A stretch of 64,000 bases of DNA, taken from Amorphus orientalis (GTDB lineage Bacteria; Pseudomonadota; Alphaproteobacteria; Rhizobiales; Amorphaceae). Made by a program: the position numbers and the translations under genes. Shown in pieces: positions 1-64,000 of this stretch. The first letter of the stretch is position 1. Every line of letters begins with the position of its first letter. The notes under the pieces are model-generated. The model had not been told where the DNA came from. It was given only the letters and a program-made list of their open reading frames with translations, and did no database searches. The stretch spans positions 834,001 to 898,000 of the forward strand of contig NZ_JAUSUL010000001.1 of the NCBI RefSeq assembly GCF_030814015.1. Direction: 5' to 3'.

Positions 1-2736
1 AGCCGGCTGAAGGAGCTTTTTGCCAACATCGAGGCGCAGGCGCCGGAGCGGCTGCACGCGGAACGCAATCTGGAGCGCCGGGCCAAGATCTTCCTGTTCC
101 CGCGCGAGCTCGCCGCCTTCCAGGGGGTCCTGTCGACGTTCGTGCGCGACGTGTTCCGGACCAGCCGCTACGAGAAGACCCCGCAGCTGCGCGGCGTCTA
201 CCTGACCAGCGGCACCCAGGAAGGCACCCCGATCGACCGTCTGCTCGGCGCGTTCAGCCGGCGCTTCGGCCTCGCGCCCGGGCAGATGGTCCCCTATTCG
301 GGACGGGGCAAGGCGTACTTCATCCATCGGCTGCTCACCGACATCGTCTTCCAGGAAGCCGACCTGATCGGAACCAACCGCCGGCTCGAGCGGCTGCTGG
401 CGCTGCGCTACGGCTTCGGATACGCCGCCGCCGTGCTTCTGGTGATCGGGCTGGGCCTCGGGATGGCCAGCGTGATGAGCCACAGCCGCGCCCAGATCGC
501 GGACGTCAACCAGGAGCTCCAGAACACCGAGGCGCGGGTGAAGGAGCTGGGCGGCCAGCCTACGCTGGAGCAACTCACGCCGCTGCTGGATTCCGCCCAG
601 ACGCTGGTCACCAAGGCTTCGACCGGCGGGGCGCTGCCGCTGGTCGGCGGGTTCGGTCTGGATGCAAGCGATCAGCTCGGTCCGGCCACCCAGAAACTCT
701 ACAACGACATTCTCGCCAAGGATCTCCTGCCGGCGGTGGAAAGCCGGCTGGCCGCGCGGGTCGCGATCCTGACCCAGAGCGAGAACGAAGCCGACATGCC
801 GCAGCTCCGCCAGACGCTGCAGGCCTACATGATGCTGAACGATCCGCAGCGCTTCGACGCCAGCTTCCTCCTCGACACGCTGAAGACGGAATCCCAGCGC
901 ATCTATCCGCTGCAGCCGGCCCAGCAGCAGGCGATGGACAGCCATTTCGCGTCGCTGGTGGCGGAGATGCCGCAGCCGGTGCCCTTCAACCAGGGCATCG
1001 TCACGGCGGCGCAGCGCCGGCTGTCGACGGTTCCGCCGATGGACGAGATGTACGCGTCGCTGGTGCGCAAGGCGAACGCGGACGGATCGCTGACGCCGTT
1101 CCAGCTGACCGACGTGATCGGCACCGTGGCGCTGACGACGGACGCCTCGCGCATCCAGCAGAAGCAGCCGATCCTGCAGATCCCGGGTCTCTACACCCGT
1201 GACGGCTTCTACAACTTCTTCCTCAAGCAGGCCCCGCAGATCGTCAACGACTCGCTCAACCAGGACTGGATCTCCGGCCGGAGCCAGAGCCAGAGCAACA
1301 ACTACCAGACGGCGATGCAGGGCCTCGTGAAGCAGTACGTGGCCAACTACATCTCGATCTGGCAGAAGGCGCTCGACCAGATCACGGTGGTCGATTTCTC
1401 CTCGCCCCAGCGCGCGCAGCAGGTGCTGCAGGTGCTGGCCAGCCCCGACACGCCGCTCGAGGGGCTTGCCAAGGCGGTCCAGACCAACACCCAGCTGCCG
1501 ATCCCGGGTTCCCAGGCGACGGGCGCGTCCGGCCAGAGCGCAGATGCCTCCGGAGGCTCGGGCGGTGGCGACGGCTCGGGCGGCGGCAGCGGAAGTGGCG
1601 CGTCGGGCGGCAATCCGATCACCTCGGCCGTGACGGGTGCGGCCGGGCAGGCCGTCAGCGCCGCGGCCCAGCAGGCGTTCGGTGACATGGCCTGGCCCGG
1701 CGACCAGATCGCCCGACCGTTCACCCCCGTGGTGGCGCTTCTCGGCGGCTCGGGGGGCGGCGGCGGTTCCGGTGGGGGCGGCGGCTCGGCGAGCGGTACC
1801 ACGCTGCCTCAGATCCAGCAGCTGATCGGCCAGGTCTACGGCGACATCAACGGCATCGCGTCGTCTCCCGACCCGACCCAGGCGGCCTTCAAATACGTGT
1901 CCCAGCGGGCCTCTTCACCGTCCCAGGATGCGCTGAGCCAACTGAGGACCGACTCCGCCACGCTGCCGTCGCCCTATGGGTCGATCCTGAAGGACATCTC
2001 GACCCAGTCCTGGGACGTGCTGATCGGGCTCGCGTATCAGAACATCAACACGACATGGCAGCAGCAGGTGATCCCGGCCTGCAACTCCATGCTCGACAAC
2101 CGCTTCCCGATCACCAACGCGCAGCCGGAAGTGGCGCTGAGCGACTTCACCGCCATGTTCCGGCAGGGCGGGACCATCGATCAGTTCTTCACCACCTACA
2201 TCAAGCCGTTCGTGACCCAGCAGGGCAGCCAGCTCGTGCCGGCGAGCTTCGACGGACGGACCATGGGCTTCTCCGCCCAGACGATGGACATGTTCCAGCG
2301 GGCCGAGCAGATCAAGCAGGCTTTCTTCAACGGCGGAACGACGCTCGGCGTGAAATTCTCCATCACGCCGTCCTTCCTGGATCCGCAGGCGTTGCGGTCG
2401 GTGTTCAGCCTGGACGGGACGTCGGTCACCTACCGGCACGGACCGCCGCGCACCACCGACATGACCTGGCCGAACAAGGGGGATGCGAGCACCGCCTCGG
2501 TGATCATCACCCTGGTGGAGGGCGGCACCATCAAGGAAGAACGCTCCGGCGCCTGGGCCCTGTTCCGGCTGCTGTACACCACCGGGCTGAGCCGCAGCGG
2601 CGCGACCGACCAGTACTCCTTCTCCGTCGCCAACCAGGCCGGGGTGCGGGCGAGCTACACAGTCCAGGCGAGTTCGGTCGTCAATCCGTTGGCGCCGGGC
2701 ATCATCCAGGGCTTCCAGTGTCTGGGGGATCTATGA
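1..2736 (+). CDS. tssM: Type VI secretion inner-membrane protein TssM (IcmF/VasK), C-terminal part
   Basis: The reading frame is open from the first base, so the N-terminal part (early membrane segments and the cytoplasmic GTPase-like domain) lies outside the window; about 911 codons remain. One hydrophobic segment at about nt 412-475 fits the last TssM transmembrane helix, followed by a long periplasmic region. The C-terminal end carries the family-typical GAWALFRLL motif at about nt 2551-2577 before a beta-rich tail. TssM joins TssJ and TssL in the membrane complex that anchors the contractile sheath. Two almost pure Gly/Ser stretches (nt 1552-1611 and 1744-1797) interrupt the periplasmic domain, which is unusual. 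The stop overlaps the start of tagF in an ATGA. Identity is secure from the sequence and from the next genes. Confidence 0.95.
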   Translation, partial: SRLKELFANIEAQAPERLHAERNLERRAKIFLFPRELAAFQGVLSTFVRDVFRTSRYEKTPQLRGVYLTSGTQEGTPIDRLLGAFSRRFGLAPGQMVPYSGRGKAYFIHRLLTDIVFQEADLIGTNRRLERLLALRYGFGYAAAVLLVIGLGLGMASVMSHSRAQIADVNQELQNTEARVKELGGQPTLEQLTPLLDSAQTLVTKASTGGALPLVGGFGLDASDQLGPATQKLYNDILAKDLLPAVESRLAARVAILTQSENEADMPQLRQTLQAYMMLNDPQRFDASFLLDTLKTESQRIYPLQPAQQQAMDSHFASLVAEMPQPVPFNQGIVTAAQRRLSTVPPMDEMYASLVRKANADGSLTPFQLTDVIGTVALTTDASRIQQKQPILQIPGLYTRDGFYNFFLKQAPQIVNDSLNQDWISGRSQSQSNNYQTAMQGLVKQYVANYISIWQKALDQITVVDFSSPQRAQQVLQVLASPDTPLEGLAKAVQTNTQLPIPGSQATGASGQSADASGGSGGGDGSGGGSGSGASGGNPITSAVTGAAGQAVSAAAQQAFGDMAWPGDQIARPFTPVVALLGGSGGGGGSGGGGGSASGTTLPQIQQLIGQVYGDINGIASSPDPTQAAFKYVSQRASSPSQDALSQLRTDSATLPSPYGSILKDISTQSWDVLIGLAYQNINTTWQQQVIPACNSMLDNRFPITNAQPEVALSDFTAMFRQGGTIDQFFTTYIKPFVTQQGSQLVPASFDGRTMGFSAQTMDMFQRAEQIKQAFFNGGTTLGVKFSITPSFLDPQALRSVFSLDGTSVTYRHGPPRTTDMTWPNKGDASTASVIITLVEGGTIKEERSGAWALFRLLYTTGLSRSGATDQYSFSVANQAGVRASYTVQASSVVNPLAPGIIQGFQCLGDL

Positions 2737-3446
2737 CCGCCGGCATATACGGCAAACTGCCGGGGGCAGCGGACTTCTGCCGCAAGCATCTGCCGAACAG
2801 CTTCGTGGAGCCGTGGGACAAGTGGCTGCAGGAGTGCCTCAGCCAGGCGCGCGACGCCCTCGGGGACAAGTGGGAGAACGCCTATCTCTCCTCGCCGCTG
2901 TGGTGCTTCGCCATCGATTCCGGCGTGGTGTCGGAGGTGGGATGGACGGGCGTGCTGGCCACGTCGGTCGATGCGTCCGGGCGCTACTATCCGCTGACGC
3001 TGGCGTGCTCGATCGATCAGCTGCTCCCGTCCCAGACGCTGGCGGTGAACCTCCAGATTCCGCTGCAGGACATGGAGAAGAACGCGCTCGCTTTGATCGA
3101 GGGCGACAAGACCATCGAAGAGGTGATGGCCGCGCTGGACAAGGTCGACCGCGGGCTTTCGACCCTGGACAGCCTCGGCGCCGAGCCGATGCTGTTCGCC
3201 AATTCCTATGGGTCGGAACTGGCGGCGCTCCTGACCAACCCGCTGTTCGCGCCGGTCAGCGACCTGCGCCGCTCCGGCCTGACGACCTACACTCCGGCGC
3301 CGCGCCCCTCCAACGTGAGCGTCTGGTGGCACTATGGCTGGCCGGACCGCAATCCGGAGGCGATCCGGGTGCGGGGCCTGCCAACCGGCGCGATGTTCGC
3401 AAGCTTCCTCGACGGCCGGTGGAAAGACCATGGCTGGCGAAACTGA
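2733..3446 (+). CDS. tagF: Type VI secretion-associated protein TagF
   Basis: A 237-residue protein starting at the ATG that overlaps the tssM stop by four bases. The N-terminus (MTAGIYGKLPGAADFCRK) is the hallmark of the TagF family: a GxYGKLPxxGDF-like start, then a conserved Trp-rich segment (SSPLWCFAIDSG). In Pseudomonas, TagF acts as a post-translational brake on T6SS assembly, often working against the PpkA/PppA phosphorylation switch. Here it sits directly before a PP2C phosphatase and a kinase, matching that role. A longer upstream in-frame extension lies inside tssM and is not needed. It ends 17 bases inside the next gene, so translation is probably coupled. Confidence 0.9.
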   Translation: MTAGIYGKLPGAADFCRKHLPNSFVEPWDKWLQECLSQARDALGDKWENAYLSSPLWCFAIDSGVVSEVGWTGVLATSVDASGRYYPLTLACSIDQLLPSQTLAVNLQIPLQDMEKNALALIEGDKTIEEVMAALDKVDRGLSTLDSLGAEPMLFANSYGSELAALLTNPLFAPVSDLRRSGLTTYTPAPRPSNVSVWWHYGWPDRNPEAIRVRGLPTGAMFASFLDGRWKDHGWRN

Positions 3447-4137
3447 CCTGATCGGTCCGCCGCCGCTGATCTGGTCGGCGGCAAGTCGCTGCGGGGTCCG
3501 GCACGACGTCAACGAGGACGCCTTCCTCGCCAGTCCCGAGCGCGGACTGTTCTGTGTGGCCGACGGCATGGGCGGGCATCTGGAGGGTCAGCTCGCCAGC
3601 CTGTCGGTCGCGCGCATCCTCGACCGGATGGTCGCGGTGGCGCCGCTGGAGGACTGCGTGGACACCATCGAGCGCAGCCTGCAGCGCATCAACGCCTCCC
3701 TGCGCAGCGAGGCGGTGAAGAGCGGCGCGTCGGCGATCATCGGCGCCACGGTCGTGGTGCTGGTGATGGATCGCGACTACGCGGTGGTCAGCTGGGCCGG
3801 GGATTCCCGCTGCTATCTCATGCGCGACGGCGAGCTGTTCCAGATCACCCGGGATCACGGCGTGCCGCAGAACCAGGAGACGCGCCGGACCAACGTGGTC
3901 AGCCGGGCGGTCGGCAGCGGCGAACGGATCGAGCTGGACCGGGTCGTGCTGGCGATCGAGCCGGAGGACACCTTCCTGTTGTGTTCCGACGGCATAAGCG
4001 ACTATCTGGAGCCGGATGACATTCTCGCCGGCCTGCAGCGCCCGCTGGAAAGCGCTGCGGAGGACCTCGTCGAGGCGGCGGCGGTGTGCGGATCGCGGGA
4101 CGATCTGACGGCCGTGCTAGCGCGGGTTGCCGGGTAG
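3430..4137 (+). CDS. pppA: PP2C-family Ser/Thr phosphatase (PppA-like)
   Basis: A 235-residue PPM/PP2C phosphatase. The metal-binding motifs are present in order: HDVNEDAF near the N-terminus, ADGMGGH, WAGDSR, SDGISDYL and DDLTAV near the end. These place the two Mn/Mg-coordinating aspartate pairs. PppA removes phosphate from the FHA protein that switches T6SS firing on, opposing a PpkA kinase. I chose the ATG at 3430 because it puts the first PP2C motif at the usual distance and overlaps the tagF end by 17 bases. An upstream ATG at 3334 would add a basic tail with no family likeness. No membrane segment is seen, so it is cytoplasmic. Confidence 0.9.
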   Translation: MAGETDLIGPPPLIWSAASRCGVRHDVNEDAFLASPERGLFCVADGMGGHLEGQLASLSVARILDRMVAVAPLEDCVDTIERSLQRINASLRSEAVKSGASAIIGATVVVLVMDRDYAVVSWAGDSRCYLMRDGELFQITRDHGVPQNQETRRTNVVSRAVGSGERIELDRVVLAIEPEDTFLLCSDGISDYLEPDDILAGLQRPLESAAEDLVEAAAVCGSRDDLTAVLARVAG

Positions 4138-4233
4138 GTTGACGATGAGGTGCGACGTGCAACGCCGCTGCGGAATGCGGGACCTCCCGCGGACCGGACG
4201 CCAACGGGTGCGGGCGCGAGCCTCAGGGCGGAC

Positions 4234-5145
4234 ATGAGCGAGGGGACCACCCAACGCAAACCGCTGCCGGTCCCGCTCGGGACCAAGTTGCGGGATCGCT
4301 ACGAACTGATCTCGGTGCTCGGCCGCGGCGGCATGAGCACCGTCTACAGCGCGCTCGACCATTTCCGGCTGCGTGCGGCTTCGCAGACGCCGCTGGTGGC
4401 GATCAAGCTCCTCAACAACGATCCCACGATCAACGCGGACATCCGCGAGCTGATGCACCGCGAAGCGCGGCGCATGCAGGAATTCGTGCATCCCGCGATC
4501 GCCCGGGTCTACGACTGGGACGAGGACGGCGGCCGCTCCTTCATCATCATGGAGCAGCTCGAGGGCCAGACGCTCAACCGCATGCTGCGCAAGCGCGGCA
4601 ACGATCCGGTGTCCCGGGTGACGCGGGAACGCATCGTGACCGATATCGGCGCCGCCCTGGACTATGCCCACGAGCGCGGCGTCGTGCACACCGACGTCAA
4701 GCCGGGCAACATCTTCGTCACCACCGACGGCGCGGCGAAGCTGCTCGATTTCGGCATCTCCTATGCCCACGAGGCGGTCGATCTGTCGGAAGACGACGAC
4801 CGGCCGACGATCGCCTATTTCGGTCATGTCGGCGCGCTCACGCCGGCCTACGCGTCCCTGGAGATGCTGCTCGGCATGGTGCCGGCGCCCTCCGACGACG
4901 TGTACTCGCTGGCCGTCGTGGCCTACATGCTGACCACCGGCCGTCATCCCTACGACCACAACTCGGTGCGCTGGGCGATCTCGCGGGGACTGGAGCCGGA
5001 ACGCCCGGCGCGCGGGCTCACCACGCGCCAGTGGCGCGCGCTCAGACAGGCGCTGGCCTTCGAGCGGCGGGACCGGACACCCGAGGTGCACGAGTTCGTG
5101 GAAGGCTTCACAACCTCGTCCTGGCTGTCGCGCCTGTTGGGCTGA
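4234..5145 (+). CDS. Ser/Thr protein kinase of the T6SS cluster (first of two)
   Basis: A 303-residue protein that is almost only a kinase domain. Visible elements: glycine loop GRGGMSTVY (about 30-38), VAIK with catalytic Lys58, a helix C Glu near 77, catalytic loop HTDVKPGN (152-159) and DFG at 172-174. The usual HRD arginine is Thr, so this is a non-RD kinase, and the APE motif is weak (PAYASLE). PpkA normally has a membrane anchor and an extracytoplasmic domain; neither is present. I chose the ATG at 4234 because an upstream ATG at 4150 adds a low-complexity tail. It follows pppA by 96 bases and probably phosphorylates a T6SS regulator, but the substrate is not visible here. Confidence 0.85.
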   Translation: MSEGTTQRKPLPVPLGTKLRDRYELISVLGRGGMSTVYSALDHFRLRAASQTPLVAIKLLNNDPTINADIRELMHREARRMQEFVHPAIARVYDWDEDGGRSFIIMEQLEGQTLNRMLRKRGNDPVSRVTRERIVTDIGAALDYAHERGVVHTDVKPGNIFVTTDGAAKLLDFGISYAHEAVDLSEDDDRPTIAYFGHVGALTPAYASLEMLLGMVPAPSDDVYSLAVVAYMLTTGRHPYDHNSVRWAISRGLEPERPARGLTTRQWRALRQALAFERRDRTPEVHEFVEGFTTSSWLSRLLG

Positions 5146-5262
5146 GCCGCAGCGAGGCCGGGGCAAGCGCCATCGCATTTTGTTGTCTCGGGCGGGGTAA
5201 CATCCGCTATTGTTTGCCAGCGTCCATCGCGCATGCACAGCCTGGCAGCCAACGGGGGCCAG

Positions 5263-5700
5263 ATGACCGACGACACGCTCGATCCCAACGGAGCCCTGGC
5301 CGCCAGCCTGGCGCGGCTGCAGCGGATCTCCCAGGAGGTCGCCCAGGGCAACTATGCCGTCTTCTCCGACATCGAGACGCTGACCAGCGACGCGGACGTC
5401 ACGGAGAACGTGAAGGAGCTCGCCGAGGCCTTCGGGATGATGGTCGTGCGCATCGAGGCGCGCGAGTATCACCTGTCCGGGGTGATCGACGATCTCAGCG
5501 AGGCACGCCGGCGTCTGGAAGACGCCCAGAAGCGACTGCAGCGGGAGAACGGCAGCCTTCGCGCCGAGGTCAACGAGTTGCGGATCCACATCGACCGCGA
5601 GAAGAAGGACCGCGAGGTCGAGACGATCGCCGAGAGCGACTACTTCAAGGAACTGCAGAAACGGGCCCGTTCCTTGCGCGGGCGGCATCAGGAAGAGTGA
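5263..5700 (+). CDS. Small coiled-coil protein with HAMP-like segment, T6SS cluster
   Basis: A 145-residue soluble protein with no signal or membrane segment. Residues around 45-75 (VTENVKELAEAFGMMVVRIEARE) resemble the second half of a HAMP linker, where DEIGELAxAFNxM is typical. From about residue 80 to 130 it is a charged coiled coil. Such HAMP-to-coil pieces normally join sensor and output domains; here the piece stands alone. It may be an adaptor or oligomerisation partner for the kinase or for the ATPase that follows, which is inference from position only. The start at 5263 is favoured over the ATG at 5233 because the acidic MTDDTLD end looks native. Confidence 0.6.
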   Translation: MTDDTLDPNGALAASLARLQRISQEVAQGNYAVFSDIETLTSDADVTENVKELAEAFGMMVVRIEAREYHLSGVIDDLSEARRRLEDAQKRLQRENGSLRAEVNELRIHIDREKKDREVETIAESDYFKELQKRARSLRGRHQEE

Positions 5701-5822
5701 GCGGGCGACCGCGCGCCTGGCGGTCCGCCCTCACTCGGCCGGTTTGAGCCCGTCGCCCGATCTTGTATGTCATTGTGACCGCTCAAGAGCCTTGTCCGCT
5801 CACACGGAACCATCCGGCGACA

Positions 5823-5834
5823 GGAACCGGTTCC
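5823..5834. promoter_or_regulatory. 12-bp perfect palindrome upstream of the ParA-like gene
   Basis: GGAACCGGTTCC, centred about 31 bases before the ATG at 5860, with further GGAACC and CGAACC half-sites next to it. It could be an operator or chance in GC-rich DNA. No assigned regulator recognises it. Confidence 0.25.
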
Positions 5835-5859
5835 GAACCGATCGAACACCCGAGGTCCC

Positions 5860-6657
5860 ATGCCGACGCGTACCATCTCCATCCACTCCTACCGGGGGGG
5901 AACGGGCAAATCCAACATCACGGCGAACGTCGCGGCCCGTCTGGCACGCCACGGCAAGCGGGTCTGCATCGTCGACACGGACATCCAGTCACCGGGCATT
6001 CACGCGCTGTTCGGGGTCGACCCGCGGACCGTGAAGCACACGCTCAACGACTATCTGTGGGGCCGCTGCGCGGTCGAGGACACCGCCGTCGACGTGACGG
6101 ATGCGGTCAACCGGGACGCGGAGATGGGCGGGCTGGATCCGGTCAGCGGCGGCGTGTTCCTGATCCCGTCCAGCCTGCGCGCCGGAGAAATCGCCCGCAT
6201 CATCCGCGAGGGCTATGACGTCAACGCCCTCAACGACGGCTTCCGCGAGATCGGCTCGGCGCTGGATCTGGACTATCTCCTGATCGACACCCATCCGGGC
6301 GTGAACGAGGAGACGCTGCTGTCGATCGCGGTGTCGGACTGCCTGTTCATCGTGCTGCGGCCGGACGTGCAGGACTATCAGGGAACCGCCGTCGCCCTGG
6401 ACCTGGCGCGCCGGCTGGAGGTGCCGCAGCTCTATCTGGTCATCAACAAGGCGATCGCCTCGCTCGACTTCACCGCCGTCTCCGACCGCGTGTTCGCGAC
6501 CTACAAGTCGCCGGTCGCGGCGGTGCTGCCGCTCTCGGAGGATCTCATCCTGCTGGGCAGCGACGGGCTTGCCAGCGAGCGACAGCCGGACGGACCGTTC
6601 GCCGCCGGCATCGGACGCATCGTGGAGCGGATTGAGGAGGGCGCGCCGAGCGCGTAA
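5860..6657 (+). CDS. ParA/MinD-family P-loop ATPase, T6SS cluster
   Basis: A 265-residue SIMIBI-class ATPase. The deviant Walker A reads YRGGTGKSN at residues 11-19. The signature lysine normally at the start of KGGxGK is Arg12, while the P-loop Lys17 is kept. DTDIQSPG (about 40-47) is switch I and LLIDTHPG is Walker B. MinD/ParA proteins bind the membrane or nucleoid as ATP dimers and place large complexes in the cell. A ParA-like protein here could position or count T6SS assemblies, but no ParB- or MinE-like partner is seen, so this is a guess. It is the last plus-strand gene of the cluster, convergent with the second kinase 20 bases on. Confidence 0.8.
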   Translation: MPTRTISIHSYRGGTGKSNITANVAARLARHGKRVCIVDTDIQSPGIHALFGVDPRTVKHTLNDYLWGRCAVEDTAVDVTDAVNRDAEMGGLDPVSGGVFLIPSSLRAGEIARIIREGYDVNALNDGFREIGSALDLDYLLIDTHPGVNEETLLSIAVSDCLFIVLRPDVQDYQGTAVALDLARRLEVPQLYLVINKAIASLDFTAVSDRVFATYKSPVAAVLPLSEDLILLGSDGLASERQPDGPFAAGIGRIVERIEEGAPSA

Positions 6658-6677
6658 CCGGCGCGCCGCGGACCGTC

Positions 6678-8057
6678 TTACCGGCCGAACCACCGCCGGC
6701 CGGTGTCTTCGAGCCGGCTGCGGAACTCCGCGACGGAGGCGATGCGCTGGTCCATGTCGAAGGCGAGGGCGTCCCGGAGCGTGCTCATCTGGCGCCGGTC
6801 GAGGCTGTTCAGGTTCGCCGGCTTCTTGCCCAGTTCGCGGGCGTCGACGGAGGTCCGGTCGCCGAAGGGCGGTGCGCCCGACAGCATTTCGTAGACCACG
6901 CAGGCCATGGAATAGACGTCGGCCGCGGGGGTGCGGATCTGATGCTCGATCACCTCGGGCGCGGCGTAGCGGCCGGTGAACGAGGCCAGTTCGTCGACGT
7001 CGAAGACAGGCAGCGTCGAGGCCGAGGCGATCCCGAAATCCACGAGCTTGGTGGTGCCGTCGGCGCACAGGAAAATGTTCGACGGCTTGATGTCGCAATG
7101 AAGGACGTCGCGCTCGTGGGCGAAGCCGAGGCCGGTGAACGCACCGGCGAGCATCGCCAGCGTCTCCTCCAGGGGGATCGGCCTGCCGCGCCGATCGAGC
7201 TCCTCGTCGAGGGGGCGTCCGCGCAGAAGCTCCATGACGATGAAGGCGTCCGGCCCGTCGCGGTCGAAATCGTAGACGTGGACGATGTTGGGATGGGCCA
7301 GAGCCTGGGCCTTGCGCGCTTCGGCCTCCAGCGTCCGAAAGGCTCGCGAATCCTGGCCGAACTGGCGGTCGAGGACCTTGATGGCCACATAAGGCCGGCC
7401 ATCGCCCGCCTCCAGCCGCCGCCGGTCGACGGCGGCGTAGACGCGGCCCATGGCGCCGCCCCCGATCTCCCGGTCGAGGACGAAGCGTTCCTTCAGCAGT
7501 GACCCGACCCGGGCGCGGCCGCCCTTGGTCTGCGGGGAGGCCGAAGGGGCGGCGGTCGATGCGCCGCCGCTCGCCTCGGTTTCCGTGCGCTCCGCGGTGC
7601 GGCGCAGACGGGCCCCGACGAACGCCGACATGAAGTGATCGAGATCCGTGTCGTCCTGGCGCTGGGCGGGCGCGTCCCCGCCCTTCAGCGCTTTGTATTC
7701 TTCGACCAGGGCCTGCAGCACCACGTCGTCGACGCGGTCGTCGATCGCGCTGCGCCGGCGCGCGCCCTGGCCGTCTTCGGGAGCACGCCGGACCGTCGCC
7801 TCGTCGTCCTCCTCGACGTCGCTTTCCGACGCGTGGCCGGGACCGCGCTGCACTTCCTGGATGATCAGGGGAACCAGATCGTGGGGCAGGCGCCCGCTTG
7901 CGCTGTACTCGCCGAGCACCTCGCCGAGCGAGCCCGGCGCAACGGAGCCCCGGACAATGCCGTTGCGGAGCTCGGAGATCAGCTGAACGTAGGACAGGCG
8001 TCCGGACAGGAAAGCTTCGAGCTTGTCCCGGTGTCCGTCATGTGCGTCCGCGACCAT
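6678..8057 (-). CDS. Second Ser/Thr protein kinase of the T6SS cluster, with long N-terminal region
   Basis: A 459-residue protein. Residues 1-75 form a small predicted helical region, 76-185 are acidic and low-complexity, and 190-455 are a kinase domain. The kinase has glycine loop IGGGAMGRVY (198-207), VAIK with Lys227, HCDIKPSN (320-327), DFG (340-342) and APE (366-368). As in the first kinase, the HRD arginine is replaced, here by Cys, so both are non-RD. No transmembrane helix is seen. I preferred the ATG at 8057: the frame is open 91 codons further, but that part is Arg-rich, non-conserved in look, and overlaps the neighbouring gene. The N-terminal region may bind another T6SS part. Confidence 0.8.
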   Translation of the reverse strand: MVADAHDGHRDKLEAFLSGRLSYVQLISELRNGIVRGSVAPGSLGEVLGEYSASGRLPHDLVPLIIQEVQRGPGHASESDVEEDDEATVRRAPEDGQGARRRSAIDDRVDDVVLQALVEEYKALKGGDAPAQRQDDTDLDHFMSAFVGARLRRTAERTETEASGGASTAAPSASPQTKGGRARVGSLLKERFVLDREIGGGAMGRVYAAVDRRRLEAGDGRPYVAIKVLDRQFGQDSRAFRTLEAEARKAQALAHPNIVHVYDFDRDGPDAFIVMELLRGRPLDEELDRRGRPIPLEETLAMLAGAFTGLGFAHERDVLHCDIKPSNIFLCADGTTKLVDFGIASASTLPVFDVDELASFTGRYAAPEVIEHQIRTPAADVYSMACVVYEMLSGAPPFGDRTSVDARELGKKPANLNSLDRRQMSTLRDALAFDMDQRIASVAEFRSRLEDTGRRWFGR

Positions 8058-8223
8058 CGTGGTGCCGTCCCGCTGCTCGTGCGCCCGACCGCTGTGAGAG
8101 AGTTGCGACTCTAGAGCCTTTTCGGCTCGAATGGAAACAGCGGCCCTGTCTGAAAGAGCTCCGGATTCAACCGCTTGAGCCGTTCGTGGGCGCCTGGTTC
8201 GACCCGTCGGACAACGCTCCCGC

Positions 8224-9381
8224 CTACTCCTCCCGGCAGACCGAAACCACGCTACCGTCCTGTTCGCAGGCGGCGAGGGTGGAATTGCGTTCGGCCGCAG
8301 CATCGAGACGTGCTGACAGCGCGGCCGCATCGATCGGCAGGGCGAACTGTTCGTCCACGGCGAACTCGCCCACGGCCTGGCGGATCCGCTCCCGGTCGGC
8401 CGGGTCGGCGTCGCTGTCCAGATACTGGAGGTCCTTCAGGTGGCCGACCACCGCCGGATCCGACAGCGCCTGGTCCATGTCGGCGCCGTCCGCGTCGTCC
8501 GACGCGCCGGCGCTTTGCTGAGGCTGCGGCGCCGCCTCGTCGCCAGCCGCTCCGGGATAGATCACGCGGGAGACCGTGTCGTCCTGGGTGATCGGACGTG
8601 CCTCGGCCGAGCGGACCGGTCCGCGGGGCCCCTCCGGGACCTGGCCGTCCACGGTCTCGGCCACGGTTTCAGGATTGCCGTCCTCGGGCGCGGAAATCTG
8701 CTCATCGACGACTGCCGCATTCGGGTCCTGGACCGGATCGGGCAGGGGCGCGCTTTCCACCTCGTTGCTCGCCGTGTCCTGTCCCTCGGCCGTCGCATCT
8801 TCAGACAGCGGGACCGGGCTGCCGTTCGTTTCGCCTGTACCGTCGGCGGTTTCCTGGGGCAGCAGTCCGCGCCGGCGCAGTTCCTCCTCCGGCATCTCCG
8901 GCACCGGATCGTTCGGGTTCGACGCGACCGCGGCGCCGGTGGACTGCCGGCTGACGATCACCTCGGGCTGAACCATCACCCAGATGCCGTCGGACCGGCG
9001 GCAGCGGAAACCTTCCATGACGATCCGCTCGCTCTGATCCGCGGCCACATAGTTGATCTGATACTGCCGGCACGGATTGGCGCAATTCACACACGGCTGG
9101 CCGCCGCGGCGGGTGACCGGCGAATAGGGCTGGACGCTGACGCTTGCACCGGAGGGCGCGTTGATGCTCTGGGGCGAGCCGGGCGGGGTGACCTGAAGGA
9201 TGCGGTGAAGCTGCTGGTCGATGGCGCCCAGGTCGCGCGGCGGGATCGGTCCTTCCTGGGCTGACGCGGTGACCGCAAACGCGAATGCGGCCGCGACCAG
9301 CGCCGCCAGCAGGCGGGCGGTTCGGGCCATTGCGCGCGGGCGGGCGAGAGCGCTCGTCATGGGGGCGTCGTTCCTGTCCAT
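8224..9381 (-). CDS. Secreted or periplasmic protein with surface-antigen-like Cys motif, unknown function
   Basis: A 385-residue protein (378 if the ATG at 9360 is used). The N-terminus is basic, then a hydrophobic stretch ends in VTASAQ, a clear Sec signal peptide. Next come a Cys-rich block with CVNCANPCRQYQ and FRCRRSDGIWVMVQ (about 97-137), a long acidic Pro/Glu/Asp-rich linker and a C-terminal helical domain. The CRxYQ...CRRxDGxW pattern resembles the C-terminal domain of RT0821/Lpp0805-type surface proteins, from memory only. It lies upstream of the second kinase on the same strand with a 166-base gap. It may be a periplasmic accessory of the T6SS or unrelated; nothing marks it as an effector. 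Confidence 0.65.
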   Translation of the reverse strand: MDRNDAPMTSALARPRAMARTARLLAALVAAAFAFAVTASAQEGPIPPRDLGAIDQQLHRILQVTPPGSPQSINAPSGASVSVQPYSPVTRRGGQPCVNCANPCRQYQINYVAADQSERIVMEGFRCRRSDGIWVMVQPEVIVSRQSTGAAVASNPNDPVPEMPEEELRRRGLLPQETADGTGETNGSPVPLSEDATAEGQDTASNEVESAPLPDPVQDPNAAVVDEQISAPEDGNPETVAETVDGQVPEGPRGPVRSAEARPITQDDTVSRVIYPGAAGDEAAPQPQQSAGASDDADGADMDQALSDPAVVGHLKDLQYLDSDADPADRERIRQAVGEFAVDEQFALPIDAAALSARLDAAAERNSTLAACEQDGSVVSVCREE

Positions 9382-9589
9382 CGTGTCCCTGTGTCGGCGT
9401 TCGGGTGCATCGCGCGGTGCGGACGCAGAAGGCGCGGCACTCCGTTCACGCTGTTTACGCGACCTTCTGACCGACCATCAACGTCGAGTTCGGCGGGAAG
9501 GTGGCGCACAGCCTCATATAGGTGCGCCTGGAGCGGGCGAAACGGTGGGAGGCGGTGAAGGGCTGTGTCGATTCCGTGAAAATCGCCCC

Positions 9590-9618
9590 TTGCCGATGCG
9601 CTTTGGGCTCCTTATAAC
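9590..9618 (+). promoter_or_regulatory. Sigma-70-type promoter of tRNA-Glu
   Basis: TTGCCG (9590-9595), a 17-base spacer, then TATAAC (9613-9618). The tRNA starts 29 bases after the -10 box. Spacing and both boxes fit a housekeeping promoter. Confidence 0.65.
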
Positions 9619-9646
9619 CCCGTGCGTTCGCGATTGCGAACGACGT

Positions 9647-9721
9647 GCGCCCTTCGTCTATCGGTTAGGACGCCAGATTTTCATTCTGGAAAGAGGGGTT
9701 CGACTCCCCTAGGGCGTACCA
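9647..9721 (+). tRNA. tRNA-Glu (anticodon TTC)
   Basis: A full cloverleaf of 75 bases including an encoded CCA (9719-9721). Acceptor stem 9647-9653 pairs with 9711-9717, with one G:T pair at the open end. The anticodon stem CCAGA/TCTGG encloses TTTTCAT with anticodon TTC at 9680-9682. The T stem AGGGG/CCCCT encloses TTCGACT. The tRNA stands alone, with no integrase next to it. Confidence 0.97.
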
Positions 9722-9774
9722 CTTATCTCATTGAATTTTATGGCGAATGCTGCCCGGAACGGGCGCCCGCCCGC

Positions 9775-9802
9775 GCCGATCAGGCGCGAGCGCCTGATCG
9801 GC
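9775..9802. terminator. Strong hairpin between tRNA-Glu and the ridA end
   Basis: A perfect 12-bp stem (GCCGATCAGGCG / CGCCTGATCGGC) with a 4-base loop, placed between converging transcripts. No T-run follows on either strand, so it is not a textbook intrinsic terminator; it may stop or protect RNA ends. Confidence 0.45.
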
Positions 9803-9873
9803 TGGAAACGGCATTCGATCCGTCACCCGGGACATGTCTCTTCCAGACCGGTCCGGTCCGGAGAGGGGCCGCT

Positions 9874-10332
9874 TCAGTCGCCGGCGAGCGCGTTGCAATC
9901 GACCTCGATGGCCGCGTTCTTGGGGATTTCCGGCACGATGATCGTCGAGCGAGTCGGCGGCGATTCCGGGAAGAACTCCGTGAACACGGCGTTCATTTCC
10001 GGAAAGTCATCGATATCCGAAAGCAGGACGATGCACTTGAAGGTCCGGTCGAGCGACGTGCCGGCGGCTTCGAGCATATTCTTCACATGTCCGAACGCCT
10101 GACGGGCCTCAGGCGTGATGCCGCCGGGAACGAGATCCTGTCCACCTTCGGCCGTGCCGAGAACGCCGCCGACATAGACGACGTCCCCCGCGCGAACGGC
10201 GCCGGAATAGGGCAGGCCCTCGACCGCCGTGGAGGGATAGGTCTTGAGTTCCGCCGGCGCGGCGACGGCCGTGCCGAGCCCGATCGCGAGTGCGACGCCG
10301 GCTGCAGAGAGTGCCTGGATCGATCGTTTCAT
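9874..10332 (-). CDS. Exported RidA/YjgF-family enamine/imine deaminase
   Basis: A 152-residue protein: residues 1-24 are a signal peptide (MKRS, hydrophobic core, cleavage near AVA-AP), and the rest is a complete RidA domain. The catalytic Arg of PTRST (R128, counterpart of Arg105 in E. coli RidA) and the Glu of AIEVD (E143) are both present, so imine hydrolysis is chemically plausible. Ordinary RidA is cytoplasmic and clears reactive enamines and imines. An exported form next to an exported amino-acid oxidase suggests it treats the imine product outside the cytoplasm. Its ATG overlaps the stop of the lodB-like gene (ATGA, 10329-10332), so the two are co-translated. Confidence 0.88.
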   Translation of the reverse strand: MKRSIQALSAAGVALAIGLGTAVAAPAELKTYPSTAVEGLPYSGAVRAGDVVYVGGVLGTAEGGQDLVPGGITPEARQAFGHVKNMLEAAGTSLDRTFKCIVLLSDIDDFPEMNAVFTEFFPESPPTRSTIIVPEIPKNAAIEVDCNALAGD

Positions 10333-11492
10333 AAGACTGTCCTTTCGTGCTGTGGGCCCACCTCATCCGGGCTTGCCGCGAGGTGGTGCCGGGAAAGCCC
10401 GGAGCTGCGGCGTCGCCGCCAGAAGGGCCGGTCGTGAAAGCGCGCTTCGCGTGCGTACACGTCCACGCGCCCGCGGCTGAAACGCTCAACGCCCGTGCGG
10501 AGCCGCGCCGCATAGGTTTCCAATTCGGAGAGATCGCCACCAAGGGCGGCCGTGACGGCGTTTGCCCCGTGGAGGCCGGTCCACAGCGCGGTCGTCATTC
10601 CGTGCGCGGAGAGCGGGTCGAAGGCGGCGGCAGCGTCACCCACGGCGAGCCAGTCCGGCCCGGCGCTCTCTTCCAGCCACGATGTGCCGGCCGGAGCGAG
10701 GCGGGGCGGCTCTGTGAGCGCGTAGCCGGCACTGTCGATCCATTGCGAGATGTAGGCCGTCTGCCCGGCCATCCGCCGCCAGAGATCGAGATTGCCGCTG
10801 AGCCCGCGCGGGATCAGATCGGGGTCCGAGTAAAACTGCACGACGAGCCGACGGTCCGCCAGAAGCGCGGCGTACCACCAGCCGTCGTCCACGGCCTCGA
10901 TCAGCGTCGCGGGCGTCGGGTCGATGCCGGTATCGTGCTGCGTCAGGACCGTGCAGGCGGCCACCAGCCGATCGATGCGACGGACCCGGCCGGTGCGGCG
11001 GCCGATCAGCGCGCGACGACCGGTGGCGTCGATCAGGAACCGGGCGGGGATCACGTCTCCGGCGTCGGTGGTCAGGGTCCAGCCGGCCCCCGTGCGCCGA
11101 AAATCGGCGAGGGCCGCTTCGATCCGCTGGATCCCCCGGCGCTTCACCAGATCGAACAAGTCCGCCTCGAACCGGCCTCTGTCGAGGATCAGGCCCAGGC
11201 CCTCGGGCCGTGCGGCGGCGTGCTGCTCGATCAGCGCCGACGTGCCCCATGACGTGAAGCTGGCGGTCGCCGGCCGATGGGAAGGCGCGGTCAGCAGGTG
11301 GCCAGCCTCCAGGTCCGCAAGAAGGGGCAGAGCTGCGGCGGCGAGCGTTTCACCGGGCTTTTCGGCCGGAGGCGGCGGGGCGATCAGCGTGACGGGGATG
11401 CCGCGCCTGCCCAGGGACAGGCATGCGGCACAGCCCGCGATGCCGCCCCCGACGACCGCGACCGCACCGTCCGGTATGTCGCCGGGAGACAT
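10329..11492 (-). CDS. lodB: LodB-like FAD-dependent maturation protein
   Basis: A 387-residue flavoprotein of the tryptophan-halogenase-like group. The N-terminal Rossmann motif is VVGGGIAGCAACLSLG, followed by a GETL segment and an LIDATGRRALIGR region typical of FAD-dependent hydroxylase/halogenase folds, and a GDAAAAFDPLSAHGM motif that binds the flavin. LodB proteins are required to build the cysteine tryptophylquinone cofactor in LodA/GoxA partners, probably by hydroxylating the tryptophan. The gene starts 6 bases after the lodA-like stop. It has no signal peptide, so cofactor formation would happen in the cytoplasm. The C-terminal tail of about 40 residues is basic. Confidence 0.88.
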   Translation of the reverse strand: MSPGDIPDGAVAVVGGGIAGCAACLSLGRRGIPVTLIAPPPPAEKPGETLAAAALPLLADLEAGHLLTAPSHRPATASFTSWGTSALIEQHAAARPEGLGLILDRGRFEADLFDLVKRRGIQRIEAALADFRRTGAGWTLTTDAGDVIPARFLIDATGRRALIGRRTGRVRRIDRLVAACTVLTQHDTGIDPTPATLIEAVDDGWWYAALLADRRLVVQFYSDPDLIPRGLSGNLDLWRRMAGQTAYISQWIDSAGYALTEPPRLAPAGTSWLEESAGPDWLAVGDAAAAFDPLSAHGMTTALWTGLHGANAVTAALGGDLSELETYAARLRTGVERFSRGRVDVYAREARFHDRPFWRRRRSSGLSRHHLAASPDEVGPQHERTVL

Positions 11493-11498
11493 CGGCGG

Positions 11499-13514
11499 CT
11501 ACGGAAGCTGGCCGTCGTCCGGCGTCCAGCCGAAGCGGTTCTCCATGGGCCCCCGTCCGACCTCGACATACATCCTGGCCGGAATGGCGTCCGGACGATC
11601 GGGATCGGTCGGCCCCGGCCGTTCGACGACGAAGCCCATCCTCTGCCAGAGATTGATCATGTTCTGGATGCCGTCCCAGTAGCTGGCGTTGGCGTGGTAG
11701 CCGATCCCCGGCACGCCGCGAGCCCACCACACACGGTTTTCGAAGAACTTCGTGCGTTCCTCCGGGGGCAGGTCGGTCCGCATCAGCTGATTGTAGAACT
11801 CCTCCGGCAGCACATCGACCGGCAGCAGCGCCGGCCACCAGACCGGGACGGGGAAGTCGTCCTGCATGGCGACCCGCTGGCAGCTGAACGCGTCGGGCTG
11901 CCACGGCAGGCCCATCCAGCGGGTCAGGTCGCCGGCCATCTGCGGCCCGATCGGCGGGTTGTCTCCGGTCGTGGCTCGCTGGAAATCGAGGATCCGGCCG
12001 ACATTCTGAACCAGCGAGGACCGATTGCCCCGGCCGATCCGGAAAGGCTCGGCGTCGGCGTTGACGTTCCGCGCATAGAGGGGCGGCAGCCGGAGATAGT
12101 AGGACAGCTCGACGCCCGGATGGAAAGCGCCGCCGGAGCAGGGTTCGAGCGCGGCCCGGGTCAGCGCATGGGGGCGCTGTTCGATCGGCAACTCATCGAG
12201 GCTCTCGACCGCATCCAGGCTCGCGTCGGTGAAATCGTCCTCGAAGTCGCCCTCGGCCCATCGGCGCAGACGCTCATATTGCAGCTTCGGAAACTGGAAC
12301 CACTGCAACGGGCTGCCGTTGTGGTCGATGCCGTCGCCCGGCATCATCGGCATCTTGAGATATTCTTCCTTGAAGGCCGACGGACCCATGTTGTGCGGGT
12401 TCCGGAACTTCTCGAAGACCTCCTGGCGGAAGGCCCGGTTGGCCTCGCTCGGATCGGCGAGCTGGGCGAGGTAGGCGTCGCTGGAGAAGTCGCCGATATC
12501 GAGCCAGCCCTGGCGCATGTTGGCCGCCGCGGACACCCACTCCATCAGCGCCAGCCGATAGAACGTGGGGTAAATGTGCTGGCGGAAGGAGAGCGGCGTT
12601 TCTGGCAGCTCGCTCCAGTTCTGCTCCCAGTTCATGCTCTCGATGACGTCGTAGAGGGTGGAGATCGGAGGGATCTCGGGCGCGAAATCCGGACCGACGC
12701 AGGCAACCCAGGCACCGTCCGCCTCCAGCACTTCGCCGTCGGGAAGCGTGACCGTGGCATCGACCGGGCCGTCGCACCAATCGTCGTACCAGCCGTCATT
12801 GTCGGCGAAGCTGGTGATGGGAGCGCCCTGCGGCGTGCCGGCGACACCGTCGGCCGGAACGACGAGCAGCCGCCCGGCGTCATCGGTGCGCACCTGTCCG
12901 AGGCCGACGTCCATGGCGTCCCAGAAGCGGCCTTTCATGGCGTAGTCCGCAACGTCGCCGTCCCAGTTGACGCGCGCGCCGCTGATTTCGACCGGCCCCG
13001 GATCCACGACAAGCATCTTCTCGCGCTGTGCCGTGCTGGTCAGATACTGGTTGCGCATCCGGGTCGGGATGCCCGGTCCGTGCGCTTCGTTGTCGTGGGG
13101 ATTGGTGAAGCCGTACCAGGCCGCCTTGGTGTTGGCGACGTGGACGCGCCAGTCGATCCGGGCATCGTCGGACGTCAGTTCCCTGACCACGCGCCCCTGG
13201 TCGTCGAAGCCATAGACCCGGAAGCGCTGAACCTGCTTCTTGATGAGGGAATCGCCGTCCTTGTAGCCGCCTTCGGGACGGGACGGGACGCCGGGAATTT
13301 CCGGGGCGTAAAACCACTTCTGGCTTCCGCCGACCCTGCAGATTCCAAGCGCCGGATAGATCCCGACACGCGTGATCTTCGCACCCGCCGGCGCCGCCTC
13401 CGCCGTTGGTGTCGCGGCGACCGCCACTTTCGGCAGGAACGGCAGTCCGGCCGCTGCAAGTCCGCCCATGGCGCCAAGTCCGGCGAGAAAGTCACGTCGT
13501 CTGAAATCGGCCAT
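11499..13514 (-). CDS. lodA: LodA/GoxA-like CTQ quinoprotein amino-acid oxidase with Tat signal
   Basis: A 671-residue protein, close to the usual LodA size. The segment RIDWRVHVANTKAAW (119-133) is a strong LodA-family mark. The cofactor residues can be placed: Cys459 in PCSGGAFHPGVE and Trp538 in GLPWQPDAF, matching the LodA Cys/Trp pair that forms cysteine tryptophylquinone. Such enzymes oxidise a primary amine of an amino acid (lysine epsilon-amine in LodA, glycine in GoxA) and give an aldehyde or oxo acid, ammonia and hydrogen peroxide. The substrate here cannot be read from sequence. The N-terminus RRRDFLAGLGAMGG plus a hydrophobic run ending AVAATP is a twin-arginine signal. It is the first gene of a three-gene unit with lodB and ridA. 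Confidence 0.9.
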   Translation of the reverse strand: MADFRRRDFLAGLGAMGGLAAAGLPFLPKVAVAATPTAEAAPAGAKITRVGIYPALGICRVGGSQKWFYAPEIPGVPSRPEGGYKDGDSLIKKQVQRFRVYGFDDQGRVVRELTSDDARIDWRVHVANTKAAWYGFTNPHDNEAHGPGIPTRMRNQYLTSTAQREKMLVVDPGPVEISGARVNWDGDVADYAMKGRFWDAMDVGLGQVRTDDAGRLLVVPADGVAGTPQGAPITSFADNDGWYDDWCDGPVDATVTLPDGEVLEADGAWVACVGPDFAPEIPPISTLYDVIESMNWEQNWSELPETPLSFRQHIYPTFYRLALMEWVSAAANMRQGWLDIGDFSSDAYLAQLADPSEANRAFRQEVFEKFRNPHNMGPSAFKEEYLKMPMMPGDGIDHNGSPLQWFQFPKLQYERLRRWAEGDFEDDFTDASLDAVESLDELPIEQRPHALTRAALEPCSGGAFHPGVELSYYLRLPPLYARNVNADAEPFRIGRGNRSSLVQNVGRILDFQRATTGDNPPIGPQMAGDLTRWMGLPWQPDAFSCQRVAMQDDFPVPVWWPALLPVDVLPEEFYNQLMRTDLPPEERTKFFENRVWWARGVPGIGYHANASYWDGIQNMINLWQRMGFVVERPGPTDPDRPDAIPARMYVEVGRGPMENRFGWTPDDGQLP

Positions 13515-13881
13515 GCTGGTCTTCCCTCACCGCTCCACTTCCGACGCAGGCCGGACGTCCGGAGTGTTCCTATTCTTTTAGCAGGCCGGCGTATTTCTGG
13601 TCAAATTACTATTTATTAATGAAATAATTTAGTAGTAAATAATATTTATTTTAATAGCTATGTCTATATGAATATAATCTAGAATAAATTCTAAGTAATA
13701 AAGTGTTCTTGCGCTCCTTTTCCGGAGCAAGGAGAGCGGACGGGACGATGAGGACCGGCTCACGATGCTGAGCCTGGGCGCAATTCTTGTCGCCCGGATG
13801 TCTCCGTCCGAGCAGAAACGGTCTTGGCGGAGCGATCGGCGCGCCCTTTGACGGGGGTGCCGACCGCTCCGGTCGTCCTTC
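13515..13881. other. Intergenic region with a 15% GC island
   Basis: No gene is seen in these 367 bases. Positions 13601-13710 hold only 17 G or C in 110 bases by my hand count, against a GC-rich background. On the minus strand, TTGACC (13604-13599), an 18-base spacer and TAAAAG (13580-13575) form a candidate promoter for lodA, with the AT island directly upstream of the -35 box, where an UP element or a silencer site would lie. Confidence 0.5.
13829..13870 (-). terminator. Hairpin just after the semialdehyde dehydrogenase stop
   Basis: GGAGCGATCGGC pairs with GCCGACCGCTCC at 11 of 12 positions around an 18-base loop, beginning 12 bases after the operon's last stop codon. No U-run follows, so it is a terminator or RNA 3' end candidate only. 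Confidence 0.35.
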
Positions 13882-15396
13882 TCACCTGAGGTCTTCGGGG
13901 AGGAGATCCTCAGGGATGTTCTGGTAGCAGACGGGCCGGAGGAAGCGGCGGATGGCGAGCGTGCCGACCGACGTGGTCGACGGGTTGGTGCTGGCCGGGT
14001 AGGGGCCGCCGTGCATCATCGCGTCGGCGACCTCGACACCGGTCGGGAAGCCGTTGGCCAGGATGCGGCCGGCCTTGCGCTCCAGGATCGGCATCAGCTG
14101 GCCGGCCGCGCCGTGATCGCCCGCGTCCATGTGCAGCGTGCAGGTGAGCTGGCCGTCCATCTGACCGGCAATCTCCACCATCTGGTCGACGCCTGTCACC
14201 CGGACCAGCAGACCGAACGGGCCGAACACCTCCTCGCCGAGCTCCGGATTGGCCAGGAAGGTCTGACCGTCGGTGACGTAGAAGTCCGGCGCGGCGGCAC
14301 GGCCGTCGGCGTTTGAACGCAGCTTCTCGCGCAGGGTGTTCACGCCTGAGAGCTTGTCGCGGCCGGTCCGGTAGGCCTCCGCGATGCCCTCCGACAGCAT
14401 GGTCTGGGGGCCGGTCTCACTGAGCGCCCCGGCGGCCGCCGTCTCGAAGGCCTCGGCCGCGTCCCCGTCCTCGATCAGCACGATGCCGGGATTGGTGCAG
14501 AACTGGCCGACGCCCATCGAGAGCGATCCCGCCCAGGCGGTGCCGATCTCGCTAGCCCGCGCCCGGGCCGCGTCCGGCAGCACGAACACCGGGTTGACCG
14601 AGCCGAGCTCGCCGAAGAACGGGATCGGCGTCTCGCGCCGGTTGGCCAGGTCGAACAGGGCCCGGCCGCCGCGCAGCGAACCGGTGAAGCCGATGGCAGT
14701 GATCAGCGGATGCTGGACCAGGGCGGTGCCGGCCTCGTTGGTGTTCGACTGGATCAGCGAGAACACGCCCGGATGCTGGCCGGTCGATTTGATCGCCGCG
14801 AGGATCGCCTCCGCCACGATCTCGCCGGTTCCCGGATGGCTCGGATGGCCCTTGACCACCACCGGGCAGCCGGCCGCGAGCGCCGAGGCGGTGTCGCCGC
14901 CGGCGGTGGAAAAGGCGAGCGGAAAGTTGGAGGCGCCGAACACGCCGACGGGCCCCAGCGGGCGCTGGATCAGGCGCAGGTCCGGACGCGGGCCGGGCTG
15001 GCGGTCCGGCTGGGCCGCGTCGTGGCGCCGGTCGAGATAGTCGCCGGCGCGGATGTGGCCCGCGAACAGGCGGAGCTGGCCGGTGGTGCGGCCGCGCTCG
15101 CCCTGGAGCCGGGCCTCGGGCAGTCCGGTCTCGCGGCTGCCGATGTCGGTGATCTGGTCGGCGCGCGCCTCGATCTCGTCGGCGATCGCCTCCAGGAAGG
15201 CGGCGCGGGCCTCGCGGCTCGACGCGCCATAGGTCCAGAACGCCTCCTCGGCGGCGGTCACCGCGGCGTCAACGTCCGCCGCCGTGCCCAGTGCGAACTC
15301 CGACGCCGGACCCGTGGCCGGCTTTGAGGAAAACCTGCCGCTCCCGGAACGCCAGTCACCGGCGATCAGATGGTTGCCGTGCGGGGTGAAGCTCAT
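13882..15396 (-). CDS. 2,5-dioxovalerate (2-oxoglutarate semialdehyde) dehydrogenase
   Basis: A 504-residue NAD(P)-dependent aldehyde dehydrogenase. Catalytic Cys300 lies in GVGQFCTNPG and the general-base Glu263 in FGELGSVNP; GPVGVFGASNFP (148-159) and the FTGS segment bind the nucleotide. The C-terminal HGGPYPASTNPSTTSVG is typical of the 2-oxoglutarate-semialdehyde branch. It would turn 2-oxoglutarate semialdehyde into 2-oxoglutarate, the last step of non-phosphorylative pentose, hexarate or hydroxyproline routes. The ATG at 15396 is preceded by a perfect AAGGAG; the open frame beyond it is not used. It is the last gene of the TRAP/dehydratase operon, which supports a sugar-acid role. Confidence 0.9.
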   Translation of the reverse strand: MSFTPHGNHLIAGDWRSGSGRFSSKPATGPASEFALGTAADVDAAVTAAEEAFWTYGASSREARAAFLEAIADEIEARADQITDIGSRETGLPEARLQGERGRTTGQLRLFAGHIRAGDYLDRRHDAAQPDRQPGPRPDLRLIQRPLGPVGVFGASNFPLAFSTAGGDTASALAAGCPVVVKGHPSHPGTGEIVAEAILAAIKSTGQHPGVFSLIQSNTNEAGTALVQHPLITAIGFTGSLRGGRALFDLANRRETPIPFFGELGSVNPVFVLPDAARARASEIGTAWAGSLSMGVGQFCTNPGIVLIEDGDAAEAFETAAAGALSETGPQTMLSEGIAEAYRTGRDKLSGVNTLREKLRSNADGRAAAPDFYVTDGQTFLANPELGEEVFGPFGLLVRVTGVDQMVEIAGQMDGQLTCTLHMDAGDHGAAGQLMPILERKAGRILANGFPTGVEVADAMMHGGPYPASTNPSTTSVGTLAIRRFLRPVCYQNIPEDLLPEDLR

Positions 15397-15454
15397 AGCG
15401 CGTGCTCCTTCGTGACGGGTCGGCTGAACAGTCTCGTGAGGCAAATGCCGGCGG

Positions 15455-16198
15455 CTACCGGTCGTTCCGACGCCGCCATTCGTCGAACTTCGCCTGGTTC
15501 TCGTCCCGTGTGCTGGGATAGAGACCGATGATGCCGCTTCCGCCATTCACCTGTTCCAGAACGAAATCCTCGTAGGTTTCCATGCCGATGCACTCGTCGG
15601 CGAGTTCATCGGCCAGGTGAGCTGGTATCACCATGACACCGTCGCCGTCACCCACCATCACGTCGCCGGGGAAGACCGGAGCGTCGCCGCACGCGATCGG
15701 CACGTTGATGTCGAGCGCCTCGTGAAGGGTGAGGTTGGTCGGTGCGGACGGGCCGGCGCAATAGGCGGGCATGTCGAGGGCGCCGATCCCTTCGGCGTCG
15801 CGAAACCCGCCGTCCGAGACGACACCGGCGGCGCCGCGCACGGCAAGGCGCGTGATCAGGATCGACCCGGCAGTCGCCGCGCGCGCGTCCTTGCGGGCGT
15901 CCATCACCAGGACCCACCCTTCCGGGCAGGTCTCGATGGCGACCCGCTGGGGGTGCTGCGGATCGCGGAACACGGTGATCGGATTGCGGTCCTCGCGCGC
16001 CGGAATATAGCGCAGGGTGAACGCCTGTCCGACCATGTTCTCCGGCTTGCGGGCGACCGGCCGCACGCCCTGGATGAACTGGGTGCGCAGGCCGCGCTTG
16101 TAGAGCGCGGTGGCGATCGAGGCCGTGGAGACCTTCTTCAGCTTGGCCCGGGTCTCCTCGGTGAGGACGTAGTCGCTCGTGCTGTCGTGTAAACTCAT
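15455..16198 (-). CDS. RraA-like / HMG-aldolase-fold family protein of the sugar-acid operon
   Basis: A 247-residue member of the RraA family. The metal- and substrate-binding Arg-Asp pair of the aldolase branch is present in DGGFRDAEG (R133, D134), so it may be an active enzyme rather than an RNase E inhibitor. Class II HMG/CHA aldolases and oxaloacetate decarboxylases of this fold stabilise a pyruvate-type enolate with a divalent metal. It sits between the dehydratase (7-base gap) and the semialdehyde dehydrogenase, exactly where a second step on a 2-keto-3-deoxy sugar acid is needed. No other such enzyme is present in the operon. The assignment of this reaction is inference. Confidence 0.75.
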   Translation of the reverse strand: MSLHDSTSDYVLTEETRAKLKKVSTASIATALYKRGLRTQFIQGVRPVARKPENMVGQAFTLRYIPAREDRNPITVFRDPQHPQRVAIETCPEGWVLVMDARKDARAATAGSILITRLAVRGAAGVVSDGGFRDAEGIGALDMPAYCAGPSAPTNLTLHEALDINVPIACGDAPVFPGDVMVGDGDGVMVIPAHLADELADECIGMETYEDFVLEQVNGGSGIIGLYPSTRDENQAKFDEWRRRNDR

Positions 16199-16205
16199 GG
16201 CTGCC

Positions 16206-17939
16206 TCAGAAAATGTCCGGTTCGCCGGCGCTGCGGCCGAAATCGGATTGCAGGAAGTCGAAGTCGCACCCCTGGTCCGCCTGGGTCACGTGCTGGGAGA
16301 ACATGTAGCCGTAGCCGCGCTCGAACCGGGCCGGGGGCTGTGTCCACGCCGCCCGGCGCCGCGCGAGCTCGTCCTCCCCGACCAGCATGTCGAGCCGCCG
16401 GTTCGGAAGATCGAGGCGCACGGTATCGCCTGTCTTGAGAAGCGCCAGCGGGCCGCCGACGAAGCTCTCCGGCGCGACGTGGAGGATGCAGGCGCCGTAG
16501 GAGGTGCCGGACATCCGCGCATCGGAGAGGCGCAGCATGTCGCGATGGCCCTGACGCAGCAGCGCCTTCGGGAGGGGCAGCATGCCCCACTCCGGAAAAC
16601 CGGGACCGCCGAGCGGACCGGCGTTGCGCAGCACCATGACGTGGTCCGGGCCGACATCGAGGGTCTCGTCCTCGACCGCCGCCTTCATCTCCGGGTAGCT
16701 GTCGAAGACCAGGGCCGGTCCTTCGTGGACGTAGAATTTCGGATCGCAGGCGGCCGGCTTGATGACCGCGCCGTTGGGACACAGGTTGCCCCTGAGAACC
16801 GCGAGCGACCCTTCCTGGTAGACCGGGTTGGACAGCGGCCGGATGACGTCGTCGTTGTAGACCTCCGCCCCTTCGACGTTGGCGGAGACCGGTTTGCCGG
16901 TCACCGTGAGCGCGGACCCGTCGAGGCGCTCCAGCAACTGCCGCATCAGCGCACGCAGGCCGCCGGCATAGTAGAAGTCCTCCATCAGGTAGGTGCTTCC
17001 GGCCGGACGGATGTTGGCGATGAGCGGCGTCGCGCGGCCGAGGTCGTCGAGATCGTCGAGGTCGAGATCGACGCCGGCGCGGCGCGCAATGGCGATCAGG
17101 TGGACGACCGCGTTGGTGGAGCAGCCCGTCGCCATGGCGACGGTTGCGGCGTTGCGGCAGGCGGCCTCCGTCACGATCCGGTCGGGGGTCAGGTCCTCCC
17201 AGACCATTTCCACGATGCGGCGCCCGCAGGCCGCCGACATGCGCTGGTGGCCGGAATCGACGGCCGGGATCGAGGAGGCGCCGGGAAGCGTCAGCCCGAG
17301 GGCCTCGGCGAGCGCCATCATCGTCGCGGCGGTGCCCATGGTCATGCAGGTTCCGGCGGAGCGCGCGATGCCCCCCTGGATGCCGATCCACTCGGCCTCG
17401 TCCAGGTTCCCGGCGCGCCGCTCGTCCCAGTACTTCCAGGCATCCGACCCGGAGCCCAGCACCTTGCCGGCGTAGTTGCCGCGCAGCATCGGCCCGGCGG
17501 GCAGGTAGATCATCGGCACCCCGGCCGAGATCGCGCCCATGACGAGCCCCGGAGTTGTCTTATCGCAGCCGCCCATGAGCACGACCCCGTCGAGCGGATG
17601 CGAGCGGATGATCTCCTCGGTCTCGATGGCCAAAAGGTTGCGGTAGAGCATCGAGGACGGCTTGGTGAAGCTCTCGTCGACCGAGAGCGCGGGCATCTCC
17701 ACTGCGAAGCCGCCGGCCTGGGTGACGCCGCGTTTCACGTCCCGGACCCGGTCGGGAAAGTGGGAGTGGCAGGTGTTCAGCTCCGACCAGGTGCTGAGGA
17801 TGCCGATCACGGGCTTGTCGCGGAAATCCTCCTCCGCGTAGCCGAGCTGCATCATCCGGGAGCGATGGCCGAAGCTGCGCAGGTCGTCCGGCGCGAACCA
17901 GCGCGCCGATCTGAGGTCTTTTGGGTCTGTCTTGGCCAT
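16206..17939 (-). CDS. IlvD/Edd-family sugar-acid dehydratase (arabinonate/xylonate dehydratase-like)
   Basis: A 577-residue Fe-S dehydratase, the length of L-arabinonate and D-xylonate dehydratases rather than of branched-chain IlvD (about 560-620). Cluster cysteines are seen in MGGCDKTTPG and SAGTCMTMGTAATM, with Mg-binding acidic residues around the first. SDARMSGTSYGACILHVAPES near the C-terminus is the typical active-site serine region of the sugar-acid branch. The enzyme removes water from an aldonate to give 2-keto-3-deoxy-aldonate. The TRAP carrier upstream and the semialdehyde dehydrogenase downstream agree. The exact aldonate cannot be told from sequence alone. Confidence 0.88.
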   Translation of the reverse strand: MAKTDPKDLRSARWFAPDDLRSFGHRSRMMQLGYAEEDFRDKPVIGILSTWSELNTCHSHFPDRVRDVKRGVTQAGGFAVEMPALSVDESFTKPSSMLYRNLLAIETEEIIRSHPLDGVVLMGGCDKTTPGLVMGAISAGVPMIYLPAGPMLRGNYAGKVLGSGSDAWKYWDERRAGNLDEAEWIGIQGGIARSAGTCMTMGTAATMMALAEALGLTLPGASSIPAVDSGHQRMSAACGRRIVEMVWEDLTPDRIVTEAACRNAATVAMATGCSTNAVVHLIAIARRAGVDLDLDDLDDLGRATPLIANIRPAGSTYLMEDFYYAGGLRALMRQLLERLDGSALTVTGKPVSANVEGAEVYNDDVIRPLSNPVYQEGSLAVLRGNLCPNGAVIKPAACDPKFYVHEGPALVFDSYPEMKAAVEDETLDVGPDHVMVLRNAGPLGGPGFPEWGMLPLPKALLRQGHRDMLRLSDARMSGTSYGACILHVAPESFVGGPLALLKTGDTVRLDLPNRRLDMLVGEDELARRRAAWTQPPARFERGYGYMFSQHVTQADQGCDFDFLQSDFGRSAGEPDIF

Positions 17940-17943
17940 GACT

Positions 17944-18105
17944 CTATCCGGTGAACGCGAAGATCAGCCAGCACACGATGGCCGTGAGGATCACGCCCAG
18001 GAGTTCCGGCCAGTTTCCGAAGTCGTGATGGTCGCTTCGTTCCTCCTCGCCGTACTCGGCGGCCGGGAGGTCTTCGTCCTGGTGGGTGAGATTGGGATCG
18101 CTCAT
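17944..18105 (-). CDS. 53-residue single-pass membrane protein of the TRAP operon
   Basis: A short gene placed between the TRAP large permease and the dehydratase. It begins at ATG 18105, seven bases after a perfect AGGAGG (18118-18113) that overlaps the permease stop region, and ends with TAG four bases before the dehydratase start. The first 30 residues are acidic and hydrophilic (MSDPNLTHQDEDLPAAEYGE and on); residues 34-52 (ELLGVILTAIVCWLIFAF) form one transmembrane helix. The spacing and ribosome site argue strongly that it is translated. Function unknown; it may be an accessory of the TRAP carrier. Confidence 0.75.
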   Translation of the reverse strand: MSDPNLTHQDEDLPAAEYGEEERSDHHDFGNWPELLGVILTAIVCWLIFAFTG

Positions 18106-18117
18106 GGTCCGGCCTCC

Positions 18118-19434
18118 TCAATCCAGCAGCGCCGGCAGCCAGAGCGCCAGCTGGGGGAAAAACAGGACCAGGAAGAGGCCCGTCGCCTGCAGCGCGATGA
18201 ACGGCAGGACCGCGAGGAAGATCTCCTGGAGCTCGATCCCTTTCGGAGCCACCGACTTGAGGAAGAAGCAGGCCGGTCCGAAAGGCGGGGAGAGGTAGTA
18301 GATCTGGATGTTCATGGCGAAGAGGACGCCGAACCAGATCGGGTCGAAGCCGAGATCGGTGACCACCGGCGCGAAGATCGGCACGGTGATGAAGATGATC
18401 GCGATCCACTCCAGAAACGTCCCGAGCAGCATGACGATCAGCATCATCACGACGATCACCCAGATCGGGGCGATGTCGAGCGAGGTCAGGATGCCGTGCA
18501 GGAAGTCGCCGCCGCCGATCCGGTTGTAGATCCCGATCAGCGACACCGCGCCCAGCACCAGCCAGATGATCGAGCCGACGGTGAGAACGGTCTGGCGCAT
18601 GGCGTCGCGCGCCATCACCCAGTTGAGTTCCTTGCGGACGGCGGCGACCCCGAGTGCCCCGACCGCTCCGATCGCGGCGGCCTCCGTCACCGTGGCGACG
18701 CCGGTGTAGATCACGCCGAGCACGGTCGCGATCAGGAGCGCCGGCAGCACGACGCCCTTCAGGAACTTCAGCCGCTGGAAGAAGGGCAGGCCGGTTTCGG
18801 GGATGTCGAAGATCGGCGCCATCGCCGGATTGAGCCGGACGCGCACGAGGATGTAGCAGATGAACAGGCTGGCCAGGATCAGGCCGGGCACGGCCGAGGC
18901 CGCGAACAGCTTGGTGATCGAGACCTGCGCGGCGAGGCCGTAGACGATCAGGACCACCGACGGCGGGATCAGGGTCGCCAGCGCACCGGCGGCGCAGATG
19001 ATGCCGATCGACAGCTTGCGGTCGTAGCCGAGCCGGAGCATCTGCGGCAGCGCGATCAGGCCGAGCATGACGATCTCGCCACCCATGATGCCGGACATGG
19101 CGGCCAGCAGAACGGCGACGATGCAGGTCTGCACCGCGACGGAGCCTCGGAACCGGCCGCCCATGATCGCCATGGAATCGAACAGCGACTTGGCGATCCC
19201 GGAGCGCTCCAGCACGTTCGCCATGAACACGAAGAAGGGCACGGCGATCAGCTCGTATTTGTGCAGCACTTCGCTGACGTTGGCGGCGACGATGAAGTAG
19301 CCGGCGCGTTCGCCGAAATAGAGAAGCGCCGTTCCCAGTGAGACCGTGAGCGTCGTGATGCCGAGCGGAACGCCCAGCGCCATCAGGGCCAGGAGCGCGG
19401 CGACGATGAGGAATGTGATCGATTCAATGCCCAC
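18118..19434 (-). CDS. dctM: TRAP transporter large permease (DctM family), sugar-acid operon
   Basis: A 438-residue membrane protein with about twelve hydrophobic helices, the normal size for a DctM subunit. It holds the family segments LERSGIAKSLFDSMAIMGGRFRG, MSGIMGGEIVMLG and a C-terminal SPPFGPACFFLKS motif. DctM forms the sodium-driven transport channel with DctQ. It overlaps dctQ by 11 bases. Adjacent catabolic genes suggest an aldonate or similar sugar acid as substrate. Confidence 0.93.
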   Translation of the reverse strand: MGIESITFLIVAALLALMALGVPLGITTLTVSLGTALLYFGERAGYFIVAANVSEVLHKYELIAVPFFVFMANVLERSGIAKSLFDSMAIMGGRFRGSVAVQTCIVAVLLAAMSGIMGGEIVMLGLIALPQMLRLGYDRKLSIGIICAAGALATLIPPSVVLIVYGLAAQVSITKLFAASAVPGLILASLFICYILVRVRLNPAMAPIFDIPETGLPFFQRLKFLKGVVLPALLIATVLGVIYTGVATVTEAAAIGAVGALGVAAVRKELNWVMARDAMRQTVLTVGSIIWLVLGAVSLIGIYNRIGGGDFLHGILTSLDIAPIWVIVVMMLIVMLLGTFLEWIAIIFITVPIFAPVVTDLGFDPIWFGVLFAMNIQIYYLSPPFGPACFFLKSVAPKGIELQEIFLAVLPFIALQATGLFLVLFFPQLALWLPALLD

Positions 19435-19945
19435 CGGAGGTCTCCCGCTCCGTGCCCAGCGCCCAGCGGATGATGTTGGAGAGCAGCTGCAGCAGGTAGA
19501 GAATGCAGCCCACCACCAGAAGCGCCTTCAGGTAGGTCGGCTGGATCGAATTCATCGCGGTGCCGGAATGTTCGACACGGGAGATGGCCTTCATCGCCGG
19601 ATCCCAGAGGGCCAGCGTCAACACGAGGATCGCCCCGGCGGCGATCAGCATCTGGATCAGGCGGAAGACGTGCCAGGTGCGCGGGCCGACCAGCAGCTCC
19701 AGCATGGTGATGGAGATATGCCGGCTGCGCTCGGTGACGTAGCCGACCGACAGCACCCAGGCGCTGGCGCACAGGGCCATCGCCAGTTCGGTCGACCAGA
19801 CGGTCGGGCTGTCGAAGCCGTAGCGCAGCACCACTTCGAGCGCGGATACGGCGATGCAGGCGAACAGAAACACCGTACACGCCTGGCCGAGGAACACGCT
19901 GACGCGGTCCATCAGCTCGGTGTAGGTGGACAAGATGCGTTTCAT
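19424..19945 (-). CDS. dctQ: TRAP transporter small permease (DctQ family), sugar-acid operon
   Basis: A 173-residue protein with four hydrophobic helices, as usual for DctQ. SALEVVLRYGFDSPTVWSTELA is the conserved first-loop motif. The ATG at 19945 (MKRILSTYTELMDRV) is preferred over an upstream one at 19990, which would add a Pro/Arg-rich start. It follows the binding-protein gene by 170 bases, with a hairpin in between, and overlaps dctM by 11 bases. Confidence 0.9.
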   Translation of the reverse strand: MKRILSTYTELMDRVSVFLGQACTVFLFACIAVSALEVVLRYGFDSPTVWSTELAMALCASAWVLSVGYVTERSRHISITMLELLVGPRTWHVFRLIQMLIAAGAILVLTLALWDPAMKAISRVEHSGTAMNSIQPTYLKALLVVGCILYLLQLLSNIIRWALGTERETSGGH

Positions 19946-20043
19946 GGCTGTGGCCCTGGCTGTCGCACCCGGGGAGGGGCGCCGGCGCATGGAGATCGGC
20001 GGCAGACGGCGCGAAGGGAAGGACGGTCGTCCGGAGCCCGGTG

Positions 20044-20068
20044 CGGTCGGGCTCAGAGCGCCCGACCG
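20044..20068 (-). promoter_or_regulatory. Intercistronic hairpin between dctP and dctQ
   Basis: A 9-bp stem CGGTCGGGC / GCCCGACCG with a 7-base loop and no U-run. Hairpins after a binding-protein gene commonly protect its message and lower expression of the membrane genes. Confidence 0.45.
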
Positions 20069-20115
20069 ACCGGCAAATGGTTCAGGACCCGCGCGTCAGG
20101 CGGGGCTGGACCGCT

Positions 20116-21141
20116 CTAGTCTTTGAAGAGACCGATCTCTTTCATGTAGTCGAGGTTCGCCTGGAGGGCTTCCTGGGCGAGCTCGGACTTCTGCGCGTAC
20201 GCCTTCCACTGCTCACGCGCCACTTCGCGCAGCTGGTCGCGGTCTTCCTGGGCCCAGTCGATGACTTCGATGTCTTCGCTGGCGTCGTCCCGGGCGGCCA
20301 GTTCCTGGTCCTTCTTGGAGACTTCGGCGGCCATCGCGTACATGGCGTCGTACCACCACTTGCGAAGCGCGGCCTGATCCTCCTCGGACAGGGACTCCCA
20401 CGTCTCGGTGTTCACCGTGAACTGCATCGACGGCATGGAATGGATGCCGGGATAGAGCGGGTAGGGGGCCACGTCGTGCAGGCCGGTGGCGTCGTTGTTG
20501 ACGTAGGCCGATGCGTCGGCCGCGTCGACGATGCCTTTTTCGAGGGCGCCGAAGACCTCGGAGAACGGAATGGCGACAGGGGAGGCGCCAGCGGCCTGGA
20601 ACACGGCGGCGGCCAGACCTTCCGGCGAGCGGATCTTCTTGCCTTCGAGATCCTCGAACGTGCGGATCGGCACCCGGGCGACCAGGGCTTCACGGGAGTA
20701 GGGGCCGCACGCCACGACGGTGACTTCGCCATCGGCCACGGAATCGGCGGCCTTCTGCATCATGGCCTCGCCGCCGCCGTCGCGGCAGAAGCCGAGCATC
20801 TGTTCGGGGGTGTCGTAGCCGGAAATCAGGTCGCCCATGATCGCGTAGGCCGGCTCCAGACCGGCGAAGTAATTCACCGAGGTGAAGTCGCCGTCGATGA
20901 CGCCGGCCGCGACCGCTTCGGGCGTGTCGCGCGAGGGAACCACCGAACCGCTGGGGGTCAGCTCGATCTCGATCCGCCCGTCGGTCATCTCCTGGATCTT
21001 CGGAAGCCAGTTTTCGGTCAGGTATTTTGTGGAAAAATCACCGGCGTTGAAGGATGTCTGGATGGTCAGCGTTTCCGCATGGGCCGCGCCGGCGATGAGC
21101 GTGGCTGCGGAGACGGACAAGGCGAGCTTGGCGAATTTCAT
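20116..21141 (-). CDS. dctP: TRAP transporter substrate-binding protein (DctP family), sugar-acid operon
   Basis: A 341-residue periplasmic protein. Residues 1-22 (MKFAKLALSVSAATLIAGAAHA) are a Sec signal. The mature part shows the DctP pattern: an N-terminal beta strand, VARVPIRTFEDLEGKKIRSPEG in the middle with the Arg that salt-bridges a carboxylate ligand, and KGIVDAADAS. It brings the ligand to DctQM. It is the first gene of the operon, 134 bases from the divergent GntR gene. Confidence 0.92.
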   Translation of the reverse strand: MKFAKLALSVSAATLIAGAAHAETLTIQTSFNAGDFSTKYLTENWLPKIQEMTDGRIEIELTPSGSVVPSRDTPEAVAAGVIDGDFTSVNYFAGLEPAYAIMGDLISGYDTPEQMLGFCRDGGGEAMMQKAADSVADGEVTVVACGPYSREALVARVPIRTFEDLEGKKIRSPEGLAAAVFQAAGASPVAIPFSEVFGALEKGIVDAADASAYVNNDATGLHDVAPYPLYPGIHSMPSMQFTVNTETWESLSEEDQAALRKWWYDAMYAMAAEVSKKDQELAARDDASEDIEVIDWAQEDRDQLREVAREQWKAYAQKSELAQEALQANLDYMKEIGLFKD

Positions 21142-21195
21142 TGTTTTCCTCCCATTGAACCTTGAGGGAGCCTATCGGCACCCCACATCTGATGC

Positions 21196-21209
21196 ACTAA
21201 TATATCAGT
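21196..21209. promoter_or_regulatory. Candidate GntR operator between gntR and dctP
   Basis: ACTAATATATCAGT is a near-perfect dyad (12 of 14 positions symmetric) in the 134-base divergent region. FCD-type GntR proteins bind short AT-rich palindromes and usually control the divergent transport operon, so this is a reasonable site. Confidence 0.45.
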
Positions 21210-21275
21210 GTATCGCGGTCAAGTTGGTGTCTATAGAGAGTTGCGCACATCGCTGGTGGCGGCGAGGGGCAAAGG

Positions 21276-21992
21276 ATGAACGACGCACTATTCACGAGCG
21301 GCTCGGTGGCCGGAGAAACGATGCGCGGATCGCCGGTGCGGCGGATCTCTGCCAGTGACCAGATTCACGCGGCGCTGCGCGAGCGCATCGTGTCGCTGGA
21401 GCTGAAGCCGGGCCAGAACCTCTCCCGCTCGGAGACGGCCGAGTTCTATGGGGTGAGCCAGACCCCGGTGCGCGACGCGATGCTGAAACTCCAGCAGGAC
21501 GGCCTGCTGGTGATCTATCCGCAATCCAAGACCGAGGTCTCCCGCATCGATGTCGAGCAGGCCCGGGAGACGCAGTTTCTCCGCCTGTCGATCGAGCTGG
21601 AGGTGGCGCGCATCCTGGCAGCCGCTGGTGAACCGCAACTTCTGGCCGCGACGCGCCGCGTCCTCGACGAGCAGGAAGCGGCCCTCGCCGAAGGCGATCT
21701 CGACCTGTTCTCGCGCCTCGACCGGCAGTTTCACCGGTCCCTCTGCGAAGCGGCGGGCGTCGTGAACCTCTGGCTTCTGGTCACGGCCCGCTCCGGTCAC
21801 ATCGACCGTCTGCGCAACCTCAACCTGCCCGAGCCCGGCAAGGTCTCGAATATCGTCCACTACCATCGCCAGATTCTGGCGGCGATCGAGGCGGGAGACC
21901 GGGCCGGCACAGAGGAGGCCGTCCGGGGCCATCTGTCGGGCACGCTCGCCGCGGTCGACGAGATCAGGGACCGCCATCCGGACTATTTCTGA
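21276..21992 (+). CDS. GntR-family regulator, FCD subfamily
   Basis: A 238-residue regulator. The winged helix spans about residues 25-95 (LRERIVSLELKPGQNLSRSETAEFYGVSQTPVRDAMLKLQ). The C-terminal all-helical FCD domain carries the metal-binding Asp and His positions in DRQFHRSL, HYHRQI and VRGHL. FCD domains bind organic or sugar acids, often with a metal. It is divergent from the TRAP/dehydratase operon and most likely represses it until a pathway acid is present. Confidence 0.88.
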   Translation: MNDALFTSGSVAGETMRGSPVRRISASDQIHAALRERIVSLELKPGQNLSRSETAEFYGVSQTPVRDAMLKLQQDGLLVIYPQSKTEVSRIDVEQARETQFLRLSIELEVARILAAAGEPQLLAATRRVLDEQEAALAEGDLDLFSRLDRQFHRSLCEAAGVVNLWLLVTARSGHIDRLRNLNLPEPGKVSNIVHYHRQILAAIEAGDRAGTEEAVRGHLSGTLAAVDEIRDRHPDYF

Positions 21993-22043
21993 GCAGTCCG
22001 AGCAGGCCGGCGTTCGGGTGGTGAGCCCGGTTGCCCGGCCGGG

Positions 22044-23015
22044 TCAGCCAGCCTTGCGGCGCGCTTCGGTGTCGGCGCGCGCCGGATGATCCGTGACCGT
22101 GGGGTCCGGCGTCGCTTCGGCCAGAAGCTCGGCGGCCACATTGCGGAAGAGATCGGCCATGGCCCCGAAAAGGGGTGCGCGTGCCGAACTCTGGCGCCAG
22201 ACCAGCGCGATCCGGCGATTGGGCACCGGATTCTCGAACGGGATCAGCCGGACGGTGTCCGGGCCTGCGGTGCGGCGGTGGGTGGCGAGCTTGGGAAGAA
22301 GCGTGACGCCGAGACCGGCGCCGACGATGTGGCGCAGGGTTTCCAGGCTCGCCGCGCGGAAGGCCGACTGCTCGACCGCGCCGGACATCTCGCAGATGTC
22401 GAGCGCCTGATCCCGCAGGCAGTGGCCGTCTTCCAGCAGCAGCAGCTCCTGGTCGCGGATCTCGTCCAGGGCGATCGAGCTCCGCTCTGCGAGCGGATGG
22501 ACCGGCGGGACCGCCAGCAGGAACGGTTCCTCGAACAGGAAGCTGGCGATCAGCTGGTCGTCCTGGAGCGGCAGGGCCAGAAGCGCCACGTCGATGTCGC
22601 CGTCGCGCAGATGGCTGATGAGGTGGGAACTCTGTTCCTCCACGAGCGAAAGCCGGAGGGCCGGAAAACGTTCCGCGAAGCGCAGCATCACGCTGGGCAG
22701 GAAATAGGGGCCGAGCGTGGGGAATATCCCGAGGCGCACCGTGCCGCTCTCCGGATCGCGGGCCTGGAGGGCGGTGTCCCTGATGGACTGGACCTCGGCG
22801 AGGATGCGGCGGGCGCTTTCCACCGTCGCTTCCCCGACCGATGTCAGGATGACCCCGCTGGTGCTGCGTTCCACGAGCGCCGTGCCGAGTTCCAGCTCCA
22901 GCTTCTTGATCTGGGTGGAGAGCGTCGGCTGGCTGATGTGGCAGGCTTCCGCCGCCCGGCCGAAATGCCGGTAGCGGGCAAGCGCGAGCAGATATTCCAG
23001 TTCCCTGAGGGTCAT
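22044..23015 (-). CDS. oxyR: Hydrogen peroxide sensor OxyR (LysR family)
   Basis: A 323-residue LysR regulator starting MTLRELEYLLALARYRHFGRAA. The redox pair is exactly placed: Cys199 and Cys208 in EDGHCLRDQALDIC, as in E. coli OxyR. Peroxide forms a disulfide between them and turns the protein into an activator. A frame open 100 codons further upstream belongs to the end of ahpF and is not used. It follows ahpF by 28 bases on the same strand, so oxyR is probably co-transcribed with the peroxidase genes it controls. Confidence 0.93.
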   Translation of the reverse strand: MTLRELEYLLALARYRHFGRAAEACHISQPTLSTQIKKLELELGTALVERSTSGVILTSVGEATVESARRILAEVQSIRDTALQARDPESGTVRLGIFPTLGPYFLPSVMLRFAERFPALRLSLVEEQSSHLISHLRDGDIDVALLALPLQDDQLIASFLFEEPFLLAVPPVHPLAERSSIALDEIRDQELLLLEDGHCLRDQALDICEMSGAVEQSAFRAASLETLRHIVGAGLGVTLLPKLATHRRTAGPDTVRLIPFENPVPNRRIALVWRQSSARAPLFGAMADLFRNVAAELLAEATPDPTVTDHPARADTEARRKAG

Positions 23016-23043
23016 CGCGAACCGCCTTGGCGCCGGTCGGCAG

Positions 23044-24630
23044 TCAGGCCGCCTGGCTTGCCTGCTCCTCGTCGTCCGCCGACGAGCGGATGAGGTGGTC
23101 GAACGCGGCGAGCGACGCCTTCGCGCCTTCACCCACGGCGATGACGATCTGCTTGTAGGGCACGGTCGTGCAGTCGCCGGCAGCGAACACGCCCGGCAGC
23201 GAGGTTTCGCCGCGGTTGTCGACCTCGACCTCGCCGCGATCGGTGAGCGCAACGGTTCCGCGCAGCCACTCGGTGTTCGGCAGGAGCCCGATCTGGACGA
23301 AGATGCCGTCGACATCGACCTCCTTCAGGTCGCCGCCGATCCGGTCCTCGTAGGTGAGGCCGATCACCTTCTTGCCGTCGCCGCGGACCTCGGTGGTCTT
23401 GGCAGACGTCAGCACGGTGACGTTGGGCAGGCTGCGCAGCTTGCGCTGGAGGACGTCGTCGGCGCGCAGCTCCGCATCGAACTCCAGAAGCGTCACGTGC
23501 TTGGTGATGCCGGCGAGATCGATGGCCGCCTCCACGCCGGAATTGCCGCCGCCGATCACCGCCACCGGCTTGCCCTTGTAGAGCGGGCCGTCGCAATGAG
23601 GGCAGTAGGCGACACCCCGGTTCATGTATTCCTCTTCGCCCGGCACGCCCATCTGCCGCCAGCGCGCGCCCGTCGACAGGATGACGGTGCGCCCCTTCAC
23701 CGAAGCGCCGTTCTCCAGCTCGACCTCGAACATGCCGCCGTGATCGCGGAGGCCCGTCGCGGTCTGGAGGTTCATGACCTCCACGTCGTAGTCGGCGACA
23801 TGGGCCTCGAGCGCCTTGGCGAAGTCCGGCCCCTCGGTACGGCGGACGGAGATGAAGTTCTCGATGGCCATGGTGTCCAGAACCTGTCCGCCGAAGCGTT
23901 CTGCGACGACGCCGGTGCGGATGCCCTTGCGCGCGGCGTAGATGGCCGCGGCCGCGCCCGCCGGCCCGCCGCCGACGACCAGCACCTCGAACGGGGCCTG
24001 GGCCTTGATCTTCTCGGCGGCGCGGGCGCTGGCGCCGGTGTCGAGCTTGGCGATGATCTGCTCGACCTCCATGCGGCCCTGGGCGAACGGCTCGCCGTTC
24101 AGGAACACGGAGGGGACGGACATCACCTCGCGCGCGGCGACCTCGTCCTGGAACAGCGCGCCGTCGATGGCGACATGCCGGATGTTCGGATTGAGGACCG
24201 CCATGAGGTTGAGCGCCTGCACCACGTCCGGGCAGTTCTGGCAGCTCAGCGAATAGTAGGTCTCGAAGCGGAAGTCGCCGCTGAGCGCCTTCACCGCCTC
24301 GATGACGTGCTCCTCGACGCGCGGCGGGTAGCCGCCGGTCTGCAGCAGGGCGAGCACCAGGGAGGTGAATTCGTGGCCGAGCGGGATGCCCGCGAAGGTC
24401 AGGTGGATGTCCTCGCCGGGGCTCGTGAGGGCGAAGGCCGGCGCTCGGTCGCCGTCGGCGGTGCGTTCGCTGACCGTGATCAGGTCGGAAAGGCTCGCCA
24501 GTTCGGCCAGAAGCGTCGCCATTTCCTGCGACTTGGCGCTGTCGTTGACCGTGGCGACGATCTCGACCGGACGGACCATCTTCGTGAAGTGGTCCTTCAG
24601 CTGGGACTTCATGGCGTCATCGAGCATCAC
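23044..24630 (-). CDS. ahpF: Alkyl hydroperoxide reductase subunit F
   Basis: A 528-residue flavoprotein disulfide reductase. The N-terminal double thioredoxin-fold domain carries C130-QN-C133, and the NADH/FAD domain carries C343-PH-C346; both pairs pass electrons from NADH to AhpC. FAD motif [12 protein letters not shown] lies near 218. The length matches E. coli AhpF (521). It begins [15 protein letters not shown]; the second Met is an equally good start. It lies 245 bases after ahpC, with no gene in the gap, and before oxyR. Confidence 0.95.
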
Positions 24631-24875
24631 AGTCTCCTTGCGCGAGATGTCTCGCGCGCATCTTGCGACGGACGGACCCGCCGATCGGCGCGGGCCCCGG
24701 GGAAGTCGATCGGGTCAAGCGAGTCGCGGGAGGGAGCGGATCTCGGACCGTCGATCGGAATCGGTCGGGTGGCGCAGCCCGAAGAATGCGGTCGTCTCTC
24801 GCGAACGCACCACGCGACGTTGCGCCACGGCAGCGGCCCTCCGCCATCGGGCGGAGAGCCGTTCGCATCGGTCGA

Positions 24876-25439
24876 TCAGATCTTGCCGACGAGCTGCAGA
24901 GACGGTGCCAGCGTCTGCTCGCCTTCCTCCCACTTCGCCGGGCACACCTCGTCCGGGTGCGCGCGGACGTACTGGGCGGCCTTGACCTTGCGGACCAGGT
25001 CCTTGGCATTGCGGCCGATGCCCTCGGCGGTGATCTCGATCGCCTGGATCACGCCGTCAGGGTCGACGACGAAGGTGCCGCGATCGGCGAGGCCCTGATC
25101 CTCGCGCATGATCTCGAAGTTGCGCGTGATGGTGCCGGTCGGATCGCCGATCATCGCGTACTGGATCTTGCCGATGGTCTCGGACGTCTCGTGCCAGGCC
25201 TTGTGGGTGAAGTGCGTATCCGTCGATACCGAGTAGACTTCGACGCCCATGCGCTGGAGTTCGTCGTAATAATCGGCCAGATCGCCCAACTCGGTTGGGC
25301 AGACGAAGGTGAAGTCGGCCGGATAGAAAAAGAAGATCGCCCACTTTCCTTTGATGTCGGCGTCGGAGACATCAACGAACTTGCCGTTGTGGAAGGCAGT
25401 GGCGGAAAACGGCTTTACGGCAGTGTTGATAACGGACAT
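24876..25439 (-). CDS. ahpC: Alkyl hydroperoxide reductase subunit C (typical 2-Cys peroxiredoxin)
   Basis: A 187-residue peroxiredoxin, the same length as E. coli AhpC. Peroxidatic Cys47 is in DFTFVCPTE and resolving Cys166 in EVCPAKW. It reduces hydrogen peroxide and organic peroxides in the cytoplasm and is recycled by AhpF. It is first in the ahpC-ahpF-oxyR block and has a candidate OxyR site 73 bases upstream of its ATG. Confidence 0.96.
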
Positions 25440-25511
25440 TCTTAATCCTCACATCCATGTCCAGCGGGTCGTCGGTGGCGGGACCATATTCGCTGCAGTG
25501 CAATATGTGAA

Positions 25512-25548
25512 ATAGATATCAAGAAAGAAACCGATTGAGAAATCCTAT
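25512..25548. promoter_or_regulatory. Candidate OxyR binding site upstream of ahpC
   Basis: OxyR contacts four ATAG/CTAT elements at 11-base steps over 37 bases. Here the outer two match exactly (ATAG at 25512, CTAT ending 25548), the third is ATTG (3 of 4) and the second (GAAA) does not match. The first spacer also fits the nTnnnAn pattern. Position and neighbours support it. Confidence 0.45.
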
Positions 25549-25893
25549 TGTCGCGTGAAATTGTAACTTAAAGGCGAGTTATTATTTACAAAAACTCTTT
25601 TGATTGATTTCGGCGCCGTTCTGCAAGTATCAGGTGCTTGGTATTATTTTGAGCTGCCTTGTTCGAGTTTTGTAACTTTGGGTTTTCGGCCGGTGTTGGC
25701 CGATCCGGTCGCTCGTCTGCAGATCTGCAAGCAAGTGGGTCCAAAGTGCAGGTGCCGGATGAAGGGGCTGGAAAACCGTTGGCGGGTCGGTGACCTCGGA
25801 TTTTTTGCAGTGCACAGGCGTGACAAGCTCACCCGGCCCGAACGGGCACCCCGGAGTGGCGTGACCGGTCGAAGGGTGCGATCGGCCACAATT

Positions 25894-25920
25894 TTTTCGT
25901 TCTGTTTTGAAGAACGAAAA
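25894..25920. promoter_or_regulatory. 10-bp inverted repeat upstream of dabB
   Basis: TTTTCGTTCT and AGAACGAAAA form a perfect repeat around a 7-base centre, about 80 bases before the dabB start. It is too AT-rich for a terminator stem and has no T-run after it, so a protein-binding site is more likely. Confidence 0.4.
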
Positions 25921-26001
25921 CTCATGAACAATCTATTTTAATTCCGCCTTTCCGATCGTTAGCTTCCCGGCGTTCGTCCAGTTCTGCCGGGAGATCCGCC
26001 G

Positions 26002-27564
26002 ATGCCGCTGCTGCCGTTGTTGTCCCTGATTGCGCCCCTTGCGCTTGCCGTCGGCGCTTTTGTTGCGATGAGGGGGCCCGGGCTGCGGCCTGTCGGCGTC
26101 GCCCGTCTTCTTCAGGTCTCAACGCTGGTGGCACTGGCGAGCGCGATCGCGTCCGCGGTCGTCCTGGTGGCGACGGGGCCGGCGACCACCACACTGATCG
26201 GCACGCAGCGCTTCGGCCTCAGCCTGCGCCTCGACATCGTCAGCGTGGTGATGCTGGTCCTCGTGGCCTTCGTCGGGTCCGTGGTGATGCGCTTCTCCGT
26301 CCGCTATCTCGACGGGGAGGCGCGGCAGGGCCCGTTCATGGGATGGCTGGCGGCGACGCTCTGCGCGGTGCTGTTCCTGGTCCAGGCCGGCGATCTCGTG
26401 CTGCTGGCGGCCGCCTGGGTCGCGACCAGCTTCTGTCTTACCCGTCTGCTTCTGTTCTATCCCGACCGGGTTCAGGCGCGGCGCGCGGCCCGCAAGAAGT
26501 TCATCATCGCCCGCATGGGCGATGCGGCGCTCGCCATCGCGGCGGTGCTGATCGCGATCGGTTGGGGCACGACCGATATCGCGTCGATCCTGGATCGGGC
26601 GGCGGCCGGAGACGCGCCCGCCGCGGGGCTCGCCGCGGCCGGATTTCTGGCGCTGGCGGCGGTGATGAAGTCGGCGCAGTTTCCGGTCCACGGCTGGCTG
26701 ACGGAGGTGATGGAGGCGCCGACCCCGGTCTCGGCCCTGTTGCATGCGGGCGTCATCAATGCCGGCGGCTTCCTGCTCATCCGCTTTGCCGACGTGATGC
26801 TGCTCGCCCCCGGCGTGCTGGCGTGTCTGGCGGTGCTGGGCGGACTCACGGCGCTCCTCGGCGGGCTCGCCATGCTGGCCCAGCCGGCGGTGAAGACGTC
26901 CCTTGCCTGGTCGACCATCGCCCAGATGGGGTTCATGATCATGCAGTGCGGGCTCGGGCTGTTTCCGCTGGCGCTGCTGCACATCGTCGCCCACTCGCTC
27001 TACAAGGCCCATGCGTTTCTCTCCGCAGGCGAAGCGGTCGAGACGGTCGCGGCGAACCGCCGGCCGGGGCCGGTGGCGGTGCCGGGCGGCCGGGCCGTGC
27101 TGCACGCCTTCGTGCTGGCGATCCTGATCTACGGGGTGATCGGGCTGGCCTTCGGGATCACGGGGAAGTCGCCCCAGGCGATCGCGCTCGGCGCCATCCT
27201 GGTCTTCGGCGTCGCCTATCTCCTGGCCCAGGGGCTCGCCGACAAGGCGCCCCGGGTGCTGACCCGACGCACGGCGATCTACGCCACCGCGGCGACCGTC
27301 GGCTACTTCGCGCTCCAGACGGGCGCCGAATGGCTGACCGCAGGAACGCTGCCGCCGGCCCCGTCTCCCACCTCGCTGGAATGGGCCACCCTCGTGCTGG
27401 CGGTGGTGAGCTTCGGGCTCGTCGCGATCACCCAGGCGGCGTTTCCGCTGTGGGCCGGGCATCCGGCCGCTTCCGGGATGCGGGTCCACTTCGCCAACGG
27501 GCTCTACGCCAACGCCGTGCTCGACAAGCTGGTCGGCAACTGGGCCGTGCGGAGGTCGTCATGA
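26002..27564 (+). CDS. dabB: DAB inorganic carbon transporter membrane subunit DabB (NuoL/MrpA-like)
   Basis: A 520-residue polytopic membrane protein of the proton-translocating NuoL/MrpA family. The core segment [28 protein letters not shown] and the later [17 protein letters not shown] carry the conserved His, Glu and Lys residues of the proton path. DabB works with DabA to couple ion flow to CO2 hydration and so trap bicarbonate in the cytoplasm. The start at 26002 follows GGGAG. Its stop overlaps the dabA ATG (ATGA at 27561-27564). No other Nuo or Mrp genes surround it, so it is not respiratory complex I. Confidence 0.92.
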
Positions 27565-30038
27565 CCGTCTCCCCGTTTCCGGTTTCCGCGCCCGTTCCCA
27601 CCCCGATCAACCCGACACAGGAGCCTCGCTCAATGGACGGTCTGACCCTCATCGAGGCTGCCGAAGCCGCCGGACGCCAGATCCCGCCGCTGTGGCCGCT
27701 GGCCTCGTCCGTCGCGGTCAATCCGTTTCTCGGTCAGGCCGGTCTCTCGCTGGCGGAAACCGGCGCTCGGCTGGGCCGGGCAGGCGGCATCCCGGTCACG
27801 CTTCCGCGCACCTGGTTTGCCGATAAGATCGCAGCCGGCGAGATAACCGCCGAGGATCTTGCGGCCGCGCTTGCGGCGTGCAGGCACGCCGACCGCCCGC
27901 GGTCGGTCGAGGATCTCAGGGCGAGGGCCGGCCGCAACCGCGAGGTGCCGGCGCCGCCGCCGACCGTGGCCGATCTTGCGGCGCAGGCGAGCGGGACCGA
28001 CTGGCCGGGGCTTCTGGAGAACCGGTTCGGGGCCTGGGCGGCGGGCTATCTCGATGAGGGCCAGGCGCTCTGGGCGGCCGCGCGCGACAAGTCCGCATGG
28101 CGGACCTATCGCAACCATGCCAGCCATGATCTCGTGCCGGAGATCATGGGGCTCACCGGCTTCGCCGTCTTCGTCAACGACGCGCCGGAGCGGCCGCGGG
28201 ACGCGATCGCCCGGGCCGTCGACCGGCTCGAGATGGACGCCGGTGCGCTCGGGACCTACTTCCATCGCCTGTTGCTCTCGCTCGGCGGCTGGTCGCAACT
28301 GGCCCGCTACCGGCTGTGGCAGGCCGAGCTCGATGGCGGGACGGACCGGACCCTGTTCGACTTCCTGGCGATCCGGCTGCTCTGGGAGGAGGCGCTCTAC
28401 GCCCGCTACGAGGACGAGATCGCTCCCGACTGGGCGGAGGCGCGCGCCGCCTATGCGGCGCCCGTCACGCCCGACGCCGAGGACGTCGTCGACGAGATCC
28501 TGCAGGAGGCGGCCGAGCGCGCCGCCCAGCGCACGCTGGCCGCAACCCTCGCTGCCCCGGCGCGAGATCGGGCGGACGGTCGGCCCGCGCTGCAGGCGGC
28601 GTTCTGCATCGACGTCCGGTCCGAAGCCTTCCGCCGCGCGCTGGAGAGCGTGGATCCCGGCATCCGCACGATCGGTTTCGCGGGCTTCTTCGGGATCTCC
28701 GCGGAGCACCGCAGGTTCGCCTCGGACGTGGAGGAGCGGCATCTGCCGGTTCTGCTGACGCCGGGGGTCACCAGTTCGGCGACCGGACCCGACAACGAGG
28801 CGGCCGACCGCGCCGCCCGCATCGCCGCCCGGGTCAAGCGGGCGTGGGGCCGGTTCAAGCTGGCTGCAGTGGCCTCGTTCGCCTTCGTCGAGGCCATGGG
28901 GCCGGTGTATGCGGGCCGGCTCGTCGGCGACACGTTCGGCCTGCGCCACCGGAAGAAGGGGCCCGATCCGGCCCCGAGATTCGCGCCGGAGCTCACGGTG
29001 GAAGACCGGGTGGCGATGGCGGAAACGGTGCTGAAGGCCATGTCGCTCACCCGGGGCTTCGCCCGGCTCGTGCTGCTGCTCGGCCATGGCGCGCGGGTCG
29101 TGAACAACCCCCACGCCAGCGGGCTGCAGTGCGGCGCGTGCGGTGGCTACGCCGGCGACGTCAACGCGCGCCTGCTGGCCGGCCTGCTCAACGAGCAGGT
29201 CGTGCGCGACGGCCTGCGCGAGCGGGGGATCTCGATTCCGGACGACACGCTGTTCGTCGCGGGTCTTCACGACACCACAACGGATGCCGTGACGCTTTTC
29301 GATTTGGAGGGCTCCGTCGCCGCGGACTTGCACGGGGACGACTTGAACCGCGTCCGGGGCTGGCTCTCCCGGGCTGGTCTGCTCACCCGGAGCGAACGCG
29401 CCCTGAGGCTGCCGGGCGCCCACGGCCCCGCGGATATTTTCGGCCGGGCACGCGACTGGTCGGAGGTGCGGCCGGAATGGGGGCTGGCCGGCTGCCGGGC
29501 CTTCATCGCCGCACCGCGCGGACGCACCGTCGGCCGCGACCTGACCGGGTCCGTCTTCCTGCACGACTACGACTGGAAGCAGGACGCCGAGACCGGGTTC
29601 GGTGTCCTGGAGCTGATCCTGACGGCACCGGTCGTGGTGGCGAGCTGGATCAGCCTTCAGTACTACGGCTCGGCGGTGGCGCCGGAGGCGTTCGGTGCGG
29701 GCAACAAGCTGCTGCACAACGTCGTCGGCGGGATCGGCGTGGTGGAAGGCAACGGCGGCGCGCTCAGGGGCGGCCTGCCGTGGCAGTCTGTGCATGACGG
29801 CGAGCGGTTCGTGCACGAGCCCCTGCGGCTGACGGTGTGCATCGAGGCGCCGAGAGAGGCGATGAGCGACATCCTGGAGCGCCACGAGAGCGTGCGCGCG
29901 CTGTTCGACAATCGCTGGCTGCACCTGTTCGCGCTGGAGGAGGGTCAGCCTGCCTGGCGCTATGAAGGCGATCTCGCCTGGACCCGCGAGCCCCGACACG
30001 ACGGCGAGGCGGTGACCACCGCGTCGGCAGTCGCCTGA
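27561..30038 (+). CDS. dabA: DAB inorganic carbon transporter cytoplasmic subunit DabA (DUF2309)
   Basis: An 825-residue protein. The zinc site of this beta-carbonic-anhydrase-like family can be placed: Cys349 and Asp351 in FCIDVRSE, His509 in LLGHGARV and Cys524 in LQCGACGG; the 15-residue His-Cys spacing equals that of Halothiobacillus DabA (H524, C539). DabA is thought to hydrate CO2 in one direction, powered by DabB. The gene overlaps dabB by four bases, so the subunits are coupled. A second Met at residue 25 ([14 protein letters not shown]) is an alternative start. No carboxysome or RuBisCO genes are in the window, so the role could be supply of bicarbonate for biosynthesis. Confidence 0.95.
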
Positions 30039-30069
30039 GGTGGCGGCCGTCCCGCCGGGTATCCGCTGA

Positions 30070-30096
30070 CCGCTCGGGCCGACCCAGCCCGAGCGG
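30070..30096. terminator. Hairpin between convergent dabA and dctM
   Basis: A perfect 10-bp stem CCGCTCGGGC / GCCCGAGCGG with a 7-base loop lies in the 73-base gap between converging genes. No T-run follows, so terminator function is likely from position only. Confidence 0.4.
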
Positions 30097-30111
30097 GATG
30101 CCGGGGCCCGT

Positions 30112-31449
30112 CTACATCCCGAACCATCGACCCACGTAGACGAGGTCGGGGAAGCTGACGATCAGAGCGACCACGAACAGCATCATCAGCGCGAAGGGGG
30201 CGGCGCCGGAGAAGATGTCGCCGAGCTTGATCCGGTTGTCCGGCAACGACCCCTTGATGACGAAACAGGCCATACCGAGGGGAGGGGTCAGGAGGCCGAT
30301 CTCCACGGTGATGATGGTGACGATTCCGAACCAGACGATGTCGGCACCCATGCCGTTCAGTATGGGCAGGAACAGGGGCACCATGATCAGGATGATCGAC
30401 ACGGAATCGATGATCGTGCCGAGGAGCAGGATCACGACGATGTAGACCAGCATGACCAGCAGGAAGCTGTCCCCCTCGCCGGAGACCAGGCCGGAGAGCC
30501 AGAACGGCACGCCGGCGACCGTCAGCGCCCGGCTGTACATGGTCGCCGCGATGATCAGGAAACAGACCGATGCGGTGATGTGGCCGGTCTCGAGAAGCAC
30601 GTTCCAGAAGCTCTTCAGCGTGAGCGAGCGCCGGGCGATGGCGATGATGAGGGCGGCGAACGAGCCGATCGCGCCGGCCTCGGTCGGCGTGAACACGCCG
30701 CCATAGATGCCGCCCAGCACGATGACGATCAGGAGGATCAGCGGACCGCCTTTGCGGATCACGTCGAGGGCGGACAGCCGCGGACGATCCGAGCTGGCGT
30801 GGAGATCGGCGAAGCGGCCGTCGACGTCGTAGACGAAGCGCGGCAGCAGGAAGGCCATGCCGATGATGCCGGCGCAGTAGACGGCCGACAGCAGGATGCC
30901 CGGGCCGATCCCGGCATAGAACATCATCCCGATCGATTGGTCCGTGAGGATCGCGTAGATGATCAACAGGATCGACGGTGGGATCAGCATGCCCAGCACG
31001 GAGGAGCCGGCGACCACGCCCACGGCGAAGCGCGGGTGATAGCCGAGCCGCAGCATCTCCGGCACCGCGACCCGGGTGAACACGGCCGCCGCCGCGATCG
31101 ACACGCCCGTCACCGCCGCGAAGACGGCGTTCGAGGTCACCGTCGCAAGGCCCAGCCCGCCGCGGATCCGCCTGAGAAAGTGGTCGGCCACGTCGTAGGC
31201 GTCCCGACCCACGTTGGAGGCGCTCATGATCAGTCCCATGAGCACGAACAGCGGGATCACCGCGAAGGTTTGGCTGGAGATGCTGTCGGCCGCTGCCAGC
31301 GTGAGCAGGTGCACCGCGATCGGGGTGCCCTTGAGCATGGCGACCAGGACGAAGGACACGAGCGACAGCGCGACGGCGATGTAGGCGCCCGCGTAGATCA
31401 GGGCGACGATGGCCCCGATGGAGATCAGTCCGAGTTCATAAGGGGCCAT
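30112..31449 (-). CDS. dctM: TRAP transporter large permease (DctM family), second system
   Basis: A 445-residue membrane protein with about twelve helices. Typical segments: LFVLMGLIMSASNVGRDAYDVADHFLRRIRGGL, VTGVSIAAAAVF and the C-terminal TPPLGMACFVIKG. It forms the transport channel with the small permease upstream. It is clearly distinct from the copy at 18118 and belongs to a different operon whose substrate is unknown. Confidence 0.93.
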   Translation of the reverse strand: MAPYELGLISIGAIVALIYAGAYIAVALSLVSFVLVAMLKGTPIAVHLLTLAAADSISSQTFAVIPLFVLMGLIMSASNVGRDAYDVADHFLRRIRGGLGLATVTSNAVFAAVTGVSIAAAAVFTRVAVPEMLRLGYHPRFAVGVVAGSSVLGMLIPPSILLIIYAILTDQSIGMMFYAGIGPGILLSAVYCAGIIGMAFLLPRFVYDVDGRFADLHASSDRPRLSALDVIRKGGPLILLIVIVLGGIYGGVFTPTEAGAIGSFAALIIAIARRSLTLKSFWNVLLETGHITASVCFLIIAATMYSRALTVAGVPFWLSGLVSGEGDSFLLVMLVYIVVILLLGTIIDSVSIILIMVPLFLPILNGMGADIVWFGIVTIITVEIGLLTPPLGMACFVIKGSLPDNRIKLGDIFSGAAPFALMMLFVVALIVSFPDLVYVGRWFGM

Positions 31450-31470
31450 CAGGGTCCCGTCTCCGAAATC

Positions 31471-32043
31471 TCAGGGCCGGGCCCGGCCGAGGTCGCGCAT
31501 CAGTCCGGCGTTGCGCCAGGCAAGCACCAGAAACTGGACGAGGGCGAAGGCCGCGCCGATCAGAAGGATGGCTTCCAGCGGCCACATCGGCGCGCGGAAG
31601 ATGCCCGGATTGCCCTTGTAGAAGCCGTTTTCCCAGGCGGAGATCAGGCGGGGGACCTGGCCGTAGACGATCACCGCCAGGACGAAGGCGCCCATCAGGT
31701 TGAATGCCAGACGAAGCGCGAGATTGAGCCGGGGCAGCCGCCGTTCGGTGAGCTCCAGGAGCATCTCCGAGCGCGTCAGCTTGCCCACCGCAACGGCGTG
31801 GGCGAGCTGCAGATAGACGATCGCCACGATGCCCATCTCGGTCAGCTCGACCGCTCCGTCCAGCGGTGCGTTGAAGAGCCACCGGCCGAGGACGTCGACG
31901 TTCACGATCACCGCCATCGCCAGCACGACGACGGCGCCCACCATGTTCATGCCGGTGACGGCGGGCGTCAGGCCGGGGATCCAGGGCGAGTGGTCGGAGG
32001 GAAGGGTTTCCTCGTCCGGACCGGTCGATGGGTTGTTTGCCAT
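31471..32043 (-). CDS. dctQ: TRAP transporter small permease (DctQ family), second system
   Basis: A 190-residue protein with four hydrophobic helices after a hydrophilic start (MANNPSTGPDEETLPSDHSP). NVDVLGRWLFNAPLDGAVELTE is the DctQ first-loop motif. GGAGAG precedes the ATG. It lies between the binding protein (137 bases upstream, with a hairpin) and dctM (21-base gap). Confidence 0.9.
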   Translation of the reverse strand: MANNPSTGPDEETLPSDHSPWIPGLTPAVTGMNMVGAVVVLAMAVIVNVDVLGRWLFNAPLDGAVELTEMGIVAIVYLQLAHAVAVGKLTRSEMLLELTERRLPRLNLALRLAFNLMGAFVLAVIVYGQVPRLISAWENGFYKGNPGIFRAPMWPLEAILLIGAAFALVQFLVLAWRNAGLMRDLGRARP

Positions 32044-32126
32044 CGCTCTCTCCTAGGGCATGTCCTGTTCAGAGCCGTCGGTCCGAATGACAGGGACCTG
32101 CTCAAGTCGTTGGCTCCGAAGCCGTT

Positions 32127-32157
32127 TCTTCCGCCCGGAGGGGCTCCGGGCGGAAGA
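32127..32157 (-). promoter_or_regulatory. Intercistronic hairpin after the second dctP
   Basis: A perfect 13-bp stem TCTTCCGCCCGGA / TCCGGGCGGAAGA with a 5-base loop sits 24 bases after the dctP stop and lacks a U-run. As in the other TRAP operon, it probably sets more binding protein than permease. Confidence 0.5.
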
Positions 32158-32180
32158 GGGCTCAGGCGGAGTGCCGGGGA

Positions 32181-33248
32181 CTAGTTCTCGTCCCACTGGC
32201 GGGCGATGGGCTGGTCGGCCTCGCGCATCGCGGACATGTAGTCGTGCAGGATGTCGTTGCCCGGGATGCCCTGGGCCTCCATCTCGTCGGCCCATTCCTG
32301 CGCGATGTTGGGAAGGGTCGCGGCCCACTCGAGCCGTTCCTGCTCGTCGATCTGGACGACGGTCCCGCCGTTCTCCTTGAAGGTCTCGATCGCGCGCTCG
32401 CCCAGGGTTGCGGCGAACTCGCCGATGGCCACGCTGTAGGCCTTGGCGCCGGTCTCCAGCGCGGACTGGACCTCTTCCGGCAGGGTTTCCCACTTCTGCT
32501 TGTTGACGTTGACGGCATAGGTGTTGGCGCCGCCGAGGTTGGCGTTGAAGTAGTACGGGCACACCTCGTAGAACTTCAGCGACACGACGGACTCGCCCCA
32601 CACCAGGATGGCGTCGGTCACGCCGGTCTGGGTCATGTTGTAGAAGTTGCCGAGGTTGGCGTTCACCCCGACCCCGCCGATCGGTTCCACCCAGCGCAGG
32701 TTCGGTCCGATGCCGCCGATCTTGAGACCGTCGATGTCGTCGACGGATTCGATCGGCTTGGCCGAGCAGACGATGTAGTTGTCGGCGATGCCGGAAGCCG
32801 ACAGGGTCACCTGGTTGAACTTGTCCCAGGTCTCGTTGAAGGCGGGATACTTCTCCACCAGGCCATCGACCACGTTGTGGACCAGCACCATGTCGGTGGT
32901 GGTGAACGGCGTGACGTAGCCGATCAGATAGAGCGGGATCTTGTCGGAATGGATCGCGGTGACGATGACGCCGACGTCCGCAAGGCCGGTCTGAACCGCT
33001 TCAAGTTCGCCGCCCGGCGTCGCCAGGGTGCCGGAAAAGGCCTCCTGCCAGTTGATCTCGTAGTTGCCGGTTTTGGCGAGTTCCTCGTTGACGGTCGGAA
33101 TGAAGCTTTCCTGGAGCATCTTGACCGCCGCCACGGTCGGCGAGAACCCGGACACCACCGTCAGGTCCACCGTTTCCTGCGCCGATGCGGGCACTGCCGC
33201 CGCCGCGGCAAGGCCCAGGCCGATGCCGAACTTCGTCCATGTACGCAT
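32181..33248 (-). CDS. dctP: TRAP transporter substrate-binding protein, second system
   Basis: A 355-residue periplasmic protein. Residues 1-24 (MRTWTKFGIGLGLAAAAAVPASAQ) are a Sec signal. The mature part has the two-lobed TRAP pattern with a DDIDGLKIGGIGPNLRWVE segment in the ligand region. The ATG at 33248 follows a clear GGGAGGA; an open frame further upstream is ignored. The ligand is unknown; the neighbouring OsmC and decarboxylase-family genes may act on it. Confidence 0.9.
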   Translation of the reverse strand: MRTWTKFGIGLGLAAAAAVPASAQETVDLTVVSGFSPTVAAVKMLQESFIPTVNEELAKTGNYEINWQEAFSGTLATPGGELEAVQTGLADVGVIVTAIHSDKIPLYLIGYVTPFTTTDMVLVHNVVDGLVEKYPAFNETWDKFNQVTLSASGIADNYIVCSAKPIESVDDIDGLKIGGIGPNLRWVEPIGGVGVNANLGNFYNMTQTGVTDAILVWGESVVSLKFYEVCPYYFNANLGGANTYAVNVNKQKWETLPEEVQSALETGAKAYSVAIGEFAATLGERAIETFKENGGTVVQIDEQERLEWAATLPNIAQEWADEMEAQGIPGNDILHDYMSAMREADQPIARQWDEN

Positions 33249-33407
33249 GCATTCCTCCCGATATTTTTGCGTCGTCTTCGTGTGACGGCGCCGCATTTTT
33301 GCGGTTACGCCAACGTGCTCGCGGGCGCGGCGGCCCGGAAGGCACGAATATGTCCAGAATGGACAATCAGGGCGGACCGGCGGCGCGGACACCGCCGGTC
33401 CTGCGTG

Positions 33408-33899
33408 TCACGCGTCCCGCCACTCTCCGGAATTGATGCGGAAGCGGTGGGACACGGTGTTGGGGACCGCTAGGGTCTGTTCCACGAAGCAGCCGCGCTT
33501 GGCGGCCTCGATCAGCCGGGCGACGTCGTCGGGCGGCGCGTCCGAAGCGAGGTCCACGTCCAGATGAAAGCCCTTCGGGCGCGTCTCGTAGGGGCCGATC
33601 TCGCCCCTGTCGGCAGCCCACTCGGCGCGGCAGGTCACCTTGAGGTCGGAGACGTCCACCTTCAGCTTGCGCGCGAACACGCGGATCTGGGTCATCAGGC
33701 AGCCCACCAGGCCGGTCAGGAAATATTCCAGCGGGGTGGGCGCGGTGCCCTCGCCGCCCTGAAAGGCGCCCTCGTCGGTGGCCAGCCGGTTGACGCTGGT
33801 GAACGGCGTGCGCGCCGTCAGCGTGATCTCGTTGCGCATCTTGCCGACTGCGACGCCCTCGGCGTCGAACACGACCTCGAACATCTGGCTGGACGACAT
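33408..33899 (-). CDS. OsmC/Ohr-family protein
   Basis: A 163-residue member of the OsmC fold. The two conserved cysteines are present in GLVGCLMTQ (about 67) and KRGCFVEQTL (about 136), with the Glu and Arg that complete the peroxide site. OsmC and Ohr proteins reduce organic hydroperoxides using lipoyl thiols; some relatives act as thioesterases or hydrolases. The gene lies 10 bases after the CMD-family gene and 159 bases before the TRAP binding protein, which suggests joint use against a reactive substrate or product. Confidence 0.82.
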   Translation of the reverse strand: MSSSQMFEVVFDAEGVAVGKMRNEITLTARTPFTSVNRLATDEGAFQGGEGTAPTPLEYFLTGLVGCLMTQIRVFARKLKVDVSDLKVTCRAEWAADRGEIGPYETRPKGFHLDVDLASDAPPDDVARLIEAAKRGCFVEQTLAVPNTVSHRFRINSGEWRDA

Positions 33900-33909
33900 G
33901 GTGCGTCCC

Positions 33910-34494
33910 TCAGGCGGCTGCCGACGGGCTTTTGGCCCTGAGCATCGGCTGGAGTTCGCAGGCTTCTTCCCAGGTGCGCATCCGCAGCGAGCGGGCGAAC
34001 TTGCCCACCCCGTCGGTCTCCGCGCAGACCAGGCCGAGCTCGACGATCTCCTCCTCGCTGAAATGGCGCTTCAGGTCGTCGTAGACCGCGTCGTCGTCGA
34101 TGCCGTCGTCGCCGTCCTTGAACGCGGTGGCGAAGCGCAGCGCCGCCTTCTCCCGCTCGTCGAACAGCGGGCTCGCCTCGAAGTCCGTGGTGGCCATCAG
34201 CTTTTCTTCGGTCAGGCCCGCTTCCCGGGCGATGCGCGACCGCACCGTCGAGCAGTAGCCGCAGAAGTGCTTCATCGAGATCAGGACCCGGCACATCTCC
34301 TTCAACGGCACCGGCAGCACGCCACCGTTCAGAAGCTCGTTCCAATGCCTGAGCCAGTTCCGGCCGGCCTCGCTGCGCACGTAGATGCGCGCGCACAGGG
34401 GATCGGGTGCGCCGTTGGCTTCGGCGGTCTCGATCAGGAGGCGCTGGGTGCCGCTGGCTTCGTCGTCGCTCAGAGGGGCGATCCTCGGATCCAT
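33910..34494 (-). CDS. Carboxymuconolactone decarboxylase / AhpD-like protein
   Basis: A 194-residue protein of the CMD/AhpD superfamily. MKHFCGYCSTVRSRIAREAGL contains the CxxC redox pair and neighbouring conserved His of AhpD-type members. Such proteins act as alkylhydroperoxidases or as lactone decarboxylases. The CxxC favours thiol chemistry, which fits the OsmC gene directly downstream. It is the first gene of the minus-strand unit and is divergent from a LysR gene. Confidence 0.8.
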   Translation of the reverse strand: MDPRIAPLSDDEASGTQRLLIETAEANGAPDPLCARIYVRSEAGRNWLRHWNELLNGGVLPVPLKEMCRVLISMKHFCGYCSTVRSRIAREAGLTEEKLMATTDFEASPLFDEREKAALRFATAFKDGDDGIDDDAVYDDLKRHFSEEEIVELGLVCAETDGVGKFARSLRMRTWEEACELQPMLRAKSPSAAA

Positions 34495-34647
34495 CGTCGG
34501 TTCTCCTTGGACTTGGGGTGCTCCGCACCAGTCGGGCGGACGGCCGAACGGGCCCGATCGACGCCTGCTGCCGCAAAGTTTGTGACCTCACCTCAGATTG
34601 TAGAGTCGAACCGCCATGCGTAGAATGCAATTTCGAAGATGATAATG

Positions 34648-34662
34648 ATGCGAATGACGCAT
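34648..34662. promoter_or_regulatory. Candidate LysR box overlapping the lysR start codon
   Basis: ATGCGAATGACGCAT holds a 5-bp inverted repeat and the T-N11-A core of LysR sites. It overlaps the lysR ATG at 34661; a related half-site copy (ATGCGTAGAATGCAA) begins at 34616. Binding here would block the regulator's own translation or transcription. Confidence 0.45.
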
Positions 34663-35608
34663 GGATAACTTTCCTCAGGGCCTCACTGACCTGCACCGCT
34701 TCCTCGAGATCGCCGAGCAGGGAAGCCTCACGGCGGCCGCCGAACGGCTGGGTGTCTCCCAGTCGGCGCTCAGCCGTTCGGTCCAGTCGCTGGAGCGGGC
34801 GTACGGGTCGCGGCTGCTGGATCGCGGCAAGCGCGGCGTGCAGCTGACGGGGCCGGGCCAGCGGCTGATCGGCCGGGCCCAGGAGATGATCCGCCTGCAC
34901 GACATGACCGTTCACGAACTGAGTTCGTTCGACGCCGAACCCGCCGGTCGGGTGCAGATCGGTCTGCCGATCTCGACGTCGCGGATCTTCGCAACGCCGC
35001 TCGTCGCGCGGGTGGCGGCACGCTATCCGAAGGTCGAGCTGGCCATCACCGAGGACATTTCGGAAAACATGGAGATCGGTCTCTCCAAGGGGGAGCTCGA
35101 TCTGGCGATCCTGGTCAGCCCGAAGACCCGCCGGGGCAAGCTGAACACGGCACCGATTGCCGCCGAGCAGCTGCGGGTGGTGATGGCGCCCGGTCATCCG
35201 CTGGCCACGACCGAAGCGCTCGACTGGCACGACCTCGCCCGCGAGCGGATGGTCGCGCATCCCCAGGGCAACTTCATGCGCCACTGGCTCAACCGGATGA
35301 ACGCCCGCTACGGGCTGAACGTGACCGTCGCGGCGGAGGTCAATTCGCGCACCCTGATGGTCGAGCTGGTGAAGGCCGGGATCGGCATCGCGCTGCTTCC
35401 CGGCAGTGCGGTCGCGGAAGAGGTGGAGACGGGTGCGGTGACCGCGCGACCGCTGGAAGGCATGCGCATCGTCTGGAGCCTTGCGTTCCACAACCAGCGT
35501 CCCCCGTCCGGGGTGGTCGCAAGGGTTGAGGCGGTGATGCTGGAACAGGCGGCCGAGGTCGCCGCGAGAGGATACTGGACGGCCCTCGCGGGAGCAGGCC
35601 TGCGCTGA
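34661..35608 (+). CDS. LysR-family regulator divergent from the OsmC/TRAP operon
   Basis: A 315-residue LysR protein. Residues 8-66 form the winged helix (LHRFLEIAEQGSLTAAAERLGVSQSALSRSVQSLE), followed by the two-lobed ligand domain. It starts 166 bases from the divergent CMD-family gene, the classic LysR arrangement, so it most likely controls that operon in response to the TRAP substrate or a product. No redox cysteine pair like that of OxyR is seen. Confidence 0.88.
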   Translation: MDNFPQGLTDLHRFLEIAEQGSLTAAAERLGVSQSALSRSVQSLERAYGSRLLDRGKRGVQLTGPGQRLIGRAQEMIRLHDMTVHELSSFDAEPAGRVQIGLPISTSRIFATPLVARVAARYPKVELAITEDISENMEIGLSKGELDLAILVSPKTRRGKLNTAPIAAEQLRVVMAPGHPLATTEALDWHDLARERMVAHPQGNFMRHWLNRMNARYGLNVTVAAEVNSRTLMVELVKAGIGIALLPGSAVAEEVETGAVTARPLEGMRIVWSLAFHNQRPPSGVVARVEAVMLEQAAEVAARGYWTALAGAGLR

Positions 35609-35917
35609 CGACGGCTCCGGTCGCAGGAGCGAGCCGGCCAGCGTGTCCGATGCCTCACCGGCGGCGGTTCGGGCTCTGGTTGCAGTGCGGGACGGAGCGC
35701 GGCTGCCAAAGGCCGAGGCGATGCGCGCCTTTTTCAACCGAGCAGGTCTGCGCTGCCCGCGAGGTCACATGGTTGGCATCGGCGACAACTACTCTTGCGC
35801 GAGAGCGCGGGTTCGCGCTATCAATGTTCCTATAACGTAACAGAGATTACGTATACGTAATGCAGCGCCTCGGTCGGTGGGTGGACCGAAGGACGCTCGC
35901 CTGCTCTGGGGAGAGCC
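35609..35917. promoter_or_regulatory. Control region upstream of fadD
   Basis: No gene is supported in these 309 bases. A candidate promoter is TTGCGC (35795-35800), 18 bases, TATCAA (35819-35824). The strong palindrome listed separately lies just downstream of it. Confidence 0.4.
35846..35861. promoter_or_regulatory. 16-bp perfect palindrome, candidate LiuR/MerR operator of fadD
   Basis: ATTACGTATACGTAAT is fully symmetric, with another ACGTAA half-site at 35834-35839. It resembles the TTACGTnnACGTAA-type boxes I recall for the MerR-family regulator LiuR, and a LiuR-like gene lies 1.8 kb downstream. A related site lies before fadL. Confidence 0.6.
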
Positions 35918-37609
35918 ATGGAGGACGTGAAGGGGACGGCGACCGTCGAGGCGCCAAGTGTTTCCTCCGGTGTCGTCGACCGCACGACGATGCCGGATCT
36001 TCTTGACCGGACGCTGGCGCGGTTCGGCGAGAACCGGGCCATCGATTTCCTGGGACGCGCCTGGACCTATCGCCAGGTGGGCGCCCTCGTCGACCAGGTG
36101 GCGGCCGGGCTGCAGCGCCTGGGGACGGGGCCGGGCGACCGGATCGGCCTGTGCCTTCCCAACACGCCCTATTCGGTCGTGTTCTTCTTCGCGGTGCTGA
36201 AAACCGGCGCGACCGTGGTCAATTTCAATCCGCTCTACACCGCCCGGGAAATCGAGGCGCAGATCCGCGACTCCGGGACGACAGCCATGGTGGTCATGGA
36301 TCTGGAGCGCATCTACCGGCCGGTGGCCGAGGCGGCCGATGCGACCGGGCTCGCCCATATCATCGTCTGCCCGATGGCCGACGTCCTGCCGACCGCGAAG
36401 TCGATCCTGTTCCGGCTGTTCAAGTCGGGTGAGCGTGCGCGGATCCCGGCCGATACACGACACGTGACCTACGCCGATCTGACCCGCGAGGCGCACACGC
36501 CCGATCCCGTCACCATCGCGCCGGACGCCCTTGCGGTCCTGCAATATACCGGCGGGACCACGGGGACGCCGAAAGGCGCCATGCTGACCCATGCCAACCT
36601 GGTCGCCAACGTCCGGCAGGTGGTGGCGCACGGCGAGTGCGCGTTCCGGGACGGCGAGGAGCGCGTCCTGTGCGTGCTGCCCTTCTTCCACATCTTCGCG
36701 CTGACGGTGGCGCTCAATCTCGGGGTTGTTATCGGGGCGGAACTGGTCCTGCTGCCGCAGTTCAAGCTGACGGAACTCCTCAAGACCATCGGACGGCGGC
36801 GGCCGACGCTGCTGCCCGCGGTTCCGACGCTCTACGGTGCGATCGCGGGCGCGGAGGAGACGCGCCGGATCGACCTCTCGTGCCTGCGGATCTGCATTTC
36901 CGGCGGTGCACCGCTTCCGGCGGAAATCCGGACCCGGTTCGAGGACATGACCGGCTGCCGGCTCGCCGAAGGCTACGGCCTTACGGAAGCCTCGCCGGTG
37001 GTGTCCTGCAACCCGGTCGACGCACGGGCCAACCGCGACGGCTCGGCCGGTCTGCCGCTTCCCGATACCCTGATCGAGATCCGCGATCCGGATGCGCCGG
37101 AGAGGCTGATGCCGCCGGGCGAACGCGGCGAGGTGTGCATCCGCGGGCCGCAGGTCATGGCCGGCTACTGGAACCGGCCGCAGGAAAGTGATGCGGTCAT
37201 GATCGACGGCGCCCTGCGCACCGGTGACATCGGCTATCTGGATGCCGACGGCTATCTGTTCCTGGTGGACCGGATCAAGGACCTCATCATCTGCAGCGGC
37301 TACAACGTCTATCCGCGGATGATCGAAGAGGCGCTCTACGAGCACGAGGCGGTCTGCGAAGCGGTGGTGATCGGCGTGCCGGATCCCTATCGCGGCGAGA
37401 GCCCGAAGGCCTTCGTGACCCTGCGCGAAGGGGCGGCGACGACCGCCGACGATCTGATGGCCTTCCTCTCGCCGCGGCTGTCCAAGATCGAGATGCCGCG
37501 CAGCATCGAGATTCGCGACAGTCTGCCGAAGACGATGGTGGGCAAGCTGTCCAAGAAGGCGCTGGTCGAGGAAGAACGCGCACACGGCGCGTCTGCCCCG
37601 GGTGCTTGA
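35918..37609 (+). CDS. fadD: Long-chain acyl-CoA synthetase (FadD-like)
   Basis: A 563-residue AMP-forming ligase. The P-loop motif [19 protein letters not shown] (about 209-227), [11 protein letters not shown] and the hinge/catalytic region [17 protein letters not shown] with a late catalytic Lys in [10 protein letters not shown] are all present. It turns a fatty acid, ATP and CoA into acyl-CoA, feeding the beta-oxidation genes downstream. It is the first gene of the locus and carries a palindromic operator upstream. A different carboxylic acid specificity is possible. Confidence 0.9.
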
Positions 37610-37691
37610 CGGGGCGCGCGCATGCTACAATATCGAGATTCTCTAAAATTGCGGTCGCGTGGGTTTTATGCGGCCGTGGCGGGGGTAAACG

Positions 37692-38087
37692 GTGACCGGC
37701 AATTTCTACACCATCACCCAGCTGGCCGAGGAGCTGGGCGTCACGCCGCGTGCGGTCCGGTTCTACGAGGACAAGGGGCTGCTGTCGCCGGGGCGGGCTG
37801 GTGCCACCCGTATCTACACGGTGCGCGATCGGGCGCGTCTGATCCTGATCCTGCGCGGCAAGCGGCTCGGCTTCACGCTGCAGGAAATCAAGGAATATCT
37901 GGACCTGTACGATCTCGACCGGACCCAGAAGGAGCAGCTGCAGCGGCTGCTGACCGGGGTGCGCGAGCGCAAGCAGCGTCTGGAGGAACAGCGCGAAGCG
38001 CTCGACACGACGCTCTCCGAGCTGCACGCCATCGAACTCCAGGCCTCCGAGGCCCTGGCGCAGTTCGAGCGCAGCAAGGCCAGCTGA
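37692..38087 (+). CDS. MerR-family regulator (LiuR-like) of acyl-CoA degradation
   Basis: A 131-residue protein with a GTG start after GGGGG. The MerR winged helix is clear: [29 protein letters not shown], then a long coiled coil for dimerisation. There is no metal-binding Cys motif at the C-terminus, so it is not a metal sensor. LiuR-type MerR proteins control branched-chain amino acid and fatty-acid degradation in proteobacteria and bind ACGT-rich palindromes like those found before fadD and fadL. Confidence 0.85.
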
Positions 38088-38139
38088 CCTACGGGTCCGG
38101 TCCGTCCCCCCACATAGCCGTATTTCAGGAGACATCGCC

Positions 38140-39276
38140 ATGACGAAGGCCGTCATCGCGGGCTACGCGCGCTCGCCCTTCACGCTCGCCAAAAAGGGGG
38201 CGCTCGCCCGGGTGCGCCCCGACGATCTCGCCGCCTCGGTGGTCGGCGACCTGATCAAGCGCAGCGGCGTGAAACCGGACGACATCGAGGACCTGATCGT
38301 GGGCTGCGCCTTCCCGGAGGCCGAGCAGGGCTTCAACGTGGCCCGTCTCATCGGCCAGATCGCGGAACTGCCGGAAACGGTGGCCGGCGTGACGGTGAAC
38401 CGGTTCTGCGGGTCGTCGATGCATGCCGTGCACATTGCCGCCGGCCAGATCGCGCTGGGGGCAGGCGACGTCTTCGTCTGTGCCGGCGTGGAAAGCATGA
38501 GCCGGGTTCCGATGACCGGCTTCAACCCGCTGCCCAATCCGGCGCTCTACGAAAAGCACCCCGGCGCCTACATCTCCATGGGCGACACGGCGGAGAACGT
38601 GGCGCGGCGCTGGCAGATCACCCGGGACGATCAGGAGGCGTTCGCCGTGCGCAGCCATCGGCTGGCCAGCGAAGCCCAGGAGCAGGGCCGGTTCAAGGAC
38701 GAGATCGTGACGATCGGCGCGAACGGCTCCAGCGTCGACGCCGACGGCTGCATCCGTCCCGGCACCACGGCGGAGAGCCTGTCGGAGCTGAAACCGGCCT
38801 TCGCCGAGAACGGGACGGTCACGGCCGGCACCTCGTCGCCGCTCACCGACGGAGCCGCCGCGGTGCTGGTCTGCAGCGAGGCCTATGCTGAGAAGGCCGG
38901 TCTGACGCCGCTGGCGCGGATCGTGTCCGTCGCCGTTGCCGGCTGCGATCCGACGGTGATGGGGATCGGGCCGATCGCCGCCACCCGCAAAGCGCTCGGC
39001 CGCAGCGATCTGGACATCAAGGACATGGACATCGTCGAGCTGAACGAGGCCTTCGCGAGCCAGTCGCTGGCCTGCGTTCGGGAGCTCGGCATCCGCGAGG
39101 AGACGCTGAATCTGGACGGCGGCGCCATCGCGCTCGGCCATCCGCTGGGCGCCAGCGGCGCGCGGATTCTCGGCAAGGCGGCCGCGCTGCTCGGCCGCGA
39201 AGGCGGTCGCTACGGCCTCGCCACCCAGTGCATCGGCGGCGGCCAGGGCATCGCCACGATCATGGAGCGCATCTGA
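38140..39276 (+). CDS. fadA: Acetyl-CoA acyltransferase (thiolase, FadA type)
   Basis: A 378-residue thiolase. The acyl-binding Cys90 is in VNRFCGSSMHAVH, the catalytic His334 in GHPLGASGAR and the second Cys364 in QCIGGGQG. It cleaves 3-ketoacyl-CoA with CoA, the last beta-oxidation step. Its stop overlaps the start of the next gene (TGATG), typical of a coupled pair. Confidence 0.93.
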   Translation: MTKAVIAGYARSPFTLAKKGALARVRPDDLAASVVGDLIKRSGVKPDDIEDLIVGCAFPEAEQGFNVARLIGQIAELPETVAGVTVNRFCGSSMHAVHIAAGQIALGAGDVFVCAGVESMSRVPMTGFNPLPNPALYEKHPGAYISMGDTAENVARRWQITRDDQEAFAVRSHRLASEAQEQGRFKDEIVTIGANGSSVDADGCIRPGTTAESLSELKPAFAENGTVTAGTSSPLTDGAAAVLVCSEAYAEKAGLTPLARIVSVAVAGCDPTVMGIGPIAATRKALGRSDLDIKDMDIVELNEAFASQSLACVRELGIREETLNLDGGAIALGHPLGASGARILGKAAALLGREGGRYGLATQCIGGGQGIATIMERI

Positions 39277-41597
39277 TGGCTGAGTTCGGCAAGGTCGCCG
39301 TCATCGGCGCCGGCGTCATGGGGGCGGGGATCGCCGCCCACGTGGCGAATGCGGGCGTCCCGGTGTTGCTCCTCGACATCGTTCCCGACGGCGCGGACAA
39401 CCGGAACACGCTCGCCGACACTGCGGTCGCGCGGATGAAGAAGGCGGATCCGGCCCCGTTCATGTCGCCGCGGGCAGCAAAGCTGGTGGAGACCGGCAAT
39501 CTGGAAGACGATCTCGACAAGCTCGGCGAGGTCGACTGGATCATCGAAGCGATCGTCGAGCGCAGCGACATCAAGCGCGATCTTTACGCCAAGATCGACG
39601 GCGTTCGCCGGCCCGACGCGGCGGTCTCGTCCAACACCTCCACGATCCCGCTGGCGACGCTGACCGACGGACTGTCGGACGCGTTCCGGCGCGCCTTCAT
39701 GATCACCCACTTCTTCAATCCGCCGCGCTACATGCGGCTGATGGAACTGGTCACCGGTCCTGCGACCGAGCCCGAAATCGCGGCGAAGGTTGCCGATTTC
39801 GCCGATCGGCGCCTGGGCAAGAGCGTGATCACGGCGAAGGACAGCCCAGGCTTCATCGCCAACCGGCTCGGCGTCACCTGGATCCAGCTCGCGGTCGGAC
39901 AGGCGGTCGAGCAGGGTCTCACCGTGGAAGAGGCGGACGCCGTCATCGGCCGGCCGTTCGGCATTCCGAAGACGGGCGTGTTCGGGCTCCTCGATCTGGT
40001 CGGGCTCGACCTGATGCCGCATGTCGGCGCCAGCCTGGCCGCAGCCCTTCCCGAAGGCGACGCCTTTCATACCTCGCGGCGCGAGCTGCCGCTGGTGGAG
40101 CGGATGATTGCGGAGGGCTACACCGGCCGGAAAGGCAAGGGCGGCTTCTACCGGCTGAACCGCGAGGACGGCGGCAGGCAGAAGGAAGCCATCGACCTTT
40201 CGACGGGACGGTATTCCCCGGTCCAGCGGCCGCGTCTCTCCGAACTGGAAGGGGTGCGCAATCCGCGCCAGGTGCTCGAAGATACCGGCCGGATCGGGCG
40301 CTATGCCTTCGCCGTGATGGGCGGCACGCTCGCTTACGCGGCGCATCTCGTCGGCGAGGCCAGCGACGATGTGGCGGCGATCGATGAGGCCATGCGGCTC
40401 GGCTACAACTGGAAACAGGGTCCGTTCGAGCTGATCGACCGGATCGGCGGCGCCTATCTGGTCGAGCGGCTGAAGGAGGCCGGAGAGCCGGTCCCGCCGA
40501 TCCTCGAGACGCTCGGGGAGAGGACGTTCTACCGGGTCGAGGACGGTCGCCGGCAGGTGCTGCAGCCCGACGGCCGTTACGCCGACATCGTGCGGCCCGA
40601 GGGGGTTCTGCTCCTGGCCGACGTCAAGCTGGGCGCGAAGCCGCTGCTCAAGAACGCGTCGGCGGCTGCGTGGGACATCGGCGACGGGGTGGTGTGCTTC
40701 GAATTCACATCCCGGCAGAACGCGCTCGACGAGGAGGTGCTGACCCTGCTCGGGTCGACCATCAAGCTGGTCAAGCGCAACCACAAGGCCCTCGTCATCT
40801 ACAATGAAGGGACCAATTTCTCCGTGGGTGCCAATCTGGGCCTGGCGCTGTTTGCCGCCAACATCGCCGCCTGGGGCGAGATCGAGCGGCTCGTCTCGCT
40901 TGGTCAGCAGACCTACAAGGCGCTGAAATACGCCCCGTTCCCGGTGGTCAGCGCACCGTCGGGGATGGCGCTTGGCGGAGGCTGCGAGATCCTGCTCCAT
41001 TCCGACGCCGTCCAGGCCCACGCCGAAAGCTATGTCGGACTGGTGGAGTGTGGCGTCGGCATCGTGCCGGGCTGGGGCGGCTGCAAGGAGATGCTCGGGC
41101 GCTGGCAGGCGCCTGGCGCGCTGCCCGGCGGGCCGATGCCGGCTCCCTCCAAGGTCTTCGAGACGGTCTCCATGGCCACCGTCGCCAAGTCCGCGGAGGA
41201 GGCGAAGGACCTCAAGTTCCTGCGCAAGAGCGATCGCATCACCATGAACCGTGACCGGCTCCTCGCCGATGCCAAGGCCCGCGCGCTGGAGATGGTCGAC
41301 GGCTACCAGCCGCCCGCGCCGCACACCTACATGCTGCCGGGCCCGTCCGGGCAGCTGGCCATGAAGATGGCCGCCGAAGGCTTCGCCCGGCGCGGCATCG
41401 CCACCCGGCACGATCTGGTGGTGGCCGGCGAGCTGGCCAACGTGCTGGCCGGCGGCGGGTGCGACCTGCTCGACGAGGTGGACGAGGACACCATCCTGGA
41501 GCTGGAGCGCGAGAGCTTCATGCGCCTGGTGCGAACGACGGCAACGCTGGATCGCTTCGAGAGCGTTCTGGAGACCGGCAAGCCCGTGAGGAACTGA
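39276..41597 (+). CDS. Two-domain 3-hydroxyacyl-CoA dehydrogenase / enoyl-CoA hydratase (FadN-like order)
   Basis: A 773-residue enzyme with the dehydrogenase first: VAVIGAGVMGAGIAAHVANAG at 7-27 binds NAD, and MITHFFNPPRYM carries the catalytic His. The crotonase domain follows (about 440-650) with SAPSGMALGGGCEILLHSD and VECGVGIVPGWGG for the oxyanion hole and acidic residues. E. coli FadB has the reverse domain order; this order and length match Bacillus FadN, whose operon fadN-fadA-fadE has the same three functions. It carries out hydration and oxidation of enoyl-CoA. Confidence 0.92.
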   Translation: MAEFGKVAVIGAGVMGAGIAAHVANAGVPVLLLDIVPDGADNRNTLADTAVARMKKADPAPFMSPRAAKLVETGNLEDDLDKLGEVDWIIEAIVERSDIKRDLYAKIDGVRRPDAAVSSNTSTIPLATLTDGLSDAFRRAFMITHFFNPPRYMRLMELVTGPATEPEIAAKVADFADRRLGKSVITAKDSPGFIANRLGVTWIQLAVGQAVEQGLTVEEADAVIGRPFGIPKTGVFGLLDLVGLDLMPHVGASLAAALPEGDAFHTSRRELPLVERMIAEGYTGRKGKGGFYRLNREDGGRQKEAIDLSTGRYSPVQRPRLSELEGVRNPRQVLEDTGRIGRYAFAVMGGTLAYAAHLVGEASDDVAAIDEAMRLGYNWKQGPFELIDRIGGAYLVERLKEAGEPVPPILETLGERTFYRVEDGRRQVLQPDGRYADIVRPEGVLLLADVKLGAKPLLKNASAAAWDIGDGVVCFEFTSRQNALDEEVLTLLGSTIKLVKRNHKALVIYNEGTNFSVGANLGLALFAANIAAWGEIERLVSLGQQTYKALKYAPFPVVSAPSGMALGGGCEILLHSDAVQAHAESYVGLVECGVGIVPGWGGCKEMLGRWQAPGALPGGPMPAPSKVFETVSMATVAKSAEEAKDLKFLRKSDRITMNRDRLLADAKARALEMVDGYQPPAPHTYMLPGPSGQLAMKMAAEGFARRGIATRHDLVVAGELANVLAGGGCDLLDEVDEDTILELERESFMRLVRTTATLDRFESVLETGKPVRN

Positions 41598-41599
41598 CC

Positions 41600-43390
41600 A
41601 TGCAGACCTATTCGGCCCCGCTGAGGGACATGCGCTTCGTGCTCAACGAGCTGCACGACAGCACCGACTACACGTCGCTGCCGGCCTTCGAGCACGTCAC
41701 CTCCGACGTGGTGGACGCGATCCTGGAAGAGGCGGCGAAGTTCACGACGGAGCGGCTTCTGCCGCTCAATGCGTCCGCCGATCAGGAGGGGTGCATTCTG
41801 GAGAACGGCGTCGTGCGCACGCCGACCGGCTTCAAGGAGGCCTACACCGCCTTCCGCGAAACCGGCTTCACCTCGATGGCGGCCGATCCGGAATGGGGCG
41901 GCCAGGGGCTGCCGGCGCCGATCAACAAGTTCATTGAGGAGATGATCTGCTCGGCGAACCTGTCCTTCTCGCTCTATCCGGGCCTCACCCACGGCGCCAC
42001 CAAGGCGCTGGAGGCCCACGGGTCGCAGGACCTGAAGGAGCGCTACCTGCCGAAGATGGTTGATGGCACCTGGGCCGGCACGATGTGCCTGACGGAGGCG
42101 CATTGCGGCACCGATCTCGGCCTGCTCCGGACCAAGGCCGTTCCCCAGGACGACGGCAGCTACAAGATCACCGGCGCGAAGATCTTCATCTCCGCCGGCG
42201 AGCACGACCTGACGGAAAACATCGTCCATCTGGTGCTCGCGCGGATGCCGGACGCCCCGAAAGGCGTGAAGGGCATTTCGATGTTCCTGGTGCCGAAATT
42301 TGTCCCCAGCGAGGACGGGCGTCCCGGTGCGCGCAACGGCGTGACCTGCACCGCGCTCGAGAAAAAGATGGGCATCCACGGCTCGGCGACCTGCCAGATG
42401 TCGTTCGACGAGGCAACCGGCTGGCTTGTGGGCGATCCCCACAAGGGGATGCGGGCGATGTTCACGATGATGAACTCCGAGCGCCTGTCGGTCGGTGTGC
42501 AAGGGCTCGGCGCGGCCGAGGTCGCCTATCAGAGCGCCGTGGCCTACGCCAAGGACCGCCTGCAGGGCCGGTCGCTGTCCGGCACGAAGGCGCCCGACAA
42601 GCCGGCCGATCCGATCATCGTGCATCCCGACATCCGCCGGCAGCTGATGACGATGCGCGCCTACAACGAAGGCTGCCGCGCGCTCGGCACCTGGGTCGCG
42701 CGCAGCCTCGACATGATGGAACACCATCCGGACGAAGAGGTGCGCAAGCAGGCCGACGATTTCTCCGCCCTGATGACGCCGATCGTGAAGGCGCTCTTCA
42801 CCGACATGGGCTTCGAGACCACCAACATCGCCATGCAGGTCTATGGCGGCCACGGCTACATCCAGGACCACGGGATGGAACAGATCGTCCGCGACAGCCG
42901 CATCTCGATGATCTACGAGGGCACCAACGGCGTGCAGGCGCTCGATCTGGTCGGCCGTAAGATGCCGGCCCATACCGGCCGCCTGCTGCGATCGTTCTTC
43001 CATCCGGTGCTCACCTTCATCGACGAGGCGCTGGAGGACGACGATCTGGCGCCGCTGGCCCAGCCGCTCGCCAAGGCGTTCGGGGCGCTGCAGCTGTCGA
43101 CCGCCACCATCGCGCAGAAGGGTCTCAAGGATCCGGAGGAAGCCGGCGCGGCGGCGACCGACTATCTGCGGCTGTTCGGTCTGGTGGCGCTCGGCTACAT
43201 GTGGGTCCGCATGGCGAAGGTCGCCCATGCCGCCCTTGCCGACGGGCCGGACGACCCCGACTTCTACCGGGCGAAGATCACGACGGCGCACTTCTTCATC
43301 GAGCGGATCCTGCCGCAGTCGGCGGGCCTGTTCGCGGCGATCAAGTCCGGCAAGGGCGCCATGATGAGCCTCGACGAGGCGATGTTCTGA
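41600..43390 (+). CDS. Acyl-CoA dehydrogenase (long form)
   Basis: A 596-residue FAD enzyme. VYGGHGYIQDHGMEQIVRDSRISMIYEGTNGVQALDLVGRK contains the catalytic Glu in YEGTNG, and a C-terminal extension beyond the usual 380-residue core is typical of the long FadE-like class. It introduces the first double bond. The start lies two bases after the stop of the previous gene, so it belongs to the same operon. Confidence 0.93.
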   Translation: MQTYSAPLRDMRFVLNELHDSTDYTSLPAFEHVTSDVVDAILEEAAKFTTERLLPLNASADQEGCILENGVVRTPTGFKEAYTAFRETGFTSMAADPEWGGQGLPAPINKFIEEMICSANLSFSLYPGLTHGATKALEAHGSQDLKERYLPKMVDGTWAGTMCLTEAHCGTDLGLLRTKAVPQDDGSYKITGAKIFISAGEHDLTENIVHLVLARMPDAPKGVKGISMFLVPKFVPSEDGRPGARNGVTCTALEKKMGIHGSATCQMSFDEATGWLVGDPHKGMRAMFTMMNSERLSVGVQGLGAAEVAYQSAVAYAKDRLQGRSLSGTKAPDKPADPIIVHPDIRRQLMTMRAYNEGCRALGTWVARSLDMMEHHPDEEVRKQADDFSALMTPIVKALFTDMGFETTNIAMQVYGGHGYIQDHGMEQIVRDSRISMIYEGTNGVQALDLVGRKMPAHTGRLLRSFFHPVLTFIDEALEDDDLAPLAQPLAKAFGALQLSTATIAQKGLKDPEEAGAAATDYLRLFGLVALGYMWVRMAKVAHAALADGPDDPDFYRAKITTAHFFIERILPQSAGLFAAIKSGKGAMMSLDEAMF

Positions 43391-43435
43391 TCCGCCCGGC
43401 CGTCCGGTGGGTGTCTGATCGACTGGAGATATTTG

Positions 43436-43744
43436 ATGGCCGACATGGCGACGCTGCTGGACACGCTCGAGGACAAGGCCGATGCCCTTGAAGGGCTCGG
43501 CTACAAGGTCCGCATGGACCTGACCGACGGTGGCCGCATCTTCATCGACGGCACGGCAGATCCGGTCGAGATCCGGGAAGGCGATGACGAGGCCGACACG
43601 GTCCTCAAGCTCTCCTCGGACAATCTGATGAAGCTGGTCGAGGGACGGCTGAGCCCGATGATCGCCTTCTCGACCGGCCGCCTGAAGGTCGAGGGCTCCC
43701 AGGGCGTGGCGCTGAAACTCGCCGCGCTGTTCGAGAGCGACTGA
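43436..43744 (+). CDS. SCP2 sterol-carrier-domain protein
   Basis: A 102-residue single-domain SCP2 protein. The pattern GGRIFIDG...DADTVLKLSSDNLMKLVEGRLSPMIAFSTGRLKVEGSQGVALKLAALF is characteristic: residues 70-95 line the lipid tunnel. SCP2 domains carry fatty acyl-CoAs. The ATG at 43436 follows GGAG. It is the last gene of the fad operon and is followed by a strong terminator. Confidence 0.88.
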   Translation: MADMATLLDTLEDKADALEGLGYKVRMDLTDGGRIFIDGTADPVEIREGDDEADTVLKLSSDNLMKLVEGRLSPMIAFSTGRLKVEGSQGVALKLAALFESD

Positions 43745-43781
43745 GCATTACCCGGGAAAAATCACGCCCGCAGGTCAAAGG

Positions 43782-43811
43782 GGCCGGCCGCCCGTCAGCG
43801 GCCGGCCTTTT
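43782..43811. terminator. Intrinsic bidirectional terminator between the SCP2 gene and fadL
   Basis: A perfect 10-bp stem GGCCGGCCGC / GCGGCCGGCC with a 6-base loop, then TTTT on the plus strand; on the minus strand a short T-run follows (from CAAAG). It separates convergent genes. Confidence 0.85.
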
Positions 43812-43817
43812 CGTGTC

Positions 43818-45101
43818 TCAGAAGCGGTAGCTGGCGCCGAGCGAGATCAGGTCGACGCCGGAATCCACCGAGCCCACGAAGGGCAGGCCAGTGATGTAGC
43901 TCGGATTGCCCGGGGTCAGTTCGATGTCGCCATCGCCCATGGTGAAGATGTGGGTGTAGGCGAGATCGACCGTCAGACGGTCCTTCCAGGTGTAGGACGC
44001 GCCGAGGGCCGCGTGCAGGCGGTCGGCGTCAGGCAGGCGCAGGTCGCGGGTCGAGGTGGAGATTGGCGACCATTCGTAGGCGAGGCCGCCGCGCATCGAC
44101 CAGCGCGCGTTGAAGTCGTACTCGGCGCCGAGCGAAGCGTAGTAGCCGTCGTCGTACTCGAAATAGAGATTGGTCAGCGTGGCGCCAGTCGCCGGGCCGG
44201 CCGTCGAGACCACGGGGATCGTTCCGAGCCGGCTCCAGTTGGTCCACTCGAAGCCAGCGTTCAGCTCGAGCTGGGACGTGAGCTGGTGGCGCAGGCCGAT
44301 GGTCACGATTTCCGGCAGCGTGATGCCGGCCTGGATCGGGTAGGTGCCGGCCGGGAGCATGCCGGAACGCGCCTGAAGGGTCAGATCGCCTTCGAGGTTG
44401 AGCTCGATCGGCGACCGCCACCCGACGCCGATCTCCGTGCCCTCGAACGGCGTGAAGGTGACGCCGGCGGTGCCGCCGAAGCCGACATCGTCGCCATCGA
44501 GCGTCGCCGTCGGGGCGTACGGCACCGGCGAGAGAGACCGCTGGAGGTTGGTGGAGAAGTACATCACCTGGATGCCGGCGCCGAGCGAGAGCCAGTCGTT
44601 CACCGCGTAGGTGAAGCTCGGGTTCACGTCGAAGGAGAACACCTTGGAACTGGTCGCGTAGACCTGGCCGGGAAACGGATCCTTGTACTTGGTCGAGAGG
44701 CCGTAGGGCGTGTTGGTGGACAGGCCCAGCCACGCGTTCTCGCTGAGCTGGTAGCTTGCGTAGAGCGAGGGCAGCAGGGTGTCGCTGGCGATGTCGCCGC
44801 TCTCGCCGGTTCCGGTCGCGCCCAGCAGGATGGGGCTCGTGCCGGTCTGCGGCGTGACGTTGCTGTAGGGCAGGATCGCGCTGAGGTTCGCTTCGAACTG
44901 CAGTCCGGACCGCTCCGACATCCAGGCCGGGTTCCAGTAAAGCGACGAGAGCCCCGCGCTGCCGGCGGCGACGCCGGCGAAGGCGAGCCCCTGGCCTCTG
45001 GTGCTCTGCTCGCGCAGGGCAAACGAACCGGCGATGGCGGCGCTGCTCGTCGCAAGGGCGGTGGTTGCCATGACCAGAGTGAAAAGGGCACGTCGCTTCA
45101 T
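43818..45101 (-). CDS. fadL: FadL/OmpP1-family outer-membrane fatty-acid transporter
   Basis: A 427-residue outer-membrane barrel. A signal peptide (MKRRALFTLVMATTALATSSAAIAG) precedes SFALREQSTRGQGLAFAG, the FadL N-terminal hatch, and the protein ends in a Phe (GASYRF), as barrel proteins do. It lets long-chain fatty acids or other hydrophobic compounds cross the outer membrane. It is convergent with the fad operon and carries a palindrome upstream like the one at fadD, so it is likely in the same regulon. Confidence 0.93.
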   Translation of the reverse strand: MKRRALFTLVMATTALATSSAAIAGSFALREQSTRGQGLAFAGVAAGSAGLSSLYWNPAWMSERSGLQFEANLSAILPYSNVTPQTGTSPILLGATGTGESGDIASDTLLPSLYASYQLSENAWLGLSTNTPYGLSTKYKDPFPGQVYATSSKVFSFDVNPSFTYAVNDWLSLGAGIQVMYFSTNLQRSLSPVPYAPTATLDGDDVGFGGTAGVTFTPFEGTEIGVGWRSPIELNLEGDLTLQARSGMLPAGTYPIQAGITLPEIVTIGLRHQLTSQLELNAGFEWTNWSRLGTIPVVSTAGPATGATLTNLYFEYDDGYYASLGAEYDFNARWSMRGGLAYEWSPISTSTRDLRLPDADRLHAALGASYTWKDRLTVDLAYTHIFTMGDGDIELTPGNPSYITGLPFVGSVDSGVDLISLGASYRF

Positions 45102-45459
45102 AGGTTTCCTCCCCGAGGCGGCCGCGTTGACCGGGCCGCGATCACTTCGGCGCGTTGTCGCGCCTGCTTTTTACAACGGCAGGATGCTAACTGACGTATG
45201 CGTCAAGTTAAGTCCTTTATGGTTCATTGGGTGACGTTTTGTGGTCTGTGTGATGAAAGCGCCACATCTCGTGATTGCCGGACCTTGTCGCGCGCCGGAT
45301 CCTGGAAGTGTGGAGCGCCTCCGTGACGTCCGCGCGACAGGTGGCTGCATCCTCGGCTTCAAACGCGGCGTGCCTTCCTCCTCGCTCCAGGCGACTTGCC
45401 AAGCCGCATAAAATCGGTCAGCGAGCGATGTGCACTCACGCGAACCGAGGGAGGATCTC
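45102..45459. other. Control region between fadL and the GlcG-like gene
   Basis: The 358 bases hold the fadL operator at 45192-45205 and otherwise nothing I can name. The plus-strand promoter of the next gene is not obvious. Confidence 0.4.
45192..45205. promoter_or_regulatory. Candidate LiuR-like operator of fadL
   Basis: TGACGTATGCGTCA, symmetric at 12 of 14 positions, shares the core ACGTATnCGT with the fadD palindrome at 35846. It lies 91 bases upstream of the fadL ATG. Confidence 0.5.
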
Positions 45460-45873
45460 ATGCGGATGCGAGCATGTCTCACAGAGGCGGATGCCGTGAC
45501 CATGATGGCGGCGTGCCGCCGGGAAGCGGACAAGCAGGGCTATGCGGTCTCCATCGCCATCGTCGACGACGGCGGCGCGCTGCTGCGCCTGGAGCGCATG
45601 GACGGGGTCAGCGCGACATCGGCGACCGTTGCGACCCGTAAGGCGGGCACCGCCGGGACCACCGGCAAACCGTCGCGGTTCTGGGAGGAGCGGGTCGGCG
45701 AGCGGCAGGTCTTCCTCACCTTTCCCGGCAATCTGCCCATCATCGGCGGCGTGCCGATCATCCATGAGGGTGACTGCGTCGGCGGGATCGGCGTCTCGGG
45801 AGCCCCGTCGGAGATCGACGAGCAGATTGCGCTGGCCGGCGTGTCGGCGCTTGTCGGACCGGACGCGGCATAG
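45460..45873 (+). CDS. GlcG/HbpS-family protein
   Basis: A 137-residue protein of the GlcG/HbpS fold (AVSIAIVDDGGALLRLERMDG...GGVPIIHEGDCVGGIGVSGA). Family members bind haem or sit next to oxidoreductases and glycolate genes, but the biochemical role is mostly unknown. The ATG at 45460 follows GGGAGGA; the upstream ATG at 45430 lacks one. No signal peptide is seen. It opens a plus-strand set with the SnoaL-like, SDR and MFS genes. Confidence 0.8.
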   Translation: MRMRACLTEADAVTMMAACRREADKQGYAVSIAIVDDGGALLRLERMDGVSATSATVATRKAGTAGTTGKPSRFWEERVGERQVFLTFPGNLPIIGGVPIIHEGDCVGGIGVSGAPSEIDEQIALAGVSALVGPDAA

Positions 45874-45948
45874 TAGCCGATACCTTGCCTGGCCGGTGCC
45901 GAGGCTGGATCCGGTCCGGCGATCTGCGTGTGATTTGAGGAAGTTGAG

Positions 45949-46554
45949 ATGACCGAGGAACTGATCGACCGGCTCGCGATCCGGGATCTGGTGGAGAACT
46001 GGGCGGTGTGGCGGGATGCGGCCGACTGGGAGCGCTTCCGTACGGTCTGGGCGCCGGAAGGCCGGATGATGGCGACCTGGTTCCAGGGAACCGGGGACGA
46101 GTTCATCGCCGTCAGCAAGCGCGGCTTCGAAAACGGCGTGAACATTCTCCACTTCCTCGGCGGAACGTCGATCGATCTGGCCGGCAATCGCGCGATCGCG
46201 CAGACCAAGATGACGATCAACCAGCGCGCCGAGGTCGACGGGGTTCTCTGCGACGTCGTCTGCACCGGCCGTTTCTATGACTTCATCGAAAAGCGCGACG
46301 GAAAATGGCTCGTCGTGCTGCGCCAGCCGATCTACGAGAAGGACCGGCTCGATCCGGTCGATCCCGCGGCCGAGCTGAAGCTGGACCGGGAGCTTCTCGA
46401 GCGGTTTCCCGTCGGCTACCGGCATCTGGCCTATCTCCAGACCAAGCTGGGCTTCAACGTGAAGCCGGACATGCCCGGTCTCGTCGGCGCCGAGGTGACC
46501 GCGCTCTACCAGGACGGCGCAGACTGGCTTTCCGGAAAGCCGCTCGCGCGATAG
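45949..46554 (+). CDS. SnoaL/NTF2-like domain protein, possible ligand-binding or enzyme
   Basis: A 201-residue protein. Residues 1-135 match the SnoaL-like fold: IRDLVENWAVWRDAADWERFRTVWAPEGRM, then HFLGGTSIDLAGNRAIAQTKM and VVCTGRFYDFIEKRDGKWLV. Such domains act as cyclases, dehydratases or isomerases, often on aromatic or steroid-like substrates. The last 65 residues extend past the fold. It lies 75 bases after the GlcG-like gene. The substrate is unknown. Confidence 0.75.
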   Translation: MTEELIDRLAIRDLVENWAVWRDAADWERFRTVWAPEGRMMATWFQGTGDEFIAVSKRGFENGVNILHFLGGTSIDLAGNRAIAQTKMTINQRAEVDGVLCDVVCTGRFYDFIEKRDGKWLVVLRQPIYEKDRLDPVDPAAELKLDRELLERFPVGYRHLAYLQTKLGFNVKPDMPGLVGAEVTALYQDGADWLSGKPLAR

Positions 46555-46675
46555 GCCACAGGCTGAGGGGGGCGCCGGCCGTCGAGCCGGCCGCCGCCAG
46601 CCCACCAATTTGCCGCGGAGCCAACTCCGGCGCCCGATCCGGGCACGGCACCATCCACAGGGAGGACTTCTGACC

Positions 46676-47437
46676 ATGCAGATCGAGGGCATTGCGGCAC
46701 TGGTGACGGGCGGCGGATCCGGTCTGGGAGCCGCGACGGCGCGGGCCCTGGCCAAGGGCGGCGCGAAGGTCGCTATACTCGATTTCAACGAGGAGGGGGC
46801 CCGGGCCGTCGCCGAAGAGATTTCCGGGGCCGCATTCAAGTGCGACGTGTCCGATCCCGACAGCGCGACGGCCGCGATCGACGGAGCCGCCGAGGCGCAC
46901 GGCCCAGCGCGCATTCTCATCAATTGCGCGGGCATCGCGCCGGCCCAGAAAATCGTCTCGAAGAACGGCGTGATGCCGCTGGACGCCTTCCGCAAGGGCG
47001 TCGAAGTCAACCTGATCGGTACGTTCAACATGCTGCGGCTGTTCGCTGAGCGCGCCGCGGCGCTCGAGCCGCTCGCCACCGGAGAGCGCGGCGTGGTCGT
47101 GAATACGGCCTCCGTCGCAGCCTTTGACGGCCAGATCGGCCAGACGTCCTACGCATCCTCCAAGGCCGGTGTGGTCGGGCTCACGCTGCCCGCCGCCCGC
47201 GAGTTCGCCTCCATCGGCATCCGGGTCTGCACGATCGCGCCGGGCATCTTCGAGACCGCGATGCTGAAGGGGCTGCCGGAGCAAGTGCAGCAGAGCCTGG
47301 GCGAGCAGGTCCCGTTCCCCTCCCGGCTCGGCCGGCCGGACGAGTACGCCAAGCTGGCGCTGCACATCGTCGACAACGAGATGCTGAACGGCGAGACCAT
47401 CCGGCTGGACGGCGCCATCCGGATGGCGCCGCGCTGA
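46676..47437 (+). CDS. Short-chain dehydrogenase (3-hydroxyacyl-CoA dehydrogenase type II-like)
   Basis: A 253-residue SDR. The NAD motif TGGGSGLGAATA is at 11-22, the NCAG motif near 84 and the catalytic YASSKAG near 160. GQTSYASSKAGVVGLTLPAAREFASIGIRVCTIAPGIFETAML resembles HSD17B10, which oxidises short branched 3-hydroxyacyl-CoA. The ATG at 46676 follows GGGAGGA. With the AcuI-like reductase 1.7 kb further on, it suggests acyl-CoA chemistry in this set. Confidence 0.88.
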   Translation: MQIEGIAALVTGGGSGLGAATARALAKGGAKVAILDFNEEGARAVAEEISGAAFKCDVSDPDSATAAIDGAAEAHGPARILINCAGIAPAQKIVSKNGVMPLDAFRKGVEVNLIGTFNMLRLFAERAAALEPLATGERGVVVNTASVAAFDGQIGQTSYASSKAGVVGLTLPAAREFASIGIRVCTIAPGIFETAMLKGLPEQVQQSLGEQVPFPSRLGRPDEYAKLALHIVDNEMLNGETIRLDGAIRMAPR

Positions 47438-47782
47438 AGGCCGAAGCGGGGCCTGCCGTCCGGCAAGACCCGATGCGGTGAAGCGCGACCGGGACGTCGA
47501 TCCCCATCGGCGAGCCCGGTCGTCATCACGGACGGCACGGCGGACGACAAGAAAAGCGTCGCTTCACTGGGGAAAGCGGCCGGCGCACGGCCAGAGCATC
47601 ATTCAGATCCGCAATTCTGAGCTCCTGCGCACCTCGGGCGCGCTGGCTCGAAATGCATCGATTCCGTGCATGGATCTGCTCAAAAAGATTCAATGGTCGG
47701 GATCGGCCTGCGGGGATTAAATCGAAGTTTCGGGCGAGCACCGCCCATCGTCCGACTGCCGGTATCCGCGGGAGACATCATC
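47438..47782. other. Intergenic region before the MFS gene
   Basis: I see no gene or clear regulatory motif in these 345 bases. A frame from 47666 runs into the MFS gene, but its first 39 residues lack a coding look. Confidence 0.4.
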
Positions 47783-49015
47783 GTGAGCACCCAGTCCACT
47801 CCGGCCGTCCGGCCTCCCGTTCCGCTTGCGGTTGTCATTTTTGCCGGCTGCGCGGTGGCGATGCTGTCGTTCGGCGAGCGCTCGGCGTTCGGCCTGTTCC
47901 TGACGCCGATGACGGAAGCGCGCGGATGGTCGCGCGAAACCTTTGCGCTTGCGCTCGCCGTCCAGAACCTGGTCTGGGGCGCGGCTCAGCCGATCATGGG
48001 GGCGATCTCCGACCGCTATGGCACCGCCCGCGTGCTCGTGGTGGGGGCCATCCTCTATTCGGTCGGCCTCTACATCGCGAGCATTGCCGCGAACCCGCTC
48101 GTGCTGCAGCTCGGAATGGGCATTTCGGTCGGCGTCGGGCTCGCCGCGGGATCCTTCACGATCGTGCTGGCCGCGTTCGGTCGGAGCGTCACGCCCGCGC
48201 GCCGATCGATCGCCTTCGGTCTCGGGACCGCGGCCGGTTCGTTCGGCCAGTTCCTGTTCGGGCCGCTCACCCAGGGGCTGATCGACGGGGTCGGCTGGGA
48301 ACGGGCGATGGTGATCCTGGCGGTCGCGGTGCTGACCATCGTGCCGCTTGCCTATGCCCTCAAAGGCCGGGCGGGATCCGATGCCGGCGTTGCTCCGCAG
48401 ACCTTCCGCGAGGCGCTGACGGAGGCGTTCGGATATCGCAGCTACGTCCTTCTGGTCTTCGGCTTCTTCGTCTGCGGGTTCCACCTGGCCTTCATCGCCG
48501 TCCACCTGCCGCCCTATCTGAGCGATCTCGGCATGTCGCCGATGCTCGGCGCCTGGGCGCTCGCGCTCATCGGCCTGTTCAATATCGTCGGCTCGCTTTC
48601 GGCCGGTGCCGTCGGCGCGCGCTTCTCCAAGTCATACTCGCTGTCCGCGCTCTATCTGGCCCGATCCCTGATCATTCTCGGCTTCATTTCCGTTCCGGTG
48701 TCCCAGGCGAGCGTACTTCTGTTCGCCGCCGGCATGGGGCTGTTGTGGCTCTCCACGGTGCCGCTGACCTCCGGCCTGGTGGCGGTCATGTTCGGTCCCC
48801 GCTACATGGCGACGCTGTTCGGCTTCGTGTTCTTCTCCCATCAGATCGGCTCGTTCCTCGGCGTCTGGCTGGGTGGCCGTATCTACGATCAGACCGGCTC
48901 CTACGACCTCGTCTGGTGGATCTCGATCGCGCTGGGTGTGTTTGCGGCCCTTGTCCACCTCCCGATCAAGGATGCTCCGGCACCCAGGCTTCAGGAGCCG
49001 GCCCCGGCCGCCTGA
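47783..49015 (+). CDS. Major facilitator superfamily transporter
   Basis: A 410-residue protein with about twelve hydrophobic helices. The first cytoplasmic loop motif is present as GAISDRYGTARVLVVG. GERSAFGLFLTPMTEARGWSRETFALALAVQNLVWG is typical of the monocarboxylate / oxalate-formate antiporter-like branch. I chose the GTG at 47783, which has GGGAG upstream, since the hydrophobic first helix begins soon after. It would carry a carboxylic acid related to the neighbouring enzymes. Confidence 0.85.
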   Translation: MSTQSTPAVRPPVPLAVVIFAGCAVAMLSFGERSAFGLFLTPMTEARGWSRETFALALAVQNLVWGAAQPIMGAISDRYGTARVLVVGAILYSVGLYIASIAANPLVLQLGMGISVGVGLAAGSFTIVLAAFGRSVTPARRSIAFGLGTAAGSFGQFLFGPLTQGLIDGVGWERAMVILAVAVLTIVPLAYALKGRAGSDAGVAPQTFREALTEAFGYRSYVLLVFGFFVCGFHLAFIAVHLPPYLSDLGMSPMLGAWALALIGLFNIVGSLSAGAVGARFSKSYSLSALYLARSLIILGFISVPVSQASVLLFAAGMGLLWLSTVPLTSGLVAVMFGPRYMATLFGFVFFSHQIGSFLGVWLGGRIYDQTGSYDLVWWISIALGVFAALVHLPIKDAPAPRLQEPAPAA

Positions 49016-49096
49016 TCCGCACCCCCTTGCGTCGGCAGCCCCGGCCGGTCACACCAGAAGGCGGGGAGCATCCGTCGAAGCCGGGAGGAAACGCCG

Positions 49097-50092
49097 ATGG
49101 AACGGTTCAAGGCGATCTGGATCACCAAGACCGAAGGCGAGAAGAAGCAGAATCCGCCCGAGATCCGGGAGATCGGTCTCGACGATCTGATGGACGGCGA
49201 CGTCACCGTCCGGGTCGAACACAGCACGGTCAATTACAAGGACGGCCTCGCCATCACCGGCAAGAGCCCGGTCCTGCGCCGCTTTCCGATGATCCCCGGG
49301 ATCGATTTCACCGGCGAGGTCGTCGCCTCCGATTCCGTCGACTTCGAGACCGGCGACAAGGTGATCCTCAACGGCTGGGGCGTCGGCGAGACCCACATGG
49401 GCGGATATGCCGGCTATGCGCGGGTGAAGTCCGAGTGGCTGGTGCCGCGACCGTCCGACCTCACCGGGTTCGAGGCGATGACGATCGGCACGGCCGGCTA
49501 TACGGCGATGCTGAGCGTGATCGCGCTGGAGCGGCACGGGATCACCCCGGAGCGCGGTCCGGTGCTGGTCACCGGTGCGGCCGGCGGCGTCGGTTCGGTG
49601 GCGGTCGCCGTCCTGGCGCGGCTCGGCTACGAGGTGATGGCATCGACGGGGCGGCCTCAGGAGGCCGACTATCTGCACGAGCTGGGCGCGACCACCATCG
49701 TGGAACGCGCCGAACTGCAGGGCGCCGCGCGTCCGCTGGCCAAGGAGCGCTGGGCCGGCGCCATCGATACGGTCGGCTCCGAAACGCTCGCCAACGTGCT
49801 CTCGATGACCAGCTACGGCGGCGCGGTCGCAGCCTGCGGACTGGCCGGCGGAATGGATCTCCCGGCATCGGTGGGCCCGTTCATCCTGCGCGGCGTGTCG
49901 CTGCTCGGCATCGATTCCGTGATGGCGCCGCGGCGGCTCCGGATCGAGGCCTACGATCGGCTCGTGCGCGACCTCGAGCGCGAGCGTCTCACCCGCATCA
50001 GCACGACCATCGGCTTCGACGAGATCATCGGGAAGGCCGAGGAAATCCTTGCCGGCCAGGTCCGCGGCCGGCTGGTCGTGGATATGGGCTGA
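49097..50092 (+). CDS. acuI: AcuI/YhdH-family quinone oxidoreductase (acryloyl-CoA reductase type)
   Basis: A 331-residue zinc-free MDR enzyme. HSTVNYKDGLAITGKSPVLRRFPMIPGIDFTGEV is the YhdH/AcuI signature; GPVLVTGAAGGVGSVAVAVLARLGYEV binds NADPH, and FILRGVSLLGIDSVMAP is conserved. AcuI reduces acryloyl-CoA to propionyl-CoA in DMSP and 3-hydroxypropionate breakdown and protects against acrylate. It begins 81 bases after the MFS gene on the same strand. No DMSP lyase is in the window. Confidence 0.9.
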   Translation: MERFKAIWITKTEGEKKQNPPEIREIGLDDLMDGDVTVRVEHSTVNYKDGLAITGKSPVLRRFPMIPGIDFTGEVVASDSVDFETGDKVILNGWGVGETHMGGYAGYARVKSEWLVPRPSDLTGFEAMTIGTAGYTAMLSVIALERHGITPERGPVLVTGAAGGVGSVAVAVLARLGYEVMASTGRPQEADYLHELGATTIVERAELQGAARPLAKERWAGAIDTVGSETLANVLSMTSYGGAVAACGLAGGMDLPASVGPFILRGVSLLGIDSVMAPRRLRIEAYDRLVRDLERERLTRISTTIGFDEIIGKAEEILAGQVRGRLVVDMG

Positions 50093-50344
50093 GTGGGAAC
50101 CGGATCTCCGTCCGGGATTTCAGGGGAGGATAAGTCTTTCTCGCTCACGCGAGTGCGCTGCGCTTTTTTTGCGCTCACGCCGAGCGAGCTTTGCTCGCCG
50201 GCTGCGCGGGCGCGGCCAAGTATGGCCGGCGCGCGGTCGCGCGCTGACCAGCAACGCCAAGAAAAGTGCTCTTGCGGTTTTCCGCCCGGGCGTTGCGCAG
50301 CAAAAGACCATCCCAGGAAACGTGGGAACCGGTTTGCCTTCGAT
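50093..50344. other. Unusual gap with short repeats and a possible terminator
   Basis: The 252-base gap follows acuI. A small hairpin CTCGC-TCAC-GCGAG (50140-50153) leads into TGCGCTGCGC and seven T (50164-50170), which could terminate acuI. The 8-mer GCTCACGC occurs twice, at 50143 and 50173. Further on, GC-rich alternating CG tracts occur. Confidence 0.35.
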
Positions 50345-50851
50345 CTATTCGATGGCGACCAGGAATGGCTCGCCCTCGAACGCATCACGGCCGCGCCCGA
50401 TCGCCTTGGCGGCGGCTTTCATGCGCCCGTCCCGGCCGAGCCGTTTGTCGGCAAGCGCGACCAGGAGCGCGTTCGGGGTGGCCGTCGGCGAGGCACCGCG
50501 GATCGCCCAGGCGATCTCGTGTTCGTCCCGGTCGGGCTGGAGCGCGCACGCGGCAATGAAGGCTGCGGCGGTCGACCGGCTGATGCCGGCGAAGCAGTGG
50601 ATCACCAGCGGCGTCGACCGGTCCCAGGCTTCCAGGAAGGTCACGAACTGATCGATGTGGTGGTCTGCCGGCATGACCATGCCGTCCATCGGATCGGTGA
50701 TGTCGTTGAAGCCCAGAAAGAGATGGTTCTCCTCCGGCACGGACGCGGGACGCGGAACGGGCGTATCCTGATTGATCAGGGTGACGATGTGTCGGGCCCC
50801 CGAGCGTTCGACGGTCTCGTGCAGGCGGGCGAGGGAGGTGACGTAGATCAT
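50345..50851 (-). CDS. Tyrosine/dual-specificity phosphatase-like protein
   Basis: A 168-residue protein with the Cys-based phosphatase loop HCFAGISRST (Cx5R) at about 105-114, preceded by NQDTPVPRP and DITDPMDGM segments. Members of this alphaproteobacterial family are annotated as tyrosine phosphatases; the substrate is unknown. I took the ATG at 50851 (MIYVTSLARL), where the protein-like sequence begins; a frame open further upstream is Arg-rich and overlaps the HD gene. Confidence 0.8.
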   Translation of the reverse strand: MIYVTSLARLHETVERSGARHIVTLINQDTPVPRPASVPEENHLFLGFNDITDPMDGMVMPADHHIDQFVTFLEAWDRSTPLVIHCFAGISRSTAAAFIAACALQPDRDEHEIAWAIRGASPTATPNALLVALADKRLGRDGRMKAAAKAIGRGRDAFEGEPFLVAIE

Positions 50852-50987
50852 CGCTCGGCAGGTCTCTCTGTACATCCATCGGCGGGGACAGGCCCGTCGT
50901 GCCATCCGGCTCACGTCGGCTTCGCGACGGCCCGACCGGCGCCCCTGCCTTAGTGTGGGGTTGCGGGGCCGGCCGTTCCAGTCCGGT

Positions 50988-51617
50988 TCAGCGCGCGGGG
51001 CCGGTGCGTGCGGCGTCCAGGGTGGCGAACCGCTCCAGAAAGCGGCTCTGCGCGACTTCGGTCGGCCAGGGATCGAGATAGGTCTCAAGGGCGTCGTTCG
51101 CCTTGATCCGTCCGAGCGTGCCGAAATAGCGGCGCGCCTCGCGCTCGGCGAAGCCGGCCAGCCGGGTCGCCTCGAACCGGGCCGAGATCCGGTCGGCCTG
51201 TTTGGTGAGGGCCGTCAGGTCCGCGTCCGGCTCCGCCGACAGCGAGTAGCGCAGGCGGATCGCCGCAAGCAGCCGGTGCTCGATGTCCTTGTAGTTGCCG
51301 CCGAGCACGGCCTTGAAGGGGGAGATCAGGTCTCCGACGACATATTCCGGGGCGTCGTGGAGCAGGACGGACAGGCGCGCTTCGGCGCTCAGCCCCGGCT
51401 CGATGAGGCCGGCGACGTGATCGACCAGCAGCGAGTGCTGGGCGACCGAATAGGGGTGGGCGCCATGGGTCTGGCCGTTCCAGCGGGCGACGCGCGCCAG
51501 CCCGTGGGCGATGTCCTCGATCTCGATGTCGAGGGGGGACGGGTCGAGCAGATCGAGCCGGCGGCCGGACAGCATGCGCTGCCAGGCCCGCGGCGGCGCG
51601 CCGGGGACGTCAACCAT
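50988..51617 (-). CDS. HD-domain phosphohydrolase (YfbR-like)
   Basis: A 209-residue HD-domain protein. The metal-binding residues appear in SVAQHSLLVDHV, LLHDAPEYVVGD and the later ADRISARFEATR. Its relatives include the 5'-deoxynucleotidase YfbR and other small HD nucleotide hydrolases. It follows ygfZ by 15 bases on the same strand and is probably co-transcribed with it. Confidence 0.82.
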   Translation of the reverse strand: MVDVPGAPPRAWQRMLSGRRLDLLDPSPLDIEIEDIAHGLARVARWNGQTHGAHPYSVAQHSLLVDHVAGLIEPGLSAEARLSVLLHDAPEYVVGDLISPFKAVLGGNYKDIEHRLLAAIRLRYSLSAEPDADLTALTKQADRISARFEATRLAGFAEREARRYFGTLGRIKANDALETYLDPWPTEVAQSRFLERFATLDAARTGPAR

Positions 51618-51632
51618 GCAGAGGCCTCCCGG

Positions 51633-52523
51633 TCACGCCGAATTGGATTCCGATTCCGGCCAGCCGAACCCTGCCCAGTCCGGCAGCGACAGCGTGATCG
51701 GATGGCCATCGGCGGAGATCGTTTCGCCGGCGTCCATGGCCGCCTTCGCCCGATCGAGGCGGACGAGGGCGAGACCGGCCTTGCCGGCCGTCGAGCCGAG
51801 GGTGCCGATGGGCCGTCCGCCGGCAAGGATCTGGGCACCGGTCGGCGGCAGCGGATCGACGCCTGCCGCCTTCACGATCCGGCGGCGCGCGGTGCCGCGA
51901 TGATGCATCCGGGAGACGACTTCCTGGCCGACATAGCAGCCTTTCTTGAAGTCGACGCCGCCGAGCTGGTCCATGTCGATGTCGTGGGGAAACGCATCGC
52001 CGAGAGTGAAATCGCGCCCGGACTGGGGAATGCCGAGCGCGATCCGGTGGGCGTGATAGGCGCTCGGATCGGTGCGGGTGAAGCCGGAGAGGCCGGAGCC
52101 GGCGACGATCGCGGAGCGCGGCACGATCGCGCGGAAGCCGAGCGCGTCTAGGCGAGGGTCACGGATCACCACGCCGGGCAGCATCGGAGGACCGGTGTCG
52201 CCCCAGATGACGTAGATGCGATAGTCGGGCGTGACGTCGGCGATCTCGACCTTGGCGCGCAGCTTGTAGACCTTGAGCCGCTTGACCAGCTCATCGGCGT
52301 CGCTGCGCGGCGCGTCGATCAGGAAACCGTCCTGCTGAAGGGCGACGATGCAATCGATCAGCACCTTGCCCTGCGGCGTCAGGAGCGCGCCATAGCGTGC
52401 GGACGCATCGGTGAGCGTCTCGATGTTGCAGGTGAGCAGGTCGTCCAGAAAGGTGCGGGCATCGGCGCCGCTCACACGGATGATCGCCCGATCGTCCAGT
52501 TCGGCGATATACTGCGCCGTCAT
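51633..52523 (-). CDS. ygfZ: Folate-dependent Fe-S assembly protein YgfZ
   Basis: A 296-residue GcvT-like protein. The YgfZ motif KGCYVGQEVVSRMHHRG holds the conserved Cys (about 191). YgfZ uses tetrahydrofolate and helps build or repair Fe-S clusters, notably in MiaB. The length and the N-terminal RVSGADARTFLDDLLTCNI agree. It is divergent from the dihydroorotase gene. Confidence 0.92.
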   Translation of the reverse strand: MTAQYIAELDDRAIIRVSGADARTFLDDLLTCNIETLTDASARYGALLTPQGKVLIDCIVALQQDGFLIDAPRSDADELVKRLKVYKLRAKVEIADVTPDYRIYVIWGDTGPPMLPGVVIRDPRLDALGFRAIVPRSAIVAGSGLSGFTRTDPSAYHAHRIALGIPQSGRDFTLGDAFPHDIDMDQLGGVDFKKGCYVGQEVVSRMHHRGTARRRIVKAAGVDPLPPTGAQILAGGRPIGTLGSTAGKAGLALVRLDRAKAAMDAGETISADGHPITLSLPDWAGFGWPESESNSA

Positions 52524-52718
52524 CGAGGCGTCTCCCAGATCTCACCACTGCGCCGGGGCGCGGAGCGGGCATTCCGCCGCGCGCTTCGGGGCGACTTGGC
52601 ATTCGCCGGCCGCGCCGACAAGGCCCTTGTCCCAATCCACCGAATCGCTGAACGCAGCGCATGACCATTTCGAGCATGATGCTATAAACGCGGCGAAATC
52701 GAAACCGGAGCGCAGTTC

Positions 52719-54056
52719 ATGACCGGGACGTTCGACACACTTTTCCAGGGTGGAACCGTGGTGACGCCGAATGGCCGCGAACAGGCCGACGTCGGGGTGC
52801 GCGACGGGCGGATCGCGGCGATCGGGTCGCTGGGCCAAGCGACGGCCGGCGAAACCGTGGATTGCCGCGGCCTTCACATTCTGCCCGGCGTCATCGACAG
52901 CCAGGTCCATTTCCGCGAACCCGGGCTGGAGCACAAGGAAGATCTGGAGACGGGCGCGCGCGCGGCCGTACTGGGTGGCGTGACCGGCGTGTTCGAGATG
53001 CCCAACACCTCGCCGACCACGACCTCGCCGGCCGCGCTCGACGACAAGCTGCGCCGGGCGAAGGGGCGCATGTCCTGCGAGTATGCGTTCTGGGTCGGGG
53101 CGACGGCGGAGAACGTCGAGACGCTCGCGGACATGGAGAAGCTGCCGGGGTCCGCAGGGGTCAAGATCTTCATGGGATCGTCGACGGGCACGCTTCTCGT
53201 GGAGGACGATGCGACGCTGGACAGGGTGATGCGGGCCATCTCGCGCCGCTGCGCGGTCCATGCGGAGGACGAGCCGCGCCTCAGGGAGCGCAAGGATCTG
53301 CGGGTTCCGGGTGATCCGACGTCGCATCCGGTCTGGCGCGATCCGGAAGCGGCGCTCAAGGCCACGCGGCGGCTGGTCGGCGCGGCCCGCAAGGCCGGCC
53401 GGCGAGTGCACGTGCTGCACATCTCCACCGGCGAGGAGATGGATTTCCTGGAAAGCCAGAAGGACGTGGCGACCGTCGAGGTGACGCCCAACCATCTGAC
53501 GCTGGCCGTGGACGAGGACACCGATCTCGGCACCCTGATGCAGATGAACCCGCCGGTCCGCGACGCCGCCCACCGGGAGCGCATCTGGCGCGCCATCCGC
53601 GACGGTGTCGTCGACGTGCTCGGCTCCGACCATGCGCCGCACACGCGCGAGGAGAAGGCCAAGCCCTATCCGGAGTCGCCTTCGGGCATGCCGGGCGTGC
53701 AGACCCTGGTGCCGGTGATGCTGGACCATGTCGCAAAGGGCCGGCTGTCCCTGGAGCGGTTCGTCGACCTGACCAGCGCGGGACCCCAGCGGATCTTCGG
53801 GATCGCCAACAAGGGCCGGATCGCGCTCGGCTATGACGCAGACTTCACCGTCGTCGATCTGAATCGGACGGAAACCATCACCAACGACTGGATCGCCACC
53901 AAGGCCGGCTGGACGCCCTATCACGGCCGCAGCGTCACCGGCTGGCCGGTCGGCACCATCGTGCGGGGCATCAAGGTGATGTGGGAAGGAGAGCTGGTGA
54001 ACCCGGGCGAGGGCGCGCCGATCACCTTCCTTGAAGCGCTCCCGTCCGGAGCGTGA
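52719..54056 (+). CDS. pyrC: Dihydroorotase (amidohydrolase family)
   Basis: A 445-residue amidohydrolase of the class I dihydroorotase group. VKIFMGSSTG carries the Lys that is carboxylated, CAVHAED and VHVLHIST hold metal His residues, and GSDHAPHT holds the catalytic Asp. The first metal motif reads DSQVHFREPG, with Gln where most members have His (HxH). It closes dihydroorotate from carbamoyl aspartate in pyrimidine synthesis. The stop overlaps the next gene's GTG by four bases. A hydantoinase or allantoinase role is less likely. Confidence 0.85.
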   Translation: MTGTFDTLFQGGTVVTPNGREQADVGVRDGRIAAIGSLGQATAGETVDCRGLHILPGVIDSQVHFREPGLEHKEDLETGARAAVLGGVTGVFEMPNTSPTTTSPAALDDKLRRAKGRMSCEYAFWVGATAENVETLADMEKLPGSAGVKIFMGSSTGTLLVEDDATLDRVMRAISRRCAVHAEDEPRLRERKDLRVPGDPTSHPVWRDPEAALKATRRLVGAARKAGRRVHVLHISTGEEMDFLESQKDVATVEVTPNHLTLAVDEDTDLGTLMQMNPPVRDAAHRERIWRAIRDGVVDVLGSDHAPHTREEKAKPYPESPSGMPGVQTLVPVMLDHVAKGRLSLERFVDLTSAGPQRIFGIANKGRIALGYDADFTVVDLNRTETITNDWIATKAGWTPYHGRSVTGWPVGTIVRGIKVMWEGELVNPGEGAPITFLEALPSGA

Positions 54057-55009
54057 GCGGGCACGGATCGGCTTCGCGTCCCGGTCACAGGGCGGCCGGC
54101 GACGATAATCTGACCCTCGCCGTCCTGACCATCGTGGGGACGGTGGCGGCGCTGTCGTTCGGCGATGCCGTCATCAAGCTGATCAGCGCGGATTTCCTGC
54201 TCTGGCAGATCTTCGTGCTGCGCTCTCTCCTGGCGATTCCGGTGCTGGGGGCGATCGGGCTTATGCGTCGCGGAACGGGGCTCGGGGCGCTCAGAATCCG
54301 GCGGCCCCTATGGACCGGCCTGCGCAGCCTCCTGCTCGTTGCGATGTGGGTGGTCTACTATGCCTCGCTGCCGCATCTGAAGCTGTCGATCGCCGCGTCG
54401 GCCTACTACACGCTGCCGATCTTCATCGTTCTTTTCTCGGCAGTGCTGATGAAGGAGCGGATCTCGGCGATCGGCTGGATCGCGGTCGGCCTCGGCTTCG
54501 CGGGCGTGGTGCTGATCCTCGACCCGAACGCCGACGACTTCAACGCCTTCGTTCTGCTGCCGCTGGTCTCGGCGGTGTTTTACGCGCTCGCCATGATCCT
54601 GACCCGGACCAGGTGTCGGGACGAGCATCCGCTCGCCCTGTCGCTGGCGCTGAATCTCGCGTTCGTCGCCGCGGGCGTCCTCGGCAGTGCCCTGGTGGGC
54701 CTCGACGGCAGCGGCGGCTCCGGCTACCTGGTCGGTGCGTGGACCCCGATGGGAGCGTCCCAGTGGGCCGCGATGATCGTCCTTGCGGCGACTGTCGTCG
54801 TGGCGAGCGTGGGGACGGCAGTTGCCTATCAGGTGGGCAGGCCGTCGGTGGTCGCCTCGTTCGACTTCGCCTATGTGGGCTTCGCCGTGATCTGGGGGGT
54901 GCTGATCTTCGGCGAAGTGCCGGAGCCTCAGGCGGCCGTCGGAATCGTCCTGGTCGTGGCGGCGGGGCTGCTGGCCGTGCGCAGGCGGACCCAGGCCGGC
55001 CGGGATTAA
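54053..55009 (+). CDS. DMT-superfamily (EamA) transporter
   Basis: A 318-residue membrane protein with ten hydrophobic helices and two EamA repeats. The first helix pattern LSFGDAVIKLIS and the repeat FGEVPEPQAAVGIVLVVAAGLLAVRRR are typical. It starts at a GTG that overlaps the pyrC stop. The exported substrate is unknown. Its end overlaps the convergent secreted-protein gene by four bases. Confidence 0.88.
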   Translation: MSGHGSASRPGHRAAGDDNLTLAVLTIVGTVAALSFGDAVIKLISADFLLWQIFVLRSLLAIPVLGAIGLMRRGTGLGALRIRRPLWTGLRSLLLVAMWVVYYASLPHLKLSIAASAYYTLPIFIVLFSAVLMKERISAIGWIAVGLGFAGVVLILDPNADDFNAFVLLPLVSAVFYALAMILTRTRCRDEHPLALSLALNLAFVAAGVLGSALVGLDGSGGSGYLVGAWTPMGASQWAAMIVLAATVVVASVGTAVAYQVGRPSVVASFDFAYVGFAVIWGVLIFGEVPEPQAAVGIVLVVAAGLLAVRRRTQAGRD

Positions 55010-55752
55010 TGACCGGCCACGAAATAGTGCAGCGTGCCATCGGGCCCGATGCCGACCCTGTAGAAGATGTAGCCGCCGTGGCGCCGCATCTCCTCCACGT
55101 CGTAGGCCGTCAGGATCCGGTAGAGTTCGACTTCCTGGCGCGGATCGAGGCCTTCGAGAGGCCAGCGGGCGAAATAGGGCCAGACATACATTTCCTGGGG
55201 CGTGCCCTGGTCGACATGCACCCAGCCCGCCTCCAGGATCTCCAGGAGCAGCGCAAGAACCTCGCGGCCTTCCGGATCGCCCGACATGGACCGCAGATAG
55301 TCGATCGGATCGTCTGCGCCCTCGAAGGACACGGTCGGCGGCATCTCGTTCTGCTGGAAGACCGGACGCAGCTCTTCGATCCGGCCGCTGCGCGCCGCCT
55401 CCATCAGCGCGGTCCGCATCCGCGCGACCTGAGGCGGCAGGTCCGCGTCGCCATATTGGACCGGGGGCGGTGCGCTCTGCGGCGTGGTGTCGCCCTCCGC
55501 GGCAGGGACGTCGGTATCGGTCTCTTCGTCGGCCGGCTGGTCCGGCGTTTGCTTGCCTGGAGCGACCGGGCGCAGCGGATCCGTCGTGCCCGGCTCGTTT
55601 TCGGGTTCCCGAATCGGGGCAGCGGCCATGCGCATCTCAAGGGAACCATGGCCGCGAAGAGAGGTTGCGTTGAGGGATGTGTCCGCGGGCGCCGCCGCCG
55701 ACATCGTCAGGCCGAGAAGGAGAGCACCGCCGACGAGTGCCGATCGTTTCAT
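55006..55752 (-). CDS. Secreted or periplasmic protein of unknown function
   Basis: A 248-residue protein. A signal peptide (MKRSALVGGALLLGLTMSAAAPA) precedes an acidic, Pro-rich linker (about 25-100), and residues 105-248 form a compact domain ending in YIFYRVGIGPDGTLHYFVAGH. Tyr/Trp-rich segments (MYVWPYFARWPLEGLDP) recur in an alphaproteobacterial family of unknown function. The frame is open further upstream, but the ATG at 55752 gives the best signal peptide. Confidence 0.7.
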   Translation of the reverse strand: MKRSALVGGALLLGLTMSAAAPADTSLNATSLRGHGSLEMRMAAAPIREPENEPGTTDPLRPVAPGKQTPDQPADEETDTDVPAAEGDTTPQSAPPPVQYGDADLPPQVARMRTALMEAARSGRIEELRPVFQQNEMPPTVSFEGADDPIDYLRSMSGDPEGREVLALLLEILEAGWVHVDQGTPQEMYVWPYFARWPLEGLDPRQEVELYRILTAYDVEEMRRHGGYIFYRVGIGPDGTLHYFVAGH

Positions 55753-56016
55753 GCGAGGGTGGAGCACCAACTGTGCCCTCCGTTTGACCGAGGTCCGATG
55801 ACCGAATGGGGAGCCTGTGGTGTGGGCCCGAGATCCAAGGCCCCTTCGCAAGCGTCCGTTCCCGTCCTAGTCTAGCAGGCCGATGCCCCTCCCTTCCATG
55901 TGCGTCCGACACACCGTTCCGACCGGCTGGTTCGCTCCCGAAGTGATCATGGTTTCAGTGTTCCCCTGTCTGCTGACCGGCGCTGGCCCGGTCGTTCAGC
56001 CGCGCGGGTCCTTCTC

Positions 56017-56661
56017 GTGAGCGAGATCGGCATGGTCCTGCTCGGTCTGGCGATCGGCTTCATCGCGGCCGCGCCTGTCGGGCCGGTCAACGTGATGATC
56101 ATGCAGCGCTCGTTCAAGCGCGGCTTTCTCGCGGGCGTGATCACCGGGATCGGGTCGGTTCTCGCCGATGCGGTGTTTGCCTCCGCGGCAGCCTTCGGCA
56201 TGACGGCGGTCGGCGATTTCTTCGAGCTTCATGCCCGCACAATCCAGATCGTGGGCGGGATCATCCTGATCCTGTTCGGCCTGCGGCTGGTGCTGAGCCA
56301 TCCCCATTTCAACGTCAGCATCGGCGAACGCTCCCAGGGCGTTTTCTCGGGAATGGCGGCCGCCTTCGCGCTGACCATCACCAATCCCGGGGCGCTGCTC
56401 GGCTTCCTCGCGCTGATCGGCTCCCTCGGCGACTGGGCGCCGGAGCACGGAGACTGGGTCGGCGCATCGGAACTGGTGCTCGGCGTGATTGCCGGCGGGT
56501 TCCTCTGGTGGGTGATGATCTCGGCGATCGTCGCGCGCCTCAGGGTGCACCTGGACGATCACTGGCTTGAGCGGGTCAACTGGGTCGCGGGAAGCCTGCT
56601 GATGGGCTTCGGCGTCGTTATTCTCGTGCGGCTCGGGCTGATCGTGACCGGGCTGATCTGA
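56017..56661 (+). CDS. LysE-family amino-acid exporter
   Basis: A 214-residue membrane protein with six hydrophobic helices. AIGFIAAAPVGPVNVMIMQRSFKRGFLAGVITGIGSVLADAVF is the LysE/RhtB N-terminal signature. It probably exports an amino acid or related solute. The GTG at 56017 is taken; ATG 56032 is five codons later and nearly as likely. Confidence 0.85.
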   Translation: MSEIGMVLLGLAIGFIAAAPVGPVNVMIMQRSFKRGFLAGVITGIGSVLADAVFASAAAFGMTAVGDFFELHARTIQIVGGIILILFGLRLVLSHPHFNVSIGERSQGVFSGMAAAFALTITNPGALLGFLALIGSLGDWAPEHGDWVGASELVLGVIAGGFLWWVMISAIVARLRVHLDDHWLERVNWVAGSLLMGFGVVILVRLGLIVTGLI

Positions 56662-56708
56662 GCCGGACGGCGGGACGGCACCTGGCTGCCGCTGCCCAGT
56701 GCTCCGGT

Positions 56709-57158
56709 TCAGCCGAGAAGGGTGCGGCTTTTTTCCACAAGTTCCGCAAGCCGGTCGGTGGTGGGGAGGTCGCTCAGCCGGGCCGGATCGATCCACATGG
56801 CGCGGCGCGCGTCGTCTCCGGCGGCGAGCGTGCCGGACACGAAGCGTCCGGCGAAGACCGCCAGCACGAAATGAACCTGTAGGACGCCGGCTTCGTCGTG
56901 GCGAAGAACATCGAGCACGTCGACGAGCCCGGATATTTCCGCCGTGACGGCGGTTTCCTCATGAAGCTCGCGAAGGGCCGCCGCGCGGGTGGTCTCCCCC
57001 GGCTCGACGCTGCCGCCGGGCAGGCTCCAGATACCGTCGAACGGTGGCTTCGCGCGCTCCACGACGAGGACCTGGGGTCCGTTCCAGCAGGCGATGCTGA
57101 CGCCGACGCGCGGCAGGGGCTGATTCAAGTCGGTGACCTCGGGGAGATTTTGGGGCAT
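56709..57158 (-). CDS. Nudix hydrolase
   Basis: A 149-residue protein with a Nudix box GGSVEPGETTRAAALRELHEETA at about 46-68 that keeps the metal-binding RELHEE core; the box's last Gly is Ala. It hydrolyses a nucleoside diphosphate-linked compound, possibly an ADP-ribose or damaged nucleotide. It is divergent from the SRAP gene. Confidence 0.87.
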   Translation of the reverse strand: MPQNLPEVTDLNQPLPRVGVSIACWNGPQVLVVERAKPPFDGIWSLPGGSVEPGETTRAAALRELHEETAVTAEISGLVDVLDVLRHDEAGVLQVHFVLAVFAGRFVSGTLAAGDDARRAMWIDPARLSDLPTTDRLAELVEKSRTLLG

Positions 57159-57323
57159 GTCGCGGGTGGCAGGGTAGAGGCGTTCCGTCGGTCACGGAAC
57201 CGGCCAGACGGTCGCCCGGGGACCAGGTTCCACAGTCCGCCCCGCCGCGTCGTCGGGGAGGTGGAATTGCGGAGGACGATGGTCGCGCCATAGGGTCGGA
57301 CGTCGTCAACACGGAGCGCGGAC

Positions 57324-58073
57324 ATGTGCGGTCGATACACTCTGGTTGCACCGCCGGAAGCGGTTCAGGAGCTGTTCGGGGCCGAGGCGGCGCACGCGGC
57401 GCCGCCGCGTTACAACATCGCGCCCTCGCAACCGATCCTGATCCTCACGGAAGACGAGCCGGGCCGGCGTCGGCTGGTGCTGGCGCGCTGGGGCCTCATT
57501 CCCGGCTGGACCAAGGATCCCTCGACGATGTCGCTCCTGATCAACGCGCGTGGAGAGACTGCGGCCGAAAAACCGTCCTTTCGCGCGGCGATGCGGCACC
57601 GGCGCTGCCTGATCCCGGCCACCGGCTTCTATGAATGGCAGAAGCGCAAGGGGACGCGGGCGCAGCCCTATTTCATCCGCCCGAAAGGCGGGGGGATCGT
57701 GGCGTTCGCCGGGCTGTGGGAGGACTGGAGCGATCCGCAGGGCGGCGTCATCGACACCGCGGCCATCGTCACGACCGCCGCGAGCCCGTCGCTCAAGCCG
57801 ATCCACGACCGCATGCCTGCGGTGATCCGGCCGGATGATTTCGCGATGTGGCTCGACACGCGCACGATCAACGCGAAGACGGCCGCCTCGCTGATCGGAC
57901 CGGCCCCCGACGATGCGTTCGAGGCCGTCCCCGTCAGCACGGCGGTGAACGCCGTGACGAATGACGGTCCGTTCGTTCAGTCCCCGATCGAACCGGAGAG
58001 CCCGGCCGCGGCCGAGGCGCCCGAGGAGACGGAAAAGAAGCCGGCTGCCGGACAGATCGATCTCTTCGACTGA
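57324..58073 (+). CDS. yedK: SRAP/HMCES-family abasic-site protein (YedK-like)
   Basis: A 249-residue protein starting MCGRYTLV. Cys2, exposed after Met removal, forms a thiazolidine with abasic sites in single-stranded DNA. ARWGLIPGW, NARGETAAEKPSFRAA, RRCLIPATGFYEW and the HDRMPAVI segment with catalytic His complete the family. A Pro/Glu-rich tail of about 25 residues follows. Confidence 0.93.
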   Translation: MCGRYTLVAPPEAVQELFGAEAAHAAPPRYNIAPSQPILILTEDEPGRRRLVLARWGLIPGWTKDPSTMSLLINARGETAAEKPSFRAAMRHRRCLIPATGFYEWQKRKGTRAQPYFIRPKGGGIVAFAGLWEDWSDPQGGVIDTAAIVTTAASPSLKPIHDRMPAVIRPDDFAMWLDTRTINAKTAASLIGPAPDDAFEAVPVSTAVNAVTNDGPFVQSPIEPESPAAAEAPEETEKKPAAGQIDLFD

Positions 58074-58102
58074 GCGGGTCAACGAGCGGGACGGAGCGCG
58101 CC

Positions 58103-58726
58103 TCAGGTCAGGGCGATTGCCGTCACATGGGTCTGGAAGGCGGGCCGTTCGGCAATGGCCGCGTACCAGCGCTCGACGTTCGGCAGGGGCGGCCGGTCCG
58201 CCACCAGCTCCAGGAAACGCCGAATGTGAACGGCGGGCGGAATGTCCCCGACGGAAAAGGCGTCGCCCGCCACGAACGCGCTCTCGGCAAGGCGGTCGTC
58301 CAGGACGCGCAGCGCTGCGGTCGCCTTCTCGATCCCGGCGGCGATCGCCTGCTCGTTTCGGTCTTCCGGTTTGGTGCGGACAAGGCCCCAGAACACCGGA
58401 AACATCGCCGGCGACAGGACGCTGAGCTCCCAGTCCATCCACTGGTCTGCGACCGCCCGCGCCCGAAGATCCGGCGGGTGAATACCCGCCCCGTGCCGTT
58501 CGGCCAGATAGCGCACGATGGCGTTCGATTCCCACATGACGAAGCCGTCGTCTTCCTCAAGCGTCGGAATCAGGCCGTTGGGATTGAGCGCAAGGTAGGC
58601 CGCTTCGCGGTTGCCGCCGAACGGACCGCCAATATCGATGCGCTCGACGCGCAGTCCGATCTCCCCGGCAGCCCACATCGCCTTCTGGACGTTCGCCGAC
58701 GTGTTCCGCCCCCAGATTCTCGCCAT
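58103..58726 (-). CDS. Glutathione S-transferase family protein
   Basis: A 207-residue GST. The thioredoxin-like N-terminal domain shows NPNGLIPTLEEDDGFVMWESNAIVRYLAERHG, where the ExS motif binds the glutathione backbone. The helical C-terminal domain follows. The N-terminus (ARIWGRNTSANVQK) gives Ser/Asn as likely catalytic residue. It follows the FAD oxidase gene by 25 bases. Confidence 0.9.
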   Translation of the reverse strand: MARIWGRNTSANVQKAMWAAGEIGLRVERIDIGGPFGGNREAAYLALNPNGLIPTLEEDDGFVMWESNAIVRYLAERHGAGIHPPDLRARAVADQWMDWELSVLSPAMFPVFWGLVRTKPEDRNEQAIAAGIEKATAALRVLDDRLAESAFVAGDAFSVGDIPPAVHIRRFLELVADRPPLPNVERWYAAIAERPAFQTHVTAIALT

Positions 58727-58751
58727 TCAGTTCGCCCCCAAAATTCACAGA

Positions 58752-60179
58752 CTAGAGAACGCGTCCCGGATTCATGATGCCGTTCGGATCGAAGGACCGC
58801 TTCACCCGGCGCATAAGGTCCAGCTCGAGGGGGTCGCGTACGGTGTCCATCAGGTGCCGCTTCAGCCGGCCGATGCCGTGCTCGGCCGAAATGGATCCGT
58901 CATGGGCCCGGACGATCTCGTGGACCACCGCGCTCATGTCGTCCCAACGGGCCAGGTACTCTTCCTTGTCGGCACCTTCCGGCTGGCTGATGTTGTAGTG
59001 GAGGTTGCCGTCGCCGAGATGGCCGAAGGGAACCGGACGGCAGCCCGGAATGAGCTTCTCCACCGCGGCGTTGGCTTCGTCGAGGAAGGCCGGTATGGCG
59101 GCAATGGGCACGGCGATGTCGTGCTTGATGGAGCCGCCCTCGTGCAGCTGCACCTCCGACAACATGTGCCGCAGGTGCCAGAAGTCGGCGGCCTGATCGA
59201 GGCTTTCCGCAACCGCCGCGTCGCTGATCAGGCCGGCCTCGAAGGCCTCGCCCAGCGTCTCCTCGATGAGACCGCGGGCCTCGTCGCGACCGTGGCCCGA
59301 CGCGATTTCCACAAGCACGTACCAGGGGTGAGGCTCGGCCATGGGGTCGCGGGCGCCGTCGACATGGGTGAGCACGAACTCCAGTCCGCGCCGCGCCATC
59401 AGCTCGAAGGCGACAACCGAGTTGCCAGCCGCCTTCTTGACCCGGTCGAACAGGGCAACGGCGTCCTCGGGACGGGCCAGGCCGACGATGGCGACCTCGC
59501 GGGCGGCCGGCTTGGGAAACAGTTTCAGCACCGCCGCGGTGACGATGCCCAGGGTGCCCTCCGCCCCGATGAACAGGTGTTTCAGGTCGTAGCCCGTGTT
59601 GTCTTTGCGCAGGCGCCTGAGCCCGTTCCAGATCTCGCCTGTGGGCAGCACGACCTCCAGGCCGAGGACGAGGTCACGGGTGTTGCCGTAGGCAAGGACC
59701 CCTGTGCCGCCGGCATTGGTGGAGATGTTGCCGCCGATCTCGCAGGAGCCTTCGGCGGCGAGCGACAGCGGAAACAGCCGGTCCACCTCGTCGGCGGCCT
59801 GCTGGACACGTTCCAGGATCACGCCGGCTTCCACGGTCATGGTGAACCCTTGCGGATCGACCGCGCGGATCGCGTCGAGCCGCGACACCGAGACCACGAT
59901 CTCGCTTCCGCTCTCGTCCGGCACCTGGGCGCCGACCAACCCCGTGTTGCCGCTCTGGGGAACGACAGAGGTGCCTGATTCGCTCGCCAGCTTCAGAATC
60001 TCGGCCACTTCGGCAACACTGCCCGGCCTCAGGACGATCGGCGTCCGGCCGTGATAAAGCCGTCGCCATTCCGTCAGGAAGGGGGCCTGGGTATCCGGGT
60101 CGGTGAGCGCGTAGCGATCTCCGACGATGGCGGCAAACCGGCCGATCAGCTCCGGAGAAGGCGGTTTTCTGCTTGTCAT
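58752..60179 (-). CDS. FAD-linked D-2-hydroxyacid dehydrogenase (GlcD/D2HGDH family)
   Basis: A 475-residue flavoprotein. The N-terminal PCMH FAD domain contains VVPQSGNTGLVGAQVPDESGSEIVVSVSRLDAI and GNISTNAGGTGVLAYGNTRDLVLGLEVVLPTG; the C-terminal domain ends with the metal site motif HGIGRLKRHLM. Relatives oxidise D-2-hydroxyglutarate, D-lactate or glycolate; the exact acid is not clear. I took the ATG at 60179, which gives the family length. Confidence 0.9.
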   Translation of the reverse strand: MTSRKPPSPELIGRFAAIVGDRYALTDPDTQAPFLTEWRRLYHGRTPIVLRPGSVAEVAEILKLASESGTSVVPQSGNTGLVGAQVPDESGSEIVVSVSRLDAIRAVDPQGFTMTVEAGVILERVQQAADEVDRLFPLSLAAEGSCEIGGNISTNAGGTGVLAYGNTRDLVLGLEVVLPTGEIWNGLRRLRKDNTGYDLKHLFIGAEGTLGIVTAAVLKLFPKPAAREVAIVGLARPEDAVALFDRVKKAAGNSVVAFELMARRGLEFVLTHVDGARDPMAEPHPWYVLVEIASGHGRDEARGLIEETLGEAFEAGLISDAAVAESLDQAADFWHLRHMLSEVQLHEGGSIKHDIAVPIAAIPAFLDEANAAVEKLIPGCRPVPFGHLGDGNLHYNISQPEGADKEEYLARWDDMSAVVHEIVRAHDGSISAEHGIGRLKRHLMDTVRDPLELDLMRRVKRSFDPNGIMNPGRVL

Positions 60180-60341
60180 GGCCCGGACTTTTGCACGGTG
60201 GTCCACCGGCGTCGAGGCGGATAAGAGGTTGGATAGGCCGGGCGGAAGATCCTCTGGCCGCTTGAAGCCCTCAAGGCCGTGTGCCATATCGGTGCGACTT
60301 GGGCGACAGGCCTCTCAAACAAGCGGAAATCAAAGGATCTC

Positions 60342-61160
60342 ATGTCAGATACGCGCGGCATCATGGCAGGCAAACGGGGCCTGATTTTGGGTGTCGCGAA
60401 CAATCGGTCGATGGCTTGGGGCATTGCCAAGGCGGTGCGCGACCACGGCGGAGAGATCGCGCTCACATACCAGGGAGACGCCCTGCGCAAGCGGGTCGAA
60501 CCGCTCGCCGAGGAACTCGGCGCCTTCGTCGCGGGCCATTGCGATGTGACCGAGCCGGAATCGATCGACGCGGTTTTCGAGAACGTACGCCAAGCCTGGG
60601 GCGGTATCGATTTCGTCGTTCATGCCATCGCGTTTTCCGATCGAGACCAGCTGACCGGGCGTTATCTGGACACCCGACCGGACAATTTCGCGCGGACCCT
60701 TCAGATCTCCTGCTACTCGCTCACGGCCGTCGCCCAGCGCGCCGAGCCGCTCATGAACGAGGGCGGATCGATCCTCACGCTGACCTATTACGGCGCCGAG
60801 AAGGTGATGCCGCACTACAACGTGATGGGCGTCGCAAAGGCCGCGCTGGAGGCGAGCGTGCGCTATCTGGCGGTGGACATGGGCCCGAAGAAGGTGCGCG
60901 TGAACGCCCTGTCGGCCGGGCCGATCCGCACCCTGGCCGCGTCCGGCATCGGCGATCTTCGCTATATCCTCAAGTGGAACGAGCTGAACGCCCCGCTGCG
61001 GAAGACCGTAACCATCGAAGAGGTCGGCGACGCCGCGCTCTATCTGCTGTCGCCGCTGTCGCGCAGCGTCACCGGCGAGGTTCATCACGTCGACGCGGGC
61101 TATCACGTGGTCGGCATGAAGGCCGTCGACGCGCCGGATATCTCCACGGTCAAGGACTGA
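60342..61160 (+). CDS. fabI: Enoyl-[acyl-carrier-protein] reductase FabI
   Basis: A 272-residue FabI. GVANNRSMAWGIAKAV binds NADH, and the extended active-site pattern ends in YYGAEKVMPHYNVMGVAKAALEAS with the catalytic Tyr and Lys. It carries out the last reduction of fatty-acid elongation and is the target of triclosan. The ATG at 60342 follows AAAGGA. Confidence 0.94.
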   Translation: MSDTRGIMAGKRGLILGVANNRSMAWGIAKAVRDHGGEIALTYQGDALRKRVEPLAEELGAFVAGHCDVTEPESIDAVFENVRQAWGGIDFVVHAIAFSDRDQLTGRYLDTRPDNFARTLQISCYSLTAVAQRAEPLMNEGGSILTLTYYGAEKVMPHYNVMGVAKAALEASVRYLAVDMGPKKVRVNALSAGPIRTLAASGIGDLRYILKWNELNAPLRKTVTIEEVGDAALYLLSPLSRSVTGEVHHVDAGYHVVGMKAVDAPDISTVKD

Positions 61161-61166
61161 GCGCCC

Positions 61167-61787
61167 GTGTCCGCGCCTGACACGGGCCTCGCCGACGGAC
61201 GGATCCTCATTCACATTCGCCACGGCGAGACCGACTGGAACGCGGAAGCGCGCCTCCAGGGCGAAAGTGACGTTCCGATCAATGCCCGCGGGCGCGACCA
61301 GGCGCGCCGCAACGGCGCGCGTCTGGCCGAGGTGCTGCCGCTTCTGGAGCGGACGGCGGACGGCCTGGACTGGCTGGCCTCGCCGCTGTCGCGGGCCCGG
61401 GAGACGATGGAGATCGTCCGGTCCGAAATGGGGCTCGATCCGGCCGGATACCGCACCGAAGACAGCGTGCGCGAGCTTGCGTTCGGCAAGTGGCGCGGCC
61501 ACACGATCAAGGAACTGAAGGCCGTGGACCCCGAGGCGGTCCGTGCCCGGCGCAACGACAAGTGGGGCTTCGTGCCCCCCGGCGGCGAGAGCTATGCGGA
61601 TCTGACCGTCCGTGTCGGCGCCTGGCTGTCGGGCCTCGAGCGCGACAGCGTCGTCGTCGCTCACGGTGGCGTCTACCGGGTGCTGCATCATCTGATCGTG
61701 GGGACGCCGCCGGCAGAGGCGCCGGGGCTCCATGCGCCCCAGGACCGCATCGCCGTGTTCCGGGCGGGGGCCGTCGACCTGTTCTGA
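61167..61787 (+). CDS. Histidine phosphatase family protein (phosphoglycerate-mutase-like)
   Basis: A 206-residue protein. The active-site motif IRHGETDWNAEARLQG (about 17-32) holds the phosphorylated His, and VVAHGGVYRVL near the C-terminus holds the second His. It starts at a GTG six bases after fabI. The substrate may be a sugar phosphate or similar; this position between fabI and aroC is familiar in related genomes. Confidence 0.87.
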   Translation: MSAPDTGLADGRILIHIRHGETDWNAEARLQGESDVPINARGRDQARRNGARLAEVLPLLERTADGLDWLASPLSRARETMEIVRSEMGLDPAGYRTEDSVRELAFGKWRGHTIKELKAVDPEAVRARRNDKWGFVPPGGESYADLTVRVGAWLSGLERDSVVVAHGGVYRVLHHLIVGTPPAEAPGLHAPQDRIAVFRAGAVDLF

Positions 61788-61881
61788 TCACCCGTGCCGC
61801 AGGCCTGCCATGCGGCTTGCGGTTTGACCGCCGGGCCGCAGCTATCTAGATGAAAGCCGCACACACCGCACAGTCGGATCC

Positions 61882-62994
61882 ATGTCCCACAACACTTTCG
61901 GCCATCTGTTCCGCCTTACGACCTTCGGGGAAAGCCACGGCCCGGCGATCGGCTGCGTCGTCGACGGCTGCCCGCCCGGCATCGCGATCACCCGCGAGGA
62001 GATCCAGACCGCGCTCGACCGGCGCCGTCCGGGTCAGTCGCGCTTCACCACCCAGCGCCGCGAGCCGGACGAGGTGCGTATCCTCTCCGGCGTGATGGAG
62101 GACGAGGCGGGTGTGACCCGGACCACCGGCACTCCGATCGCGCTTCTGATCGAAAACGTCGACCAGCGCTCCAAGGACTACGGCGCGATCTCCGACCGCT
62201 ACCGGCCGGGCCACGCCGACTTCACCTACGACACCAAGTACGGACTGCGCGACCCGCGCGGCGGCGGCCGGTCCTCCGCGCGCGAGACCGCGGCTCGGGT
62301 GGCTGCCGGCGCGATCGCGGCCAAGGTGGTGGCCGGCGTCCGGATCCGGGGCGCGCTCGTCCAAATCGGTCCGCACGAGATCGACCGTACCGCCTGGGAC
62401 TGGGACCAGGTCGGCGAAAATCCATTCTTCTGCCCCGATCCGGGCACGGTGGAGGTCTGGAGCGACTATCTCGACAGCGTTCGCAAGCGGGGCTCGTCGA
62501 CGGGCGCCGTGGTCGAGGTGGTCGCCGAAGGCGTCCCGCCCGGGTGGGGTGCGCCGATCTACGGAAAGCTCGATCAGGATCTGGCATCGGCCATGATGTC
62601 GATCAACGCGGTGAAGGGCGTCGAGATCGGGGCGGGGTTCGCCGCCGCGGTCCTCTCGGGCGAAGAGAACGCCGACGAGATGATCCCGGGCAACGACGGA
62701 ACCCCGCGGTTCGCTTCCAACCACGCCGGCGGCGTTCTGGGCGGCATATCCACCGGCCAGCCGGTCGTGGTCCGGTTCGCGGTGAAACCGACCTCATCGA
62801 TCCTCACACCGCGCCGCTCGATCACGCAGTCGGGCGAGGCGGTGGACGTGTCCACCAAAGGCCGTCACGATCCATGCGTTGGCATCCGCGCCGTTCCGGT
62901 CGGCGAAGCGATGCTCGCGCTCGTGCTCGCCGATCATGCGCTGCGCCATCGCGGCCAGGTCGGTGCGCCAATCAGCGAGACAGGAGTATCATGA
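61882..62994 (+). CDS. aroC: Chorismate synthase
   Basis: A 370-residue enzyme of normal length. [72 protein letters not shown] and [17 protein letters not shown] are the three family signatures and bind FMN and EPSP. It makes chorismate, the last step of the shikimate pathway. Its stop overlaps the ribB start (ATGA). Confidence 0.97.
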
Positions 62995-64000
62995 CCGAAG
63001 AGGCCAGCCGCGTCGCCGACGCGATCCGTGCGTTCGAGCGCGGCGAGATCGTCGTCGTGACCGACGACAACGACCGCGAGAACGAGGGCGACCTGATCGT
63101 GGCGGCAAACCACGCCACGCCGGAAAAGCTCGCCTTCATCGTCCGGCACACCAGCGGCATTGTCTGCGCGCCGATGACGCGGGCCGACGCCGAGCGTCTC
63201 AACCTCGCGCCGATGGTGTCCGACAACAACGCGCCGCTTTCGACCGCCTTCACGGTGTCCGTCGACGTGCGCCACGGCCTGACCACCGGCATTTCCGCCG
63301 AAGAGCGGTGCAATACCGTCCGGGCGCTCGCCAATCCCAATTCCGGCGGCGGCGATTTCGTGCGTCCGGGTCACGTCTTTCCGCTGATCGCCCGGGACGG
63401 CGGAGTGCTGATGCGCTCCGGCCATACGGAAGCCGCCGTCGATCTGTGCAAGCTCGCCGGACTGCCGCCGGTCGGCGTGATCTGCGAGCTGGTCAACGAC
63501 GACGGGACGGTAAAGCGCGGTGACCAGGTGACGGGCTTTGCCGACGAGCACGGTCTGAAGACCGTTTCGGTCGCGGATCTGATCGCGTGGCGGCAGCGCA
63601 CCGAGCGGCTGGTGGAGCGCGCCGGCGAGGCGATCATCCAGACGCCGATCGGCGAGGCGCAGGCGGTCAGCTATCGCACCCGCTTCGATACCGTCCAGCA
63701 CCTAGCGCTGATCTTCGGCGACATCCGCGACGGTGAATCGATCCCGGCGCGGCTTCAGCGCGAAGCGCTTCCGGAGGACGTGTTCGGCAAGGATCGCCCG
63801 ATCGAGCGCATCCTTGAGCGCATCGACGAGGCCAAGCGCGGCGTGGTCGTCTATCTGCGCGACGGCTCGGCGGGCGTGGCGCCGAGTTCGGAGCGGGCGC
63901 GCAATGCGCTGGGGCTGGACGAGGAACACGACACCGCCCGCCAGCGCGAGGACGAATGGCGGGAGATCGGCCTCGGTGCCCAGATCCTGCGCGATCTCGG
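62991..64000 (+). CDS. ribB: 3,4-dihydroxy-2-butanone 4-phosphate synthase with decayed GTP cyclohydrolase II domain, cut by window end
   Basis: The first 336 codons are in the window. Residues 1-205 are a full RibB domain: [13 protein letters not shown] with the catalytic acidic loop, [10 protein letters not shown], and GHTEAAVDL. From about 225 a GTP cyclohydrolase II-like region follows ([25 protein letters not shown]...[10 protein letters not shown]...GAQILRDLG), but the zinc-binding cysteines (the HSEC and RCDC positions) are missing, so this part is probably inactive, as in RibBX proteins. It supplies one of the two riboflavin precursors. It overlaps aroC by four bases. Confidence 0.92.

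What the first reader, a model, noticed from the sequence alone, without database searches (positions are those of the whole stretch)
9874..13710. Export-ready amino-acid oxidase unit: Tat-LodA, LodB and a RidA with its own signal peptide
Seen: three same-strand genes with a 6-base gap and an ATGA overlap. The first is a LodA/GoxA-family protein with the CTQ pair Cys459/Trp538 and an N-terminal RRRDFLAGLG Tat signal; the second is LodB-like without a signal; the third is RidA with a Sec-type signal and intact Arg128/Glu143. Known: LodB-type flavoproteins make the quinone cofactor in LodA, and Tat exports folded proteins. Inference: the oxidase is matured in the cytoplasm, exported folded, and its imine or enamine product is hydrolysed outside by the dedicated RidA. 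I do not know of a described LodA-LodB-RidA unit.
Basis: partly seen in the sequence, partly recalled or inferred. Interest (0 to 1): 0.85.

Follow-up and report, generated by a model that had tools for sequence, protein, structure and literature searches.

The report
Exported glycine oxidase with partner RidA
Three linked genes encode a known kind of exported glycine-oxidising enzyme, its maturation partner, and an unusual exported RidA-like protein that is inherited with them in one branch of the family, which suggests a clean-up enzyme working outside the cell interior.

Summary
In detail: three minus-strand genes, a 6-nt gap, an ATGA overlap, a twin-arginine signal, intact CTQ residues, and a RidA-like protein with its own signal. 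The names need correcting: it is GoxA/GoxB (CTQ glycine oxidase and maturase), not LodA/LodB. Tat-borne GoxA with its maturase is already published; the third gene was not described in the papers my searches found. A Rid gene directly follows goxB in 9 of 23 GoxA-group loci and in 0 of 11 other LodA-like loci. The simplest reading of the tree is one gain in a fully supported GoxA clade, one loss, and a separate gain of a different signal-bearing Rid in Methylobacterium. The clade's Rids form their own clade whose distances track GoxA's (r 0.87), although Lamprobacter's position conflicts between the two trees. No gox-type Rid was found away from gox in 372 and 307 sampled genomes. So it looks like a real, co-inherited unit. 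That the Rid hydrolyses GoxA's imine is plausible but unproven: quinone amine oxidases normally release the aldehyde and keep the nitrogen. Exported Rids also occur without gox.

The parts
11499..13514 (-). goxA: CTQ-dependent glycine oxidase by family, 671 aa, Tat signal at N-terminus
   Evidence: NF038173 1173 bits over residues 5-671 (cut-off 750), LodA_N and LodA_C Pfam domains; 80% identical to a Devosia homologue
13416..13514 (-). twin-arginine signal, residues 1-33 (RRRDFL at residue 5)
   Evidence: TIGR01409 20.8 bits, cut-off 16.7; RR motif in 22 of 23 GoxA-group proteins; TatC gene in the genome
12138..12140 (-). codon of Cys459 (CTQ cysteine)
   Evidence: Cys in 31 of 34 aligned LodA-like proteins, Leu in 3
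11901..11903 (-). codon of Trp538 (CTQ tryptophan)
   Evidence: invariant in 34 of 34
11892..11894 (-). codon of Asp541, counterpart of Asp678 of Pseudoalteromonas GoxA
   Evidence: invariant in 34 of 34; alignment to 6byw
10329..11492 (-). goxB: FAD-binding maturase of GoxA by family, 387 aa, no export signal seen
   Evidence: NF038174 462 bits, cut-off 400
9874..10332 (-). ridA-like gene, 152 aa, Rid-family protein with export signal
   Evidence: PF01042 83.5 bits, cut-off 27.3; TIGR00004 90.3, below its cut-off 106.25; clade 100/98 of 8 goxB-linked Rids including this one
10261..10332 (-). Sec-type signal peptide of the Rid protein, residues 1-24 (A-V-A|A)
   Evidence: sequence; hydropathy contrast with 9 paralogues; hydrophobic N-terminus, by eye, in all 8 clade members
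9949..9951 (-). codon of Arg128, counterpart of the catalytic Rid arginine
   Evidence: invariant in 8 of 8; aligned to solved Rids
9904..9906 (-). codon of Glu143, counterpart of the conserved Rid glutamate
   Evidence: invariant in 8 of 8
13639..13666 (-). promoter-like TAGACA-16-TATTAT in an AT-rich stretch upstream of goxA
   Evidence: 2 sites in the region scanned, one on each strand here; mean 0.5 in shuffles; sequence; consensus match only
9775..9802 (.). perfect 13-nt inverted repeat between ridA and the converging tRNA-Glu; role unknown
   Evidence: no terminator-like site found in 9700-13950

Best explanation
An extracytoplasmic glycine-oxidase unit. GoxB, a flavoprotein without export signal, completes the cysteine-tryptophylquinone cofactor of GoxA in the cytoplasm; folded GoxA leaves by the Tat route and oxidises glycine outside the cytoplasm to glyoxylate, ammonia and hydrogen peroxide. 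The third protein is a dedicated Rid-family deaminase sent out separately by Sec to the same compartment, where it hydrolyses reactive C=N species arising from GoxA turnover, most likely iminoglyoxylate that escapes GoxA or re-forms from glyoxylate and ammonia. Shown here: gene identity, residues, signal motifs, gene layout, co-inheritance. Inferred from the families: cofactor, substrate, Tat and Sec routes. Inferred only: the Rid substrate and its benefit.
For: GoxA and GoxB over NCBIfam equivalog cut-offs. CTQ Cys/Trp and Asp541 present, and residues aligned with F316, H583, Y766 and H767 of the solved GoxA kept in the window (the active-site role of those four is recalled). RR motif in 22 of 23 GoxA-group proteins. 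A Rid gene next to goxB in 9 of 23 GoxA-group loci, 0 of 11 other LodA-like loci. Tree: three changes of the label, as few in 0 of 500 shuffles; eight of the nine lie in one 100/100 clade of nine. The eight clade Rids are one clade, 100/98; GoxA and Rid distances correlate r 0.87, reached by 9 of 20,000 permutations, beside GoxA-GoxB 0.90 and GoxB-Rid 0.76. Gox-type Rid found only with goxA: 252 bits in the own genome against at most 136 in the other 371 of 372 class genomes, and only the own genome passes E 1e-35 among 307 order genomes; none in trans in 14 gox genomes without adjacent ridA, best 81 bits against 252 and 283 in the two ridA-plus genomes searched with them. Second recruitment (L071): a distant Rid, starting 17 nt after goxB ends, also with a signal-like start and with Arg and Glu at the matching places by eye. 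Rid proteins hydrolyse amino-acid-oxidase imines in vitro (PMC4433059 and PMC5619798, abstracts and passages).
Against: Copper/TPQ quinone oxidases release aldehyde, not imine (PMC3382800 passages). 14 of 23 GoxA-group loci lack ridA, among them a close Devosia relative (L008), and so does the characterised Marinomonas unit, so GoxA can do without it. The Lamprobacter GoxA and Rid take different, well-supported places in their trees (100/99, 99/94), so co-inheritance was not perfect. The Rid scores under the TIGR00004 cut-off. Rids with export-like N-termini also exist without gox. No test of a Rid on a glycine-derived imine was in the passages read.
Confidence: 0.5

Rival explanations
1. The exported Rid belongs to the unit but does not act on GoxA's product: it protects the envelope from peroxide-linked damage, for example as a holdase chaperone, or clears other imines made where GoxA works.
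For: 10 of 29 other Rid loci examined have signal- or lipoprotein-like N-termini in genomes without a GoxA match, and their neighbours share no theme by eye. Marinomonas GoxA makes peroxide in the culture supernatant (PMC3948610 passages). The chemistry of quinone oxidases does not demand an imine hydrolase (PMC3382800 passages). Chaperone activity of RidA is recalled, not checked here.
Against: The gox-linked Rid clade is separate (100/98) and was not found without gox; Arg128 and Glu143 are invariant in 8 of 8, as expected of a deaminase.
Confidence: 0.3
2. The Rid binds GoxA and helps its assembly, stability or product release outside the cytoplasm rather than acting as a free enzyme.
For: Close co-inheritance; seven GoxA positions are specific to the ridA clade, which could mark an interface.
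Against: Clade-specific residues are expected in any clade, and the Devosia MAG GoxA keeps all seven without the Rid (by construction of the count); a second, distant Rid was recruited in Methylobacterium, which favours shared chemistry over a fitted surface.
Confidence: 0.1
3. The linkage is a passenger: ridA landed behind goxB once and is carried along by transfer of the segment.
For: One main gain; sporadic distribution; transfer is evident (Lamprobacter, Martelella plasmids) and one loss is seen; the Lamprobacter conflict shows the genes can part.
Against: Catalytic residues and signal are kept down to 51% mature-Rid identity between loci; a second gain with another signal-bearing Rid; overlapping stop and start in the window.
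Confidence: 0.1

Closest known systems
goxAB operon of Marinomonas mediterranea (CTQ glycine oxidase and maturase)
   Same: Same protein families over equivalog cut-offs, same order, Tat signal on GoxA (PMC3948610 section 22)
   Different: That unit has two genes with surrounding genes in opposite orientation (PMC3948610 section 22); here a third gene, for a Rid with export signal, overlaps goxB
Group II (IIA/IIB) LodA-like proteins of Campillo-Brocal et al. 2015
   Same: Mostly alphaproteobacterial, twin-arginine motif in all of IIA/IIB, lodB-like neighbour (PMC4417212 sections 6 and 10)
   Different: No Rid neighbour is mentioned in the two sections read; in the whole text 'rida' occurs 0 times and 'endoribonuclease' and 'translation initiation inhibitor' 0 times
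Rid genes clustered with FAD amine oxidases (Niehaus et al. 2015)
   Same: Rid beside an amine oxidase, imine hydrolysis proposed and shown in vitro (PMC4433059, section 6 and passages)
   Different: Here the oxidase is a quinoprotein, not FAD, and both oxidase and Rid carry export signals; 'periplasm' and 'signal peptide' occur 0 times in that paper
lodAB of Marinomonas mediterranea (lysine epsilon-oxidase)
   Same: Same superfamily, CTQ chemistry, paired flavoprotein
   Different: NF038172 score 181 against a cut-off of 600; NF038171 185 against 400

Membership tests
GoxA, CTQ glycine oxidase (NF038173) | Score over curated cut-off, full length | tested here: met
   1173.1 bits against 750, residues 5-671 on profile 1-668
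GoxA, CTQ glycine oxidase (NF038173) | CTQ-forming Cys and Trp | tested here: met
   C459 and W538 in the family alignment
GoxA, CTQ glycine oxidase (NF038173) | Twin-arginine signal (group IIA/IIB) | tested here: met
   TIGR01409 20.8, cut-off 16.7; RR motif in 22 of 23 GoxA-group rows
GoxA, CTQ glycine oxidase (NF038173) | Glycine oxidase activity | not testable with these tools
   needs an enzyme assay
LodA, lysine 6-oxidase (NF038172) | Score over curated cut-off | tested here: not met
   181.2 against 600
LodB maturase (NF038171) | Score over curated cut-off | tested here: not met
   185.1 against 400
GoxB maturase (NF038174) | Score over curated cut-off, next to goxA | tested here: met
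   461.8 against 400; 6 nt downstream
Rid superfamily (PF01042) | Score over curated cut-off | tested here: met
   83.5 against 27.3
Rid family detoxifying hydrolase (TIGR00004) | Score over curated cut-off | tested here: not met
   90.3 against 106.25; so called RidA-like, not filed as RidA proper
Imine-hydrolysing Rid (RidA, Rid1-3) | Catalytic arginine | tested here: met
   R128 aligned with solved Rids and invariant in 8 of 8
Imine-hydrolysing Rid (RidA, Rid1-3) | Imine deaminase activity | not testable with these tools
   needs a semicarbazide competition assay
Rid with FAD amine oxidase cluster | Neighbouring oxidase is FAD-dependent | tested here: not met
   neighbouring oxidase is of the LodA/GoxA family, CTQ type

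The most novel reading that the evidence does not exclude
This CTQ glycine oxidase really releases an imine (iminoglyoxylate) outside the cytoplasm, departing from the aldehyde-releasing scheme of quinone amine oxidases, and at least two lineages have independently recruited an exported Rid deaminase to deal with it: a metabolite-damage repair system working in the periplasm or outside.
Probability: 0.3. Interest if true: 0.75.

Novelty: new variant of a known kind. Interest (0 to 1): 0.5.

Why it matters
Rid proteins are known mainly as guards against reactive imines inside the cell. A Rid with an export signal that is inherited with one exported oxidase offers a natural pairing in which the substrate can be named and tested. 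It also bears on a mechanistic point: if the Rid changes what GoxA delivers, the quinone enzyme releases an imine and not only glyoxylate. The wider set of signal-bearing Rids without gox suggests that imine chemistry outside the cytoplasm may be more common than assumed.

Tried and rejected
LodA/LodB naming: rejected on NCBIfam scores. Export-specific disulfide in the Rid: C100 and C146 are invariant in the 8 gox-linked Rids, but relatives without a signal-like start (L073-L075, L096) have cysteines at similar places, so it is not a mark of export. AlphaFold model of the Rid with a 7-row alignment: mean pLDDT 39.8, not used. Neighbours of 10 signal-bearing Rids without gox: no shared partner seen by eye in ORF listings; they were not run through Pfam. 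Other window genes: aldehyde dehydrogenase, RraA-like, arabinonate dehydratase and TRAP genes upstream look like sugar-acid catabolism and were not taken as part of the unit. Two papers on GoxA kinetics were not held, so persistence of the product Schiff base in GoxA is recalled and not relied on. Literature: the listings named no paper on goxAB with ridA. These are listings of at most 20-40 papers per search (one search listed 20 of 3,046), and the library lacks most subscription journals. The plasmid records' own annotation already shows goxA, goxB and 'RidA family protein' side by side in Martelella, so the arrangement is in databases.

Rows left out before counting: L044 and L065 (taken as copies of L004 and L011 from equal contig lengths and equal hits), L058 (near-copy of L057, with goxA in two overlapping frames), and short duplicate loci of the same genes. 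The 11 LodA-like controls came; 19 of the 22 plasmid records were not examined. L009, L010, L012 and L071 count as GoxA group by their place in the tree; they were not scored against NF038173. The L010 contig ends 1,275 nt after its goxB. In some searches only the 10 and 12 best first-look candidates of each genome were scored.

Full report
What is there. The first is a LodA/GoxA-family oxidase with LodA_N and LodA_C domains. NCBIfam assigns it clearly to GoxA (1173 bits, cut-off 750) rather than LodA (181, cut-off 600), and the second to GoxB (462, cut-off 400) rather than LodB (185, cut-off 400). The unit is therefore gox, with glycine as the expected substrate by family; no activity was tested.

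Residues and signals. C459, W538 and D541 align across 34 LodA-like proteins; the Trp and Asp are invariant and the Cys is present in 31. D541 matches D678 of the solved Pseudoalteromonas enzyme, a position that is changed in two of the PDB chains shown. F236, H465, Y606 and H607 line up with F316, H583, Y766 and H767 there (counted on the alignment; their active-site role is recalled). Y606 is kept in 19 of 23 GoxA-group rows, the other three in 23 of 23. The twin-arginine signal passes TIGR01409, 22 of 23 GoxA-group proteins carry an RR motif, and the genome has TatC. This matches published work: group IIA/IIB GoxA-like proteins all show the motif and 13 of 15 are alphaproteobacterial (PMC4417212 section 10, read), and Marinomonas GoxA activity is found in culture supernatants and the protein has a twin-arginine signal (PMC3948610, section 22 read, other passages).

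The third gene. It is a Rid-superfamily member (PF01042 83.5 bits, cut-off 27.3) but falls under the TIGR00004 cut-off (90.3 against 106.25), so 'RidA-like' is the safer label. R128 and E143 align with the conserved residues of solved Rids. It has a lysine/arginine start, a hydrophobic core and an AVA|A site. Of ten Rid-family hits in this 4.7-Mb genome only this one shows such a segment. With ten Rid genes in a genome of that size, a Rid beside any given gene is a rare event by chance (inference).

Is the linkage real? I assembled 23 distinct GoxA-group loci: 11 from a scan of genome contigs, 10 more from whole-genome searches (the window's own is one of these) and 2 from plasmid records. Four of them (L009, L010, L012, L071) belong by tree position only. 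A Rid gene directly follows goxB in 9: the window, Devosia equisanguinis, Lamprobacter modestohalophilus, Roseibium hamelinense, BAL199, Thalassobaculum litoreum, Roseibium sediminicola, a Martelella plasmid, and Methylobacterium bullatum. It follows 0 of 11 LodA-like loci outside the GoxA group. All nine Rids have a hydrophobic N-terminal segment by eye. In the GoxA tree, eight of the nine fall in one 100/100 clade of nine rows, the exception being a Devosia MAG (L008) whose locus runs 4.9 kb past goxB; Methylobacterium lies far away. The label needs three changes, as few in 0 of 500 shuffles. The count alone cannot tell gain from loss; one gain, one loss and one separate gain is the simplest reading, helped by the Rid tree. 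There the eight clade Rids, the window's among them, form a 100/98 clade, while the Methylobacterium Rid is distant and long-branched.

Co-inheritance, with one conflict. Pairwise distances of GoxA and Rid in the eight loci correlate at 0.87 (9 of 20,000 permutations as high), beside 0.90 for GoxA-GoxB and 0.76 for GoxB-Rid. The pairings BAL199-Thalassobaculum, window-Devosia and Roseibium-Martelella agree between the trees. Lamprobacter does not: its GoxA sits with Roseibium and Martelella (100/99), its Rid outside a group of window, Devosia, Roseibium and Martelella (99/94). So the unit mostly travels together but its genes have parted or recombined at least once, or one short tree is wrong.

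Does this Rid occur alone? A profile of the gox-linked Rids against 372 class genomes gave 252 bits in the own genome and at most 136 elsewhere; against 307 order genomes only the own genome passed E 1e-35. In 14 genomes with goxAB but no adjacent ridA no gox-type Rid was found in trans (best 81 bits; the two ridA-plus genomes in the same search gave 252 and 283). Only the best first-look candidates of each genome were scored, the two samples may overlap, and few of their genomes carry goxA, so these counts test for orphans rather than for co-occurrence.

A wider class of exported Rids. Of 29 other Rid loci (L073-L101), ten have signal- or lipoprotein-like N-termini by eye, in genomes that gave no GoxA match. 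In the tree they sit, together with four relatives without such a start, in the sister group (95/85) of the gox-linked clade. Their neighbours show no shared theme by eye. So export of a Rid is not unique to this unit, which tempers the claim.

How it probably works. GoxB finishes the quinone cofactor on GoxA (PMC7876137 passages describe LodB and GoxB as flavoproteins required for CTQ formation; that this happens in the cytoplasm is inferred from the missing signal on GoxB), Tat exports the folded enzyme, and glycine is oxidised outside to glyoxylate, ammonia and peroxide. The exported Rid most likely deals with a reactive C=N compound from that reaction. Against a simple version of this stands the chemistry of quinone amine oxidases: in copper/TPQ enzymes the product Schiff base is hydrolysed to release the aldehyde, and ammonium leaves later (PMC3382800 passages). 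FAD glycine oxidases, by contrast, are described as making glycine imine (PMC12605379 passages). For GoxA a free imine is therefore not given. It could arise if the cofactor is re-oxidised while the product is still bound, or if glyoxylate condenses with ammonia (inference). Rid proteins do hydrolyse oxidase-derived imines in vitro (PMC4433059 abstract and passages; PMC5619798 abstract and passages), but I saw no test on a glycine imine in what I read. I put about 0.85 on a real functional unit and 0.5 on the full explanation.

Compared with what is known. Tat-GoxA with GoxB is known. Rid genes beside FAD amine oxidases are known (PMC4433059 section 6, read). The combination of a CTQ oxidase with a dedicated exported Rid was not seen in the listings of the searches run, though public annotation shows the three genes side by side in Martelella. 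The described Marinomonas unit has two genes, flanked by genes in the opposite orientation (PMC3948610 section 22). I rate it a new variant of a known kind, interest 0.5.

Noticed in passing
L009:5971-8007, L010:948-3023, L042:5036-7138: Three GoxA-group proteins, each followed by a goxB-like gene, have Leu where the CTQ cysteine should be while keeping the Trp and Asp. PMC4417212 (abstract) reports the Cys in all LodA-like proteins it studied; the solved Pseudoalteromonas chain also shows Leu in that column, with a Cys 8 residues upstream.
   Followed up: partly
L077-L082, L085-L087, L099: Signal-bearing or lipoprotein-like Rid proteins in alphaproteobacterial genomes without a GoxA match, forming with four relatives lacking such a start the sister group of the gox-linked Rids; no shared neighbour by eye.
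   Followed up: partly
L003 (Lamprobacter modestohalophilus): GoxA and Rid of this gammaproteobacterial locus take conflicting, well-supported places in their trees, as if the two genes had different recent histories.
   Followed up: no
window 13590-13710: A strikingly AT-rich stretch of about 110 bases upstream of goxA in an otherwise GC-rich region, holding promoter-like sites on both strands.
   Followed up: partly
window 9647-9802: tRNA-Glu (ttc, 9647-9721) converging on the ridA end, with a perfect 13-nt inverted repeat at 9775-9802 between them; the sporadic gox segment sits beside a tRNA gene.
   Followed up: no
L058:8001-10006: goxA of the Martelella sp. NC18 plasmid is annotated in two overlapping pieces, unlike the single gene in the NC20 plasmid.
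   Followed up: no
L071:8938-9414: Rid-family gene with signal-like start beginning 17 nt after goxB ends in Methylobacterium bullatum (PF01042 50 bits), in a record without gene annotation here; a second, distant recruitment.
   Followed up: yes
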